Shown here: one piece after another, positions 1 through 64,000 of the stretch | How positions within the stretch are numbered: position 1 is the stretch's first letter | Layout of the letters: the number at the start of each line of letters is the position of its first letter | Assembly: GCF_030717995.2 (NCBI RefSeq) | Contig: NZ_CP157743.1 | Span: 3,932,501-3,996,500 of the forward strand | Length of the DNA stretch: 64,000 nt | Direction of reading: 5' to 3' | From: Methylomarinum sp. Ch1-1 | GTDB taxonomy: Bacteria; Pseudomonadota; Gammaproteobacteria; Methylococcales; Methylomonadaceae | Program-made: the position numbers and the translations under genes | The notes under the pieces: model-generated | What the model was told of the DNA's origin: nothing | Seen by the model: the letters and a program-made list of their open reading frames with translations, nothing else | Database searches by the model: none

Positions 1-90
1 TTGCTGAAGAAAACCGTTGACGATGAAATCGTCATCCGCAATGAATTGCAGGAAAGCCGTTATTACGTGACCGAGATTGAATACCGCTGA
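1..90 (+). CDS. greB: Transcript cleavage factor GreB, C-terminal end (partial)
   Basis: The window opens inside an open frame ending with TGA at 88-90, so only the last 29 residues are visible. The tail begins LLKKTVDDEIVI and ends YYVTEIEYR, which fits the C-terminal FKBP-like domain of GreA/GreB factors; the final IEY and the LLKK-x-V pattern are closer to GreB. GreB-type proteins bind the RNA polymerase secondary channel and stimulate cleavage of backtracked transcripts. The N-terminal coiled coil with its acidic tip lies outside the window, so the call rests on a short tail and another Gre-fold protein is possible. Confidence 0.6.
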   Translation: MLKKTVDDEIVIRNELQESRYYVTEIEYR

Positions 91-118
91 CGGCTTGGGA
101 TTGATCGTAGCGTCGAAT

Positions 119-460
119 CCCTTTTGGCGGCATCCAGGTGGATTGCCTGGCGGCGAATCCACCCTACGACTTGCCTTCGGATGTGCTTCACAGCGTGAAG
201 CGCATCAAAAATGGTGCGCTTCCTCACGTCAGCACACCCTACCCGCACCGGTAGGGCGGATCAAGCGCAGCGGATCCGCCATCGTAGGGCGGCTTCGCGA
301 AGCAAGCCGCCAAAACCCGCCACCGGGGAAAAATTGGCCGTTGTGCGTATCCAGGTGGATTGCCTGGCGGCGAATCCACCCTACGGGAAATCATCTGCCA
401 ACCCCGCCTCCGGGGGCAAAATTGGTGTTGTGCGAATCCCTACATTGTTGTTGAATTGAC
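119..460. repeat. GTAG-type hairpin repeat cluster
   Basis: The gap between the Gre tail and the Hsp70-like gene holds hairpin modules of the window's commonest repeat family: a CCAGGTGGATTGCCTGG module near 132 and again near 350, a GTAGGGCGGATC...GATCCGCC hairpin near 252-282, and a GTAGGGCGGCTTCGCGAAGC module near 285-312. The GTAG tetranucleotide before each stem is the hallmark of REP sequences handled by RAYT transposases. Short frames across this stretch are repeat read-through and have no coding support. Confidence 0.85.
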
Positions 461-463
461 CTC

Positions 464-3202
464 TCAAGAAACCAGCTTCAAGCCGGGCGGCAATGCTTCG
501 CCGAAGATCTGTTTCTCTTCCTGTTCATCCAATTCCTTGAACTCTTCGACCATGCCGACCCAGGAAGACGGCGCCTTGCTCGCTTTCAGTTTGTCGATGA
601 CTTTTTGCCGCATGGCATCGTCAATATCGCGCGCCCTGTCGCCGCTCATCCTGGCGATCATCGTTGCGGCAAAGCCCGCCTGGGGCACTTTCTTCCAATC
701 GACGGTCAATACTTGTTCCAGCCATAACTGCACGACATCGGCCGGCACGACATTATGGCTGCCGCCATGAAACGGCACCCGCGAGCCGATGCGGCCGACC
801 GCCCACCAGGTCTGATTCGGTTCGCTAGCCTTGCGCAGCCTTTTCAGCAGCCACTCGCCCAGCTCGATCTTCTTGTCGACCGGTAAGCGTTCCAATACGC
901 CGGCCAGCCGCACCATATCGTCGTAACCGCGAATTTTGATTTGTTTTGCGACCCCGGCTTGTCTGGCCGCCGCCGGATTCAGGAATTTGGCGATATCGCC
1001 GAGCAAGCGCTGTTGAGCCTCGCCATCGAGCCCCCCCGCGATACGGCGCCATAATGTCCACCACTCCGTCCAGTTTTGCCGTTCGTTGACAAATTGTATG
1101 CCGTGCGGATAGCTTTTCCACAATTGTTCGACGCGCCAGTCATCGAGCGGATAACCGAATCCCGGCCGCAGGCAGAAACCGATCAGACTCAGCCAGACCC
1201 GTTCATGATTTTCCGATCGACGCCGGTTCTTCATGCCTTCCAACAAGGTCTCGAACAACGCCCGCAATAGCGGCGTATCCCACTCGGCGCGCCCCATGCC
1301 CAGCACTTTCTCCAGATCGGCGCGCAGGCTTTTAACCGACTTGGGATTAACCCGCTTAGATTTCGAGCCGAACACTTGCTGAATTTTATCGACAGCCTCG
1401 TCGAACTGGGCAGGCAGCTGAGCGGATGTCGACGGCGTCAGGCCTTTCTTGCGGATCTGGAATTCGACGTCCCAACGCCGGCTTTCATCGTTGACCGAGA
1501 CGCATTGAATGTTCAGCGTACCCACCTCGGTATGGCTGACGGCCAGCTGCACGATCACTTCACCCTTGTCTTCCCCCTCAAAGGCGACGGCTAACGGCGG
1601 CAACGAATGAAAACGCTCATCCGTCACCTCGGTCAACTCGCCTGGCTGAAAGTCGCCGTCGCCGCTGCAGGAAACCAGATGAAAACGCACCGGCTGGCCG
1701 ACGCGCAAGGCGAATTGTTGTTGGGTCAAACGGATTTCATTGCCCTCTTCGCTGCCTTTAGGCAGGATGCAAACCCCTTGCTGTTGTCCCGCCTCGCTCT
1801 CGACCAGCAGGAAATAACTGCGCGCGGCTCCCCCGCCGATACGGACCTTTTTATCGCGTCGCGCCAATGCATAACTGACCGCGCCATAAGCCACCGCCAG
1901 TTCGGGATGCTTGTTTTCCAACAGTCGCGGCGCCTTATCACGCCACTTGTTCAGCAAATCGATCACCCGCTGGGTAATGGTTTTGCTGCGAAACACCCCG
2001 CCGTTCAACAACAAGGCGTCCGGCACGATGCTGTCTTGGCCCAAGGCTTCCTGGGCCGCCTGGCTGTGCGAGCGCAGGAACGCGGCGATATGCTTGCTGA
2101 TCGCCGGCTCCGCCGCATAAGGCAAGCCGAACTCGACGACCCCGCTGCGTTTTTTATCCGGCAACTCGTCCAGGCCAGACAACGGAAAAAAACCGTCCAA
2201 TGCGATTTTCCTGACCTCATCTCTGCCCAGGGATGCCGTCCGGCTGCCGCCGATCAAACGCGAACCGCCGCCCAACAGCGTGACATTGACCTGCTCTGGC
2301 GCATCATCGGCCAACAATCGTTCCTTGGCGATGCGGCATTGTTCGATCAATTGGGAAAAGTCGGCGGCGGACAATTTGCTGTCGCCGCGATGCAGACGGC
2401 TCTCGGCCAGATGCGCCAAGGCCAGATCGATGTTGTCCCCGCCCAGCATCAAATGATCGCCGACACCGATCCGGGTCAGTTTCGGTTCGTCGCGCCCCGG
2501 CTCGACCTTGATCAAGGTCAAATCGGTGGTGCCGCCGCCGACATCGCAGACCAACAATAAATGCACCTCGGCCAATGCCTGCTTGATGTTGCCGGCGTGA
2601 CGCCGCAGCCAGTCATAGCAAACCGCCTGCGGTTCCTCGAGCAGGCGGATATTGGACAAACCGGCAATTCTGGCCGCTTCCAGCGTCAGCGAGCGGGCCG
2701 CCTCGTCGAATGAAGCCGGAACGGTGATGACGATATCCTGCTGCTCCAGCGGCGCGTCCGGAAACTGATGTCTCCACACGCTGCGGACATGGCTTAGATA
2801 GCTGGCGCTGGCGTCCAACGGCGACACCTTGGCGACCTCATCGGAGCCGCCCCAGGGCAGTATCTCGGCCTCATGATCGACCGAAGGGTGGGAAAGCCAG
2901 CTTTTGGCGCTGGTCACCAAACGACCCAGGGATTTCGCCCCCAGCACCCTGGCCGCTTCACCGATCACCGCCTGTTCGCCAGCCGGCGAGAAGCGGGTAT
3001 CGACCTCGCTCAACTCGCCCTCGACCGGATGATAACGCACCGAAGGCAGCAAGGACCGCGAGGCCACCTGCCCCGGCGCCACCAACTGCGCGATTTCGAA
3101 GATACGAATGTCTTGCGTGGCTTGGTCGGCGTGAGCGTAGGCCACCGCGGTATGGGTGGTGCCTAGATCGATGCCGACCAGATATTGAGCTTGTTTGTTC
3201 AC
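464..3202 (-). CDS. Hsp70-family protein with DUF3731-type C-terminus
   Basis: A 912-residue protein whose N-terminus has the actin/Hsp70 ATPase phosphate loop 1 (GIDLGTTHTAVAY, residues 10-22) and phosphate loop 2 (LLVCDVGGGTTDLTLIKV, about 216-233), so ATP binding is well supported. The C-terminal 350 residues are not a DnaK substrate domain; they look like the DUF3731 extension of long bacterial Hsp70 homologues, rich in WW/LW helices. The client and role of this subfamily are unknown. It stands alone: no DnaJ or GrpE gene is nearby, and the flanks are repeats on one side and a convergence-free spacer on the other. The ATG start puts the ATPase motif at the expected distance. Call of the family is firm, function is not. 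Confidence 0.85.
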   Translation of the reverse strand: MNKQAQYLVGIDLGTTHTAVAYAHADQATQDIRIFEIAQLVAPGQVASRSLLPSVRYHPVEGELSEVDTRFSPAGEQAVIGEAARVLGAKSLGRLVTSAKSWLSHPSVDHEAEILPWGGSDEVAKVSPLDASASYLSHVRSVWRHQFPDAPLEQQDIVITVPASFDEAARSLTLEAARIAGLSNIRLLEEPQAVCYDWLRRHAGNIKQALAEVHLLLVCDVGGGTTDLTLIKVEPGRDEPKLTRIGVGDHLMLGGDNIDLALAHLAESRLHRGDSKLSAADFSQLIEQCRIAKERLLADDAPEQVNVTLLGGGSRLIGGSRTASLGRDEVRKIALDGFFPLSGLDELPDKKRSGVVEFGLPYAAEPAISKHIAAFLRSHSQAAQEALGQDSIVPDALLLNGGVFRSKTITQRVIDLLNKWRDKAPRLLENKHPELAVAYGAVSYALARRDKKVRIGGGAARSYFLLVESEAGQQQGVCILPKGSEEGNEIRLTQQQFALRVGQPVRFHLVSCSGDGDFQPGELTEVTDERFHSLPPLAVAFEGEDKGEVIVQLAVSHTEVGTLNIQCVSVNDESRRWDVEFQIRKKGLTPSTSAQLPAQFDEAVDKIQQVFGSKSKRVNPKSVKSLRADLEKVLGMGRAEWDTPLLRALFETLLEGMKNRRRSENHERVWLSLIGFCLRPGFGYPLDDWRVEQLWKSYPHGIQFVNERQNWTEWWTLWRRIAGGLDGEAQQRLLGDIAKFLNPAAARQAGVAKQIKIRGYDDMVRLAGVLERLPVDKKIELGEWLLKRLRKASEPNQTWWAVGRIGSRVPFHGGSHNVVPADVVQLWLEQVLTVDWKKVPQAGFAATMIARMSGDRARDIDDAMRQKVIDKLKASKAPSSWVGMVEEFKELDEQEEKQIFGEALPPGLKLVS

Positions 3203-3227
3203 GGTTAATTTTAGTTAGCGTATACGG

Positions 3228-3480
3228 ATTAAACAAAGCCGGACGGAGTTTGCAGCTCCGTCCGCAACCTATATGTCGTAGGTCAATGATGTAGCGCAGC
3301 GGAATCCAGGCTATCACGATATCCCCCCCGCATTCCGCAAGGCTTCATGCGGGCTACTGGCTTGCCGTTATGCACAAGGATGTCGTAGATTGAGCTGAGG
3401 CTTGCAAAGCTTAACATTTCCGGCGCGCCTACATTTGTTGGGCTTCATTTTATTCAGCCCAACCTACACAAATTTACGAC
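3228..3480. repeat. Hairpin-rich spacer, sequence shared with 37508-37660
   Basis: The 290-bp spacer contains two hairpins: GGACGGAG...CTCCGTCC at 3241-3263 and GTTGGGCT...AGCCCAAC at about 3439-3467. Both motifs recur at 37508-37660 in inverted order and orientation (GTTGGACTGAATAAAATGAAGCCCAAC and GCAAACTCCGTCCGGC). This marks a dispersed repeat and not a conserved leader. No gene is visible here. Confidence 0.6.
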
Positions 3481-3493
3481 ATCCCGCAAAAAG

Positions 3494-4069
3494 CTAGCGA
3501 AATTTATAAATCAAGGCGCCGATGACGACGATCGCCACGACGGCCCAGCCCAACCGGTCCATGTAGCGGCGCAACCCCGATTCCAATTTCTCGCCGCCTG
3601 CTGCGATCAATAACGCGACCAGAAAAAAACGCCCCCCCCGTCCGACCATCGATGCCAACACAAATGGCGGAAACAGCATTTGCAAGGCGCCGGCGGCTAT
3701 CGTAAACACCTTGTAAGGTATCGGCGAAAATCCCGCGACGAACACGGCCCAGACCCCCCATTGCTGAAACCAGGCTTCGGCCAACTGGTATTTTTCCCAG
3801 TAGCGGCTCTGCTGCAGCCAAGGCGCGATGCTGTCGAACATGAAATAGCCGATGGCATAACCCAGCATGCCGCCCAACACCGAGGCCACCGTCGTCAACA
3901 ACGCCAAGCGCCAGGCCTTTTTCGGCTGGGACAGCGACATCGGCGCCAACATCACATCCGGTGGAATCGGGAAAAAGGAGGATTCGGCAAAACTGAGCGC
4001 GGCCAAATATTTACTGGCGTGACGATGCCTGGACCAGTGCAAAGCCTTGTCATATAACTTCTGAAACAT
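3494..4069 (-). CDS. YqaA-type VTT/DedA-family membrane protein
   Basis: A 191-residue inner-membrane protein with about four hydrophobic segments. The N-terminal PIPPDVMLAPM and the later GFSPIPYKVFTIAAGA are characteristic of YqaA/DedA (VTT-domain, SNARE-associated) proteins, a superfamily whose characterised members move or flip polyprenyl-phosphate and phospholipids. It starts 2 bp downstream of the pcm stop and is the last gene of a surE-pcm-yqaA unit. In enterobacteria nlpD and rpoS follow pcm; here they are absent. A lipid-transport role is a family-level inference only. Confidence 0.8.
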   Translation of the reverse strand: MFQKLYDKALHWSRHRHASKYLAALSFAESSFFPIPPDVMLAPMSLSQPKKAWRLALLTTVASVLGGMLGYAIGYFMFDSIAPWLQQSRYWEKYQLAEAWFQQWGVWAVFVAGFSPIPYKVFTIAAGALQMLFPPFVLASMVGRGGRFFLVALLIAAGGEKLESGLRRYMDRLGWAVVAIVVIGALIYKFR

Positions 4070-4071
4070 TC

Positions 4072-4731
4072 TTATCCCTTCCCCGACAGAAACGGCACGA
4101 AACTGACCCGCTCCATGACTTCATCTTCAAAACCTTGGCCGGTGCGAGTCACCCGATGCAATTCCTGGACACTTTCCTTGCCGACCGGGATCACCATGAC
4201 CCCGCCTGGCGCCATTTGCTGCAACAAGGTTTCCGGAATTTCCTGTGGCGCGGCCGCCGCCAGAATGCCATCGAATGGCGCATACTCCGGCCATCCCCAA
4301 CCGCCGTCACTGTGACGAAAACTGACATTTTTCAATTTCAGTTCCCACAAATGATCCTTGGCCTTTTTTAACAGCGGTTCAAGCCGCTCCACCGTATATA
4401 CCTTGTCGACCATCTGGGCCAAAATCGCGGTCTGATAGCCGCAGCCGGTGCCGATTTCCAACACCTTGTGCAAAGGCCCCTTTTCCAGCAGCAACTCCGT
4501 CATTCTGGCGACGATATAAGGCTGGGAAATGGTCTGATTATGACCAATCGGCAGGGCCGTATCTTCATAGGAACGACTGGCCAAGGCCTCGTCGACGAAA
4601 ATATGCCGAGGCGTGTCGATCATCACGTTCAACACACGGTTATCGCGTATGCCTTGCTCCTGCAAGCGTTTGGCCATGCGCTCGCGGGTCCTGCGCGAGG
4701 TCATGCCGATACCGAGTAGACGTTGGCTCAT
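4072..4731 (-). CDS. pcm: Protein-L-isoaspartate O-methyltransferase
   Basis: A 219-residue cytosolic SAM-dependent methyltransferase that repairs isoaspartyl residues in aged proteins. The SAM-binding motif I is clear ([16 protein letters not shown], about residues 91-106), preceded by the family signature [17 protein letters not shown] at 62-78 that forms the active-site loop. Length equals the E. coli enzyme. The start overlaps the surE stop by 4 bp (ATGA type), indicating translational coupling, as in the widely conserved surE-pcm operon. Confidence 0.95.
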
Positions 4732-5483
4732 GCGTCATCCTCCCGCTCCAGCCAATGGCCTATCATGTCCATGCGCTCATAACGGGTTAAATCCAATTGC
4801 AATGGAGTCACCGAAACATAACCGTTTTTAACGGCAAAAAAATCGGTGCCGGGTCCGGCGTCCTGTTCGCTGCCTGGGGGCCCCACCCAGAAAATCTCCC
4901 GCCCTCTCGGGTCGCTGGAGCGGATGATCGGCTCGGCGCGGTGCCGCTGACCCAGCCGGGTCGATTGATAACCTTGCAAGTCGGCAATGGCTATGTCCGG
5001 CACATTGACGTTCAATAACGTGTCTTGCGGCAACGGATGATTGATGATCTTCTTCATCAAGGTCACGGCGACATGGCCGGCGGTATCGAAATGTTTAGGG
5101 TTACCGGACGCCAGCGAAATGGCGACGGCCGGCAAGCCCAGAAAACGTCCTTCCGTCGCCGCCGCCACGGTGCCCGAATAGAGGACATCATCGCCCAGAT
5201 TAGCGCCATGATTGATGCCGGCGAAAACCATGTCCGGTTCCTGCTCCAATAGACCGGTAATGGCGAGATGAACGCAATCGGTCGGCGTTCCGTCGACGCG
5301 AATAAAGCCATTCTCGGAATCAATAGCGCGTAACGGCATTTCCAGAGTCAGCGAGTTACTGGCCGCGCTGCGATTCTTGTCGGGCGCAACCACCGATATA
5401 TCGGCATAGCAGGCTAATGACTCAGCCAGCGTAGCCAATCCCTGTGCCAGGTAACCGTCGTCATTACTTATTAATATGTGCAT
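4728..5483 (-). CDS. surE: 5'/3'-nucleotidase SurE
   Basis: A 251-residue metal-dependent nucleoside-monophosphate phosphatase. The N-terminal [11 protein letters not shown] supplies the metal-binding Asp pair at residues 8-9, SNSLTL at about 43-48 is the conserved Ser/Asn site, and [21 protein letters not shown] (about 88-108) is the second signature. It is the first gene of surE-pcm-yqaA, and its start overlaps the longest possible reading of the divergent Smr gene. The promoter therefore has to lie within the Smr 5' region. Confidence 0.95.
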
Positions 5484-5546
5484 GCTGCTCTAAAACACTA
5501 TAAAATCAGCCATATTAGCAAAAATTTCGGCAAAAAATCAGCTGGC

Positions 5547-6116
5547 GTGACAAAAAAAATACTTTCCGCAGAAGATTCTGCATTATTCAGGCAAACAATT
5601 GGCAAGGTCATTGCAGTAAAAAAGGAAAACGTGGCGTTAAAACCGGCCCGGAAACCCCGTCCGCGGCCTCTATCGCAAACCTTCGAGCGAGACAATCCAT
5701 TAGAAAAGGTGATCGACACGGCGTTAGAAACGCTAAGCCATGAAGACAAACTCAGCTTCATCGCCCCCGGTCTGCAAAAAAACGTGTTAAAAAAGCTGCG
5801 TAAAGGCTATTACGGTCTAGATGCCGATATCGACCTGCATGGCCTGAGCAGCCAAGTGGCGAAACAACATTTACTGAATTTTCTTCACCATTGCGTCGAA
5901 GATGGCTGTCGCTGTGTGCATATCATACACGGCAAGGGCTATCGATCGCCGGAGCATCATCCGGTGCTGAAAAACGATGTCAACCTGTGGCTACGCCAGC
6001 ACAAAGACGTACTGGCGTTTTGCTCGACGCCGCCTAAAGACGGCGGCACCGGCGCGGTGTTCGTGCTATTGAAGCTATCGGAGAAATACGGCGAACAGGA
6101 CGGCGCCGAGTATTAG
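5547..6116 (+). CDS. Smr-domain endonuclease-like protein (SmrB type)
   Basis: About 189 residues from a GTG at 5547. The start is chosen because the resulting N-terminus (TKKILSAEDSALFRQTIG) matches the opening of SmrB/YfcN proteins; an in-frame ATG at 5478 would add 23 atypical residues and overlap surE. The Smr domain occupies about the last 100 residues, with the LDxHGL motif (DADIDLHGLSS) and the HGKG motif (IIHGKGYRS). E. coli SmrB cleaves mRNA between collided ribosomes; the same role is plausible. The 3' end overlaps the convergent uppP gene by 42 bp. Confidence 0.85.
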   Translation: MTKKILSAEDSALFRQTIGKVIAVKKENVALKPARKPRPRPLSQTFERDNPLEKVIDTALETLSHEDKLSFIAPGLQKNVLKKLRKGYYGLDADIDLHGLSSQVAKQHLLNFLHHCVEDGCRCVHIIHGKGYRSPEHHPVLKNDVNLWLRQHKDVLAFCSTPPKDGGTGAVFVLLKLSEKYGEQDGAEY

Positions 6117-6887
6117 CCGGTAATAAACGAAGGGCAGCATGCCGATCTTTTCCAGCAGCTTTAAAAACCAGCCGATGGTTAAATAAGCCACCACGGCGGA
6201 AACGCTTGCGCCGACGACGATCAGATCCCATTGCACCGGCTCGCTGCTTTGCGCCAAATCAATGACGTGCAACAGGCCGGCCAGCGCAATGACCGGGATC
6301 GACAACAGGAACGAGAAGCGCGCCGCCTGCTCCCTGCGCAATCCGGTGAGCAAACCGGCGGTAATGGTGATGCCGGAACGCGATGTGCCCGGTATCAAGG
6401 CGATCGCCTGAAACAGGCCGACGATAATCGCATCGAGCAAGGTGACTTCGCTGCGTTGTTCTCGCGCCCATTTTTCCGCGACCCATAATAATAAGGCGAA
6501 AACAATCGTGGCCCCGGCGATCACCAGCGGTGAACGCAGCGCCTCCTTCAGAGGATCGGGCAAAGAAATCCCGACGAGACCGACCGGAATCGTCCCCAAT
6601 ATGACGTACCAGGCCAGCTTCGCATCTTCGGTCAAGCCTCGTCCTAGCAAGGAGCCTAGCCAATCATTGATGATGCGATAGAGGTCGTGACGATAAAACG
6701 CCACCACCGCGGTCAAGGTGCCGACATGCACCGCGACATCGAAAACCAAGCCCTGATCTTCCCAACCGGAAATCACCGGCAGCAAGATCAGATGAGCCGA
6801 GCTGGAAATCGGCAAAAATTCGGTTAACCCTTGTAATACGGCGAGCGCTAGCGCTTGAATAATATCCATGATTTGATTGTCAGCCAA
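6075..6887 (-). CDS. uppP: Undecaprenyl-diphosphatase UppP (BacA)
   Basis: A 270-residue polytopic membrane enzyme that dephosphorylates undecaprenyl diphosphate for peptidoglycan and O-antigen carrier recycling. The two family motifs are intact: GLTEFLPISSSAHLIL near residue 20 (catalytic Glu and Ser cluster) and PGTSRSG near residue 167. Length and eight-helix hydrophobicity fit. It is convergent with the Smr gene and its upstream side is a repeat field, so it is probably monocistronic. Confidence 0.95.
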   Translation of the reverse strand: MADNQIMDIIQALALAVLQGLTEFLPISSSAHLILLPVISGWEDQGLVFDVAVHVGTLTAVVAFYRHDLYRIINDWLGSLLGRGLTEDAKLAWYVILGTIPVGLVGISLPDPLKEALRSPLVIAGATIVFALLLWVAEKWAREQRSEVTLLDAIIVGLFQAIALIPGTSRSGITITAGLLTGLRREQAARFSFLLSIPVIALAGLLHVIDLAQSSEPVQWDLIVVGASVSAVVAYLTIGWFLKLLEKIGMLPFVYYRLILGAVLFAVFLR

Positions 6888-6956
6888 TAAAAATTAGCCG
6901 ACAATTGTATCGCTAGTCGGGACGACGTTCTAATAAACTTGCAGCGCCGAGCTACA

Positions 6957-7545
6957 GTTGACAGGCAATCCGCCTGGATACGAACAACACCACATTGCTC
7001 CTTTGGCGATTTTTGGCGGCTTGCTTCGCGAAGCCGCCCTACGATGCGCTGATGTGCTGATGAGAGGAAGCGCACCGGTTTTTGATGCGTTTCACGCTGT
7101 TCAGCACTGAGCAGGCCGGGGTTTGTAACCCCGGCCTGAATCTTTCAAGCCTATGCCAAACTAAAAACCGAAACGTTCGGGGAAAAACCGAAACGTTCGG
7201 GGCGGGTTGAATAACCCGCCCCGCTCAGGGTTTTTGGCGGCTTGCTTCGCGAAGCCGCCCTACGATGCGCTGGTGTGCTGACGAGAGGAAGCGCACCGGT
7301 TTTTGATGCGCTTCACGCTGTTCAACATCCGAAGGCAAGACGGTGCTTTGCGTAGGAGCGCCGCCCTCGGCGCGAAAAGAGCCATTCGGCCCGAGGGCGG
7401 GCCTCCTACGGGCAGACTTTGGCGGAGCCGCGGCGCAGCAAGTAGCCGCATGTCGCTATGCGAAATGCAGGTCAACGAGGTCCTGAACGATTCAACCGTC
7501 ACTAGAGCAAGTTAAACGTTTGGGGCGGGTTAAATAACCCGCCCC
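6957..7545. repeat. Composite dispersed repeat upstream of uppP
   Basis: The space 6888-7752 has no gene. It contains two CGCGAAGCCGCCCTACGATGCGCTG hairpin modules (about 7015-7050 and 7233-7268), a duplicated AACCGAAACGTTCGGGG motif at about 7165 and 7184, two GGGGCGGGTT...AACCCGCCCC hairpins (7198-7222 and 7520-7543), and a long hairpin with GTAG at both ends (7351-7421, GTAGGAGCGCCGCCC ... GGGCGGGCCTCCTAC). The stretch 7262-7545 is the reverse complement of 50070-50345 with few differences, so this is one large composite repeat copied in both orientations. Confidence 0.85.
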
Positions 7546-7752
7546 GCCCAGAGGGATGACGCGATATTAACCAATGTGTTGGTTCAGGTATTTTTAATGA
7601 GGGAGCCCTGCTAAACACCCCTAAAACGCTCAAGCTGAGAATTGCTGATCGCACATCCTAATCTACTTGGCCTACGAACTTATTTCGAAGCCAAGCTTTA
7701 AGGTTTTAACATTTCAATAGCTATCGATTGCAACAACCCCGCGAAAAAATAA

Positions 7753-9402
7753 ATGAACTGGTTCGACGAACATTCGATTTCCTATTCCATCTTGATCCTG
7801 AGCCTGGTGATCTCCTTCGGCCTAGCCTTGGGACAGATTCCGTTGTTTCGCCTGAAGCTGGGCATTGCCGGCGTATTGTTTTCCGGCATCGTCTTCAGTC
7901 ACTTCGGCTACACGCTAGACGGCCACTTGATGCATTTCATTCGTGAATTCGGCTTGATTCTGTTCGTCTACGCGATCGGTCTGCAAGTCGGCCCGGGCTT
8001 CGTCAATTCCTTTCTACATAACGGCATCAGCCTGAATCTGATGGCTGCGGGCATCGTACTATTAGGCGCCGTTGTGACGCTGCTGATCAGTCAATTCGGC
8101 GGCATTGAAATACCGGTGGCGGTCGGTTTGTTTTCCGGGGCCACCACCAACACCCCATCGCTGGCGACCGCTCAGGAAATTCTCGGCCAACTACCCGGCG
8201 TCGATGCAGATACGTTGAAACAACCGGGACTCGGCTACGCGGTGGCCTACCCTTTCGGCGTCATCGGCATCATCTTATCGATGCTGGTCATCAAACATTT
8301 TTTTGCAATAAACGTCGAGGGCGAGGCGAAAAATTTCGACAAACAACAACGACAATCGGCCAACCGTTCGATATCGAAAGACCTGATCATCGAAAACCCG
8401 AACCTGAACGGCTTGACGATTGCGCAAATTCCTTTTTTCGATGCGATGAGCGCGATCGTGACCCGTATTGCCCATCAAGACAAGGTCAGCATCGTCAGCA
8501 GCGAAACAATGCTGCAAACCGGCGATTCCATCCGTCTGGTCGGCAAACCGAAAAACATCGACAAACTGAAGATATTGATCGGTCCCGACTCGCCGGTAAA
8601 TCTGAATGAAATTTCCAACAGCCTGCATTTACAGCGTTTCGTCGTCACCAACAAGGAAGCCATCGGCAAAACGATCGATGAATTAAGAACCTATTACGCG
8701 GTGACGATTTCCAGGATTCAACGGCCGGAAGTGGAAATCATACCGAACAAATCGACCCGCATTCATTTTGGCGATGAACTGCATGTAATCGGGTCTAAAG
8801 AAGCGTTGAACAATATCGAAAAGGTGCTAGGCAATTCACTGGAAAAAATCAATCATCCTCAGGTGATGCCGATCTTCATCGGCATCACGCTGGGCGTGAT
8901 CCTGGGCAGCTGGCCGCTTTATATCCCCGGCATTCCTTCGGCGGTCAAGCTGGGACTGGCCGGCGGGCCGCTGATCATGGCCATCGTTCTCAGCCGGGTC
9001 GACAGTTGGGGCACGATGACCTGGCAGATGCCGAAAAGCTCCAACATCATCCTGAAAGATATCGGCATCGTGTTGTTCCTCGCCTGCGTTGGCCTGAACG
9101 CCGGCGATCAGTTTCTGGCCACCTTGGTGGAAGGCGATGGGCTGAAATGGCTGGGCTTTGCCGTGCTGATCACGTTGCTGCCCTTGCTGATCGTCGCGAT
9201 GATCGCGAGGCTATACCTGCGGCTAAATTTTCTCTCCATCTGCGGCCTGCTGGCCGGCAGCATGACCGACCCGCCGGCGCTAGCCTTCGCCAACGGCTTC
9301 AGTCCTTCCTCGGCCGTTGCCATTGCCTACGCCACGGTCTATCCGCTGGTCATGATACTGAGGATTATTTCGGCGCAGTTGATCATTCTGTTGTTTATGT
9401 GA
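7753..9402 (+). CDS. AspT/YidE-family transporter with two TrkA-C domains
   Basis: A 549-residue inner-membrane protein. Two homologous membrane halves each carry the family signature (FSGATTNTPSLATAQE near residue 130, LAGSMTDPPALAFANG near 500). Between them two RCK/TrkA-C domains lie at roughly 205-290 and 295-370. This is the architecture of the aspartate:alanine exchanger AspT and the E. coli homologues YidE/YbjL (553 and 561 residues). Substrate is unknown; the cytosolic TrkA-C domains suggest ligand gating. The stop codon lies inside a 27-bp direct repeat that recurs at 10165-10191. Confidence 0.85.
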   Translation: MNWFDEHSISYSILILSLVISFGLALGQIPLFRLKLGIAGVLFSGIVFSHFGYTLDGHLMHFIREFGLILFVYAIGLQVGPGFVNSFLHNGISLNLMAAGIVLLGAVVTLLISQFGGIEIPVAVGLFSGATTNTPSLATAQEILGQLPGVDADTLKQPGLGYAVAYPFGVIGIILSMLVIKHFFAINVEGEAKNFDKQQRQSANRSISKDLIIENPNLNGLTIAQIPFFDAMSAIVTRIAHQDKVSIVSSETMLQTGDSIRLVGKPKNIDKLKILIGPDSPVNLNEISNSLHLQRFVVTNKEAIGKTIDELRTYYAVTISRIQRPEVEIIPNKSTRIHFGDELHVIGSKEALNNIEKVLGNSLEKINHPQVMPIFIGITLGVILGSWPLYIPGIPSAVKLGLAGGPLIMAIVLSRVDSWGTMTWQMPKSSNIILKDIGIVLFLACVGLNAGDQFLATLVEGDGLKWLGFAVLITLLPLLIVAMIARLYLRLNFLSICGLLAGSMTDPPALAFANGFSPSSAVAIAYATVYPLVMILRIISAQLIILLFM

Positions 9403-9414
9403 CGCCCTATTTAA
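9388..9414. repeat. 27-bp direct repeat, left copy
   Basis: This 27-bp sequence (begins CTGTTGTTTATGTGACG, ends CCTATTTAA) is repeated exactly at 10165-10191. This copy includes the last residues and TGA stop of the AspT-like gene. Together the two copies bracket the hairpin array. Confidence 0.95.
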
Positions 9415-10164
9415 CCTGAGTTCGGGGGAATTATTCAGCGTACTTTTAACAGCATCGTAGGGCGGCTTCGCGTAGGGCGGCTTCGCGTAGGGCGGCTTCG
9501 CGAAGCAAGCCGCCAAAAAACGCTACCGGAGACAAAATTGGCCGTTGTGCGTATCCAGGTGGATTGCCTGGCGGCGAATCCACCCTACGATGGGTCAATC
9601 CGACGTTTGCGATACCAACGTAGGGTGGATCAAGCGCAGCGGATCCACCAATGTAGGGCGGCTTCGCGAAGCAAGCCGCCAAAAAACGCCACCGGAGGCA
9701 AAATTGGCCGTTGTGCGTATCCAGGCGTATTGCCTGACGGCGAATCCATCCTACGATGGGCCAGCCGACGTTTGCGATACCAACGTAGGGTGGATCAAGC
9801 GCAGCGGATCCACCAATGTAGGGCGGCTTCGCGAAGCAAGCCGCCAAAAACCGCCACCAGAGCAAAATTGGCATTGTGCGTATCCAGGCGTATTGCCTGA
9901 CGGCGAATCCATCCTACGATGGGCCAGCCGACGTTTGCGATACCAACGTAGGGTGGATCAAGCGCAGCGGATCCACCAATTTAGGGCGGCTTCGCGAAGC
10001 AAGCCGCCAAAAAACGCTACCGGAGACAAAATTGGCCGTTGTGCGTATCCAGGTGGATTGCCTGGCGGCGAATCCACCCTACGATTGCGATGCCAATGTA
10101 AAGCCGATCGTCGTGAAGCGCATCGACACATGGTGCGCTTCCTATCGTCAGCACACCCTACCCA
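9415..10164. repeat. Hairpin array inserted between 27-bp direct repeats
   Basis: A 750-bp array of the three-hairpin unit. The unit (GTAGGGCGGCTTCGCGAAGC hairpin, CCAGGYGNATTGCCTGRCGG hairpin, GTAGGGTGGATC...GATCCACC hairpin) recurs with a period of about 163-166 bp, judged from GATGGG landmarks at 9589, 9755 and 9918. Near 9455-9500 a truncated GTAGGGCGGCTTCGC module is repeated three times at a 17-bp step. The array lies between the 3' ends of two convergent genes. Frames spanning it are low-information repeat translations. Confidence 0.9.
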
Positions 10165-10191
10165 CTGTTGTTTATGTGACGCCCTATTTAA
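10165..10191. repeat. 27-bp direct repeat, right copy
   Basis: Exact second copy of 9388-9414. Its last four bases contain the dctM stop codon (minus strand, 10188-10190). Without the array the two convergent stop codons would be only 8 bp apart. Confidence 0.95.
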
Positions 10192-11465
10192 AGAAACCAG
10201 GTGCTCAACCAGGGCACGTAGGTGATGATCAACACCGCCACTAGTAAAATCAGCATGAACGGGATCGTGGCCTGATACAGTTCGGTGATCGGCTTGTTGA
10301 AACGGTAACTGGCAATGAACAGATTCATGCCCACCGGCGGGGTAAAATAGCCGATTTGCATATTGGCCAGAAAGATCACGCCCAGATGAATCGGATGTAC
10401 GCCATAATTGAGGGCGATCGGCACGATCAACGGCACGACGATGACCAGTGCGGAAAAAATATCCAGTATCGCGCCCAAAATCAATAGAAAAATATTGAGC
10501 AGAATTAAAAAGGACATCTTGCTGTCGATATTTGCCTTAACCCATTCAAACAAATGCATCGGAATTTGCGCATCGACCAGGTAATTGGTGAAGGCTATCG
10601 ACACGCCCAGGATCATTAAAATCCCGCCAACCATCTGCATCGATGCTTTGATCACCTGGATCAGGTTTTGTAATTCTATTTCCTTATAGACGAAGATTTC
10701 CACCAGCATCACGTATAACGCCGTCACCGCCGCGACCTCCGATACCGTCAGAAAACCGCCAAAGATGCCGGCCACGATGAATACCGGCAGCGGCAACTCC
10801 CAGATCGCCTCCCTAATCGCGGCCCACGCCTCGGTCAGGGAAAAAACACTACGCTGCCACGATAAATGCCGGTTGGCCCAGGCGGTCCAAAGACCCAGCA
10901 GCAAAATCATCAGCAGCGCCGGCAACAAACCGGCCATGAACAATTCCGGCAAGGTGAACCTTTGACCCAGGCTCATCTGTTGAACGATCACTCCATAGAG
11001 GATCAACGGGATAGACGGCGGCAACAACAAGCCCAAACTGCCGCTGGTGGTCACCAGGCCGAGACTGAACTTTTCCTGATAGCCCTCGGCAATCAGCGCC
11101 GGCAGCAGCAACGCTCCCAGGGCCACGATGGTGATGCCGGAAGCCCCGGTAAAGGCGGTAAACACCGCGCAGGCCACCAACGAGACGATGGCCAAGCCGG
11201 ACGGCATCCAGCCGAAGAAAACCCGAGTCAGGCGCAAGATTCGCTCCGAAGTCTTGCCTTCCGAGAGAATATAGCCGGCGAAGGTGAACAACGGCAGAGC
11301 CACCAGTAACGGCGTTTCGGCGATGCGGTAGAGCTCTGCGGCAATAATGGCCAAATCAACCTCGGAGCTGACAAAGCCCAGCATCGTCGCCGCCAAGATC
11401 ACGACAAACAACGGTGCACCGATCATCACCATCAGCACAATGATTAAAATGGCAAAAACTGTCAT
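10188..11465 (-). CDS. dctM: TRAP transporter large permease DctM
   Basis: A 425-residue polytopic protein with the hydrophobic layout of the DctM subunit and the motifs GSLGLLLPPSIPLILYGV (about 143-160) and FTPPVGMNLFIASY (about 372-385), which form the sodium and substrate site region. It is the last gene of the TRAP operon and starts within the last codon of dctQ (4-bp overlap). TRAP systems import organic acids or sialic acid-type solutes by sodium symport; the substrate cannot be read from this subunit. Confidence 0.93.
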   Translation of the reverse strand: MTVFAILIIVLMVMIGAPLFVVILAATMLGFVSSEVDLAIIAAELYRIAETPLLVALPLFTFAGYILSEGKTSERILRLTRVFFGWMPSGLAIVSLVACAVFTAFTGASGITIVALGALLLPALIAEGYQEKFSLGLVTTSGSLGLLLPPSIPLILYGVIVQQMSLGQRFTLPELFMAGLLPALLMILLLGLWTAWANRHLSWQRSVFSLTEAWAAIREAIWELPLPVFIVAGIFGGFLTVSEVAAVTALYVMLVEIFVYKEIELQNLIQVIKASMQMVGGILMILGVSIAFTNYLVDAQIPMHLFEWVKANIDSKMSFLILLNIFLLILGAILDIFSALVIVVPLIVPIALNYGVHPIHLGVIFLANMQIGYFTPPVGMNLFIASYRFNKPITELYQATIPFMLILLVAVLIITYVPWLSTWFL

Positions 11466-11947
11466 TGACTTAGAGAATTAGGCAATACGATGGAGATGGT
11501 ATAGCGTAGCGAAATGATCAAAAAGGCGATCGGTATGATTGCCTCACACAGCCAATTCGGCACCGCGGCGAAGGCGATGCCGCCATATCGATATTCCTGA
11601 AGCACAAACTGCAGACTATGCCAGGTCATGACGTAGCACACCGCCGAAGTGAACAGCGCGCTTAGCCGCTGCGCGATAGGCCGAATGCCGGCAGGCAGTT
11701 TCTTGACGACCACATCGATACTGATATGTTGACCGTCGCGGCTGGCGATCATCGCGCCGATCAGCGCGATCCACAACACGGCGATGCGAACAAAGGATTC
11801 CGCCCAGATGATGCCGCTGGCAAAGAAATTACGCATCACGATCTGAGTCACGGCCACCAGCATCAAGGAGATGAACAACGCGACTAAAATAAAGGTCTCG
11901 CCGTTCAATAACCAACGCCGTATGTTACGCAATGCCGTCAAGCTCAT
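11462..11947 (-). CDS. dctQ: TRAP transporter small permease DctQ
   Basis: A 161-residue four-helix membrane protein with the DctQ signature around FVRIAVLWIALIGAMIASRD (about 47-66), the conserved Trp and Gly/Ala helix. It partners DctM in the membrane complex. Coupling is tight: its start overlaps dctP by 4 bp and its stop overlaps dctM by 4 bp. Confidence 0.9.
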   Translation of the reverse strand: MSLTALRNIRRWLLNGETFILVALFISLMLVAVTQIVMRNFFASGIIWAESFVRIAVLWIALIGAMIASRDGQHISIDVVVKKLPAGIRPIAQRLSALFTSAVCYVMTWHSLQFVLQEYRYGGIAFAAVPNWLCEAIIPIAFLIISLRYTISIVLPNSLSQ

Positions 11948-12945
11948 TGCTGCCGTCTGAACTCGGCCAAATAAGCATTCAACTCCCTGATTTTATCGGC
12001 CGACATGTTGCCCTCCTGCTCAATCTTGCGGTTGGCGCTGACGATCGTGCGTCTCAGCTCATCGGCCGCGGCCGGCGTCGGCTTCAGAAACTGAATGCCC
12101 TGTTCCTTCAGCACCTCGGCCGCTTGCAGGTTATCCTCTCGGGTGTGCTTATCGATTTCCTCAATCACCCGCCCCATCACCGAGCGCACGATCTGACGGT
12201 CCGCTGCGGAAATTCTTGCAAATGCGCCCTTATCCAGCACCAATGCGCCGAACGCATATAACAGCGGTATATCGGTGACATATTTGACTTTGGTATGCCA
12301 CTGCAAGGCCAGTGCGCCGACCGGCGAGCCGGCAACCACATCGATCATACCGGTTTGCAAACCCATCAGCACATCGCGCAACGGTAACGGAATCGGCGAG
12401 ATGGAAAAGGCCTTCATCGCCTCCAAGACCACGCGATTATCATCCGGCACCCAGACCTTGTAATTGCGCATTTGCTCGAGGGTCTGCACCGGCGCCGTGG
12501 ACATCACATAAGCCATGCCGACTTCGGCGAACCCCAGCGGCACGACGCCATGTTCCTCCAAACCTTGCATCAGCTTGGCATCCATTTTCCGTCTGACATA
12601 ATCCACTTCCTGGAGGTTATGAAACTTCAACACCAGATTGTAAAGCTGAATATCGGGATAAATGTTGCTCAGTACCGCATTTGTCACCGCCGCGCCATGC
12701 AATTGGCGCAAGCGCATTTTGCGCAACACTCCGACGTCATCGCCCATCACACCGCCGGGATAAAATTTAAATTTAACCCGGCCGTCGGTCTTACGATTAA
12801 TTTCTTCGGCGCCGGCGCGCAATTGCCTGACCCAATAAGAGCCATCCGGCGATAAGGTGGCGATTTTAAACGTATAGGCCTGCGCGGTATTAGCGGCGAA
12901 GGTCAACAACAGCCACAGCATGGCCTGGTAAACTTGAATTTTCAT
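11944..12945 (-). CDS. dctP: TRAP transporter solute-binding protein DctP
   Basis: A 333-residue periplasmic protein with a signal peptide ending near AQA (residues 21-23) and the DctP opening FKIATLSPDGSYWV. Typical family features follow: FYPGGVMGDD, and a central MKAFSISPIPLPLRDVLMGLQTGMIDVV region around the substrate-binding Arg. It belongs to the group found with a TatT component. It starts 15 bp after tatT ends. Confidence 0.9.
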   Translation of the reverse strand: MKIQVYQAMLWLLLTFAANTAQAYTFKIATLSPDGSYWVRQLRAGAEEINRKTDGRVKFKFYPGGVMGDDVGVLRKMRLRQLHGAAVTNAVLSNIYPDIQLYNLVLKFHNLQEVDYVRRKMDAKLMQGLEEHGVVPLGFAEVGMAYVMSTAPVQTLEQMRNYKVWVPDDNRVVLEAMKAFSISPIPLPLRDVLMGLQTGMIDVVAGSPVGALALQWHTKVKYVTDIPLLYAFGALVLDKGAFARISAADRQIVRSVMGRVIEEIDKHTREDNLQAAEVLKEQGIQFLKPTPAAADELRRTIVSANRKIEQEGNMSADKIRELNAYLAEFRRQQ

Positions 12946-12960
12946 ATCCTAGCTCGCTCA

Positions 12961-13809
12961 TTAAAAGTAGTCATCGGCGCTTTGTAATAATTCAGCCGCT
13001 CGCTGCTGCGCCAGCGTGTTGATCAATGTTAACCCATTCTGCTGAGGATTGGCGGCTATGACCGCTTCTAACAAACGGTCATGCAGTTCGCGATCAAACA
13101 CCATGCGGGCATAGTACCGGGCATAGAGCACCGGCGCCATCAAGTTTTTTTCGGCGGACAAGCTTATGGCCTTCTCAAAATAGTGTCGAGCCAAATCGGG
13201 CTTGCCGCCTAAAGCAGGCGGTAAAATGCTCTCCAGCATGCCCAAATACAGATAAATCTCGCCATCGCGATAGTCTTCATCCATTTCGCAGACATGACGC
13301 ATCAGTCGTTTAACCTGGGCCAATTGGGCCACAGCGCGCCAATCGCCGGCATGGGCGCGTATCCAGCCGGCCCAGGCCGTGCCGAGCGCATAAAGGCTTT
13401 CCAGGTCCTCCTTTTCGGTGTCTTCGATCACGGTAGAAAATTCGGCGAAAGTCAGCGTCTGCACATCGCAGAGCGCTTGCTTATGCAGACAGGCGGCTCG
13501 GACGGCAAAACTCAGCGCCTTCTCAGTCAGGCGCCGATTCCTAGATGGTTCATCGTCGGCCATTAACGCCGTATAGGAGGCATAGAGTCTGGCGGTGGAT
13601 AGCAACAGCGCTTCGTCTTCAGGTTCACTGAGCAGCAAGGCCTCCTGCATCAGTAAATAGGCTGGAATTGCCTGCGCCACCATCTCCGGATCATTGGAGT
13701 TCAACATCGCCTGCTGCAAATGACTGCCGAAATCCTTTGCCGCGGACGTAATAAAAAAGCTACAGCCGTTGCAGGCTAAGACTAGCGTGACCAGCAACAG
13801 CGCTTTCAT
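12961..13809 (-). CDS. tatT: TRAP-associated lipoprotein TatT
   Basis: About 282 residues from ATG 13809. The longer in-frame extension to 13887 is basic, has no signal peptide and overlaps the upstream gene, so it is rejected. The N-terminus MKALLLVTLVLACNGC carries a lipobox-like LAC or NGC site, predicting an anchored periplasmic lipoprotein. The rest is alpha-helical and resembles TatT (Treponema Tp0956-type), which trimerises and docks on the DctP-type binding protein. Position directly before dctP supports the call. It may shuttle hydrophobic ligands; that is an inference from the family. Confidence 0.8.
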   Translation of the reverse strand: MKALLLVTLVLACNGCSFFITSAAKDFGSHLQQAMLNSNDPEMVAQAIPAYLLMQEALLLSEPEDEALLLSTARLYASYTALMADDEPSRNRRLTEKALSFAVRAACLHKQALCDVQTLTFAEFSTVIEDTEKEDLESLYALGTAWAGWIRAHAGDWRAVAQLAQVKRLMRHVCEMDEDYRDGEIYLYLGMLESILPPALGGKPDLARHYFEKAISLSAEKNLMAPVLYARYYARMVFDRELHDRLLEAVIAANPQQNGLTLINTLAQQRAAELLQSADDYF

Positions 13810-13820
13810 CGATCGATTTC

Positions 13821-15340
13821 TCACGAGTCTCGCTCCTGACTTTGCTCCGCCATGCCGGCGTCGAGCATTTCTTCCATACGCTCGCAATAGGCCTTCAAGA
13901 CCTTGATGCGCGCATAATATTTATCATTACCCTCGACCATTAGCCATGGGGCCTGATGGGTGCTGGTCCTGGCTATCATTTCGTTAACCGCTCGCTGGTA
14001 GTCATCCCATTTTTCCCGATTACGATAATCCTCTTCGGTTATTTTATGCTTTTTATAGCTGATTTGCTCACGCTCCTTAAATCGTTTTAGCTGTTCTTCC
14101 TGGTCGATATGCAGCCAGAATTTCAACAGCACGATGCCATGCTCAACCAAGGCTTCTTCAAAATTAACGATTTCCGCATAAGCCCGCTGCCACTCGCGCC
14201 GACCGGCAAAGCCTTCCACCCGCTCCACCAGAACCCGACCGTACCAGCTGCGATCATAAATCGTCACTTGCCCGGCGCGCGGAATATGACGCCAAAAACG
14301 CCAGAGATAATGATGCGCGCGTTCCTCGTCGGTCGGTGCGGCAACCGGTATGACCTGATAATTTCTAGCATCCATAGCATGGGTCAAACGCCTGATTGCG
14401 CCGCCCTTGCCGGCGGCATCCCAGCCCTCAAACACCAATATACTGGATCGTTTCAATTGATGGGCCTGACGCACCAGCTTGTTGATCCGCCCCTGATACT
14501 TCGCCAACTGTTGTCTATAGGTTTTTTTATCCAGTTTTAAGGTTAAATCCAGCGAATCGAGCAAATTTTGCTGACTGACATGATTAACCCTTGGCCAGTC
14601 AGCCTCATTGTTCAGTTGTTTTAAAACCTGGCGCTGGGCAATATGCTGCTCGATACGATTCAGGACATGCTGTCCGACGGTCAGACTGCTATAACGGATA
14701 TCGGAGCCTTCCACGATCAGCCAAGGCGCCGAGGCTGTGCTGGTTTCTGTCAAGACTCGTTCGGCGACCGCGACAAATTGGTCATAGAGGGCTAGATGTT
14801 TTATATCTTTTTCGGTCACCCGCCATCTCGTTTCCGGTTTTTTTTGCAAGGCTTTCAGGCGTTTTTTCTGGGCGTCCTTTTTTAAATGCAGCCAGCATTT
14901 GATGATTAACGCCCCATCATCGCTCAACAACTGCTCTAACTGCCTGATATGCATTAATTGCACCTGCAGCTGATCATCTCCAGTTTCACCGTAGACTCGT
15001 TGGGCCAGGGGTTCGCTATACCAGGAGCCGACGTAAATACCGATGCTCCCCTTCCCCGGCAAGGTGCGCCAGAAACGCCAGAATTTGGGCCTCTCCCTCT
15101 CTTCATCGGAAGGCTCGGCAAAGGCGATGGTGCGCATATAGCGCGGGTCCATCCATTCATTTAAGAGGTTGATCACCTCCCCTTACCGCCACCGTCGACG
15201 CCTGAAATTAAGATAATGACCGGAAAATCACAGTCCTGCAGTTTTTGTTGAGCTAGCAACAATTGCGTCCGCAATAACGAAACTTTTTCCCGGTAAATCG
15301 ACTTTTTAACGGTATGTCCTAACTCAGCAATTTCAAACAC
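13821..15340 (-). pseudogene. Polyphosphate:AMP phosphotransferase (two-domain PPK2), frameshifted
   Basis: The gene should encode about 506 residues: a GTG start at 15340 sits behind a strong AAGGAGG (about 15345-15351) and gives FEIAELGHTVKK..., the usual PAP opening. Reading proceeds to GVDGGGKG in the first Walker A, then meets TGA because a C-run on the + strand (15179-15182) has four bases where five would keep the frame. The downstream frame resumes at once with VINLLNEWMDPRYMRT and runs to 13821. The second PPK2 domain is intact (FEGWDAAGKGGAIRRL, YDRSWYGRVLVERVEGF). The family phosphorylates AMP to ADP with polyphosphate. It heads a tight unit with tatT-dctPQM. A sequencing error, a true mutation or frameshifting are all possible. 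Confidence 0.85.
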
Positions 15341-15559
15341 CTAGCCTCCTTAATGCCGTTTTTTTTCCGCCTTTAAAGCATAGCAAAAATAAAATCCTCA
15401 TTATTGTTAATTTTAGTTTTGACAGAAAACCTTTTGTCGTGATACAAATATCGACGTCGATTTAATAACAAAACAAAGACATTCGACAAGCAACTCGAGT
15501 TGCCCCCTTATCAAGTAGTAAGGGTTATTATTACAATAAATACCAAGAGGATTATGAAA

Positions 15560-15748
15560 ATGGCTGAAGAAAAACAAAGCAATACTTACACCATCGTTGT
15601 TGCTGTATCTGCAGTAATTATGATCGCATTCGTAATGATGCTGAAAGGCAGAGAAACAGAGCATTTGAAAATGTCTGCTCAAACAACGCCAGAAGCTGAA
15701 GCTCAAGTTCTGGGAAAAGCTAGAGACTTCAACAACGTTATGGAATAA
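15560..15748 (+). CDS. Small single-span membrane protein, unknown
   Basis: A 62-residue protein from ATG 15560, 9 bp behind an AAGAGG ribosome site (15545-15550); an ATG two codons earlier (15554) would be too close. It has a short acidic N-terminus (MAEEKQSN), one strong membrane helix (about residues 10-29, VVAVSAVIMIAFVMML) and a 33-residue polar tail. No family is recognised. A very strong intrinsic terminator follows at 15754-15786. Flanks on both sides are non-coding, so it is an isolated monocistronic gene. Codon use and the terminator suggest it is real and well expressed. Confidence 0.65.
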   Translation: MAEEKQSNTYTIVVAVSAVIMIAFVMMLKGRETEHLKMSAQTTPEAEAQVLGKARDFNNVME

Positions 15749-15753
15749 TGAAT

Positions 15754-15786
15754 AAAAGTCCCTTGTTTCTAAAACAAGGGACTTTT
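15754..15786 (+). terminator. Strong intrinsic terminator
   Basis: A 15-bp inverted repeat (AAAAGTCCCTTGTTT / AAACAAGGGACTTTT) with a 3-base loop and a T-rich end, 5 bp after the small membrane protein stop. It is symmetrical and could end transcription on either strand. Confidence 0.92.
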
Positions 15787-16194
15787 CTCCTCCCCCCAAT
15801 GTTTCCAGCCAGATTAGCCATTCATAGACTTGGCAAATTTAGCCACCGTTAATCCCCGCTACCCGGCCATTTAGTTTTTCCCCAGCTAGTTATAGTTCGT
15901 TTCCTCTCGGTTTTTATCCCTTGCCTATGTTTAAACTTCGACTGTTATTAGGAAGGTCGTGTTTCAGGCGTAAAATTACCTTCCTGCAATTGACCGTCTT
16001 AAACGGCTAACGTAGGTGCTATACTTTCCCGCCGACACTTTTTACAACCCGAGTTCGGGGTCAAAATTTGTCCAACGGTATGAAATAGATGAGTATCAGA
16101 CATTGAACCGAATCCTTTATAGCAAGTCTGAGCTTAAAACTATTCGACACTGGTACTGATATCAAATCAGTCTTTTTACTCATAAGGAGAAGTT
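15787..16194. other. Non-coding leader region before the RiPP precursor
   Basis: No gene was found in these 408 bp. An AACCCGAGTTCGGGGTC motif at about 16047-16063 resembles small motifs at 9411, 20511 and 30044. A good ribosome site (AAGGAG, 16182-16188) precedes the ATG at 16195. No promoter was assigned with confidence. Confidence 0.5.
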
Positions 16195-16557
16195 ATGAAA
16201 AAATCCAAAAACACCCCTTTTGCCATTGCATTAGGAACCTCTTTAGTTTCAGGACTGTCCGCAAATGTGGCCCAAGCCGACGCGTCGATCGATGCGAACA
16301 GCAATCCATTTGCCCTGACTGAACTGTCATCCGGTTACATGCAGACCGCCCAATCCGATCAAGAACAAAGCGGTTCGATGAAGATGAAAGACGGCTCTTG
16401 CGGCGAAGGCAAATGCGGCGGCGCGATGATGCAAGGAAATCAGGAAAAAGCAGCCGAAGGCAAATGCGCCGGCAATAAACCGATGCCTTCCGACAAAACG
16501 AAAGACATGGAAGGCAAATGCGGCGAAGGCAAATGCGGCGGTTCAATGAAAAAATAA
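16195..16557 (+). CDS. EGKC-motif RiPP metallophore precursor (HvfA/bufferin type)
   Basis: A 120-residue precursor with a Sec signal peptide (MKKSKNTPFAIALG..., cleavage near AQA-DA at about 27-29), a linker to about residue 62, and a Gly/Lys/Met-rich C-terminus. The C-terminal half has four EGKC motifs (GEGKCGGAM, AEGKCAGNK, MEGKCGE, GEGKCGGSM) and ends in KK. Tandem EGKC motifs behind a signal peptide define HvfA/bufferin precursors, whose cysteines are converted to copper-binding heterocycles by DUF692 (MNIO) enzymes with a DUF2063 partner. No DUF692 or DUF2063 gene lies in the window, so this is an orphan precursor. ATG follows AAGGAG by 6 bp. Copper storage or buffering is a family-based inference. 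Confidence 0.8.
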   Translation: MKKSKNTPFAIALGTSLVSGLSANVAQADASIDANSNPFALTELSSGYMQTAQSDQEQSGSMKMKDGSCGEGKCGGAMMQGNQEKAAEGKCAGNKPMPSDKTKDMEGKCGEGKCGGSMKK

Positions 16558-16639
16558 TTAACTGCCGACCAGGATCGGCCCACAAGGGCCGATACTCTCC
16601 ACACGACTCTGTAGTAAACGTCGCACACCCAACATCCCT

Positions 16640-17110
16640 CCTATACTCTGCCGGCCAATCCGCCTGGATACGCACAACGGCCAATTTTGCCCCCGGAGGC
16701 GGGGTTTGGTGGCTTGCTTCGCGAAGCCACCCTACGAATCCGCCCATGTTGGCTACGTTGGCATCGCAACCGTCGATCGGAACCGCCGTGGATTCGCCGC
16801 CAGGCAATCCGCCTGGATACGCACAATGCCAATTTTGCTCCGGAGGCGGGGTTTGGTGGCTTGCTTCGCGAAGCCACCCTACGAATCCGTCCACGTTGGC
16901 TACGTTGGCGTCGCAACCGTCGGGAACCCGCCGTGGATTCGCCGCCAGGCAATCCACCTGGATACGCACAACGGCCAATTTTGCCTCGGAGGCGGGGTTT
17001 GGTGGCTTGCTTCGCGAAGCCACCCTACGAATCCGTCCACGTTGGCTACGTTGGCGTCGCAACCGTCGGGGACCCGCCGTGGATTCGCCGCCAGGCAATC
17101 CGCCTGGATG
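16640..17110. repeat. Hairpin array, inverted orientation, T-A stem variant
   Basis: Three to four copies of the hairpin unit in reverse orientation with a period of about 150 bp (CCTGGATACGCACAA landmarks near 16663, 16814 and 16958). Here the major hairpin reads GGTGGCTTGCTTCGCGAAGCCACC, not GGCGGCTT...AAGCCGCC as elsewhere, so both stem strands have changed together. It separates the RiPP precursor gene from hemF; long frames across it are artefacts of the repeat. Confidence 0.9.
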
Positions 17111-17193
17111 CTTGGATTAATTTGACTAAGGCCCCGAGCTTTCCGGTAGAATCTCACTTTTGCTAAGATCTCTCAGCAATTAAAGTTAGCTGA

Positions 17194-18195
<1,002 letters not shown>

Positions 18196-18271
18196 ACGCG
18201 AGAGCCTTGGAAAATCGACAACTTTGCAACCATTCAAACGTGAAACCGGAGTTGATAACTGCCAGGAATTT

Positions 18272-18338
18272 ACCCAGCACCTAAATTCCATAGGCTAATG
18301 GCTGCGATAAATCATCTTCGTTAATTTAGGTGCTGGGT
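18272..18338. mobile_element. 67-bp inverted-repeat element, copy 1
   Basis: Starts ACCCAGCACCTAAATT and ends AATTTAGGTGCTGGGT, a perfect 16-bp terminal inverted repeat around a 35-bp centre. A second 67-bp copy with a diverged centre is inserted in another element at 55494-55560. It lies 77 bp after the hemF stop and could also act as a terminator-like hairpin. Confidence 0.8.
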
Positions 18339-18375
18339 TAATACATCCTTGGCAGCTAATGGCATCCTGCCTCAC

Positions 18376-18504
18376 GCGGCACTTGCATGTCCCTGTGCGG
18401 CGGCCGCTAGCGATGTCCTATCTCGCGCGGCACTTGCACTTCCTTGTGCGGCGGCCGCTAGCGATGTCCTATCTCGCGCGGCACTTGCACTTCCTTGTGC
18501 GGCG
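18376..18504. repeat. 51-bp tandem repeat
   Basis: The motif GCGGCACTTGC recurs at 18376, 18427 and 18478, an exact 51-bp step, about 2.6 copies. Copies 2 and 3 are nearly identical (CTTCCTTGTGCGGCG), copy 1 differs slightly. It contains NotI/NheI-like palindromes (GCGGCCGCTAGC). No coding support. Confidence 0.85.
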
Positions 18505-18671
18505 TAAGCTCTGACCGCAACGTCTGACTGCCAGGGAGGGTGGGAATGCCACACCGGTCGGGAACCGGTGAGGTAGACCGTCAGGGACGATGGAAATGCA
18601 GGTTTTGCCGGTAGAAAATTGCTCCTGCATTTTCTACATTTCCGCCTTCCTTGGCGGTCAGAGCAAAAATC

Positions 18672-18741
18672 TGCCTGTTGCAGACAGCCCGATAAATCAA
18701 TAATCGACTCCCTCTTATAAAAATACGCTGAATAATTTCAA
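18672..18741. repeat. Dispersed repeat shared with 45200-45267
   Basis: Contains CCTGTTGCAGACAGCCC, GATAAATCAATAA and AAAAATACGCTGAATAATT in the same order and spacing as 45200-45267. A GTAGGGTGGATAAGC-type hairpin on the minus strand follows at about 18764-18788. Confidence 0.75.
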
Positions 18742-18902
18742 ACATTTTTAGCCGACCCGGTGGATGCGCTCCGCTTATCCACCCTACGAATGGGGGTGAG
18801 TAGTTCCCATTTTTATACTGAATAGTTACGATTTTATTTGCTTAGGTACTGGATGCTTATGTTATATTAGGGTTCATTAATAAAGCATTCCAGGGAGACG
18901 TC

Positions 18903-19619
18903 ATGATTTTCCGACAATTTTTTGAACCGGTCACCTCGACCTATACCTATCTGCTAGGCTGCGAATTCAGCCGCAAAGCCATCTTGATCGATACCGTCGC
19001 CAGCGAAGTTGATTTCTATATTCAACAACTAGAACAACTGGATCTGGACTTGGTTTATACGCTGGAAACCCATGTCCATGCCGACCATATTACCGGCGCC
19101 GGACATTTGCGCGACCAGATCGGCAGCAAAAGCATCGTCCACAGGGATGCAGGCGCGATGTGCGCCGACCTGCTGGTCACCGATGGTGTGCAATTGCAGG
19201 TCGGCGATATTGAAATCAAGGCGCTGCACACGCCAGGCCACACCAGTGGCTGCACCAGTTATCTGATTGGCGACCGCGTGTTCACCGGCGACTGTCTGTT
19301 GATCAACGGCTGCGGTCGCACCGATTTTCAACAAGGCGACTCCGGCGTCATGTATGACAGCATCACTCAGAAGCTGTTCACCCTTCCGTCCGATACCTTG
19401 GTTTATCCCGGCCATGATTATAAAGGCCAGACCGTCTCGACGATCAAACAGGAAAAATCACTCAATGCCCGACTCGGCAACGGCAAAACCCGCGAGGAAT
19501 TTGTTCAGATCATGAATGATCTGGACCTGGCCTACCCAAAATTCATCGACGAAGCCTTGCCGGCCAACAAGGCCTGCGGTCAGCCGGAAAATGATCAGGC
19601 CTCAATCGTTCAGGGATAA
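18903..19619 (+). CDS. Persulfide dioxygenase (ETHE1-like MBL-fold)
   Basis: A 238-residue metallo-beta-lactamase-fold protein. It has the metal motif THVHADH (about 56-62), GHTSGC (about 113-118), GDCLLINGCGRTDFQQGDS (about 131-149) and YPGHDY (about 170-175), the set seen in ETHE1/bacterial persulfide dioxygenases, which oxidise glutathione persulfide to sulfite using one Fe(II). It is followed after 9 bp by a TSUP-type exporter, a pairing that fits sulfite production and export. It starts shortly after a good AGGGAG ribosome site. Confidence 0.9.
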   Translation: MIFRQFFEPVTSTYTYLLGCEFSRKAILIDTVASEVDFYIQQLEQLDLDLVYTLETHVHADHITGAGHLRDQIGSKSIVHRDAGAMCADLLVTDGVQLQVGDIEIKALHTPGHTSGCTSYLIGDRVFTGDCLLINGCGRTDFQQGDSGVMYDSITQKLFTLPSDTLVYPGHDYKGQTVSTIKQEKSLNARLGNGKTREEFVQIMNDLDLAYPKFIDEALPANKACGQPENDQASIVQG

Positions 19620-19628
19620 TAGTCCATC

Positions 19629-20504
19629 ATGACCTTATTAATCGCCGCATCCATCGCTATCGGCATCTTATTGAGCCTGCTGGGCGGCGGCGGATCGATT
19701 TTAACGGTGCCGGTATTGGTCTATCTGGCCGACTTATCGGCCAAAAGCGCCATCGTCACGTCACTGATCGTCGTCTGCATCACCAGCGCGATCGCCGTCA
19801 TCCATTATGCCCGAAGCAAGCGGGTATGCTGGAAAACAGGCGCCACCTTCGGCATCGCCGGCATGTTGGGGGCCTTTAGCGGCGGGCGCTTGGCAGCGTA
19901 TATTCCGGGACCCATCTTATTGGTGTTGTTCGCCACCGTGATGCTGCTGGCGTCGTTTGCGATGATACGGAATAAGAAACCTGTGACCGGCGAAAAAAAT
20001 TGCGAAGATGATTTCTGTCCGATGAATTTACCGGTCTCGGCCATCCTGTTTGACGGCGTGTTGGTTGGCTTGGTCACCGGTTTGATTGGCGTCGGCGGCG
20101 GATTCCTACTGGTGCCGGCCTTGGCTTTATTGGCCGGCCTGCCGATACAAGCGGCGATCGGCACCTCCTTGTTCATCATCGTGCTGCAATCGCTGGCGGC
20201 GTTGGCGGGGCATGCCAATCATATGTCGATCAACATCGAGTTGACGCTCTTGGTCACCAGCTGCGCCGTATTCGGCAGCCTGATCGGCGGTCAATTGACG
20301 AAAATCATCGACAGCCAGTATTTGAAACGCGGTTTCGGCGTGTTCGTGTTTTTACTGGGCAGTTTTCTGCTCTATCAAGAAATTTCGGCCGAGTTGATTG
20401 CACAAATCAAACAATTGCTCATTGAACATAAGGAGTTCATCAAAGGCGCGAGCACCATTATCGTGACCCTGATGCTGTACCGCTTATGGTCTAGGTTGCA
20501 CTAA
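19629..20504 (+). CDS. TauE/SafE (TSUP) family anion exporter
   Basis: A 291-residue membrane protein with two homologous halves, each starting with a glycine-rich motif: LLGGGGSILTVPVLVYL near residue 17 and GVGGGFLLVPALALL near 155. About eight helices are predicted. TSUP proteins export sulfite, sulfoacetate or related organosulfur anions. The gene is in an evident operon with the persulfide dioxygenase, so sulfite export is the best inference. Confidence 0.88.
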   Translation: MTLLIAASIAIGILLSLLGGGGSILTVPVLVYLADLSAKSAIVTSLIVVCITSAIAVIHYARSKRVCWKTGATFGIAGMLGAFSGGRLAAYIPGPILLVLFATVMLLASFAMIRNKKPVTGEKNCEDDFCPMNLPVSAILFDGVLVGLVTGLIGVGGGFLLVPALALLAGLPIQAAIGTSLFIIVLQSLAALAGHANHMSINIELTLLVTSCAVFGSLIGGQLTKIIDSQYLKRGFGVFVFLLGSFLLYQEISAELIAQIKQLLIEHKEFIKGASTIIVTLMLYRLWSRLH

Positions 20505-20567
20505 GCTAAAAAAACCTGAGTTCAGGTTAAAATTTGCATCGGATCTGTTCTGCAATATCATCTTGGT

Positions 20568-22616
20568 GATCGGGTCAGAGGGAGCCGCAGCTCCCGTCTG
20601 CCCACAGAACCGTGCGTACGGGTCCGTACACGGCTCCTCACGTAAGACGAATCCATTGAGATACCTCAAACCAATGCGCTAACTGTCGGTCGGATCGTAT
20701 TTCCTGTCCCATCAGGTTGATAAACCAACTGTTCGGATAGGCTCTCGTCACCGCTCGGGTTGCGGAAAGCGCCCACCGTTTCTTGTTGGAAAAGACCGTC
20801 TGGGCGGCTTGCTTTCGCGGTACGCCCCGTTTGACCAGGTTTCGATACAGATGCTGTTTCCGCTTCTGCTGACTCACCAGCCTCGCTCGTAATCGTCGCC
20901 GGATATGGGCTTCGATTTTCCTCAGCTGGGACGGGTATTGGGTCAAGCTGTAGTAGTTGGCCCAGCCCACGTACCACTGATTAAGGTCGGCCAGGGTGTG
21001 ATTCAGCGTCTGATGGGTGCCTCGCGGCGTTAAGGCTTTGACTTTACTCATGGCCGTTTGCAGGGCTTTGTGCGCAATCGCTACTGTCCTGTCGACCACG
21101 GTAAAGCCTAAGAACTTTACCGCATCGGATTTAGCCACTTGGCTTTTCTCCCGGTTCACCTTCAGTTTCAGCTTGTTTTCGATGAATTGGCTGACTTTCT
21201 CCATCACTCGCTCCGCCGCCTTTTGCGACCCAACGAAAATGTTGCAGTCATCGGCAAACCGACAAAATTCCAGTCCGCGCTTTTCCAATTCCTGATCCAG
21301 TTCGTCCAGAACAATGTTGCTCAGCAAGGGCTTAACGGTCCGCCCTGCATCGCACCTTCCTTGTTGGGGTTGACGACGCCGTTGATCATCACGCCACTGC
21401 GCAGCATCATGCCGATCAAGCGCAAGATGCGTTTGTCGGCGATCCGTTGCCCCATCCGGCCAATCAGCCGGTCGTGGTGAATACGATCGAAGAACTTCGA
21501 TAAGTCGATGTCCACCACATAGGGTTTACCGCTTTCCACGATCCGTTGCGCCGCTTGCACCGCTTGGTGTTGACTCCGTCCCGGACGAAAGCCATAGCTG
21601 TGCCCTGAAAAATGCGGATCAAAGATCGGTTCCAGCAACAATTTCAGGGTCGTCTGTACCACACGATCCCGCACCGTCGGTATGCCGAGCAGACGTACGC
21701 CCTTGCCGCCAGGCTTAGGTATTTCCACTCGGCGAACCGGCGAGGGTTGGTAAGTCCAATCCTGCAATTCCTGTTGCAGACGACTTAGCTCTTCGTCTAA
21801 ACGGGCTTCAAAGTCGGCTATCGTGACCCCGTCAATGCCGGGTTTGCCTTTGTTCTTCTTCACCTGTTCAAATCCCGCACTCAAATACAACGTTGAGCAC
21901 AGTTGGTCAAAGAGTCTTGGTTCCTCAATCAATCGGTCATGTTCGTTCATTTCACTTTTTCTCTCTCTTGCAATGGCCTTTCTTCAATCTCGCGCAATCG
22001 ATTCGTTCACTGTTTACGACGCGAATAGTCGATTGCTCCTGTCAGGCTGATCTCAGACCCTCAGTTTATAATCAACGGCCATGGCCGCTTACGTGTTCCA
22101 CCCTTCACCTCCAACTTCCTGTCACTGGTTCGATGTTTTTCCCTCAGCTATGTCACCATAACCTCATCGGCATCGAACTTTACGATTACTACGGCTTCAT
22201 CTGCAGACCCTCGGTTCATCACGTCAGCATTACTGCTGCGCTTAGGGCTTAAGGTGTCGCAGTTACACCGACCCGAAGCCGACGGCCCTTCACTGGGTAA
22301 GATAGTCAACTTTATCTCGGTCCACCTACCTTCAATACAACAGCAAGTTACGGTGAGAATATCGGACTTCGGTGGACGCGGGCACCTCATCCTCTTGCTG
22401 CCGCCTTACGAAGGTTCACTCTCGTTTAGGTGACCGATTCGGCTAGAGCTTCTTTCAGATTCCGCATTGGCTCTCGGTAACCGTGCTTCCCTGTTGGGTA
22501 GCTACCGGGAGTTTCTTTGGACACCCTTGCTTTCGCCTACTTCTTCCCTTCTCACAGGGCAAAGGCTGGACTTTCACCAGCTAGCTGACTACCATGCCAG
22601 TCACACCGCTTCACTT
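20568..22616 (-). mobile_element. Group II intron
   Basis: A ribozyme-type intron on the minus strand. The 5' end is placed at GTGTG (22612-22616), matching the GUGYG consensus, followed by about 660 bp of structured RNA before the maturase gene. Downstream of the maturase is a clear domain V (GAGCCGTGTACGG...CGTACGCACGGTTC, about 20604-20635) and then a domain VI-like hairpin. The 3' boundary is placed near 20568 but is uncertain. The intron lies after the TSUP gene in non-coding DNA, not inside a recognisable host gene. Confidence 0.85.
20638..21950 (-). pseudogene. ltrA: Group II intron reverse transcriptase/maturase, frameshifted
   Basis: Two abutting frames together form one RT of about 437 residues. 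The N-terminal part (21950 to 21321) has RT blocks 0-4, including KPGIDGVTI, YGFRPGRSQHQAV and VVDIDLSKFFDRIHHD, and breaks after MQGGPLSP. The C-terminal part (21327 to 20638) continues LLSNIVLDELDQEL and has the intact catalytic CRFADDCNIF. The break is explained by one missing base in a short C run near 21330. The X/maturase region is present (NQWYVGWANYYSLT); no HNH endonuclease domain is seen. Activity requires the frame to be restored. Confidence 0.85.
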
Positions 22617-22700
22617 CGTTCAGCGGCACTCTACGGCGTAAACCTTATTATTCTCAATGAATAGAGCGTAATTATTTATTGCACCTTATCCGCTTCAACA

Positions 22701-25460
22701 TTATGTTTTGCTATAGACCGCGACCTGTCCGCGCCCTTGTTTTTTCACTTGATAACAGGCCTGATCCGCTTCCTCGATCACCGTGGAGAAATCGGTTGAG
22801 TCGGCGTTGATTTTCGCCATGCCAATGCTAACGCCTATCTTGAAACAATGATCTTGCCAGTAGAAATTATACTGTTTGATCTCTTCGCAGATCGCCGCAC
22901 CAATATCTCTCGCCTGCGACAAACAACAATGCTCCAAAATGATGGCGAATTCGTCGCCACCGAGACGGGCCAAGGTATCGCGCTGTCGCAGTTGTTTCGC
23001 TAACAATTCACTGACGCCGCGCAACAAATCATCCCCGGCAAGATGTCCGCAGCTGTCATTAACGGCCTTGAAATGATCCAGATCCAGAAAACAAAACACA
23101 TGCTCGGACCGATCCTGTCTACTGCCAGCAATGATTCTTTCCAGACGTTGTTCACAAGCCCTGCGGTTGAGCAAACCGGTCAGATCATCATGACTGGCCT
23201 GATAGGAGATGATTTCGGCTTTTTTTCGCACTTCAGTGACGTCTTCCATCAGCGCAATGAAATGAGTGACCTTGCCTTGTTCATTTTTAACCGGTGAAAT
23301 CAATTGCTTTGCCCAATAAAGCTCCCCATTTTTCCTTTGATTCAGCAATTCTCCTTGCCAGTGTTCGCCTTTTGCCAAAGTCTGCCATATTTGCTGATAG
23401 ATAGTTTCCGGCGTTCTTCCAGACTTTAAAATGCGCGGCGACCGTTTAATGACATCCTCCAGTGTATAGCCATTAATTTCCACGAACTTGTCGTTGACAT
23501 ACTCTATCCGGCCTTGGGTGTCGGTCATCATGACCGCGCTAGGGCTATGCTGAACGGCCCAAGACAGCTTCTTCAATTCATCAACATACTGCTTCTGGCA
23601 ACTGATATCCTGGAAGGATGCGACGGCGCCGATTATGCCTTCATGCTCATCCCTTAACGGCAGGCTGTTAACGGACAACGTCCTGTTGGATTCGGCATTT
23701 TTCATGATCATTTCAAAGGCATGGACTTCCTTCCCGGCCAAAGCCAGGTTAAGAGGATTATTCTGCGGCGTTAATTGGGTTTGACCATCCATTTCAAACA
23801 GCTGATAGCGTTCTAGCCACTTCCTAGGCGATAAATTGCCTAATTCCAGGCCATACTGTTGCTGCGCAGTCCGATTCAACATCGTCAGCCTGCCCTTGCT
23901 ATCGCAGGAAATGATGCCTTCCCTGACATTATTCAATATTGAATCCAGGAGGCGATGCTGTTTGTTTAACTGACGGGTTTTTTCCTCCACTAGCTTTTGT
24001 GTTTGCAAGGTCTGGCCGGTGACAGACAGCAGAATAAACCCCAACATGCTGATGATGCAAAATCCGGCGATAAAAATCCACCAGTAGGACAGAGTCGTAT
24101 GCGTATTGATGAATACTTCGCTAGGTTTATAGTTAAAAAGCCAGCGCCTAGAGAGGATATCGATTTCCTTATCTATCTCAAAGCCATAATCGGTCAGATC
24201 GGCGCTTATTGCTTGCCGCCGGGAGTGACTTTCGATGATGTTCAGCTCGATATGCTGCCGCTTGGCGAAGTCAATGGTTTGTTCCTTCAGCCCCCGATAA
24301 TCGAAAAACAGACTGAGATAACCCGATAAAGCGCGTGATTCATGCTGGTCACGATAGACAGGCATCAACAATGCCGCCAGTGACTGCGGCCCTGCAATCG
24401 AATCAACGACGGTCGGCCCGATTAATTCCAACTGACCGCTGTCCCTGATCCGCTGCAAGACATCCGGCCAATTCATTCCATTCGCTGGCTTAAATTGTTG
24501 TAATTGCAACTGAGGAAGATGAGGCTCGATATAAGCAATGCTGAGCTCGCCGGTCAACAGCAGCGGGCCGAATTCGCTCGCCGGCGCCCATGCTAATGCC
24601 TTGATATAGTTATGTTCCTTCAACGCCGCTTGGCTGACAATTTTGAATTCTCTGGCCGATAGCGCCGACATGGCAGTAATGAAGGTTCGGATATTTTCTT
24701 CCTGCTGGACCAACGCCAGTCCATCCTTAACGACCTGGCGATGAAAATTATCCACCTTCCCCGCAAATATCCGCCTCAACCTGTCTTGCTCATCCGTTTT
24801 TAAAACATTAAATGCCCAAACACCATTAATGCAAAGAAATAACAGTGGGAAGGCGACCGGTATGATACGGGGACGCCAAATAGAACGCGGCTGGGCGATA
24901 AAAATTAGCACCAAGGGCGCAAATAAAATCACACCGACGCTGCTGCCCAGCCACCAGGTAAAAAAACTGGCCATGATATCCCCGCGATTAATGATGCCTA
25001 ACCATAATTCGCTGCCGATCGCTATGAGCGCCGATAACAATTGGCTTAAGGGGCCGCCTAAGCAAAAAAACGCAAAGATGGAACGGTTATCCAACAGAGG
25101 ATTTTTCGGCTTGAGACAGCGATTGATCATGAAAGCCCCCAAGGCCGCCGACAAACAGGCTTGAAAGCCAACCATCAGTGAGAACATTCGAGGACTAAAC
25201 TCGCCAAAGCCAAAGATCTCGATCGCTATGATCAAATCGCCGATAAACACAGCCGGAAGCAGCCGATAACCACGCACCCATACCGCCGCCAGCGCAATAC
25301 CAGCCGGCGGCCAGATAACCGCGGCATTACTGGGAGGCGTTGCCAAAAAATGCATCGACAAGTGTCCAGCCAAATAATATATCGATATTAATAAGAAATT
25401 ATCGCCGATAATCCGTAATAGTTGTCTTTGGCGCATAGCAAATTCAATCCGAAGTATCAA
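22701..25460 (-). CDS. MASE1-CHASE-PAS-PAS-GGDEF diguanylate cyclase
   Basis: A 919-residue membrane sensor. Residues about 15-220 form a MASE1-like bundle of helices (AVIWPPAGIALAAVWVRG is typical). A periplasmic CHASE-like segment (about 235-455) follows, then another membrane helix (about 460-485), a short coiled coil, and two PAS domains (about 500-630 and 635-755; VQHSPSAVMMTDTQGRIEYV). The C-terminal GGDEF domain has ASHDDLTGLLNRRA, FLDLDHFKAVND and the intact active-site motif LGGDEF, so c-di-GMP synthesis is expected. No EAL domain. ATG 25460 is used; an ATG 8 codons later is an alternative. Confidence 0.9.
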   Translation of the reverse strand: MILRIEFAMRQRQLLRIIGDNFLLISIYYLAGHLSMHFLATPPSNAAVIWPPAGIALAAVWVRGYRLLPAVFIGDLIIAIEIFGFGEFSPRMFSLMVGFQACLSAALGAFMINRCLKPKNPLLDNRSIFAFFCLGGPLSQLLSALIAIGSELWLGIINRGDIMASFFTWWLGSSVGVILFAPLVLIFIAQPRSIWRPRIIPVAFPLLFLCINGVWAFNVLKTDEQDRLRRIFAGKVDNFHRQVVKDGLALVQQEENIRTFITAMSALSAREFKIVSQAALKEHNYIKALAWAPASEFGPLLLTGELSIAYIEPHLPQLQLQQFKPANGMNWPDVLQRIRDSGQLELIGPTVVDSIAGPQSLAALLMPVYRDQHESRALSGYLSLFFDYRGLKEQTIDFAKRQHIELNIIESHSRRQAISADLTDYGFEIDKEIDILSRRWLFNYKPSEVFINTHTTLSYWWIFIAGFCIISMLGFILLSVTGQTLQTQKLVEEKTRQLNKQHRLLDSILNNVREGIISCDSKGRLTMLNRTAQQQYGLELGNLSPRKWLERYQLFEMDGQTQLTPQNNPLNLALAGKEVHAFEMIMKNAESNRTLSVNSLPLRDEHEGIIGAVASFQDISCQKQYVDELKKLSWAVQHSPSAVMMTDTQGRIEYVNDKFVEINGYTLEDVIKRSPRILKSGRTPETIYQQIWQTLAKGEHWQGELLNQRKNGELYWAKQLISPVKNEQGKVTHFIALMEDVTEVRKKAEIISYQASHDDLTGLLNRRACEQRLERIIAGSRQDRSEHVFCFLDLDHFKAVNDSCGHLAGDDLLRGVSELLAKQLRQRDTLARLGGDEFAIILEHCCLSQARDIGAAICEEIKQYNFYWQDHCFKIGVSIGMAKINADSTDFSTVIEEADQACYQVKKQGRGQVAVYSKT

Positions 25461-25877
25461 CTTAGGCGCGAATACGGCCGCACACTAAGCTAAATCGCTA
25501 ACTTTTTGACTCAGTCACTCAAGCGGAATGCGTAAATATCACCGGCGCCTACTGGCTCAATGCTTTGTCGTGATTAGGAGAATGCTGATCAATTAGATTA
25601 CTGTACCCGTTAAATGTGGAATCCTTAATTTATGCGACCTCGAGTAAATGCTCATAATTCGCATGAAATGAGATTATTCACACAAAAAAATTTTCAATAA
25701 CTAACGATGACCCAGCCATTTGAAAAGTATGATCAGCGTCAATCATATCAGCAATTGATCTTACCGGTTGAAAGAAAATGGATGCTCCTACTCATCATAT
25801 CCTTCGATTGATAGATCGCTCTGACAAAATGGCCTCTGACGGATTTAAAACTAGCAAATTGCTAGAATAAAAACAAT
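25461..25877. other. Non-coding spacer between two minus-strand units
   Basis: AT-rich stretch before the amt terminator. No frame with family resemblance, no repeat shared with the rest of the window. It should hold the promoter of the GGDEF gene, which was not pinpointed. Confidence 0.4.
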
Positions 25878-25907
25878 AAAACGCCGCCTCAAAAAAGACG
25901 GCGTTTA
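25878..25907 (-). terminator. Terminator after the first amt gene
   Basis: AAACGCCG / CGGCGTTT inverted repeat around a 12-base loop, with A/T-rich flanks on both sides, 24 bp after the stop of the ammonium transporter gene. Confidence 0.75.
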
Positions 25908-25930
25908 GCAAAATTTTGCTCTACATCACA

Positions 25931-27223
25931 TTAATAAAGATTATGGTAGCCGGTTTCTTCGTGTAGAACGATATCCAGACCTTGCAGCTCTTCATCGGCG
26001 TCGACTCTTAAACCGATCAAGCTATCGATTAGTTTTAGAATCACAAAACTGAACACGGCGCTCCATAACGCCGTCACCAGCACGCCCAAAGCCTGAATGC
26101 TGACCTGGTCGGCGATGCTGACGCCGTGCAGTCCAAGACCGCCAAGGCTTTCCGCGGCAAACACGCCGGTCAAAACAGAGCCGATAATGCCGCCGACGCC
26201 ATGAACGGGAAAGACGTCCAGCGAATCATCGATCTTCAGCACCCGTTTAAAATATTGGGTCGCAGAAAAACACACCGCGCCCGCGGTGATGCCGATAAAT
26301 ATCGCCCCGGCCGGCCCGACAAAACCGGAGGCCGGAGTAATCGTGCCCAGTCCGGCCACCATGCCGGTAACGATACCCAACACGCTTGGTTTGCCGAAAC
26401 GCATCCATTCCATCGTCATCCAGGTCAACGACCCAGCCGCCGCCGCAACATGAGTTACCAAAATAGCCATGCCGGCAGAACCATCGGCAGTCAAGGCGCT
26501 GCCGCCGTTAAAACCGAACCAGCCGACCCATAACATGCCGGCGCCGGTGACTACCATCGTCATATTGTGCGGCGGCATCGGCGTAGTCGGAAAGCCCTTA
26601 CGATTACCCAGAAGCAATGCCGAAACCAAGGCGGCGACCCCGGCATTGACATGAATCACGATGCCGCCGGCAAAATCCTTGACGCCTAAATCGGCCAGCC
26701 AGCCTCCTCCCCATATCCAGTGACAAACCGGCATATAAACGACAACCAACCATAAGGCGCTGAACCAAAGCATCGCCGAAAACTTCATCCTTTCGGCAAA
26801 ACCGCCGACGATTAGGGCTGGGGTAATAATCGCGAAGGTCATCTGGAACATGAAAAATACGGTTTCCGGGATATCGCCGCTTAATGATTCCGTCCGTAAG
26901 TCAGGCATGAAAACCTTAGCGGAACCGCCGATGAATTTCTGCCATTCGCCGCCATCGGCAAATATGAAACTATAGACGCCGGCCAGCCATAACAGCGATA
27001 CCAGACAGGTAATCGCAAAACACTGCATCAGCACCGATAAAACGTTTTTACCTCTGACGAGGCCGCCGTAGAACAGGGATAAGCCCGGTAGGGTCATGAA
27101 CAGCACCAAGGCCGTCGAGGTTAATATCCAAGCCGTATTGGCCTGATTTAATTGATCGGCTAACGCCAATTCTGGCAGCGCTAACATCGCCACAAGCATC
27201 AAGTTTTTTGTTGTTGAGTTCAT
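25931..27223 (-). CDS. amtB: Ammonium transporter Amt (copy 1)
   Basis: A 430-residue inner-membrane channel with a cleaved-type signal (ALPELALA near residue 22) and eleven helices. The pore histidines lie in GGIVIHVNAGVAALV and FPVHGVGGIIG, and the phenylalanine gate region (MFQMTFAIITPALIVGGFAERM) is present. It conducts ammonium and is blocked by unmodified PII protein. It follows its own glnK copy with a terminator hairpin in between. It differs clearly from the second Amt, so the pair is paralogous and not a recent duplication. Confidence 0.95.
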   Translation of the reverse strand: MNSTTKNLMLVAMLALPELALADQLNQANTAWILTSTALVLFMTLPGLSLFYGGLVRGKNVLSVLMQCFAITCLVSLLWLAGVYSFIFADGGEWQKFIGGSAKVFMPDLRTESLSGDIPETVFFMFQMTFAIITPALIVGGFAERMKFSAMLWFSALWLVVVYMPVCHWIWGGGWLADLGVKDFAGGIVIHVNAGVAALVSALLLGNRKGFPTTPMPPHNMTMVVTGAGMLWVGWFGFNGGSALTADGSAGMAILVTHVAAAAGSLTWMTMEWMRFGKPSVLGIVTGMVAGLGTITPASGFVGPAGAIFIGITAGAVCFSATQYFKRVLKIDDSLDVFPVHGVGGIIGSVLTGVFAAESLGGLGLHGVSIADQVSIQALGVLVTALWSAVFSFVILKLIDSLIGLRVDADEELQGLDIVLHEETGYHNLY

Positions 27224-27280
27224 TATTTATTACCACAGTATTATTGATCTGCCTTCTAAATAACGATGACCTGATGCAAC

Positions 27281-27323
27281 AAAATCGCCCCTATCCATGC
27301 CAAGCACAGACAGGGGCGATTTT
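27281..27323 (-). terminator. Hairpin between glnK and amt (copy 1)
   Basis: AAAATCGCCCCT / AGGGGCGATTTT, a 12-bp stem in the glnK-amt gap. It may cause partial termination and so set the glnK:amt ratio; that is inference. Confidence 0.75.
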
Positions 27324-27356
27324 ATGCGACTGAGTTATCTTTATCCGGGCAGACTG

Positions 27357-27767
<411 letters not shown>

Positions 27768-27810
27768 TTACGCCGCGAAAATCTCCCCGACCAAGTCCTT
27801 TTCAAGCACG

Positions 27811-27838
27811 AAAACGGGCGCCTAGGCGCCCGTTAATT
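27811..27838 (-). terminator. Terminator after the second amt gene
   Basis: AACGGGCGCC / GGCGCCCGTT 10-bp perfect stem at 27813-27834 in the gap before glnK copy 1, flanked by A and T runs. It separates the two glnK-amt pairs into distinct transcripts or attenuates read-through. Confidence 0.8.
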
Positions 27839-27852
27839 TCGGCGAACAAGCG

Positions 27853-29115
27853 CTAGCCTTTGCTGGTGTCGGTAAACTCCGGATAAGCCTCCATGCCACA
27901 CTCGGAATAATCGACGCCATGATATTCATCCTCTTCGCTGACGCGGAGTCCCATCACCGCCTTAATCACAAACCAAGTCAGCAGACTGGTGACAAAGACA
28001 AAACCCAATATGGTCACAATGCCTAGCAATTGAGACGACAGCTTCGCCTCAGGATTGGAAATACACACGGCCAGCAATCCCCAGGTGCCAACCACGCCAT
28101 GCACCGAAATCGCACCGACCGGATCGTCGATTTTCAGCTTATCCATGCCGATGATCGAAAATACCACCAGAATGCCGCCTATGCCGCCTATGATCGTCGC
28201 CACCAATGGTGTCGGCGTTAACGGCTCCGCTGTGATCGCAACAAGGCCCGCCAAAGCGCCGTTCAAAACCATCGACAAATCAGCCTTGCCGAACAAGAAA
28301 TGGGAGGTCAGTAAGGCCGCGACAACGCCGCCGGCCGCTGCGGCATTGGTGTTGACAAAAACCAGCGCCACCGCATTCGCTTCACCGACATCGGATATCT
28401 TCAATTCGGAGCCGCCGTTAAAACCGAACCAGCCCATCCATAGAATAAATGTTCCCAAGGTCGCCAAAGGCAAGTTGCAGCCAGGAATCGGTTGTACTTC
28501 GCCATTAGGTCCATATTTGCCTTTCCGTGCGCCCAGCAATAAAACCCCTGTCAACGCCGCCGTCGCGCCACACATATGCACGACACCGGAACCGGCAAAA
28601 TCCAGAAAACCTTTTTCATCCAGAAAACCACCGCCCCATTTCCAAAAACCTTGCATGGGATAGATAAAGCCGGTCATCACCACGGCAAATATCAAAAACG
28701 ACCATAATTTCATTCTTTCCGCGACAGCGCCGGAAACAATCGACATCGCGGTCGCGACAAACACCACCTGAAAAAAGAAATCCGACATGCCCGAATAATA
28801 GGTTTCGCCCTTGCTGGCCAGCACCTCTTCCAGAGAATTATCGCCACCGATTAAGAAACCGATCCCCGGCCAAACGCTGTTTACCGCCTCATCCGGATAC
28901 ATGATGTTGTAACCGCAAAGCATATACATGATGCAGGCAATCGCAAACAAGGCGACATTCTTGGTTAAAATTTCGGTCGTATTCTTCGCCCTCACCAGGC
29001 CGGCTTCCAACATGGCAAATCCGGCCGCCATCCACATCACCAAGGCGCCGCTGATCAAAAAATAAAAAGTGTCCAGCGCATAACTCAATTCTACGATTTT
29101 GTTTAAGTTTTCCAC
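27853..29115 (-). CDS. Ammonium transporter Amt (copy 2)
   Basis: A 420-residue Amt/Rh-type channel without a signal peptide. Pore histidines lie in GSGVVHMCGATAALTG and ISVHGVVGTWG. The long C-terminal tail (SEEDEYHGVDYSECGMEAYPE) is the PII-interacting region. It belongs to the Amt branch with the MWMAAGFAMLEAGLVRAKN opening, different from copy 1. It lies 20 bp after glnK copy 2 and shares its sigma-54 promoter. Confidence 0.95.
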   Translation of the reverse strand: MENLNKIVELSYALDTFYFLISGALVMWMAAGFAMLEAGLVRAKNTTEILTKNVALFAIACIMYMLCGYNIMYPDEAVNSVWPGIGFLIGGDNSLEEVLASKGETYYSGMSDFFFQVVFVATAMSIVSGAVAERMKLWSFLIFAVVMTGFIYPMQGFWKWGGGFLDEKGFLDFAGSGVVHMCGATAALTGVLLLGARKGKYGPNGEVQPIPGCNLPLATLGTFILWMGWFGFNGGSELKISDVGEANAVALVFVNTNAAAAGGVVAALLTSHFLFGKADLSMVLNGALAGLVAITAEPLTPTPLVATIIGGIGGILVVFSIIGMDKLKIDDPVGAISVHGVVGTWGLLAVCISNPEAKLSSQLLGIVTILGFVFVTSLLTWFVIKAVMGLRVSEEDEYHGVDYSECGMEAYPEFTDTSKG

Positions 29116-29135
29116 TTGTATCTCCTGTAATTGTT

Positions 29136-29477
<342 letters not shown>

Positions 29478-29526
29478 TCAACACCTATCTCTGGTTCACA
29501 ATTAAGTTGTCACTCGAATACCCCAT

Positions 29527-29544
29527 ATGCACTATGCATGCCAA
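29527..29544 (-). promoter_or_regulatory. Sigma-54 promoter of glnK-amt (copy 2)
   Basis: Minus strand reads TTGGCATGCATAGTGCAT: the invariant GG and GC dinucleotides are separated by 10 bp, and most flanking positions fit the sigma-54 consensus. The GC lies 55 bp from the glnK start, leaving a leader of about 40 nt. Confidence 0.75.
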
Positions 29545-29739
29545 AGCGAAAAAACGCGGTTTTATTTTGTAAAGCAAGATCGTTTTAACTGGAGGAAACG
29601 CAGAATAGACACACCTCTGGATCTCTCTGTGATTGCCGTTGGCAAAGCGGTAGCCAACGGCTTACAAAACGAATGACTTGCTGTCACCGACTGTGACAGT
29701 AACGACTTAATCGATTCTTCCCTAAAAAGCTCACTCGGC

Positions 29740-29756
29740 CGCACAATTGTGGTGCA
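29740..29756. promoter_or_regulatory. NtrC binding site
   Basis: CGCACAATTGTGGTGCA matches the palindrome TGCACCA-N3-TGGTGCA at 12 of 14 defined positions. A further half-site (TGCACCATTGC) lies at about 29770. The position, about 200 bp upstream of the glnK sigma-54 promoter, suits an enhancer. Confidence 0.65.
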
Positions 29757-29950
29757 ATAAAACCCGCATTGCACCATTGCATAGCGACAGGAACGCCCAT
29801 ATCAAATCCCAACACACCGTTGCACATACGCAACAATGTTACCCTGTGGCATGTCACTCCCCCGCCGACAGATTGCACACCACGAATCATTCGAGCAAAT
29901 TCCAAGCGAGTACTCAGTCACTTTATATATGACGGGTACTCGGCAGGCGC

Positions 29951-30019
29951 CAGCTATTCTCGGTTTGAGCATTTTTGCTGTGTTTAGGGCATGGGGCGTA
30001 TCTGTCGAGGAGCGCCGCC
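29951..30019. repeat. Relic half of the 166-bp element
   Basis: CAGCTATTCTCGGTTTGAG followed by GCATTTTTGC and TTTAGGGCATGGGGCG...GTCGAGGAGCGCC is a decayed copy of one half of the element found intact at 31627, 39776 and 55396, in reverse orientation. An AACCCTGAAAGATACTGAAT motif follows (30022-30041) that recurs on the other strand at 45117-45141. Confidence 0.65.
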
Positions 30020-30190
30020 GAAACCCTGAAAGATACTGAATAGTTAACCCGAACTCAGGTTATTTCTAAAGCGGCATCAAGGACATTGCCGCCTCACCAG
30101 CAAAACAAGGCATAACGAATTAAAACAGCCCTATTGCCTCTCAAAGCTAATTCATGATGACTTTAGGCCCATAAGCCTTTATGCTCTTAT

Positions 30191-30207
30191 TGCACCATTG
30201 CGGTGCA
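30191..30207. promoter_or_regulatory. NtrC binding site upstream of the porin
   Basis: TGCACCATTGCGGTGCA matches the NtrC palindrome at 13 of 14 defined positions. A half-site (TGCACCA) follows at 30211. It is centred about 95 bp upstream of the sigma-54 promoter at 30291, a classic enhancer distance. Confidence 0.75.
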
Positions 30208-30290
30208 ATTTGCACCAAAGTTGCACAAAAACAACATAAGTTGCGCCATACTTACAATTCATTCCTACACCTTTTCAACGACTTAGAAAA

Positions 30291-30307
30291 GTGGCCCGTT
30301 AATTGCT
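30291..30307 (+). promoter_or_regulatory. Sigma-54 promoter of the porin gene
   Basis: GTGGCCCGTTAATTGCT has GG and GC 10 bp apart and a strong TTGCT -12 element. It ends 34 bp before the porin ATG. Confidence 0.8.
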
Positions 30308-30341
30308 GAGGTAACCCTGAACTTTATCCAGGAGATCTTTA

Positions 30342-31526
30342 ATGAGAAAAAATCTTATCGCTACACCTTTGATCGGCGGCGTACTGCTAACCGGCAGCGT
30401 CAACTTACATGCCGAAGGCCTTGTCGAATCATTGACAGGAAACAATGTTAATGACACTCAAGCTTTAAAAGATTTGGGTATTGAAATTGGCGGCTGGGCT
30501 GATGCCGGCATTACCTACGCTTCTCACAGCAATAAGAGCGGCAACAACGGCGCAATTCCGTTTGGCACCGACCGGGTCAACGAATTCCAATTGAATCAGG
30601 CTTATCTGTATGTGGAAAAAGCCGTGGACACCAGCGGTTCAGAGTGGGATATCGGCGGCCGCGTCGATTTCATGTTCGGAACCGACGCGCCTTCCACCCA
30701 GGCAGGCGGCTGGGATGACCAGATTCTCGGCTCCGACGAAAACAAGGATTTCAATCAATATGATGTGGCATTCCCGCAGGCCTACGCCGAAATCTTCGCC
30801 CCCATCGGCAACGGCTTAACCGTCAAAGCCGGCCACTTCTACACCATCATCGGCTATGAAGTCGTCACTTCGCCGGATAACTTCTTTTACTCTCACGCCT
30901 TCACCATGAACTATGGCGAGCCGTTCACCCATACCGGCGCTTTGGCGACTTACCAAATCAATGACAACTGGTCGATTAGCGGCGGCGCCGTGGACGGCTG
31001 GGATAATTTCCGCCGAGAAGGCGGAGACTGGAGTTTCTTGGGCGGCGCCAACTGGACCAGCGATGACGAAAAAACCTGGCTGGCGCTTTCTCTCATCAGC
31101 GGTGAAGACGGCGATGACTCGGTCGGTCAGAACACCACGATGTACAGCGTCGTTTTCGGCCACGATTTTGCCGATAACCTGCACTATGTGTTCCAACACG
31201 ATTTTGGCGTCGTAGAAGATGGCAACGCACCTGGTGACGACGCAGACTGGTACGGCATCAACCAATATCTGACCTATGACATTAACGAAAAACTATCGGC
31301 CGGTCTGCGCGCCGAATGGTTCAGCGATAGAGGCGGCCGCATCAATTCTTTCGGCACTAATTATTATGCAGCGACTGCTGGTTTAAACTACTCGCCTTTA
31401 TCGTGGCTGAAACTCCGTCCGGAAGTTCGTTATGACTGGGCCGATACCAATGGTGCGGGCGCTGTTTTTGGCGGCAACAAAAATGAACAAGTCCAAGTTG
31501 CGATGGATATGATTATCACGTTCTAA
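30342..31526 (+). CDS. Outer-membrane beta-barrel porin (BBP2/OmpL-like), nitrogen-regulated
   Basis: A 394-residue protein with a signal peptide (cleavage near LHAEG, about residue 25) and a sequence of alternating hydrophobic strands ending in a C-terminal Phe (VAMDMIITF), the BAM signal for outer-membrane insertion. Repeated features such as GGWADAGITYASHS and FYTIIGYEVVTSPDNFFYS fit the BBP2-type porin family. The solute is unknown. Its sigma-54 promoter and NtrC site, and the divergent glnK-amt operon, suggest uptake of a nitrogen source. A GGAG ribosome site precedes the ATG. Confidence 0.85.
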   Translation: MRKNLIATPLIGGVLLTGSVNLHAEGLVESLTGNNVNDTQALKDLGIEIGGWADAGITYASHSNKSGNNGAIPFGTDRVNEFQLNQAYLYVEKAVDTSGSEWDIGGRVDFMFGTDAPSTQAGGWDDQILGSDENKDFNQYDVAFPQAYAEIFAPIGNGLTVKAGHFYTIIGYEVVTSPDNFFYSHAFTMNYGEPFTHTGALATYQINDNWSISGGAVDGWDNFRREGGDWSFLGGANWTSDDEKTWLALSLISGEDGDDSVGQNTTMYSVVFGHDFADNLHYVFQHDFGVVEDGNAPGDDADWYGINQYLTYDINEKLSAGLRAEWFSDRGGRINSFGTNYYAATAGLNYSPLSWLKLRPEVRYDWADTNGAGAVFGGNKNEQVQVAMDMIITF

Positions 31527-31574
31527 TCCATCGTTTTTTTGCAACCTTGAAAGACGCAAGATTTAAAGCTTAAC

Positions 31575-31625
31575 ACAAAGCTTTCGGCCCTCCCCCCTCA
31601 AATAGGCCGGAAGCTTTGTTTTTTA
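31575..31625 (+). terminator. Porin terminator
   Basis: A 15-bp stem (ACAAAGCTTTCGGCC / GGCCGGAAGCTTTGT) followed by TTTTTT. The T run is part of the 9-bp target duplicated by the element inserted at 31627. Confidence 0.92.
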
Positions 31626-31626
31626 T

Positions 31627-31792
31627 CAGCAATTCCCACTTTGGCGTTCAAAAAGGGCATGGGGTGTGTTTGGCGAGGATGTCGGCAGCAAGGATGCTGC
31701 CGTCAAGCCCCCATGGATGGGTTTACGGCGCTCCTCGACAGACACACCCCATGCCCTAAACCCCGCAAAAATACTCAAATTGGGAATTGCTG
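31627..31792. mobile_element. 166-bp inverted-repeat element (MITE-like), copy 1
   Basis: Ends are CAGCAATTCCCACTTTG and CAAATTGGGAATTGCTG, near-perfect terminal inverted repeats. Inside, GGGCATGGGGTGTGT pairs with ACACACCCCATGCCC, so the whole element folds into one long hairpin. It is flanked by an exact 9-bp duplication, GTTTTTTAT at 31618-31626 and 31793-31801, which is direct evidence of transposition. It sits between the porin terminator and glnA. No coding capacity, so it would be mobilised in trans. Confidence 0.93.
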
Positions 31793-31886
31793 GTTTTTTA
31801 TAGCACTTTACCCCAATTGGTGATATCGTTATATCCGCTTAAATTTCGATGAACCATAGAAACAAATGTTTAGGAGACCTTGACTA

Positions 31887-33296
31887 ATGTCAGTAGATAA
31901 CGTTCTTAAAATGATCCAGGAAAGCGATGTCAAATTCGTTGACTTTCGCTTTTGCGATACCCGAGGCAAAGAACAGCACGTCACTTACCCTGCCCACACG
32001 ATCGATGAAGACACTTTTGAAGAAGGCAAAATGTTTGATGGTTCATCGGTTGCCGGCTGGAAAGGGATTAATGAATCGGATATGATCTTGATGCCCGACC
32101 CCAGCACCGCTGTGATCGATCCCTTTTTTGATGACAACACCCTGATTCTGCGTTGCGACATCATCGAACCCAAAGACATGCAAGGCTACGAACGCGATCC
32201 ACGCTCCATCGCCAAACGCGCGGAAGCCTACATGCAATCGACCGGCATCGCCGACACCGCGCTATTTGGTCCGGAAAACGAATTTTTCGTTTTCGATGAT
32301 GTGCGCTGGAACACTGAAATGGGCAAATGCTCCTATCAGGTCGATTCCGAGGAAGCCGGCTGGAACTCGGAAAAAGTCTACGAAGACGGCAACATCGGTC
32401 ACCGCCCTAGTGTCAAAGGCGGTTACTTTCCGGTTCCACCGGTTGATTCCTTACAGGATATGCGTTCCGCGATGTGCCTGGTGTTGGAAGAAATGGGCCA
32501 AACCACCGAAGTACACCATCACGAAGTCGCGACCGCCGGTCAATGTGAAATCGGCTCCAAGTTCAATACCTTGGTGAAAAAATCCGATGAAGTGTTGGAA
32601 TTGAAATATGTCATCGCGAACATCGCCCATGCTTACGGCAAGACAGCGACCTTCATGCCCAAACCCTTAGTCGGCGACAACGGCAGCGGCATGCACGTTC
32701 ACCAATCTTTATCCAAAGACGGCGTCAACCTGTTCTCAGGCGATCTCTACGGCGGCCTGTCGGAAACCGCATTGTATTACATCGGCGGCATCATCAAGCA
32801 CGCCAAGGCGATCAACGCATTCGCCAACGCATCGACCAATAGTTACAAACGCCTGGTGCCAGGATTTGAGGCTCCGGTTATGCTGGCTTACTCTGCGCGC
32901 AACCGTTCAGCTTCCATCCGCGTGCCTTTCGTCAACAACCCGAAAGCGCGCCGTATCGAGGTTCGTTTCCCTGATTCCACGGCCAACCCTTATCTGGCGT
33001 TTTCGGCCATGTTGATGGCCGGACTGGACGGCATTCAGAACAAAATCCATCCAGGCGATGCGATGGATAAAGACCTGTATGACTTGCCGCCTGAAGAAGA
33101 AAAAAGCATTCCTCAGGTTTGCCACTCCTTCGATCAAGCCCTGCAAGCGTTGAATGAAGACCGCGAGTTCCTGACTCAAGGCGGCGTATTCACCGATGAT
33201 GCGATTGACGGCTATATCGACCTGAAGATGGAAGAGGTGCAACGCCTGCGCATGAGCACGCATCCCGTAGAATTCGACATGTACTACAGCTTGTAA
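31887..33296 (+). CDS. glnA: Glutamine synthetase, type I
   Basis: A 469-residue dodecameric enzyme that makes glutamine from glutamate, ammonium and ATP. Signatures seen: [25 protein letters not shown], the ATP motif [17 protein letters not shown], and the adenylylation loop DLYDLPPEE with its tyrosine near residue 398, so GlnE control is expected. Ribosome site AGGAGA lies 8 bp before ATG. The 166-bp element ends 94 bp upstream, close to where the promoter must be. It heads glnA-ntrB-ntrC, with a terminator between glnA and ntrB. Confidence 0.98.
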
Positions 33297-33330
33297 AGCT
33301 CATTGACCCGGCAAAACGCCACAAGGCCAC

Positions 33331-33358
33331 AAACGCCCCATTTTGGGGCGTTTTTTTT
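33331..33358 (+). terminator. glnA terminator
   Basis: AACGCCCCA / TGGGGCGTT stem with a 2-3-base T loop and eight Ts. It separates glnA from ntrB. Confidence 0.93.
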
Positions 33359-33488
33359 GCGCGCGCCATAATTGTGCAATCTTTCTCCTTATTAAGCTGT
33401 CTAACTTGCCAATCCTGCGGATAAATACCTAGCTCCGCGCCAGCCTCGACCAACCAGTATTGGTATATTACTTGCTTGTGAAGTAAAC

Positions 33489-34568
33489 ATGATATATTCC
33501 CTTGCCAATAGCGATCACAAAAAAATCCTGGATCACCTGAATGAAGCGATTCTGTTATTCGACAACGAGTTGAATCTGACCTATATCAATTCGGCCGGTG
33601 AAATTTTGTTTGCCGATAGCGCCAAACATCTGACCGGACATTCGGCTAAGGCTTTATTCAGACCCTGCAACTCCAGCCTGTATAACAATTTGCGACATTG
33701 CCTAAACTCACAGGAGTCGCTAGTCGACAGAGAATTACCGCTAAACCGCATCAATCAGACGCTGACGGTCAATTTCAGCGCCACTCCGATCATCGAAAAA
33801 GGACAAATTACCGGCGTGGTCGTTGAGCTACAACAAGTCGACCGCCATTTACGCATCACCAAGGAGGAGCAGCTACTGGCGCAGCAGAACACGACCCGCA
33901 TGCTGATCAGGGGACTGGCCCATGAAATCAAAAATCCCTTGGGCGGCTTGCGCGGCGCCGCGCAATTGCTGGATCAGGAGTTGGAGGACGCGGATCTAAA
34001 AGAATATACCCAAATCATCATCGCCGAATCGGACCGTTTGCAGGGTTTGATGGATAAGATGCTGGGCCCTAAAAATCCAGCCCATAAATGCTGGTTGAAT
34101 ATACACGAAGCGCTGGAACGAGTCAGGCAACTGGTCTGTGCCGAAAGTCAGGACGACATCATCCTGACTGCCGATTACGACCCCAGCATTCCGGAAATTT
34201 TTGCCGACAAAAACCAGCTGATCCAGGCCATACTGAACATCGTCCGAAACGCAGTGCAGGCTCTTAAAGGTCATGGCGAGATCATTCTGAAGACCCGGGT
34301 TCAACGACATATGACGATCGGTCGCAAACTTTACAAGCTCACGGCCAAAATCGACATCATCGATAACGGTCCGGGCATCAAAGCGGAATTGATGGGAAAA
34401 ATTTTTTACCCGATGATCACCAGCCGCGCCGAAGGCACCGGACTGGGCCTGTCAATCGCCCAGTCGCTGATCAACCAACATAACGGCCTGATCGAATGCG
34501 AAAGTGTGCCGGGCCGCACCGTGTTCTCAATTTATCTTCCCCTGGAGAATAATCATGCAAATGCCTAA
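33489..34568 (+). CDS. ntrB: Nitrogen sensor histidine kinase NtrB
   Basis: A 359-residue cytosolic kinase without membrane helices. A PAS domain spans about 10-115. The H-box LAHEIKNPLGGLRGAAQLL (about 142-160) contains the phosphorylated histidine, the N-box is NIVRNAVQAL, and the G-boxes are DNGPGIKAE and GTGLGLSIAQSL. NtrB phosphorylates NtrC when nitrogen is low and is reversed by PII. The 3' end overlaps ntrC by 14 bp. Confidence 0.96.
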   Translation: MIYSLANSDHKKILDHLNEAILLFDNELNLTYINSAGEILFADSAKHLTGHSAKALFRPCNSSLYNNLRHCLNSQESLVDRELPLNRINQTLTVNFSATPIIEKGQITGVVVELQQVDRHLRITKEEQLLAQQNTTRMLIRGLAHEIKNPLGGLRGAAQLLDQELEDADLKEYTQIIIAESDRLQGLMDKMLGPKNPAHKCWLNIHEALERVRQLVCAESQDDIILTADYDPSIPEIFADKNQLIQAILNIVRNAVQALKGHGEIILKTRVQRHMTIGRKLYKLTAKIDIIDNGPGIKAELMGKIFYPMITSRAEGTGLGLSIAQSLINQHNGLIECESVPGRTVFSIYLPLENNHANA

Positions 34569-35970
34569 CCGGGTCTGGATCGTCGATGACGATAAATCGA
34601 TACGTTGGGTACTGGAAAAAGCCCTGCAAAAAGCCTCCATCGAAACCCAAAGCTTTGCCAATGCATCCAATCTTCTGAATGAACTCAAAGAAAGCCTGCC
34701 TGATGTGCTGATCACCGACATCCGCATGCCCGGCATGGATGGGCTTGAACTGCTGAAAAACATTCAAAACCGCTATCCCGAACTGCCGGTCATCGTCATG
34801 ACCGCTCATTCCGACCTGGAAAGCGCCGTTTCCGCCTTCCATGGCGGAGCCTTTGAATACCTACCTAAACCGTTCGATATCAATGAAGTCGTCGAGATCG
34901 TCCAACGCGCCTGCGCCCATAGCCGGCAAAGCAAGGGCGCCGAGGCGGATGCCGATATCATCGAGGAAACACCGGAGATTATCGGTGAATCTCCGGCGAT
35001 GCAGGAAGTGTTTCGCGCCATCGGCCGCCTGGCCCGCTCCCACATCACCGTCTTGATTAACGGCGAATCGGGCACCGGCAAGGAATTGGTCGCGAAAGCA
35101 TTGCATCGCCATAGCCCGCGCGCCAAGCAACCGTTCATCGCCTTAAACATGGCGGCGATCCCGAAAGACCTGATGGAATCGGAGCTGTTCGGTCACGAGA
35201 AAGGCGCATTCACCGGCGCCCAAGCTCGACGCGCAGGACGTTTTGAACAGGCCAACAACGGCACCTTGTTTCTCGATGAGATCGGCGATATGCCGGCCGA
35301 ATTGCAAACTCGTTTGTTAAGGGTATTGGCCGACAACGAATTTTATCCGGTCGGCGCCCATTCCTCGGTCAAGGTGGATGTGCGTATCATTGCCGCCACC
35401 CATCAAAACCTGGAAAGCCTGGTCGCCCAGGGGCGTTTTCGGGAAGATTTATTTCATCGTCTGAATGTGATTCGCATTCATATCCCGCCGTTGAGAAAAC
35501 GCAGCGAAGACATAGGCCTGTTGATGCGCCATTTCCTGCAACAAAGCGCCAGAGAGCTGAATACCGAAATCAAAATCTTGCGGCCGGAAACCGAAGCCTT
35601 CCTAAGCTCACTGGAATGGCCGGGCAACGTACGCCAGCTGGAGAATACCTGTCGTTGGTTGACCGTAATGGCTTCCGGGCGCGAAATCCACATGGAAGAC
35701 TTGCCGCCGGAATTATCGACCCCCCGCCAAACAAGGTCATCGAGCGGCAAGGCCGAGAACTGGGAATCCGCTTATGAAAACTGGGTCAATCAGCAATTAT
35801 CGAGCGGACAGCAAGATATCGCCAAACTATCGATCCCGGTGGTCGAATCGATCCTGATCAGTTCGGCGCTAAAGTTCACTCATGGCAAGCGTCATGAGGC
35901 CGCGACATTATTGGGGTATGGCCGCAACACCCTAACCCGTAAAATCAAAGAGCTTAATATCCAGGAATAG
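34555..35970 (+). CDS. ntrC: Nitrogen response regulator NtrC
   Basis: A 471-residue sigma-54 activator. The start at ATG 34555 (behind CTGGAG) gives [18 protein letters not shown], the usual NtrC opening; a longer upstream frame is rejected. Receiver domain 1-120 has [14 protein letters not shown] with the phospho-accepting Asp. The AAA+ domain has Walker [16 protein letters not shown], the sigma-54 contact loop GAFTGA, and FLDEIGDMP. The C-terminal Fis-type helix-turn-helix is [20 protein letters not shown]. It should act at the sites at 29740 and 30191. Confidence 0.97.
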
Positions 35971-35975
35971 GCGCC

Positions 35976-35995
35976 TTGCCTCGATGACGAGGCAA
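35976..35995 (+). terminator. Possible ntrC terminator
   Basis: TTGCCTCG / CGAGGCAA, an 8-bp stem 6 bp after the ntrC stop, followed by AATTG with only a weak T run. Confidence 0.35.
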
Positions 35996-36109
35996 AATTG
36001 CAGCCATTCCCAATTTGAAGATCAAAAGTTTAATCAGGGAATGCTTGCGCGCCCCCTGACCTTTCCGTAGGAGCGCCGCCCTCGGCGCGAAAAGCACTCA
36101 TCGTGCAGG

Positions 36110-37215
36110 GCTCCCTCAAAAACCGACGGTTGCGATACCAACGTAGGGTGGATCAAGCGCAGCGGATCCACCAATGTAGGGCGGCTTCGCGAAGCAAGCC
36201 GCCAAAAACCGCCACCGGGGAAAAATTAGCCGTTGTGCGTATCCAGGCGGATTGCCTGGCGGCGAATCCCCCTTACGATGGGCCAGCCGACGGTTGGGAT
36301 ACCAACGTAGGGTGGATCAAGCGCAGCGGATCCACCAATGTAGGGCGGCTTCGCGAAGCAAGCCGCCAAAAACCGCCACCGGGGAAAAATTGGCCGTTGT
36401 GCGTATCCAGGTGGATTGCCTGGCGGCGAATCCACCCTACGATGGGCCAGCCGACGGTTGCGATACCAACGGGTGGATCAAGCGTGGCGGATCCACCAAT
36501 GTAGGGCGGCTTCGCGAAGCAAGCCGCCAAAACCCGCCACCGGGGAAAAATTAGCCGTTGTGCGTATCCAGGCGGATTGCCTGGCGGCGAATCCGCCCTA
36601 CGATGGGCCAGCCGACGGTTGCGATACCAACGTAGGGTGGATCAAGCGCAGCGGATCCGCCAATGTAGGGCGGCTTCGCGAAGCAAGCCGCCAAAACCCG
36701 CCACCGGGGAAAAATTAGCCGTTGTGCGTATCCAGGCGGATTGCCTGGCGGCGAATCCGCCCTACGATGGGCCAGCCGACGGTTGCGATACCAACGTAGG
36801 GTGGATCAAGCGCAGCGGATCCACCAATGTAGGGCGGCTTCGCGAAGCAAGCCGCCAAAAAATGCCACCGGAGGCAAAATTAGCCGTTGTGCGTATCCAG
36901 GCGGATTGCCTGGCGGCGAATCCACCCTACGATGGGCCAGCCGACGGTTGCGATACCAACGTAGGGTGGATCAAGCGCAGCGGATCCACCAATGTAGGGC
37001 GGCTTCGCGAAGCAAGCCGCCAAAACCCGCCACCGGGGAAAAATTAGCCGTTGTGCGTATCCAGGCGGATTGCCTGGCGGCGAATCCCCCTTACGATGGG
37101 CCAACCGACGGTTGCGATACCAACGTAGGGTGGATCAAGCGCAGCGGATCCACCAATGTAGGGCGGCTTCGCGAAGCAAGCCGCCAAAAACCGCCACCTG
37201 GGCAAAATTGGCCGT
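36110..37215. repeat. Seven-copy array of the 164-bp three-hairpin unit
   Basis: A direct tandem array. The landmark GATGGGCC occurs at 36277, 36441, 36602, 36766, 36931 and 37095, giving steps of 164, 161, 164, 165 and 164 bp. Each unit holds three GTAG- or CCAG-headed hairpins: GTAGGGTGGATC...GATCCACC, GTAGGGCGGCTTCGCGAAGC...GCCGCC and CCAGGYGGATTGCCTGGCGG...TCCRCC. Stem variants between units are mostly compensatory. There are no variable spacers. Long frames running through it (up to 168 codons) only reflect the stop-free composition of the repeat. Confidence 0.95.
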
Positions 37216-37868
37216 GCACACGGGGCGGGTTATTTAACACACCCTAAACGTTTAACTTACTTTAGGAGTCACTATTCAGCTTGATACTGAAAAAATATTT
37301 CTTTTACTATCAATTGCTTGCGGAAGAAGTGTATGCGACTGGGATGTCGCATCCTGTCAATCGAACCTCCGATTCCTTTTCCGACAGTTGGAAAAGTTAT
37401 TTCATACTCGTTCCTTAGGCGTATTTGTTGTTAATTTTCTGTTTTGCCACTCATTCATTTAATGAGGTAGCCCTGACTCATCGTGGTATCTATATTGCAT
37501 GATGTCTTAAATTTGTGTGGGTTGGACTGAATAAAATGAAGCCCAACAAATCGAGGCGTGCCGCAGTAACGAGAGCGCGGTCAACGTTTCTTGCGATGAG
37601 GCAATCGATGAAAGGTTGCAAACTCCGTCCGGCTTTGAAATAGCGAGAATGCCGCACCCCAATATGTTTAACGCAACGGAAATGCTCAAACTGATGAGAA
37701 TTGCTGAGGAATGGCAGCCATATTTGACTAATAAAGATTTAACCGATAACCTAAATTCTATTTGGCTCGGACGGGCATAAGACGCCGCTAGCATCGCGCT
37801 GCGTTTTTAAGTCTAGGCTCTACGTTTCTTCCCACAACCGATAGCTATAACCATAAAGAGGTTAAGAA
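37216..37868. repeat. Non-coding repeat debris upstream of two unknown genes
   Basis: No gene. Recognisable pieces: a broken GGGGCGGGTTATTTAAC hairpin and ACGTTTAACTTAC near 37221-37262; GTTATTTCATACTCGTTCC at about 37394, which recurs on the other strand near 45510; and the GCCCAAC / GGACGGAGTTTGC motifs at 37508-37660 shared with 3228-3480. An AAGAGG ribosome site precedes 37869. Confidence 0.55.
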
Positions 37869-38441
37869 ATGAACAAACTGATTCTCCGCTTGCTACACAA
37901 CTTTCAGACCTTGACCGGCTTACTGTTGATGACAACTGCAATCAGCGCCTACGCTCATCGCGGACCGGCCGATGAAATCGATACTTGCCGGATACGGGTA
38001 GGCTCCGAGAAAATTCACTTCACCGCTTACACGCCGACATTCACCCAAGGCACCGGCTATTGCCAGGCAATCCCAAATATCGGCCCCACTAACTTGGTTT
38101 TTGATTACGAGGGTCACAAACTGCGCAACGACACCGTCGAATTCGAAATCACCAAGGAACCCGAAGGCACGCGAATCTTTCACCAGGAGCCGAAAAAAAT
38201 TAAATCCGGCACCGTCAATGCCACGATCGATTTCGGCAAATATGGCGCCGGCGATTATCTAGCTCATGTAACGATCATGCATCAAGGGGAAAAGCAGGAT
38301 ACCCATTTGCCTTTTTCGGTCGGCGTCGAGGAAGAATCTTTTTCCGGCATACTGAAAATTGCAATACCAGCGGTGTTCATCGCTATCATGTTGTTTTTTA
38401 TGTTTCGCCAATCCAAGACTTCAACTAGCGAAACGGAATGA
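37869..38441 (+). CDS. Exported protein with C-terminal membrane anchor, unknown
   Basis: A 190-residue protein with a signal peptide ending near AYA-HRGP (about residue 31), a periplasmic domain of about 125 residues rich in beta strands with two cysteines (DTCRIRVG and GTGYCQAIP), and a C-terminal membrane helix (about 165-182) with a short basic cytosolic tail. The strand pattern suggests an immunoglobulin-like fold. No family is recognised. It is translationally coupled to the next gene (stop and start share ATGA). Confidence 0.7.
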   Translation: MNKLILRLLHNFQTLTGLLLMTTAISAYAHRGPADEIDTCRIRVGSEKIHFTAYTPTFTQGTGYCQAIPNIGPTNLVFDYEGHKLRNDTVEFEITKEPEGTRIFHQEPKKIKSGTVNATIDFGKYGAGDYLAHVTIMHQGEKQDTHLPFSVGVEEESFSGILKIAIPAVFIAIMLFFMFRQSKTSTSETE

Positions 38442-38980
38442 TCGACTTGGCCAAACTAATAAAATCAGGTAAGTGGCTGTTAGTATTGGCTTATTGCCTT
38501 TATTCCGCCGCCGGCGCCGAGACCAGGATCGCCATCCTCGACTTTGAACTGAAGGACCTGACCATGAAATCGGCTACGCCGGTCGAGCTTGAGCGTACCG
38601 CCCGCCTCAAACCGTTGCTCGAAAAGGAGTTGGCGGGCGCAGGCTACACCATCGTCGATATCGACCGATCGGCCCAACAACGCGCCAACAGTGGGGTCGG
38701 TTATCTATTCGACCATCACGATGCGGCCACTGAGCTCGCCGAGCGTTATGCGGCCGATTATGTCCTGGTCGGCCGATTACATAAGCCCAGTTTTCTATTC
38801 GTCTATCTGATGGGAAACTTGGTTAAAGTCAGCAACGGCAAACTGGTCGGGCGTTTCATCGTGGAAAGCAAAGGCGGCGCGAAAAAACTGACCGGCAAGG
38901 CGATCGAAACGCTGGCCAGTGAAGTAGACGCTATCCTGGATCAACGTTACCGCCCGCCTTCCTCATCGAGCCAGCGCTGA
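38438..38980 (+). CDS. Secreted DUF2380/DUF3280-like protein
   Basis: A 180-residue protein with a signal peptide (cleavage near AGAET, about residue 27). The mature part begins RIAILDFELKDLTM and later has YAADYVLVGRLHKPS and ILDQRY, the pattern of DUF2380/DUF3280 periplasmic proteins, distantly like the TolB/CsgG N-terminal fold. It overlaps the preceding anchored protein by 4 bp, so the two probably act together in the periplasm. Function unknown. Confidence 0.65.
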   Translation: MIDLAKLIKSGKWLLVLAYCLYSAAGAETRIAILDFELKDLTMKSATPVELERTARLKPLLEKELAGAGYTIVDIDRSAQQRANSGVGYLFDHHDAATELAERYAADYVLVGRLHKPSFLFVYLMGNLVKVSNGKLVGRFIVESKGGAKKLTGKAIETLASEVDAILDQRYRPPSSSSQR

Positions 38981-39052
38981 TATCAGACCCCTCTCTACAT
39001 TTCAATGATAACGCTGCGCTTTATGCCTTTCAGCACAACCCTACAAAGCCGA

Positions 39053-39451
39053 TCATAACGCCGCCTGCCCGCCATGAGCATAGGTTCGATCATGAACCTG
39101 CTGACAGGCGACGCAGCGCTGGGCGACGGGATAGGCGGTCAGACGCTCAATGGCGATGGGCTCCTGACAATCGCGGCATTCACCGTAGCTGCCTTCGGCG
39201 ATGCGCATCAAGGCGGTGTCGATGTCTCTGATTTCTTGGACGTGACGGTCGATGGAGGCCAGTTCGATATCGACCAATAAGTCGGCCAGCGCGGCATCGC
39301 CGGTGTCGTGCACGCGGCCGGCCAGTTCGCCATATTGTTGCTCATCATAGCGCAGTAATTCCTCGCTGATTTCCCGTCGCAAGGCCATGAAACGATCGTT
39401 TAGTTTGGTCTTTAAGACCTTGATTTGGTGGTCGGTCAATTGAACAGTCAT
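39053..39451 (-). CDS. DksA/TraR-family zinc-finger protein
   Basis: A 132-residue protein from ATG 39451, 7 bp behind GGAGG; a GTG five codons upstream is less likely. The N-terminal two-thirds are a long coiled coil (about 15-85). The C-terminal four-cysteine zinc finger has CRDC, 17 residues, then CVAC. This is the DksA/TraR fold, which reaches the RNA polymerase secondary channel, but the coiled-coil tip lacks an obvious DxxDxA motif, so it is more likely a general C4 DksA-like protein than DksA itself. Confidence 0.85.
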   Translation of the reverse strand: MTVQLTDHQIKVLKTKLNDRFMALRREISEELLRYDEQQYGELAGRVHDTGDAALADLLVDIELASIDRHVQEIRDIDTALMRIAEGSYGECRDCQEPIAIERLTAYPVAQRCVACQQVHDRTYAHGGQAAL

Positions 39452-39551
39452 CGCGTTTTCCTCCACTTCAAATAGCGCTCATCAAAATGATGCGCTTTTG
39501 TCTATCAGTTTACTCCGAAGCCGGCGATTTTACTATCAGGCTAGTTTGTTA

Positions 39552-40130
39552 CCAGCAATTTCCAATTCGAGGATCGAAGAAAATGAGGGGATGTCTGGCG
39601 AAGATGCCGGCGTCAAGCCCACATGCGGGGCGGGTTATTTAACCCGCCCCGAACGTTCAACTTGCTTTGGCCTCGGTTTAATCGTTCAGGACGAGGTTAC
39701 AAAACCCGTCCTGCTCAGTGACGTGACAATCACCTGCATCGATTTGTCAGGGAACGCTGGCGCGCACCCTGACCTCAGCAATTCCCACTTTGGCGTTCAA
39801 ATAGGGCATGGGGTGTGTTTGGCGAGGATGTCGGCAGCAAGGATGCTGCCGTCAAGCCCCCAGGGATGGGTTTACGGCGCTCCTCGACAGACACACCCCA
39901 CGCCCTAAACCCCGCAAAAATACTCAAACTGGGAATTGCTGCCCTGACCTACGGATAAACATGCGGGCGGGTTATTTAACCCGCCCCGCCCCGAACGTTC
40001 AACTTGCTTTCCGCTTTGGGCTCGGATGAATCGTTCAGGACGAGGTTACAAACCCTGTCCTGCTCAATGACGTGACAATCAACTGCATCGATTTGTCAGG
40101 GAACGCTGGCGCGCCCCCTGACCTACGGAT
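39552..40130. repeat. Tandem duplication of a repeat unit, one copy split by an element
   Basis: Two head-to-tail copies (about 39625-39775 and 39962-40124) share GGGCGGGTTATTTAACCCGCC, CGTTCAACTTGCTTT, AATCGTTCAGGACGAGGTTAC, GTGACAATCA and GTCAGGGAACGCTGGCGCG in the same order. The 166-bp element lies at the end of copy 1. No gene is present between 39452 and 40227. Confidence 0.8.
39776..39941. mobile_element. 166-bp inverted-repeat element, copy 2
   Basis: Same length and ends as copy 1 and over 95 percent alike by eye. Flanked by an exact 9-bp duplication, CCCTGACCT at 39767-39775 and 39942-39950. The undisturbed target is visible in the neighbouring duplicate (CCCTGACCTACGG at about 40117). 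Confidence 0.95.
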
Positions 40131-40227
40131 ACTCAATCTGGAAATGGCCGCTTGCAATACAACTGTCATATAAACCGCTCCATGATTCGTTACAATGGTG
40201 CCCTAAACCGGACAACAACAAGGCAAT

Positions 40228-41265
40228 ATGAGCGGCCAATCTATCCAGGAACGGTTACCGGAACTCGGGCAAATCGAAGCGATCATCGGACGTGACCATA
40301 AACAATACTTGTCCACTCGCGTGCTCTGCCGCCTGCGTTACGGCGAAACCTCGCTGCCGATTCATGCCTTGACTTTGGGCAATACATCTACGCAACTACC
40401 AAGTCTCACTCTGGTCGGAGGCATACACGGCCTGGAGCGAATCGGCACACAGGTGGTGCTGACTTTTCTGGAAACGTTGCTGGAACGCCTGCATTGGGAT
40501 CTGACCTTGGTCGACATGCTGCAGCGGGTGCGCATCAACGTGTTGCCGCTGATCAATCCGATTGGCATGCTCAATCACAGCCGCGCCAATGGCCAAGGCA
40601 TCGATTTGATGCGCAACGCTCCGGTCGACAGCGACGAACACACCGTCTGGCTAGGCGGGGGGCATCGCCTCTCTCCGCTGCTGCCTTGGTACCGGGGCAA
40701 AGCGGATCAGTCGATGCAGACCGAGGCTCAGGTATTGTGCGACTATATTCGACGAGAAGTGCTGCCTTCCCCGTTCAGCCTGGTGCTCGATTGCCATTCC
40801 GGTTTCGGATATCACAACCAGATCTGGTTTCCCTATGCAAAAAGCCGGATCGAACCGATTAAACATCTCGGAGAAGTTTTTTATTTGCGCAAACTGTTTC
40901 AGCAGACCTATCCTTATCAAAACTACCGCTTCGAACCACAATCCCAGCATTACCTAACCCACGGGGATTTATGGGACTATCTCTATCAGCAATCGTTGGA
41001 CAGCGACACCATATTCTTGCCGCTAACGTTGGAAATGGGATCCTGGCGCTGGATACGCAAAAACCCGCTGCAATTGCGCAGATCGCTGGGTCTGTTTCAT
41101 CCGATCAAGCCTCACCGGATTAACCGGGTTTTACGCGGTCATCTGGTGCTGATGGAATTTTTACTGCACGCCACGCTGTCCTATCAACAATGGCTGAACA
41201 AAAGCCATACCCGAGAAATGGAACGACAAGCCCTGGCCCTTTGGTATCCCGATGCAAAAAGATAA
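40228..41265 (+). CDS. M14-like zinc carboxypeptidase / desuccinylase-type protein
   Basis: A 345-residue cytosolic protein. The M14 metal site is visible: VGGIHGLERIG (His and Glu ligands, about 66-76), RINVLPLINPIGM, and LVLDCHSGFG (third His ligand, about 186-195), with EMGSW near 268 supplying the candidate catalytic Glu. No signal peptide, so peptidoglycan cleavage outside the cell is unlikely; a peptide or amidated small-molecule substrate is more plausible. It overlaps the next gene by 14 bp. Confidence 0.75.
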   Translation: MSGQSIQERLPELGQIEAIIGRDHKQYLSTRVLCRLRYGETSLPIHALTLGNTSTQLPSLTLVGGIHGLERIGTQVVLTFLETLLERLHWDLTLVDMLQRVRINVLPLINPIGMLNHSRANGQGIDLMRNAPVDSDEHTVWLGGGHRLSPLLPWYRGKADQSMQTEAQVLCDYIRREVLPSPFSLVLDCHSGFGYHNQIWFPYAKSRIEPIKHLGEVFYLRKLFQQTYPYQNYRFEPQSQHYLTHGDLWDYLYQQSLDSDTIFLPLTLEMGSWRWIRKNPLQLRRSLGLFHPIKPHRINRVLRGHLVLMEFLLHATLSYQQWLNKSHTREMERQALALWYPDAKR

Positions 41266-41995
41266 TTGTTTCGTCCTGATTCGCGGTTTGTTACGAGAGG
41301 CTAGGCACTGGGGTGAATTTACCGATGACTTGCGGCAGCGCTTTCCTAACGCCCGGATCCTGACCCCGGATCTCCCTGGTAACGGTCGCCTGCACCGACT
41401 GACCAGCCCGAACACGATTGCCGCGATGACCGAGGCATTACGCGAGCAAATCAAGGTCGGCATCCCCGTCGATCTAATCGCCCTCTCGATGGGCGGCATG
41501 GTCGCGATCGACTGGATGGCCCGCTATCCCGACGAAATTCGCTCCTCGGTGCTGATCAACACCAGCGCCCGCCCCCTTTCGCCGTTTTATCGACGCCTGC
41601 GCTGGCAAAGCTATCCCCGTCTCATCTCTATGCTGTGTCATTCAAAACAACAACAGGAACAAGACATCCTAAGCCTGACTTCCAACCGCCATCGCGGCGA
41701 TAGCGAGCTGTTAAGCAACTGGCGACAATGGCAGCGCCAATGCCCGGTTACCTCATACAGCGCCCGCAATCAATTACGGGCCGCAGCCAACTTCACCCTG
41801 CCGCCGAGACCGCCCCACCCGATGCTGATTGTCGCCAGCGGCGGCGACCGATTGGTCGATTGTCGCTGCAGCCGGCAGCTTTATCAAGCCTGGCGGACGG
41901 ATTACCGACAACACGACACGGCCGGCCATGATTTAGCGCTGGATGAACCGGCCTGGCTGGCGGATTCGATTAAGCAGTGGCTGAGCATCCATTAA
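41252..41995 (+). CDS. Alpha/beta hydrolase
   Basis: A 247-residue alpha/beta-hydrolase fold protein. Oxyanion region LIRGLLREARHWGEF, nucleophile elbow ALSMGGM with the serine near 77, acid in SGGDRLVD and the catalytic histidine in AGHDLALDEP. Overlaps the M14-like gene by 14 bp, so the two are one operon. Substrate not readable; ester or thioester hydrolysis is expected. Confidence 0.82.
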   Translation: MQKDNCFVLIRGLLREARHWGEFTDDLRQRFPNARILTPDLPGNGRLHRLTSPNTIAAMTEALREQIKVGIPVDLIALSMGGMVAIDWMARYPDEIRSSVLINTSARPLSPFYRRLRWQSYPRLISMLCHSKQQQEQDILSLTSNRHRGDSELLSNWRQWQRQCPVTSYSARNQLRAAANFTLPPRPPHPMLIVASGGDRLVDCRCSRQLYQAWRTDYRQHDTAGHDLALDEPAWLADSIKQWLSIH

Positions 41996-42074
41996 ACAGG
42001 CCGGCATCGTTCACACTTCTGACATATTCGCCGCCTACAATGCCGGGCTATACCCCAGAACCTGGAAAAGCCAC

Positions 42075-43796
42075 ATGATCGATGCCGAAAAAATCCTACG
42101 CGAAACCTACCCGAATCTGAAAGTCGGCAAAGACAGTCAGTTGATGCGGAAAATCATCAAGAAACTACTGCATGAAGACGACTTCAACAAAGTCATCGCC
42201 AAAAACCAGCACCTGCGCGGCTATGCCTTTCTCGACAAACTGCTGAAGCACTTCAAGTTCAGTTATCAGGCCAGCCCGGAATCGTATCACAACATCCCCT
42301 CGGAAGGCCGCCTGATCATCGTCGCCAACCACCCGATCGGCACACTGGACGGCCTGGCGCTGGTCAAGATGATCCGCTCGGTGCGCCCGGATGTACGCAT
42401 CGTCGCCAATCGCGTGCTATCCCATATGGAACCGTTGCAGTCGGTATTTTTGCCGATCGATGTGCTGTCAGCCAAAAAATCACACAAGCAGGCCTATCAG
42501 GCGATGCTAGCCGCGCTGGAAAACGAGGAGGCCGTGATCCTGTTCCCGGCTGGTGAAGTCTCCCGCATCACACCGAAAGGCGTGCGCGACGGAAAATGGA
42601 AAAACGGCTTCATCAAACTGGCTAAAAAAGCCCGCTGTCCGGTGCTGCCGGTCCATATCAAGGCCGGCAATTCCGCCTGCTTCTACGCCGCTTCGATGCT
42701 TTACAAACCGATGAGCACGCTATTGCTGGTCGAGGAAATGTTTAACAAAAAAAATCAGGACGTTAAGCTTAAGGTCGGCTCGCCGGTGCCTTACCCAGCC
42801 TTTGCCGAATCCGAGCTCAGCAACAAGGAACTCAGCCAACGCTTTCGCAAACACGTAATGAACCTTGGCAAAAAAGGCAAAAAGCCACTGTTTGACACGA
42901 TCACGACGGTCGCCCATCCGGTCGATCGAAAAATGTTGAAAAAAGCGCTGCACCAGTCACGTTTATTGGGTGTCACCAAAGACGGCAAGAAGATTTTTCT
43001 CTATCACTACCGCGACGATTGTCCGGTCATCCAGGAGATCGCCCGCCTACGCGAGCTGACTTTCCGCTCCGTCGAGGAAGGCACCGGACTGGCCGAGGAC
43101 CTGGACAAATATGATGTCTATTACAGTCACCTGGTGTTATGGGACGACAATGACCTGGAAATCGTCGGCTCCTATCGCATCGGCGAGGGCGATAAGATCA
43201 TGGCGACCCAGGGCATGGAGGGTTTTTACACCCACACCCTATTCAACCTCAACGCCCAATTTCAGCGCTACCTGCCCCATAGCATCGAACTGGGCCGCAG
43301 CTTCGTACAGCCACGCTACTGGGGACAGCGCAGCCTGGATTACTTGTGGTATGGCATCGGCGCCTATCTGCGCGAACAACCGCAGGTCAAATACCTGTTC
43401 GGCCCGGTCAGCATCAGCAACGCCTACCCGCAATTGGCCAAGGAAGTCATCATCAGCTTTTACAAACAGCAATTCGGCTCCGATTTGCAATTGGCCAAAG
43501 CCCGGACACCTTTCATCGTTTCCGAGCAAACCCGGCAATTCGCCGAGACCGAATTCACCGGCGATTACAAAACCAGTTTCAGGATTTTGACCAGCGAATT
43601 GAAAAAGCTGGGCGTCAAGGTCCCGCCCCTCTACAAGCAATATGTCGAACTCTGCACCGACAAGGGATGCCATTTCATCGATTTCAACATCGACTCCGAT
43701 TTCAACAACTGCATCGACAGCCTAATCATCGTCGAATTGGACAAAATCACCGCAAAAAAAAGACAACGCTATATTGAGCGGGAATTGGCGGCTTGA
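42075..43796 (+). CDS. olsF: Bifunctional ornithine lipid synthase OlsF-like (PlsC + GNAT)
   Basis: A 573-residue fusion. The N-terminal 270 residues are a PlsC acyltransferase with the acceptor motif NHPIGTLDG (about 80-88) and FPAGEVSR (about 157-164). The C-terminal 290 residues are an OlsB-like acyl-ACP-dependent N-acyltransferase (LRELTFRSVEEGTG, ELGRSFVQPRYWGQ). The order and total length match OlsF of Serratia, which makes ornithine lipid in one protein: GNAT amidates ornithine, PlsC adds the ester chain. It follows the hydrolase by 79 bp. A plain lysophospholipid acyltransferase cannot explain the GNAT half. Confidence 0.82.
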   Translation: MIDAEKILRETYPNLKVGKDSQLMRKIIKKLLHEDDFNKVIAKNQHLRGYAFLDKLLKHFKFSYQASPESYHNIPSEGRLIIVANHPIGTLDGLALVKMIRSVRPDVRIVANRVLSHMEPLQSVFLPIDVLSAKKSHKQAYQAMLAALENEEAVILFPAGEVSRITPKGVRDGKWKNGFIKLAKKARCPVLPVHIKAGNSACFYAASMLYKPMSTLLLVEEMFNKKNQDVKLKVGSPVPYPAFAESELSNKELSQRFRKHVMNLGKKGKKPLFDTITTVAHPVDRKMLKKALHQSRLLGVTKDGKKIFLYHYRDDCPVIQEIARLRELTFRSVEEGTGLAEDLDKYDVYYSHLVLWDDNDLEIVGSYRIGEGDKIMATQGMEGFYTHTLFNLNAQFQRYLPHSIELGRSFVQPRYWGQRSLDYLWYGIGAYLREQPQVKYLFGPVSISNAYPQLAKEVIISFYKQQFGSDLQLAKARTPFIVSEQTRQFAETEFTGDYKTSFRILTSELKKLGVKVPPLYKQYVELCTDKGCHFIDFNIDSDFNNCIDSLIIVELDKITAKKRQRYIERELAA

Positions 43797-43857
43797 GTTT
43801 CGATTGATTTTGGTCGAGTTTCGCTGCCCGACTCCTTCGCCGCCATATCAAGCCATA

Positions 43858-45090
43858 TCAATCGTATTGCAATAAGGCGGCGACGCCGCCGTGGTCGCTG
43901 GGCCACAACCCCAAACCCGGCGGATTGGTTTTCGCCGACACCTTATCGCCCAACACGCGCACCTGCTTGACCCGGTCGGGCCTATCCCAGACAAAGATCA
44001 TATCGATGCGTTCGTTCAATAAGGCTTGCTGACTGTCTAAGTCCTGAACTTGGCAACAGCTATACCCCGGAATGGCGCCGGGGCGCAGTTCCCAGATGTC
44101 GTGGAAGGCGCTATCGATGAATTGATGGTAAGGCGTCGTGACGATGCCGCTGTCGAAAGGCGCCGGAAAAGGACCTAAGACATCTTGCTGCTGCGGCGAG
44201 GAATTCATGTCTCCCAGCACGAGCAGCGATCGTTCAGAAGACATATCATCGATGATACCGAGCAACTCGATGGTTTCCAGCAGCTCATGGGCCTGGGCCG
44301 CTTGATAAAACGTGAAGGCAGGCTCACCGACGTCCTCCCCTTTGACTTCCAAATGAGTGTTGAAGATTCGATAGTCTTTGTTGCCGATAACGGCGTCCAC
44401 CGCCACAAAACCTCGTTCTACCGCCAGCGTTCCGGCCGGCGTTTCGGCGGAGGCGACGACTTGATAATTGCAGCCGTCTGCCGAAGGCTTGGCGCATAAG
44501 CCATAAGCTTGATACGCCGACCAATCAACGGCGCTGGCTTGCACATCCTGACGGGCCAGAATCACATCGCGATCGACTGCGATCAGCAGCGCATTCGCAC
44601 CGTTGACATTGAAGGGAATGCCGGACAGCGGCAAACCCGGCACCGCGACTTTGCCCAGATCAAGATTGTTGACGACGGCGGCAGCCTGATAATTTGCACC
44701 GTTGTTATGCAATTCAGCCAATGTTAGCTGCAAATGGTCGACAAAGGCGTTGGCGATCGAAGAATCATCGCAGCCCCGTCCGGGTTCAGGAGCATCCAGA
44801 TCGACACAGCCAAAAGCCCAGACTTCCTGGAGACCTATCATGTGCGGCGATCGCTTGGCGAGCATTTGCGCCTGCTCGACGGCCCGGGCGCGAAAATCAT
44901 TGGCCGCGATTTGTTGCAGCACGTTGACCAGCGCCTCGTTGAAAGACTGAGGGTCGGCATTGAGAACCGGGGTCAAATCCGCGCCCAAATATTGATTTAA
45001 CGTGACCACCTCGATGTCATCGGTGGCCAACGCTTGATAGCTGGCTAAAAGCAAGCTTAGGCATAGGGAAAGGCGAGTCAGTGATTTCAT
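43858..45090 (-). CDS. Secreted endonuclease/exonuclease/phosphatase-family protein
   Basis: A 410-residue exported protein (signal peptide about 1-22, ending ALA). EEP-fold motifs are present: IGLQEVWAFG with the metal-binding Glu, LGDMNSSP near residue 293, and SDHGGVAALL at the C-terminus with the catalytic Asp-His pair. The family includes DNase I, sphingomyelinases and inositol phosphatases; the exported location and the insert containing CDLDAPEPGRGC suggest a secreted nuclease or phosphodiesterase. Transcribed alone. Confidence 0.8.
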   Translation of the reverse strand: MKSLTRLSLCLSLLLASYQALATDDIEVVTLNQYLGADLTPVLNADPQSFNEALVNVLQQIAANDFRARAVEQAQMLAKRSPHMIGLQEVWAFGCVDLDAPEPGRGCDDSSIANAFVDHLQLTLAELHNNGANYQAAAVVNNLDLGKVAVPGLPLSGIPFNVNGANALLIAVDRDVILARQDVQASAVDWSAYQAYGLCAKPSADGCNYQVVASAETPAGTLAVERGFVAVDAVIGNKDYRIFNTHLEVKGEDVGEPAFTFYQAAQAHELLETIELLGIIDDMSSERSLLVLGDMNSSPQQQDVLGPFPAPFDSGIVTTPYHQFIDSAFHDIWELRPGAIPGYSCCQVQDLDSQQALLNERIDMIFVWDRPDRVKQVRVLGDKVSAKTNPPGLGLWPSDHGGVAALLQYD

Positions 45091-45623
45091 CGGAGTGCTC
45101 CTATTGCAAGTTTTGGTAACTATTCAGTATCTTTCAGGGTTTAGGGAGTAGGCCATTGATTTCTCGGGACGCGTGAATAGCTCTGGCTGCAACGTCCTGT
45201 TGCAGACAGCCCGATAAATCAATAACCTACCCCCTCTGATAAAAATACGCTGAATAATTACGTTTTTTTGGACCTAAGCAGAGATTAGAACACGACAATG
45301 TCATGCATAGGTAATGATTTTTGATCGTATAATCGCGATGATAAACGGAAGCCTGATGAACTGATAGATTTGGCAGCATTTGAGTTGTCCAGATTACGAA
45401 AAAACCGTTTCTGGCGCGCCCGATTTAATCTCGAACAAATGCATGTCTTCTGGCATAGCTTTGTGTCGATTTCATGTTGAACGCAGGACGATTGAGCAAC
45501 GCTAAGGAACGAGCATGAAATAACTTTCAAATGTGCGAAGAGGGTTCGGTATCTCGATTGACAGGTGTTGGTGGCATGGATAGCCGCCGTCCTCGCCCCC
45601 AATCCTCTTCTTTGTTATCCAAA
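45091..45623. repeat. Repeat-rich spacer
   Basis: Contains ACTATTCAGTATCTTTCAGGGTTT at about 45119 (inverse of 30022-30045), the 45200-45267 copy of the repeat at 18672-18741, and AAGGAACGAGCATGAAATAAC near 45509 (inverse of 37391-37415). A 105-codon minus-strand frame (45285-45602) resembles nothing and spans the repeats, so it is not annotated as a gene. Confidence 0.6.
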
Positions 45624-45875
45624 TTAGGAATTGCTGTAAAGCTCCTTTAAAACGTCGTTCCCCTTTTCGATTTGCGCCTTAATGATATCGACCTCCATCT
45701 GTAACGCTTTCTTCATTTGTTCATCCTGACATTCGGACAACATTCTCGTTATTTTGAGCTGCTTCGTTTTCAGTTTTTCGATCACATCCTTGATTTCTTC
45801 GGCCTTCTCTCTTTTCTGCTTTTCATCGGCATTAAAAAATTCCTGTAAACGCGTTAACAATTTTACTTTATTCAT
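45624..45875 (-). CDS. Small coiled-coil protein after the Na/Pi transporter
   Basis: An 83-residue charged protein, nearly all alpha-helical (KQKREKAEEIKDVIEKLKTK), likely a coiled coil. It starts at ATG 45875 inside the last codons of the Na/Pi transporter gene (8-bp overlap), so it is translationally coupled and may form part of the same complex. No family recognised. Its last codons and stop (AGC AAT TCC TAA) coincide with a decayed terminal repeat of the 166-bp element, so the C-terminus has been reshaped by the insertion. Confidence 0.7.
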   Translation of the reverse strand: MNKVKLLTRLQEFFNADEKQKREKAEEIKDVIEKLKTKQLKITRMLSECQDEQMKKALQMEVDIIKAQIEKGNDVLKELYSNS

Positions 45876-47688
45876 GATTGTTCGCCGGCTTAGGGTTAAT
45901 AACATCGAGTAATTCGTGATCGGTCAAGGCAAGTTCCTGCTCCGCCTCGATTGATTTATCGGAATAATTGATGAATACGGCTTCCGCCATGGCAATCAGA
46001 TTGACCAGAATATCATAGAGATAAGCATGATCATTCAATAACGACGTACCGGCAAGGGAACTGATTTTCCGTTCCCTGATCAGGTTTTCGATGGTTTCTA
46101 TCGCCTCCAGCCGCTGCTCCTTGATACTGCCTTTGTATTTGTCCAAGGAAAGCAATGGCAATTCATCGGATAGGGCATTCTTTTTGACGGTCTCCAGCTC
46201 GCGAATCAGCAAGGCGATCTGATAGCGAATCCGGTCATATTCACTAACCAGAAAGTGATTATAGGAACGATTGTGTTTAATCAGGTTTTTTTGCAGGTGC
46301 TTCATGCCTTTTACCGCTTCCACCAGTTTTACATTAGACTCTCGCAAACTGAGCAATCTTTCCGACTGTGAAATATTCGCGGCAAACCGTGCTTGACTGA
46401 TAAATTCAATGATGGCGCTATAAATACCTTTTACGCTACGCTCATAAGCCTCATCGATATCGTAATCAGAAATCTTATGAAATCTAGCAATCACTTGATT
46501 GAGATCGCGATCCGAATAGACATCGCGTCGGTGCAATCCAAGGGTTTTCAAAATAATATGGACGGCATTTTCATAGAGATGAATGGTTTCCCGCACGACC
46601 GACTCAACCGCGGCATCCGGAAACTGTATCGCCGATTGGGTCAGATAACGGGGTTTATCGATGGCCGCTATCTTTTCGGTCATCACCTTTTCCAGCAGCG
46701 AGGCCATAGAAGTGGCCAGCGGCAGCATCACAACGACACCGACCAGGTTGAACAAAGTATGGAAAGCAGCCAGTTTCAAAGTATAGTCATCCGCCGCGAT
46801 CCCGACAAATTCGCAAAAACGATCGACCAGCCAAACAAACTGGTTCAGCATCAGCAGGGCCACCACAGCGGTAAAAACATTAAACAACAAGTGAGCGCCT
46901 GCCAGGCGTTTGCCTTCAATATTTGCGCCCAGGGCTCCCAAGATCGCGGTCACCGTGGTACCGATATTTGAACCTATCGCCAATGCCAATGCATTCTCGT
47001 AAGTAATTTGCTGGCTAGCTAAGGCGGTGATGATCAGCACCATGGTTGCTCCGCTGGCCTGTATAATCACGGTAGCGACGATGCCCAAGGCGACAAACAC
47101 CAGCAAACCCTGCCAGCCTGTCATCGCGTATTCGCTTAAATCCAGGGTGTCTTTGAAGGTATCGAAACCTTCCTTCATGTAATGAATGCCGAGGAACAAG
47201 AATCCGATCCCGGCAAGGATATAACCGCCCCCCTTTATGTTTTTCGATTTATTCAGGATCAACATGATACCGAATACCAGCAGCGGCATGGCGTATGCGG
47301 AAATATTAACCTTAATGCCAAATCCGGCCACCAACCACGCGCCGGTGGTGGTGCCGAGATTAGCTCCGAAAATGATGCCTATGCCGGCGGCAAGATCCAG
47401 CAGGCCTGCGCTGATGAAAGAAATAACCAGCACCGTTAACAAGGAACTGGATTGCATCATCATCGTCGCCACAATCCCAAAGCTTAGACGCTTGACCAGG
47501 CTGTCGGTCATCGAGCGCAGCACTTGCTCCAGAATGCCGCCGGAAAAAAAACGAAAGCCTTGCTGTAGGGCGAGCATGCCAAACAAAAAAATCGCAATGC
47601 CGGCCGCGATGGTTTTGAAATCGGCGCTCAGCCAGAAGCCAATGGCCAACACGACCAAAAAGCCAAAAAAGGCGCCGTTTTTAATCAC
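45868..47688 (-). CDS. Na/Pi-cotransporter family protein with PhoU-like C-terminus
   Basis: A 606-residue protein. The N-terminal 320 residues have the two inverted Na/Pi repeats: MMQSSSLLTVLVI and FGANLGTTTGAWL, then IIQASGATMVLIITA and GSNIGTTVTAILG. The C-terminal 260 residues are cytosolic helices like PhoU (two clusters around YENAVHIILKTLG and RLLSLRESNVKLVEAVKG). Bacterial members transport phosphate with sodium. No phosphate regulon gene lies next to it, except that a polyphosphate enzyme is elsewhere in the window. Confidence 0.9.
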   Translation of the reverse strand: MIKNGAFFGFLVVLAIGFWLSADFKTIAAGIAIFLFGMLALQQGFRFFSGGILEQVLRSMTDSLVKRLSFGIVATMMMQSSSLLTVLVISFISAGLLDLAAGIGIIFGANLGTTTGAWLVAGFGIKVNISAYAMPLLVFGIMLILNKSKNIKGGGYILAGIGFLFLGIHYMKEGFDTFKDTLDLSEYAMTGWQGLLVFVALGIVATVIIQASGATMVLIITALASQQITYENALALAIGSNIGTTVTAILGALGANIEGKRLAGAHLLFNVFTAVVALLMLNQFVWLVDRFCEFVGIAADDYTLKLAAFHTLFNLVGVVVMLPLATSMASLLEKVMTEKIAAIDKPRYLTQSAIQFPDAAVESVVRETIHLYENAVHIILKTLGLHRRDVYSDRDLNQVIARFHKISDYDIDEAYERSVKGIYSAIIEFISQARFAANISQSERLLSLRESNVKLVEAVKGMKHLQKNLIKHNRSYNHFLVSEYDRIRYQIALLIRELETVKKNALSDELPLLSLDKYKGSIKEQRLEAIETIENLIRERKISSLAGTSLLNDHAYLYDILVNLIAMAEAVFINYSDKSIEAEQELALTDHELLDVINPKPANNHE

Positions 47689-47936
47689 ATTAGCAACCGC
47701 TTAATGTTCATCTTTCTTGTCTTCATCTCTCCAACTGCGCTCCTATGGCTCCGTCACTCACGATGGTTTAATCATACCAATGTTTCTTTGCAAGCTGTAT
47801 CGTGTTCACGGCCCGTATCAGCTTAACGCAATGGGGTGGAGAAAAAATAGCGAGATAGTTTCTACCTTTCAAGCTTGTCGGTGTATACTCTAGGACTGTT
47901 TGTTTAACCAAATAACAATAAGAAGGCTTTAACCCG

Positions 47937-49301
47937 ATGGCTGAAAAAACAGTAAGTAAACACCTGATTAATCTTGAAAAGCAATTTGCGCCGAGCAATC
48001 CGGTTCTGCAAAAGGCGGCCAAGGTGTTTCATGAACTAGACCAGCTGGAATACGATATGGGGCTGATTGAGCAAGAGGAGACCACGGCCCGAAAAAGCTC
48101 CTGGTGGCCGATCATCAGCACGTTGGGCGGCCATTCATCGGCTAAAAATGACTTTATCAATCGTTACCTGGGGACGCAGTTACATTCCACCAGCCATAAA
48201 TTTACCGTTCATCAATATACCCACCAAAGCACGAGTGCCACCTTGCCCGGCACCGCACTGGACGCCGATCATCGCCTGCCTTTTTATCAGATCAGTCGAA
48301 GCATTGAACAAATTGCCAAAGGCGAAGGTGATAAAATCAACGCCTATCTTGAATTGCTCACCGTCAACAGCGAGAAATTGCGGGGTAAATTACTGATCGA
48401 TACGCCGGTATTGAGCGGCAGTAGCGCAAACAAGGTCAACGCCTTACTCAATCGACACGTGATAGACATGTCTGACCTGGTCTTGGTTTTTTGCGACTTG
48501 TTCGACGCCGAGTCCGAACTGATCGATGACACGATCAAAACCATCATCGAATACCAGGACTCCAATAAATTCCTCTTTATCATAGACCATTCCGAGATCA
48601 GTCTGGAACCGCGTAAGATCAATGAAATCATCATTTCCTGGCAACGCAGACTGACCGAATTAGGCATTAATACCGGTCAATTCGTGGTGTTGACCGACAG
48701 CGGAGACACGTCGATGATAGACCTACGCATCGAGAACCTGGACAATGATCGCTCCTACCGGGTTTTGAGCACGTTGGAAAAAAGCATACGCCATATAGAC
48801 GATGTAATCATTCCCGAGGTCGAAAACGCCCTGACGCTATGGAAAGACAGAGCCAATACCTCTATCCTGATCGTATTGGGTTTCTTGGTCTCGCTGGTGT
48901 TATTTGCGGAAATTTCCATCGGCGTGCTCGATCTATTCTTCGACCCTATTATTGGCCCCATCATTTTACTGATACTGATCGCGATACTGACCCCGTTGCA
49001 TTTAATCATCAGTCGAATCCATGCAAAACTGATTGTCAACAAACTGCACGAACGACAGAAAAGGCTCAACCTGACGGAAAACCTGGCCGGCCTCTTTGAA
49101 AAAAGCCTGACCTTCTGGCGCATTTTGCTGCCGATCAAGGACCCGGTAGGCAAAAACAAAAAGACCAGGAATCACTTAACTCAGCTGATCGAGCAAAGCA
49201 AGGATCTGGTACAGACATTAAATGATCAATTCAGTCATTATCAGACTGACGATTTAAGCTCCTATACTAGCCCTGCAAACAGCAACGACAGCATTCAATG
49301 A
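47937..49301 (+). CDS. EHD/dynamin-like membrane protein with degenerate P-loop
   Basis: A 454-residue protein. After an N-terminal helix, STLGGHSSAKNDFINRYLG (about 61-79) sits where dynamin/EHD GTPases have GxxSSGKSxFIN, but Gly is Ala and Ser is Asn; the lysine is kept. LLIDTPVLSG (about 151-160) matches the EHD switch motif (DTPGILSG) with the glycine displaced. The NKxD motif is missing (FIIDHSE). Two adjacent membrane helices (about 306-325 and 332-352) form a hairpin, followed by a coiled-coil tail. This looks like a membrane-anchored pseudo-GTPase. It precedes a small membrane protein by 27 bp. Confidence 0.6.
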   Translation: MAEKTVSKHLINLEKQFAPSNPVLQKAAKVFHELDQLEYDMGLIEQEETTARKSSWWPIISTLGGHSSAKNDFINRYLGTQLHSTSHKFTVHQYTHQSTSATLPGTALDADHRLPFYQISRSIEQIAKGEGDKINAYLELLTVNSEKLRGKLLIDTPVLSGSSANKVNALLNRHVIDMSDLVLVFCDLFDAESELIDDTIKTIIEYQDSNKFLFIIDHSEISLEPRKINEIIISWQRRLTELGINTGQFVVLTDSGDTSMIDLRIENLDNDRSYRVLSTLEKSIRHIDDVIIPEVENALTLWKDRANTSILIVLGFLVSLVLFAEISIGVLDLFFDPIIGPIILLILIAILTPLHLIISRIHAKLIVNKLHERQKRLNLTENLAGLFEKSLTFWRILLPIKDPVGKNKKTRNHLTQLIEQSKDLVQTLNDQFSHYQTDDLSSYTSPANSNDSIQ

Positions 49302-49328
49302 CGCTTGGACCACTAAGTTTTAGCTAAT

Positions 49329-49829
49329 ATGGATACTTTGAAACAGTATTTGCCGCTATGCTGGTTTACGGCCAATCCGCTGGACCTACCCCGGTCGGTC
49401 CGTTTTTTCAGACTTAACCTGTTGTTTTATTTCATTGTTGAACTGTTCATTCAGATCAACATGATCGAATACTTCGAGGCTATTTTTGAGGTCACGCTGG
49501 AAACGGGCCTGACCTTGGTGTTTGTCGGCCTGGTTGTGTTGTTGAACAAATCCGGCCATTCCTTCATACAGGTTTCATCCGCCATTCTGTTTTGCGAGAA
49601 TGTCGTCGCCGTCGTGGTGGTGCCGACGATGATCTGGCTGACGATCACCGAAGACGAACTCAGTTACGTGACGATGGCTTTTTTGATGCTATGGGACTTT
49701 TCCCTCGTCGCCTATGTCTATAAAAAAACGCTAGGCATCAATACCGCCGCCGGCGCCGTCGTTTCGCTGTTTTATTTTACCTGCACCTATGGTTTCGCTT
49801 ACGGAATCACGTCGTTGATTATCGGGTAA
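49329..49829 (+). CDS. Four-helix membrane protein, unknown
   Basis: A 166-residue protein with about four to five membrane helices (centred near 30, 58, 85, 118 and 150) and charged short loops. No family is recognised. It follows the EHD-like gene after 27 bp on the same strand, so the two are probably co-transcribed and may form a membrane complex. Confidence 0.65.
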   Translation: MDTLKQYLPLCWFTANPLDLPRSVRFFRLNLLFYFIVELFIQINMIEYFEAIFEVTLETGLTLVFVGLVVLLNKSGHSFIQVSSAILFCENVVAVVVVPTMIWLTITEDELSYVTMAFLMLWDFSLVAYVYKKTLGINTAAGAVVSLFYFTCTYGFAYGITSLIIG

Positions 49830-49981
49830 GGAAGTGCACGCTTAAATCGGCGCTTTCAGCTGTGCATCGGTGGATTTATTCAGCGTTTTGTTAGACCAGG
49901 ACATAGTCAATATTTTTCTGTCGGCAATCGTGAATGTGGGCGCAGATTTAGCCGCGCAATGCGAATAAATTCGCACCTACC

Positions 49982-50830
49982 GCAGCAATTGCTAGTTTGG
50001 CGTTCAAAAAGGGCGGGCGTGTTTGGCGAGGCGCTCCTCGATAGACACGCCCTATTCCCTAAACTCTGGGCGGGGCGGGTTCTTTAACCCGCCCCAAACG
50101 TTTAACTTACTCTAGTCACGGTTGCATCGTTCAGGACCTCGTTGACCTGCATTTCGTATAGAGACATGCGCCACGGCTCCGCCAAAGTCTGCCCGCAGGA
50201 GGAGGCCCGCCCTCAGGCCGAATGGCTCTTTTCGCGCCCGAGGACGGCGCTCCTACGCAAAGCACCGTCTTGCCTTCGGATGTGCTGAACAGCGTGAAGC
50301 GCATCAAAAACCGGTGCGCTTCCTATCGTCAGCACCCCCTACCGCATCGTAGGGCGGCTTCGCGAAGCAAGCCGCCAAAAACACCACCACCGGTGGCAAA
50401 ATTGGTCATTGTGGTATCCAGGCGCATTGCCTGGCGGCGAATCACCCTACGGTTGCATGCCAATGTAGCCTTGCCTTCGGGGATGTGTCGAACAGCGTGA
50501 AGCGCATCGAAACAAGGTGCGCTTCCTATCGTCAGCACACCCTACCCTACCCGCACCGGTAGGGCGGATCAAGCTTCGCGGATCCGCCAACGTAGGGCGG
50601 CTTCGCAAAGCAAGCCGCCAAAACCCACGCCGGGGCAAAATTGACCATTGTTCGTATCAAAGGCGGATTGCCTCTGACGGCGAATCCATCCGGTTGCGAT
50701 GCCAAATGTAGCCTTGCCTTTGTTTGATGTGCTGAACTGCGTGAAGCGCATCAAAAACCGGTGCGCTTCCTATCGTCAGCACACCCACATCCGTGAGATG
50801 GATCACGCGCAGCAAATCGGCTAAAAGCAT
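49982..50830. repeat. Composite repeat field (element relic, composite repeat, hairpin modules)
   Basis: 49830-50975 has no gene. It starts with a GTAGGTGCGAATTTATTCGC-type hairpin (about 49935-49981), then a relic of the 166-bp element lacking one end (49982-50067). 50070-50345 is the same composite repeat as 7262-7545 in the opposite orientation. From 50345 there are GTAGGGCGGCTTCGCGAAGC and GCGGATC...GATCCGCC hairpins repeated twice with decay, and the phrase GTGCGCTTCCTATCGTCAGCA three times. Confidence 0.85.
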
Positions 50831-50837
50831 TCAATGC

Positions 50838-50975
50838 ACGCAGTAAAAGTAGCCTGAGTAAAAGTATTTTTAAAAGTAGCCTGTCCCCTTTATCTCTCAG
50901 CAAAAGTAGCCTGTCCCCTTTATCTCCGCAGTAAAAGTAGCCTGTCCCCTTTTTCCTGTCCCCTTTATCTCCGGA
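50838..50975. repeat. Short direct repeats abutting glcD
   Basis: AAAAGTAGCCTG occurs four to five times and CTGTCCCCTTTATCTC three times within 138 bp, ending one base before the glcD stop codon. Spacing is irregular (about 25-40 bp). Confidence 0.8.
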
Positions 50976-52475
50976 CTAGAAACGCTCGATCTCGGGATGA
51001 GGCAGCTCGCCGTCGTGGACATGCATCGCGCCGAATTCCGCACAACGATGCAGAGTGGGCACCGCCTTACCCGGATTCAGCAGGCCTTTGTCATCAAAAG
51101 CCCGCTTCAACGCATGAAACAACGCTAATTCATGGGGCTGAAATTGAAAACACATATGATTGATCTTTTCGACGCCGACCCCATGTTCTCCGCTAATCGT
51201 GCCGCCGACTTCGACGCTCAAGCGCAAGATATCTCCTCCCAGCTGCTCGGCTTTCTGCATTTCCCCTTCCCGATCGGCGTCATAAAGAATCAACGGATGC
51301 AGATTGCCATCGCCGGCATGAAAAACATTGGCCACCGCCAAGCCGTAATGCGCCGAAAACGTCTTGATTTTCATCAGCACCTTCGCCAGATGGCGGCGCG
51401 GTATCGTGCCGTCCATGCAGTAATAATCCGCGGATATTCTACCGACCGCCGGAAACGCGGCTTTGCGCCCCGCCCACATTTGCTGCCGCTGCTGCTCGGA
51501 CTCGGCCACTCTGACCTCGCTGGCGCCCTGTCGCCGCAAAACTCGCAGCGCTTGCTCCAAATCGGATGTTACTTGTTCTGCGCTACCATCCATCTCGCAT
51601 AACAAGATAGCTTCCGCATCGCATGGATAACCGGCGTGGACGAAGTCTTCCGCCGCCTTGATCGCGGCATTATCCATCATCTCCAGGCCGGCCGGAATCA
51701 AACCGGCGGCAATGATGGCGGCCACCGCGTTGCCGGCCTTCTCGACATCATCGAAGGCCGCTAAAATCACCTGCGCTTGTTCCGGAATCGGTAACAATTT
51801 GACGGTGATTTCGACTATCACGCCGAGCATGCCCTCGGAACCGGTCATCAATGCCAATAAATCGTAGCCCGGGCCATCGAGACCTTGCCCGCCTATCGTG
51901 ACCCATTCGCCATCCATTGTGATCACCTGCAACTGCTGGATATTGTGTGTGGTCAAGCCGTATTTGAGACAATGCACCCCGCCCGAGTTTTCCGCGACAT
52001 TGCCGCCGATGGAACAGGCAATTTGCGACGAAGGATCTGGCGCATAATACAGTCCATATGGCGCGACGGCATGAGAAATCGCCAGGTTTCTAACGCCCGG
52101 CTGCACCCGCGCCTGACGGTTATTGACATCGATGTCGAGAATGCGGTTGAAGCGGGATAAACTCAACAACACGCCATTATCGAGCGGAATGGCGCCGCCG
52201 GCCAGGCCGGTGCCGGCGCCTCTAGCGACCACCGGCACACCGAGGCGATGGCATAATCGCAAGACATGCTGCACCTGCTCGATAGTTTCCGGCAACACCA
52301 CCAGCCAAGGCAGGCAGCGATAGGCTGACAAACCGTCACATTCATATGCCCTGACTTGCTCCTCTTGCGCCAGAATCGCCGAATCCGGCAGAAAATGCCT
52401 TAATGCGGCCAGCAGATCATTTTTGCTGACCTGATGACGAACTCTTTCCGAACTGTGCGGTTGTATCGTGACCAT
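50976..52475 (-). CDS. glcD: FAD-linked oxidase, glycolate oxidase subunit GlcD
   Basis: A 499-residue flavoprotein. The PCMH FAD-binding region has PVVARGAGTGLAGGAIPL (about 100-117), PDPSSQIACSIGGNVAENSGG, and DGPGYDLLALMTGSEG. The C-terminal catalytic half has FHAGDGNLHPLILYD and GGTISGEHGVGVEK. This is the GlcD flavin subunit oxidising glycolate or D-lactate. GlcE and GlcF should follow downstream, but only repeats lie there, so it is an orphan or works with partners elsewhere. It could also be a D-lactate or D-2-hydroxyglutarate dehydrogenase. Confidence 0.85.
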   Translation of the reverse strand: MVTIQPHSSERVRHQVSKNDLLAALRHFLPDSAILAQEEQVRAYECDGLSAYRCLPWLVVLPETIEQVQHVLRLCHRLGVPVVARGAGTGLAGGAIPLDNGVLLSLSRFNRILDIDVNNRQARVQPGVRNLAISHAVAPYGLYYAPDPSSQIACSIGGNVAENSGGVHCLKYGLTTHNIQQLQVITMDGEWVTIGGQGLDGPGYDLLALMTGSEGMLGVIVEITVKLLPIPEQAQVILAAFDDVEKAGNAVAAIIAAGLIPAGLEMMDNAAIKAAEDFVHAGYPCDAEAILLCEMDGSAEQVTSDLEQALRVLRRQGASEVRVAESEQQRQQMWAGRKAAFPAVGRISADYYCMDGTIPRRHLAKVLMKIKTFSAHYGLAVANVFHAGDGNLHPLILYDADREGEMQKAEQLGGDILRLSVEVGGTISGEHGVGVEKINHMCFQFQPHELALFHALKRAFDDKGLLNPGKAVPTLHRCAEFGAMHVHDGELPHPEIERF

Positions 52476-52508
52476 AGGATTAATGTCTATTCAGCGAAAT
52501 TATATATA

Positions 52509-52600
52509 AAACAGCAAAAACACCCGAACTGGGAATGGCTGGCGCTTACCGAGCACCTGCCTTATATAACATGACTGAGTACTACTGCTTAACATCAAAA
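52509..52600. repeat. Relic element end and repeat shared with 57895-57970
   Basis: AAAACACCCGAACTGGGAATGGCTG is a decayed end of the 166-bp element. It is followed by GGCGCTTACCGAGCACC and TATATAACATGACTGAGTAC, matching 57925-57968 almost base for base. Confidence 0.65.
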
Positions 52601-52736
52601 GTCACTGAACTGAAGTTTCCCAATTTTTTGAGGGCAAGGAATATCAGATAATGCTAATATTCAGCTTAAACATTAGCCGGCTCTAATATTGATTGTTAGG
52701 CTATGCCGAATCTCATTAAAAACAATAGCTTATGGG

Positions 52737-52810
52737 TGAATGAGGTCGCCTTTTGTAGTATAATATTGGTTTCTAAATCATTGATTACACAAACAAAAGG
52801 GCCTCATTCA
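52737..52810 (+). promoter_or_regulatory. Fold-back structure over the transposase start, with internal promoter
   Basis: The left arm TGAATGAGG..GCCTTTTGT (52737-52756) pairs with ACAAAAGG.CCTCATTCA (52793-52810), about 18 of 20 positions. The right arm covers the ribosome site region and the A of the ATG. A perfect TATAAT (52759-52764) lies between the arms. Transcripts entering from outside contain both arms, whereas those from the internal promoter lack the left arm. This is the read-through protection design known from IS10 and IS50. Confidence 0.7.
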
Positions 52811-54150
52811 TGTTCATTTTACGCGATCTTCTCCGCCCTCTCCAAGCCCATTTTTCCGAGACTGATCTGGGACGGGAGCGAGCTTCTTTGTTTGTCTACA
52901 CGCTGCTCGCCGTGATTGTTCCGTTTACCTCATCGATGTCGTCTAATTTATGGCGGGCCTTGGAGACTTTGTTCGGGATCGAGATTAAGCAAAAGCGGTT
53001 CTATACCTTCATGGCTTCGTCGACACTGCCCTGGGAAAGGCTTTGGACGACGCTGTGGGGATTGATTCCGTCCCCCACGACCGATGGCCGCTTATTGATT
53101 GGCTTGGACGATTTTATCAACCTCAAAGTGGGTCAACACATTTTCGGCTGCGCGTCGATTTTCGATCATGCCGCCAAAGCGAATCAAAGCCGTTACCCTG
53201 GGCGCAAAATGTGGTGTCGATCGGCTTACTGAAGCAGGTCAAAGGTCGTTGGGCCTGTTTGTTTTGGGCTTTCGTTTTACTTACCCCGTCACATGATCGC
53301 CGAACAAAAGGAAACCGCCAAAATCAAAGGCCAAGTCGCGCCGTTTCAAAGCAAACTCACGCAAGCGGCGGAATTGCTAATCGCCGTCGCCGGTCACTTT
53401 GCTTCGACACCAATGCTGGCGGTCACCGACAGCTGGTTTGGGAATCAGGGGTTATGGAAGCCGGTGCGCCAAACGGTAGGCGAACGTTTTCACCTGTTAT
53501 CCCGATTGCGCAGCAACCAGGTGCTCTATGCGCTCCCCGACGCCCGGTCCGCCGATGCCAAGACACGCGGACGCCCCCGTAAATACGGCCAGCGTCTGGG
53601 GACCGTGACCGACCGAGCGCACGCGCTCCGGCAGCAAACTGCTGCCTATCAGGTTAACCTGTATGGCAAAGTACGCGAAGTACTGGCGGTTGAGAAAACC
53701 GTCATGCTGAAGACCTTAAAATGCCCCATCAAGGTCGTGTGGGTGTTTCGTAAAACCCAGTGGGTCGCCTTGTTTACGACCGATCTCGACTTGTCGGTCA
53801 CCCAGGTCATCGAATATTATGGCGCTCGCTGGAAGATCGAGTCCGGCTTTAAAGAACTCAAGCAAGACATTGGCAGTCAAAAATGCCAGAGCCGGAATGC
53901 CCAGGCCGTGATAAACCACCTGCATTTCTGTATGATGGCCACCACGGTCACCTGGATGTACGCCGATCGCATCAAAGCGGATCCGCAACGTCGGCACAAG
54001 GTCAAGGGGCGGACGAGTTTCGCCTTTTCCGATGTCCGGCGCCTCATCGCCGAAGCCTCACTGAGTGAAGATTTTGATAGGCTTTGCCATAAACCCACCA
54101 ATCCCATGAAAAATTCGCTGGTCGCGGTGTTGTTACGCATGGTGGCTTGA
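52810..54150 (+). pseudogene. IS4-family transposase, multiply frameshifted
   Basis: The coding sequence begins at ATG 52810 (MFILRDLLRPLQAHF) and ends at 54150, about 447 residues if repaired. The reading frame leaves its original phase near 53196 (CCC run), shifts again near 53256-53264, and returns near 53275-53278 (T run), consistent with three single-base losses that add up to one codon. The DDE core is readable: GLDDFIN, AVTDSWFGNQG and the YxARWKIExGFKELKQ box of IS4 transposases. As read it encodes no full protein. Confidence 0.85.
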
Positions 54151-54255
54151 GGCGTTTTTAGGAAACTTCAGTCACTGAATAATTACGGATTAATTTTTTT
54201 CCACCAGCGACCTCGATTGATCAACCGGACTTAGGCCAGACGCAGACATTATCAG

Positions 54256-55320
54256 TTAGTGCGTGACCAATTGATATTTTAATGCCTGTTCACTGAATGC
54301 GGCTCCTGGCAGCGGAGTCAACACATTAGCGTTCGTCAATGCCTCCGCCAATAAGTGTTCATTGCCTTCGTATTTGATTTTGTAGACATTATAACCGCCT
54401 TCGACACTCACCCAGTTAACCGCCTTGATGATGGGCAGCGATTCCAAAAAATCGGTGACCCGTATCATATCGGTCATGCTATTGACGCCCTTGATTTTCA
54501 AGACGGTATAACCGATTTCGGTAATATCCGGTTTAACACCATAATATTTCGACAAGACATCATAAGCGCCTTGCATGCCAGCCAACATCACCTCCTTAAT
54601 CGGCCCACAGGGGCTGACCCATTGCTTGATCTTTTCATCGAAATACAAGGCCCACTCGGCCCGCCAACAACGCCCCTTGTCGACTACCCTTCCGGCCATC
54701 ACCGACACGACATCATAGCGCTCCGATACGGATAACAGCTGCCGGGAATCGGCGCTTAACACTTCGTTGACCGATATTTGCTGCTGTTCCTGAAGATCCA
54801 GCAACGGAAAAATAATCGGCAAGCCTTTGAGGCGGGCGGCGCGAGACAAGGCGCTGGTCAATTCGGGCATGTCGTCGGCATGATAAAAACGTCTGTCGCC
54901 TTGCTCGTCCACCACCAGCCAGACTAGCGTTTCCGGTCGGATCTCGCTCCAGATACCAATATTGCCGGAACGCAATAGATTCAGCAATTGAGCTTCATCA
55001 AACAGCACTCGCATCAGGCGAGCCTGCCCGTCATCGCGTCGGTCATCGGCGCTCATCGAATATTGAAACTGACGCACATAATGCGAGGCGCCGGCAATGG
55101 CCGTTTTCACCACCGGGGTTTCCTGTACGTTATCTGCAGCCACTACTCGTCCCAATACGGTGCTCAACGCTTCCTGTATCGCTTTGTTTCTGTCTTCATC
55201 GGAACGGCTCTTAGCCCATACTTCAATTTCGTATAAGCCTTTCACCTCCGCCGTCCAGCCCTGCTGCGAGCACAGCAGAGCCAGTAAAACAAATAATCTA
55301 GCTAATAATTTCAATTCCAT
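54256..55320 (-). CDS. Exported DUF2066 protein
   Basis: A 354-residue protein with a signal peptide (cleavage near GWTAEV, about residue 24) and the DUF2066 pattern (LYEIEVWAKSRSDEDRNKAIQEALSTVL opening split over residues 29-57, and VVDEQGDRRFY). DUF2066 genes are widely found divergent from purM in gammaproteobacteria, exactly as here. Function unknown; a periplasmic or inner-membrane-associated role is inferred from the signal. Confidence 0.82.
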   Translation of the reverse strand: MELKLLARLFVLLALLCSQQGWTAEVKGLYEIEVWAKSRSDEDRNKAIQEALSTVLGRVVAADNVQETPVVKTAIAGASHYVRQFQYSMSADDRRDDGQARLMRVLFDEAQLLNLLRSGNIGIWSEIRPETLVWLVVDEQGDRRFYHADDMPELTSALSRAARLKGLPIIFPLLDLQEQQQISVNEVLSADSRQLLSVSERYDVVSVMAGRVVDKGRCWRAEWALYFDEKIKQWVSPCGPIKEVMLAGMQGAYDVLSKYYGVKPDITEIGYTVLKIKGVNSMTDMIRVTDFLESLPIIKAVNWVSVEGGYNVYKIKYEGNEHLLAEALTNANVLTPLPGAAFSEQALKYQLVTH

Positions 55321-55395
55321 ACTCCGCCTAACCGATTAAATATTTGCGTCTTTCGTCTTAAATTTATGGGCAAATTCAACTCTTGATTAAGCCCG

Positions 55396-55630
55396 CAGCA
55401 ATTCCCACTTTGGCGTTCAAAAAGGGCATGGGGTGTGTTTGGCGAGGATGTCGACAGCAAGGATGCTGCCGTCAAGCCCCCAGGGATGGGTTTACCCAGC
55501 ACCTAAATACCATAGACTATTGGCTATGATTTATTATCGTCGTTTATTTAGGTGCTGGGTGAACGGCGCTCCTCGACAGACACACCCCATGCCCTAAACA
55601 CCGCAAAAATACTCAAACTGGGAATTGCTG
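55396..55630. mobile_element. 166-bp inverted-repeat element, copy 3, interrupted
   Basis: Same ends as copies 1 and 2 (CAGCAATTCCCACTTTG, CTGGGAATTGCTG) with an exact 9-bp duplication, TTAAGCCCG at 55387-55395 and 55631-55639. Its length is 235 bp because a 69-bp insertion lies at 55494-55562. It lies in the divergent promoter region of the DUF2066 gene and purM, so it may affect both. Confidence 0.95.
55494..55562. mobile_element. 67-bp element nested in copy 3, copy 2 of its family
   Basis: ACCCAGCACCTAAATA...TATTTAGGTGCTGGGT (55494-55560) interrupts the host element. Intact hosts read GGGTTTACGGCGCTCC here, so the empty site is known and the net gain is 69 bp. Terminal repeats are 16 bp and perfect. 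Compared with 18272-18338, the 16th base pair has changed on both sides together (T-A to A-T). Confidence 0.85.
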
Positions 55631-55711
55631 TTAAGCCCGTGAATCCATCTTCCTTTACCCCAATCTATAGTACAATAGCTGATATTTTAACGTTAACTTT
55701 AGCAAGAGTAC

Positions 55712-56758
55712 TTGACATTGAGCGAACAAAATCAAGAAAGCCTGAATTACAAAAGCGCCGGCGTCGATATAGAAGCCGGTAACGCCCTGGTCGAGCGCAT
55801 CAAACCGATTGCCGCAAAAACCCGTACAGCCGGCGTCATGGCCGGACTAGGTGGATTCGGTTCAATGTTTGAGTTGCCGCTGGATCGTTATAAAGAGCCG
55901 GTTCTTGTTTCAGGGACCGACGGGGTCGGCACTAAATTAAAGTTGGCCTTGGAGTTGGGCGTCCATAATACCGTCGGCATCGATCTGGTCGCGATGTGCG
56001 TCAACGACATCATCGTGCAAGGCGCCGAACCCCTTTTTTTTCTGGACTATTTCGCCACCGGCAAACTCGATGTCGAGACCGCCGCCGCCGTCGTTGAAGG
56101 CATCGGCAAGGGCTGCGAACAAGCCGGTGCGGCCCTGGTCGGTGGAGAGACTGCGGAAATGCCGGGCATGTATGCCGAAGGCGATTACGACCTGGCTGGC
56201 TTCTGCGTCGGCATCGTCGAAAAATCGGCGATATTGGACGGCAGTCGAATCCAGGCCGGCGACAAGCTGATCGGCTTGGCCTCCTCCGGCCCGCACTCCA
56301 ACGGCTACTCGCTGATCCGCAAGATCCTCGAAAAAAGTAACGCCTCGCTAAGCGACAATCTGGCCGGCAAGCCTCTAGGCGAGGCCTTACTGGAGCCTAC
56401 GCGAATTTATGTCAAATCGCTGCTGGAGCTGTTCAAGACGGTTCCGGTGCATGCACTGGCGCATATCACCGGCGGCGGCATTACCGAAAACCTGCCGCGC
56501 GTCTTACCGACCGGACTCGGTGCGGAAATCGATTTGTCCAGCTGGAAACTGCCGGAAACCTTTAAATGGCTGCAAGAACACGGCAATGTCTCACAAGCCG
56601 ATATGCTAACCACCTTCAATTGCGGCATCGGCATGATAGTCTGCGTCGCCGCCGAAGATGTGGACAAAGCCTTCACGATGCTGGAACTGCAGGGTGAAAC
56701 CGTCTATACGATTGGTGAAATCGTCGCCAACGAAGACTCCGCAGTGATTTACCGTTAA
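55712..56758 (+). CDS. purM: Phosphoribosylformylglycinamidine cyclo-ligase
   Basis: A 348-residue enzyme of purine synthesis (FGAM to AIR with ATP). Signatures: [80 protein letters not shown] and [16 protein letters not shown]. No ATG precedes the conserved start; TTG codons at 55712 and 55718 are the candidates, behind a weak AAGAG, so a TTG start is inferred. purN does not follow; a UDG-like gene does. Confidence 0.95.
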
Positions 56759-56770
56759 TCCGTTTGTTTC

Positions 56771-57358
56771 ATGACGTTGGATAAAGACCACCTACGTCTT
56801 GTCGATGAACTGAGAGGGTGCATGCTGTGCGCCTCTCAGCTACCGCAGCCGCCCAAGCCTGTTTTCCAATGCCTCCCGGCCGCTCGAATCTTGATTTCCG
56901 GCCAAGCGCCGGGCAAAAAAGCTCACAATTCCGGGATACCATTCGATGACGCCAGCGGTCAGCGGCTCAGAAACTGGCTCGGGGTCGATGCCAAATGCTT
57001 CTATGATCCTGAAAAAATCGCCATTGTGCCGATGGCTTTCTGCTATCCCGGCAGCGGGAATTCAGGTGATTTGCCGCCCCGCCCCGAATGCGCCGTCCAC
57101 TGGCGTCATCAACTACTCGCACACTTGCCCAATATCGAATTGACCTTGGTGATCGGTCGCTATGCGCAACGCTGGCATCTCGCAGAGCGAAGAAAAGCCA
57201 CATTGACCGAAACCGTCAAGGCTTGGCGGGAATACTGGCCTGGGGCGATACCCCTGCCTCACCCCAGTCCGCGCAACAACCGCTGGCTGAAACAAAATCC
57301 CTGGTTCGAAGCGGAGCTATTGCCGCCCTTGAGACAGGCAATTAGCAGGCTGCTATAA
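56771..57358 (+). CDS. Uracil-DNA glycosylase superfamily protein
   Basis: A 195-residue protein with a family motif A GQAPGKKAHNSGIPFDD (about 46-62) and motif B HPSPRN (about 168-173), which in UDG-fold enzymes form the uracil pocket. An N-terminal CMLC pair (about 17-20) and a further FDDASGQRLRNWLG segment resemble family 4-like proteins, but the full four-cysteine cluster is not evident. DNA uracil excision is possible but unproven; it could be a UDG-fold protein of other function. Starts 12 bp after purM. Confidence 0.75.
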   Translation: MTLDKDHLRLVDELRGCMLCASQLPQPPKPVFQCLPAARILISGQAPGKKAHNSGIPFDDASGQRLRNWLGVDAKCFYDPEKIAIVPMAFCYPGSGNSGDLPPRPECAVHWRHQLLAHLPNIELTLVIGRYAQRWHLAERRKATLTETVKAWREYWPGAIPLPHPSPRNNRWLKQNPWFEAELLPPLRQAISRLL

Positions 57359-57399
57359 AACCCTTACAACGGCCTAACACATAGTCAATATATGCTGTC

Positions 57400-57968
57400 G
57401 CCAATTGTGCATGTAGGTGCGGATTTAGCCGCTCAATGCGAATAAATTCGCACCTAACTCAGCATCCCCCCAGGGCTACCTCATTAAAAAATACCTTCTG
57501 GGCGGGGCGGGTTATTTAACCCGCCCCGAACGTTTAACTGACTCTAAGTCACGGTTGAATCGTTCAGAACCTCGTTGACCTGCATTTCGCATAGCGATGC
57601 GAACTACTTGCTTTTCGCGCCGAGGGCGGCGCTCCTACGCAAAGCACCGTCTTGCCTTCGGATGTGTCGAACACCGTGAAGCGCATCAAAACCGGTGCGC
57701 TTCCTATCGTCAGCACACCCTACCCTCACCGGTAGGGCGGATCAAGCGCAGCGGATCCGCCAACGTAGGGCGGCTTCGCGAAGCAAGCCGCCAAAAACCG
57801 CCACCGGAGGCAAAATTGGTCATTGTGGTATCCAGGCGCATTGTCTGGCGGCGAATCACCCTACGGTTGCATGCCAATATAGCCTTGCCTTCGGCACCGC
57901 AAAAATGCTCAAACCAGGAATTGTTGGCGCCTACCGAGCATCCGACATATATAACATGACTGAGTACT
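57400..57968. repeat. Composite repeat field downstream of the UDG-like gene
   Basis: Contains a GTAGGTGCGGATTT...GCACCTA hairpin (about 57412-57456), a GGCGGGTTATTTAACCCGCC hairpin (about 57506-57529), the composite repeat also at 7262-7545 and 50070-50345 (here missing its long GTAG hairpin arm), then GTAGGGCGGATC and GTAGGGCGGCTTCGC hairpins, and a decayed end of the 166-bp element (57895-57928). No gene in 57359-58207. Confidence 0.85.
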
Positions 57969-58207
57969 AGCCGCTGTTCACTCGGAGACAAAATAATACC
58001 GAAACAAGGCTTGCATAGGCAAAGTCACCGGCGTATAAACACTATAAAGCCGTGTTATTAATAAAGAAACGGTTGCGGATCGAATGTCGCGTCGACCTTC
58101 TCCTTCAGTGTTAGCACCCTGGCAGTAGTCGCTGCCGCCATATAAACAGAAAACCCGAGCTCGACGCATCGACTCGCTTTATGCGAATCAACGACAGAGG
58201 TTACCCG

Positions 58208-58900
58208 ATGAACTCGCAAAATAATTTAGCCGTAACCCAGAGCCGTCCCTTTTTTGCCCTGAAGGACTGCGCCTTGATCGCGGTCGCGACCACCCATCGG
58301 GCGATCACTTTGAAGGAATTTCGCGATCATATCACCGAGTTGAATCAGGAAAGCCTTTATTACCATTTCTGGGGCAATTTGCTGTTGCCCCGTTTTGAGG
58401 AGCGCGAATATAACAACGATTTCGCCAGCTGGGCGCGTCACAGCCTACACGACGCAATACTCGCGGAACAACTGGCGGTGCTAGACCCCACATCGGTCAC
58501 TGACATCGAAGAACTGCGCCTGCATATGCTGGAATACATCGATGACCGCTTGGAAGAAAGTGAATCCCTACAATGGTTCCGGGCAACACAACAGTTCGAG
58601 TTCATGCAATCGAAGATCGTCGTATTCGATACCCATATCAGCTTCGAATCCCCGGTCGAGATGGCCGCTTATATTCCAAATATGTCGATCAGCAGCATTT
58701 TTTATCATTTCATCGACGCCCGACGTCGGACCGAAGATAATGTCGACGACTTTCGCCATTGGCTGACTTTTTTTGGAGAAACCTATCAACCGCTAATCGA
58801 ATGCCTAGCCAAGATCGACCCCTATTTTAGTTCGTTGACCGAATTGCGTCAGGCCATCGCGGTAGTCTTTCAACACCATTTTGCGGAGAAGTCTCGATGA
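58208..58900 (+). CDS. DUF5752 family protein
   Basis: A 230-residue helical cytosolic protein from ATG 58208, 7-8 bp behind an AGAGG; a frame nine codons longer lacks a ribosome site. Motifs such as LYYHFWGNLLLPRF and SSIFYHFIDARRR and the paired layout fit DUF5752, a family nearly always next to a TreT-like glycosyltransferase. It overlaps that gene by 4 bp here too. Function unknown; a partner or regulator of the synthase is likely. Confidence 0.8.
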   Translation: MNSQNNLAVTQSRPFFALKDCALIAVATTHRAITLKEFRDHITELNQESLYYHFWGNLLLPRFEEREYNNDFASWARHSLHDAILAEQLAVLDPTSVTDIEELRLHMLEYIDDRLEESESLQWFRATQQFEFMQSKIVVFDTHISFESPVEMAAYIPNMSISSIFYHFIDARRRTEDNVDDFRHWLTFFGETYQPLIECLAKIDPYFSSLTELRQAIAVVFQHHFAEKSR

Positions 58901-60138
58901 CGACGATGCTGGAACAGTATGCCGCGGTCACCGGTGAAGATGTGATCAGACATTTACGTCAACTGGCGGCGCCTCTGCAAGGAAAATCGGTCGTTCATGT
59001 CAATTCCACCCGGGTCGGCGGCGGCGTTGCAGAAATACTAGACCAACTAGTCCCCTTGACGCGCGAGCTCGGCATCGATGCGCATTGGGAGGTCATCAGC
59101 GGAGACCGCGATTTCTATCAATGCACCAAAAGCATGCACAACGCGATACAAGGCAATCGCATCGCGATTTCCGATGCCCTGTTGCAGCATTTCGAGGAAG
59201 TCAACGCACAAAATGCCAAACAACTGCAAGCGGTGCTGGAACAGGCCGACTTCGTCTTCATTCACGATCCGCAGCCGGCGGCGCTGCTCAAATTTTGCCC
59301 CCGCCGTCGAGGCCAATGGATCTGGCGCTGTCACATCGACGCCAGCCATCCGCACCGCTACACCTGGCGATTTATCGAAAAATTCGTGCGCGGCTATGAC
59401 GCCAGCATTTTCTCCTTGCCGCAGTTTGCGCGTAGATTGCCGCACCCGGCATACATCATTCCCCCCAGCATCGACCCGTTAAGCGATAAAAATATCGCTC
59501 TGGATACGGAAGAGCTGGCGTCGGTGCGCTCGCGCTTCGATCTAAATCCGGAAGCGCCGCTGATCGCGCAGATTTCCCGTTTTGATCGTTTCAAGGACCC
59601 GGTAGGCGTCATTGAGGCTTATAAATTGGCCCGTCAATATCTCCCCAACCTGCAACTGGTGCTGGCCGGCGGCGGCGCCAGCGACGACCCGGAAGGCGAA
59701 GCAGTGCTGGCCGAAGTCAGGTTAGCAGCCGGAGACGACCCCAACATCAAAGTTCTGGTATTGCCGCCCGATTCCCATCGCACCATTAACGCCTTGCAAC
59801 GCTTGAGCGATATCGTGCTGCAAAAATCGATCAAGGAAGGCTTCGGCTTGACCGTGACCGAAGCCTTATGGAAAGGCAAGCCGGTAATCGGCGGCGATAC
59901 CGGCGGCATACGCCTGCAAGTGGTCAATTTCCATACCGGCTTCCTGGTCAATACTCCGCAAGGCGCGGCCCTACGCATACGTTATCTGTTTAATCAACGG
60001 CAAAGAATGCAGGAAATGGGCACTAAATCTAAACAATTCGTCCGCGATAATTTCCTGTTAACCAGGCAATTGCGCGAATACCTGACGCTGATGGTGGGTT
60101 TGCATCACGGCGCCGAGAATCGCATCGACTTAGGGTAG
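58897..60138 (+). CDS. treT: TreT-type trehalose synthase glycosyltransferase
   Basis: A 413-residue GT4 glycosyltransferase. The N-terminal VVHVNSTRVGGGVAEILDQL (about 31-50, quoted to 20) and YDASIFSLPQFAR are typical of TreT, which makes trehalose from NDP-glucose and glucose. The C-terminal nucleotide-sugar site has LVLAGGGASDDPEGE and KSIKEGFGLTVTEALWKGKPVIGGDTGG split by the conserved EGFGLTVTE box. Coupled to DUF5752 (4-bp overlap) and followed by treZ after 5 bp. Confidence 0.85.
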   Translation: MTTMLEQYAAVTGEDVIRHLRQLAAPLQGKSVVHVNSTRVGGGVAEILDQLVPLTRELGIDAHWEVISGDRDFYQCTKSMHNAIQGNRIAISDALLQHFEEVNAQNAKQLQAVLEQADFVFIHDPQPAALLKFCPRRRGQWIWRCHIDASHPHRYTWRFIEKFVRGYDASIFSLPQFARRLPHPAYIIPPSIDPLSDKNIALDTEELASVRSRFDLNPEAPLIAQISRFDRFKDPVGVIEAYKLARQYLPNLQLVLAGGGASDDPEGEAVLAEVRLAAGDDPNIKVLVLPPDSHRTINALQRLSDIVLQKSIKEGFGLTVTEALWKGKPVIGGDTGGIRLQVVNFHTGFLVNTPQGAALRIRYLFNQRQRMQEMGTKSKQFVRDNFLLTRQLREYLTLMVGLHHGAENRIDLG

Positions 60139-60143
60139 TCACC

Positions 60144-61982
60144 ATGACACAACGTTTCCACCCGATGCCGTTCGGCTCCCAATTGCTCGATGACGGCAGA
60201 GTTAAATTCCGTTTATGGGCGCCCGGCGCCGATAAGGTCGAGCTGTGCCTGCAAGGCTTGGCGCCGGAAGCCCGCCTGTTGATGGCCGCGGAAGACGATG
60301 GCTGGTACGGCATTATCACCGAGTTCGCCGGCAGCGGTTTTTATTATCAATACCTGATCGATGGGCGCCTGTATATTCCTGATCCGGCCTCCCGCTATCA
60401 GCCTCAGGACGTCAACGGTTCCAGCCAAGTGATCGATGCCAAGGCCTGGCGCTGGAAGGACAGCGATTGGCGAGGGCTGCCCTGGGAAGACGCGGTGTTT
60501 TATCAACTGCACGTCGGCACGTTCAGCGAGGAAGGCACTTTCTCCGGGGTAAAAAACAAGCTGGACTATCTGGTCGAGCTCGGCGTCACCGCGCTGCAGT
60601 TAATGCCGATCGCCGAGTTTCCGGGGCAGCGTAATTGGGGCTACGACGGCGTTCTGCCTTTTGCCCCGGACTGCCGCTATGGTACGCCGGATGATTTGAA
60701 GGACTTGATCGCCAGCGCCCACGAAAAAGGCCTGATGGTATTCAATGACGTCGTCTATAATCATTTCGGCCCGGAGGGCAATTATCTGCATCATTACGCC
60801 CCCGCTTTTTTTACCGACCGTTTCCATACCCCATGGGGCAATGCGATCAATTATGACGGCAAGGACAGTCACTGGGTGCGTCGGTTCTTCATCGACAATG
60901 CCTTGTTCTGGTTGGAGGAGTATCATTTCGACGGTCTGCGCATCGACGCGGTGCACGCGATCTTCGATGAATCCGAACCGGATTTCCTGCAATCGTTAGC
61001 GAAGGCGGTTCGACACAGACTGGGCCAACATCGTCATATCCATCTGGTTTTGGAAAATGACCATAATGCCGCTCATTATCTAAGACCCGATCCCAAGCGG
61101 CCCAACAGCCACTTCGACGCGCAGTGGAACGATGATTTCCATCACGCCTTGCACGTCCTGCTGACCGGAGAAAACGACGGTTATTATCAAGATTACCGGG
61201 AACAACCGATCCGACATCTGGGCCGCTGTCTGACCGAAGGCTTCGCCTATCAGGGCGAGTCGTCGCCCTACCGCGATGGCCGCAAACGGGGCGAGCCGAG
61301 CCGAGATCTGCCACCGACCGCCTTCGTGCCGTTTTTACAGAATCACGATCAAATCGGCAACCGGGCCTTCGGCGAACGCATCGCCGAATTGTGCCCCCCC
61401 AGGGCACTGCGCGCGGCGACCGCACTGTTGATCTTGCAGCCGTCGCCGCCGTTGCTGTTCATGGGCCAGGAATGGGCCTGCAGCAGCCCCTTTACCTATT
61501 TCGTCGATTTTCCGGAGAACTTGGGCGAACAGGTCGCCGAAGGCCGGCTCAACGAATTCGCCAAGTTTCCACCTTATCAAGAGCCGGAGCTGCAAACGAA
61601 AATCCCGCCGCCGAACGCCGTCGAAACCTTCGAAGCGGCCCTGCTGGACTGGCGTGAACTGAACGCGCCGTCGCATGCGCGATGGCTGAGCTATCATCGT
61701 GAATTGCTTAGCATTCGGCAATGGCACATACGTCCTAGACTGGCCGAGCTCGAAGGCGGAAAAGCCAGTTATCATATATTGACTGACACGGCGCTGATCG
61801 TGCAATGGCCCTCAGTCAGCGGCCCGACGCTGACCATGCTGGCCAACCTGGGAGGCGATGCCGTTCCGCTGGAGCATGCCTATCAAGGCCAAATATTGTT
61901 CGCCAGCGAGGATGAGGCGCAGCAACCCGCCCGACTCAATCCCTGGACCGTTGTCGTCTTATGGGCGGAAAACGATGAGTAA
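60144..61982 (+). CDS. treZ: Malto-oligosyltrehalose trehalohydrolase
   Basis: A 612-residue GH13 enzyme that releases trehalose from maltooligosyl-trehalose. An N-terminal CBM48-like domain (about 1-95; VKFRLWAPGADKVEL) precedes the barrel. GH13 regions: DVVYNHFGPEGNY, GLRIDAVHAI (nucleophile Asp), LVLENDHN (acid Glu) and FLQNHDQIGNRAFGE (stabilising Asp). Part of the treT-treZ-treY run; treY starts 72 bp further. Confidence 0.95.
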   Translation: MTQRFHPMPFGSQLLDDGRVKFRLWAPGADKVELCLQGLAPEARLLMAAEDDGWYGIITEFAGSGFYYQYLIDGRLYIPDPASRYQPQDVNGSSQVIDAKAWRWKDSDWRGLPWEDAVFYQLHVGTFSEEGTFSGVKNKLDYLVELGVTALQLMPIAEFPGQRNWGYDGVLPFAPDCRYGTPDDLKDLIASAHEKGLMVFNDVVYNHFGPEGNYLHHYAPAFFTDRFHTPWGNAINYDGKDSHWVRRFFIDNALFWLEEYHFDGLRIDAVHAIFDESEPDFLQSLAKAVRHRLGQHRHIHLVLENDHNAAHYLRPDPKRPNSHFDAQWNDDFHHALHVLLTGENDGYYQDYREQPIRHLGRCLTEGFAYQGESSPYRDGRKRGEPSRDLPPTAFVPFLQNHDQIGNRAFGERIAELCPPRALRAATALLILQPSPPLLFMGQEWACSSPFTYFVDFPENLGEQVAEGRLNEFAKFPPYQEPELQTKIPPPNAVETFEAALLDWRELNAPSHARWLSYHRELLSIRQWHIRPRLAELEGGKASYHILTDTALIVQWPSVSGPTLTMLANLGGDAVPLEHAYQGQILFASEDEAQQPARLNPWTVVVLWAENDE

Positions 61983-62054
61983 TCTCAGAAGGTCCACGCT
62001 GGTTCCCATCATTAGCGGTTGCCGGCTATGAATCATCCTGGCGACCCGCCGCCC

Positions 62055-64000
62055 ATGGCGATCCCCGTTTCGACTTATCGGCTGCAATTAAACAAACATT
62101 GCCGATTCAGTCGAGCGGCCGATTACACGGATTATTTGCACCGGCTCGGTATCAGCCATTGTTACGCCTCGCCCTATCTGAAAGCGAGGCCGGGCAGCAC
62201 CCACGGCTATGACATCGTCGATCATAACGCCCTCAATCCGGAAATAGGCGACGATGCCGATTTCAACCATTTTATTTCAAGGCTGCGGCGATTCGGCATG
62301 GGCTTGATCTGCGATATCGTCCCTAATCATATGGGAGTAATGGGAGCCGACAACGCGTGGTGGCTGGATGTGCTGGAGAACGGCCCTGCCTCTTGTTATG
62401 CGCCGTTTTTCGATATCGACTGGCATCCAGTCAAAAAACAGCTGAACAATAAAATACTGATCCCGATATTGGGCGATCAATACGGCAATATTCTCGAGAA
62501 ACGGCAACTAAAATTGGTTTTCTCGGCCGAGCGAGGCGAATTCAGCGTCTATTACTTCCAGCATCGTTTTCCGCTCGACCCGCAAACCTATTCCTTCATC
62601 CTCAGTTCGCAACATCAGCAATTGCTGAATTTCTTCGATACCGATGATCCGGTGTTGCTGGAATATCAAACCCTAGACAACAGCTTCAGCAAATTATCGC
62701 CGCACAGCGAAGTATCGATGGAAGCTACCGATGAACGCAACCGAGATAAAGAGGTGTTTAAAAACCAACTGGCTAGACTGTGTGCCGACCACCCAAGCCT
62801 GATCCAATTTATCAAACTCAGGATGGCGGACATCAATCGGGAAATCTCCGACCGTGGTCAACTGCATGCCCTATTGGAGCAGCAGGCTTACCGCTTGGCC
62901 TATTGGCATGTCGCCGGCGACGAAATCAATTATCGACGTTTTTTCGACATCAACGACCTGGCCGGCCTTCGGATCGAAGATGATGCGGTATTTGAGGCTA
63001 GCCATCGGCTTATCCTGCGTTTGATCGCCGAACGTAAAATTCAAGGGCTGCGCATCGATCATGCCGACGGATTATACGATCCGGTCGCCTATTATCGGCG
63101 CCTCAATGACATCAATACCACAAGCGGCCTGACTGCGTCGCCGCTCTATGTCATCGCCGAAAAAATTGTCGCCAATTACGAGTATCTGGACAGCGATTGG
63201 CCGATCCATGGCACCACCGGTTATGAGTTCGCCGCGATCGTTACCGGCGTCATGCTCGACGGCGCCGCCGAAAAAGCGATGACTCGCATTTATTCGGATT
63301 TCATCGGCCGTCACCAGGATTTCGACGAGATCGTCTACCAGGCCAAAAAATATGTCATCACTACCCTGCTGGCCGGCGAATTGACGGTGTTGGCCAACCA
63401 ACTCAGCCGTATCGCCGAAACCAGCTCCAAGACCCGCGACTACACCCTCAATGCCTTAAGAGACGCGCTGTCGGAGACGGTCGCCTGTTTTCCGGTCTAT
63501 CGCACCTATATCAATAGTTACACGGTGCGCAAAGAGGATGCGCAATATATAGCGTGGTCGATAGAACAGGCCAAACAACGCAGTCGGGCCGCCGATAAAA
63601 CGGTTTTTGATTTTATTCGAGCGGTGCTGATGCTCCAGGCCGCGAGCTCTAATGTGCCGAGAGACGCTTTGCTGAAGTTCGTCATGAAATTCCAGCAATA
63701 TACCGCACCGGTGATGGCCAAGGGTAGCGAGGACACCGCGCTGTACGAATATCACCGTCTGATTTCGCTGAACGAGGTCGGCGCCGATCCGCGGCATTTC
63801 GGCTACTCCGTCAATGCTTTTCATCACTTCAACCAGGAACGGGTCAAAAAATGGCCGCACAGCTTGTTGTGCCTATCCAGCCATGACAGCAAGCGCAGCG
63901 CCGATGTCCGCGCCAGAATCAATGTGCTGAGCGAAATGCCGCAACAATGGCGAGCGGCCGTGTACCGCTGGCGCGACCTGAACCGGGAGCGCAAAAAAAA
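62055..64000 (+). CDS. treY: Malto-oligosyltrehalose synthase (partial, runs off the window)
   Basis: An open frame of 648 codons with no stop before the window ends; family members have about 900-1000 residues, so about a third is missing. The start IPVSTYRLQLNKHCRFSRAA is the standard TreY opening. Further: ASPYLKARPGSTHGYDIVDH, CDIVPNHMGV, GLRIDHADGLYDP (nucleophile) and IVAEKI-like YVIAEKIV (acid). The enzyme converts the reducing end of maltodextrin to a trehalosyl unit. ATG 62055 has no clear ribosome site; an ATG at 62029 is out of frame. Confidence 0.92.
   Translation, partial: MAIPVSTYRLQLNKHCRFSRAADYTDYLHRLGISHCYASPYLKARPGSTHGYDIVDHNALNPEIGDDADFNHFISRLRRFGMGLICDIVPNHMGVMGADNAWWLDVLENGPASCYAPFFDIDWHPVKKQLNNKILIPILGDQYGNILEKRQLKLVFSAERGEFSVYYFQHRFPLDPQTYSFILSSQHQQLLNFFDTDDPVLLEYQTLDNSFSKLSPHSEVSMEATDERNRDKEVFKNQLARLCADHPSLIQFIKLRMADINREISDRGQLHALLEQQAYRLAYWHVAGDEINYRRFFDINDLAGLRIEDDAVFEASHRLILRLIAERKIQGLRIDHADGLYDPVAYYRRLNDINTTSGLTASPLYVIAEKIVANYEYLDSDWPIHGTTGYEFAAIVTGVMLDGAAEKAMTRIYSDFIGRHQDFDEIVYQAKKYVITTLLAGELTVLANQLSRIAETSSKTRDYTLNALRDALSETVACFPVYRTYINSYTVRKEDAQYIAWSIEQAKQRSRAADKTVFDFIRAVLMLQAASSNVPRDALLKFVMKFQQYTAPVMAKGSEDTALYEYHRLISLNEVGADPRHFGYSVNAFHHFNQERVKKWPHSLLCLSSHDSKRSADVRARINVLSEMPQQWRAAVYRWRDLNRERKK

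Follow-up and report, generated by a model that had tools for sequence, protein, structure and literature searches.

The gene described here encodes an unlinked precursor of the HvfA type that would be modified in trans by the type-A HvfB/HvfC pair of the same genome, exported by the Sec pathway and bind Cu(I) in the periplasm; we put the probability of this reading at roughly 0.7. Sequence comparison establishes the family, the presence of both enzyme pairs, the single clade formed by such precursors, their leader class, purifying selection and the retention of type-A enzymes without a detected intact linked EGKC precursor in Methyloprofundus-type genomes; recognition in trans, chemistry, export and copper binding of this peptide are inferred. 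The window is the whole stretch of 64 kb that was analyzed (C2:3932501-3996500, on a contig of 4.44 Mb).

The window gene encodes a member of the HvfA family

The open reading frame begins with ATG and contains, within 120 amino acids, five cysteines and the four EGKC motifs that the first-pass annotation had read in it (Table 1). The protein matches the NCBIfam domain model NF050137 ('HvfA family', a repeated EGKCG / KCGExKCG motif) with 33.8 bits (cut-off 19.5, E 1.9e-8). With 38.8 bits it misses the cut-off of 95 of the HvfA equivalog NF050188, as do both linked precursors of the host (21.4 and 23.7 bits). According to the domain model it is therefore a family member and not HvfA itself. 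In a Pfam search with E-values up to 1 no match was obtained, DUF2282 of the bufferin Buf1 included. The annotation had proposed an HvfA/bufferin-type precursor and named a profile search as the way to disprove it: an EGKC/HvfA-type precursor is borne out by NF050137. Nine homologues from other genomes share 57-78% identity with the window precursor and have invariant CGEG-CG and EG-CAGNK blocks, so the reading frame is not a product of chance.

Table 1. Positions of the precursor gene, its sequence blocks and adjoining elements in the window.
Feature	Position	Strand	Basis or status
Gene of the stand-alone HvfA-family EGKC precursor (120 aa)	16195..16557	+	ORF; NF050137 above cut-off; in 30-row clade
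AAGGAG, ribosome-binding-site-like, 5 bases upstream of ATG	16184..16189	+	read directly
Signal-peptide-like leader: KK..., hydrophobic core, AQA	16195..16278	+	by eye; type-A-like leader HMM score
Conserved NPFALTELSSGYMQTA motif past the presumed cleavage site, common to type-A linked precursors	16303..16350	+	
Cys core C69, C74, C91, C109, C114 in SCGEGKCG / EGKCAGNKP / EGKCGEGKCG blocks	16399..16542	+	
62-aa single-pass membrane-like protein, RETEHL motif, upstream neighbour	15560..15748	+	neighbour by position
Tandem array, 146-bp unit, 3.1 copies, behind the precursor	16656..17109	.	neighbour by position

Two HvfB/HvfC-type enzyme pairs are encoded elsewhere on the contig

Within the 64-kb window neither an MNIO (DUF692) nor a DUF2063 gene was found, and tblastn with the MNIO and DUF2063 proteins of the host gave no window match at E 1e-5; at its own locus the precursor is an orphan, as had been claimed. 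PF05114 (MNIO) and PF09836 (DUF2063) have two matches each in the host genome (4.77 Mb, three contigs), all of them outside the window. They belong to two precursor-MNIO-DUF2063 operons on the same contig, at C2:857-860 kb and at C2:2885-2888 kb, the latter with an additional DoxX gene. We call the MNIO that lies beside nth in many relatives type A and the one accompanied by DoxX type B; the two enzymes of the host are 56% identical to each other. With the HvfB/HvfC equivalog models, scores of 439.7 and 407.5 bits (NF003818, cut-off 360) and of 315.4 and 210.7 bits (NF050145, cut-off 142) were obtained, and the NCBIfam cut-offs were passed for HvfB by both MNIOs, for HvfC by both DUF2063 proteins and for HvfX by the DoxX protein. 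In contig coordinates the type-A pair is about 3.1 Mb away from the window precursor, which is the third paralogue of the HvfA-type precursors and the unlinked one.

The description of the precursor as lacking its maturation enzymes thus did not survive the search of the remaining genome that the annotation itself had recommended, since two pairs exist, each beside a precursor of its own. The annotation had left open whether the peptide is matured in trans or acts unmodified; given two MNIO and DUF2063 pairs in the genome, maturation in trans appears to be favoured. A methanotroph as host, which it had considered as a condition, agrees with a pmoA-type AMO match of 426.5 bits in the same genome.

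Thirty unlinked precursors form one conserved clade

Family genomes with a completeness of at least 95% (111, drawn evenly from a larger group) were searched with a profile of ten unlinked homologues, and the matches were compared by hand with the MNIO positions in the same genomes. A homologue was regarded as unlinked if it reached at least 103 bits and was located off any MNIO match (at least 85 kb away where both were on the same contig). Among the matches listed, unlinked homologues occur in 32 of the 111 genomes, and in six genera none of the sampled members is without one (g1 4/4, g3 5/5, g7 2/2, g9 2/2, g12 11/11 and g20 8/8). The names in the records are used loosely and sometimes depart from the genus codes; g12 corresponds to Methylomonas, g20 comprises Methyloprofundus and Bathymodiolus symbionts, and among the members of g1 and g3 are the symbiont of Gigantopelta aegis and a sponge symbiont, respectively. 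Four g29 matches of 117-128 bits were MNIO-linked. Further unlinked EGKC precursors beyond the clade set were found in G002, G013, G028, G030, G049 and G098. In draft genomes, genes counted as unlinked may be linked across contig ends.

Four of five genus-mates (G001, G003, G004 and G005) possess a single MNIO, of type A and beside a type-A precursor, plus an unlinked precursor. In the fifth, G002, which is 85% complete, three MNIOs were found, and its EGKC precursors are on other contigs only.

Thirty unlinked sequences, which represent 28 of the 32 orphan-bearing genomes together with two genus-mates from beyond the set of 111, G002 and G003, group as one clade among the type-A precursors (SH-aLRT 99, quick search), with type B outside; the tree has 98 rows and 108 columns, and many of its forks are not resolved. 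Neither the tree nor the leader comparison below contains G034 and G092, missed by the ORF filter, or G063 and G122, whose loci were not fetched. Of the type-A linked rows, L224, L233, L234 and L249 were left out of the tree, and L224, by eye another kind of precursor, also out of the leader comparison. The tree includes the long precursors of the Methyloprofundus-type genomes and none of the other further unlinked ones. Choosing the orphan set by likeness to an orphan profile favours a single clade; the high-scoring linked g29 sequence L075 still falls outside.

Of the 435 pairs in the clade, 73 gave a usable dS; over these pairs, which are not independent of each other, the median dN/dS was 0.21 (range 0.016-0.442), and the window precursor gave 0.163 with its nearest relative. 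These values indicate that the 30-row clade is under purifying selection.

Leaders of the unlinked precursors are of the type-A class

Among the linked precursors two classes of leader can be told apart, and these track the type-A and type-B MNIOs. A type-A HMM was built from 33 leaders of genera without a clade member (31 loci, with L065/L234 and L077/L233 doubled) and a type-B HMM from 19 leaders; for the type-B MNIO stretches L228, which starts 230 bases before the MNIO, and L229 no adjacent precursor was found. All 30 unlinked leaders scored higher with the type-A model (median 64.7 bits, 48.2-74.3) than with the type-B model (median 21.6, 12.6-32.5). As controls, 11 of 11 untrained type-A linked leaders were assigned to type A and none of the 19 type-B leaders, which were training rows; 30 shuffled leaders had a median of about 1 bit and a maximum of 8.4, and 14 of them scored higher with the type-A model. 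The PF...GY block was kept in all 30 unlinked sequences. This likeness of the leaders could reflect plain common ancestry.

For HvfA, removal of the signal sequence is reported to lower the number of modifications from about five to under one (PMC13419390). FonBC, according to PMC13097082, tolerated all of the individual alanine substitutions ahead of the core, so the leader is possibly non-selective. The same source describes two EGKCG repeats as the requirement of FonBC, with EGKCA accepted. The stand-alone precursor has at least two repeats, and its middle EGKCA block agrees with the tolerance for alanine after the cysteine.

It is rather unlikely that the stand-alone precursor is never modified and acts as a thiol-based, metallothionein-like metal buffer in the periplasm. 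A linked MNIO match is indeed missing in all 32 orphan-bearing genomes, for which all counted MNIO matches were listed, and G011 contains the orphan without any MNIO match. But G011 is a 98%-complete draft in 180 contigs, its genus-mate G061 has a linked precursor with an MNIO, and the other 31 of the 32 genomes do contain an MNIO match. The conserved leader class and the PF...GY block, which would be needless for mere export, also argue against an unmodified peptide, as does the EGK-C-G/A context, which suits what a known HvfB-type enzyme tolerates.

Maturation in trans by the type-B pair, or by both pairs, is still less probable. The type-B pair qualifies as HvfB/HvfC in NCBIfam as well, but the preference of the orphan leaders for the type-A model is uniform, and in some orphan-bearing genomes, such as G001 and G005, the only MNIO match is of type A.

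Neighbours of the stand-alone gene change between genera

The repeat array and hemF (PF01218, 455 bits) that had been named as neighbours of the window precursor are both present downstream; upstream are a PPK2-family gene and the gene of the 62-aa protein. The latter protein is matched in 109 of 111 family genomes, and its gene lies within 0.8 kb of the precursor in 9 of 9 g1 and g3 genomes of the 111-genome set and elsewhere in the other four genera; its neighbours vary at the other places looked at. In Pfam and NCBIfam the protein shows sub-threshold likenesses only, SecE/SecG among them. As it is close to the precursor in two genera only, it was rejected as a conserved partner. By genus, the stand-alone locus has the PPK2 and/or the 62-aa gene, and hemF in some. 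In Methylomonas the precursor is located between def and iscA/cysteine desulfurase, and in Methyloprofundus behind mgtE and before mraZ. Because the neighbours change with the genus, we do not claim a function from them.

Between 15750 and 16195 no sigma-70-type match was found, and promoter-like sites numbered 2 against 2.5 expected. A promoter element common to orphan and linked genes was not visible by eye.

Some other elements of this region were recorded. The PPK2-family gene (13821-15340, minus strand) is split into the ORFs 13821-15176 and 15173-15340; the relative L114 has a single protein in their place, so a frameshift is likely. A second tandem array (18371-18504, 51-bp unit, 2.6 copies) is located just behind hemF, and an ORF at 20638-21327 (minus strand) resembles by eye the C-terminal portion of a reverse transcriptase/maturase from a group II intron.

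That the window gene is a decaying operon relic left by rearrangement, as the differing loci and the adjoining tandem array might suggest, is highly improbable and was set aside in view of the intact ORF, the low dN/dS and the presence throughout the sampled members of six genera as a single clade apart from the linked genes.

Methyloprofundus-type genomes keep type-A enzymes without a detected linked EGKC substrate

The set contains eight genomes of the Methyloprofundus type. In none of the eight was an intact EGKC precursor detected next to the type-A MNIO and DUF2063 genes, and in seven of them the leader motif was absent from all six frames of the fetched stretch (7-14 kb). Upstream of some of these MNIOs there are small Cys-bearing ORFs without the leader, so another kind of precursor is possible there. 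G120, also among the eight, additionally carries a type-B operon that includes a precursor. In G072, a draft matched to the Bathymodiolus brooksi symbiont, a relic (L200:4822-5007, plus strand) consists of a type-A leader just upstream of the MNIO and a stop before any cysteine; as the genome is a draft, this broken precursor may be a misassembly.

The MNIO itself is still under constraint. For the Methyloprofundus-type MNIO, dN/dS was 0.037-0.057 in the 5 usable of 28 pairs. All nine histidines that are invariant in 12 linked MNIOs are kept in the eight enzymes, and among the 40 invariant H/D/E/N columns there are three, each of them acidic, that are altered in one to three of the eight.

G098, assembled in two contigs, contains one MNIO match and four unlinked precursors at distances of 89 kb to 2.35 Mb in contig coordinates. 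In short EGKC precursors of this genome (L202:4947-5258, minus strand; L203:5445-5732, plus strand) and of G087 (L210:5768-6076, minus strand) the signal peptide ends, by eye, in a lipobox-like GC, which suggests lipid-anchored variants. For the two of G098 the type-A leader HMM gave 40.6 and 33.2 bits and the type-B HMM 3.4 and 7.9 bits. The combination of kept enzymes without a detected linked EGKC substrate and kept unlinked substrates is the best comparative evidence here for a putative action in trans.

Proposed pathway and relation to known systems

After synthesis of the precursor, the type-A HvfB/HvfC pair would recognize the leader in the cytoplasm and convert the cysteines of the EGKC(G/A) motifs to 5-thiooxazoles. 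The Sec machinery would then export the peptide and remove the signal peptide, and in the periplasm it would bind Cu(I) as a buffer or sponge. Of the chemistries named in the first-pass annotation, thiooxazole (5-thiooxazole) is the current assignment for the family, and the oxazolone/thioamide formulation has since been revised according to PMC13419390 and PMC13097082, as far as the available texts go. The EGKC relative MmrA-C of Microbulbifer is reported as undetected under added copper (PMC12538549).

The precursor resembles those of HvfABCX and FonABC (HvfA/oxazolin and fontiphorin, EGKCG captophorin precursors) in its signal-peptide-like start, the repeated EGKC(G) and the NF050137 domain, and cognate-type HvfB and HvfC equivalogs are encoded in the genome. 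Unlike these systems, it lies away from the enzymes and below the HvfA equivalog cut-off, and the stand-alone precursors have a conserved middle block EGKCAGNKP and, in several genera including that of the window, a spacer before the NPF motif. Methanobactin (MbnA/MbnB/MbnC) is likewise an MNIO-made copper peptide known from methanotrophs, but the MNIOs of the host reach 57.9 and 28.8 bits with TIGR04159 (cut-off 325) and do not pass as MbnB-type, and MbnA has a typical leader peptide and not a Sec signal (PMC12452194).

Antoine et al. (2025; PMC12452194) describe stand-alone bufferin and Buf_EGKCG precursors, which also have no linked MNIO. That work states that the products of such genes may either be substrates of MNIOs encoded at a different locus or stay unmodified, and that a position next to MNIO and DUF2063 is usual and not required for HvfA-family EGKCG precursors; stand-alone precursors and the idea of action in trans are thus already in print. 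The available text does not name a conserved stand-alone clade or a methanotroph case, and its main text contains 'methylo' 0 times and 'methanotroph' once, in the reference list. In the open-licence full-text literature we recognized no paper describing the clade. What appears to be new is the conserved clade of trans-encoded precursors, together with the dispersal seen across Methyloprofundus-type genomes.

A separate observation concerns G049, of the same order, in which an EGKC region is fused to a multicopper-oxidase/cupredoxin-type domain (L064:6531-7361, minus strand; Cu-oxidase_2 PF07731, 26.4 bits). The 14.9-kb stretch L064 gave no match to the MNIO or DUF2063 probes of the host, and 'Cupredoxin' is absent from the main text of PMC12452194.

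Tentatively, and with odds somewhat below even, we propose that in one branch of the gammaproteobacterial methanotrophs the HvfA system has become dispersed, with a single type-A HvfB/HvfC pair serving several unlinked precursors with different cores, possibly lipid-anchored in Methyloprofundus-type genomes. The stand-alone clade would act permanently as a copper sponge under regulation of its own, and the enzymes would outlive their own linked precursor.

PMC12452194 poses, and leaves as a question, the modification of unlinked precursors by MNIO enzymes encoded at a distance. G001 and G005, each with one MNIO, one linked and one conserved unlinked precursor, and G098, where one MNIO match goes with four unlinked precursors, are clean cases for it. 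If our main reading is true, mining by gene neighbourhood undercounts the products of the MNIO enzyme class, and copper-dependent methanotrophs would possess a separate peptide for handling copper, distinct from methanobactin.
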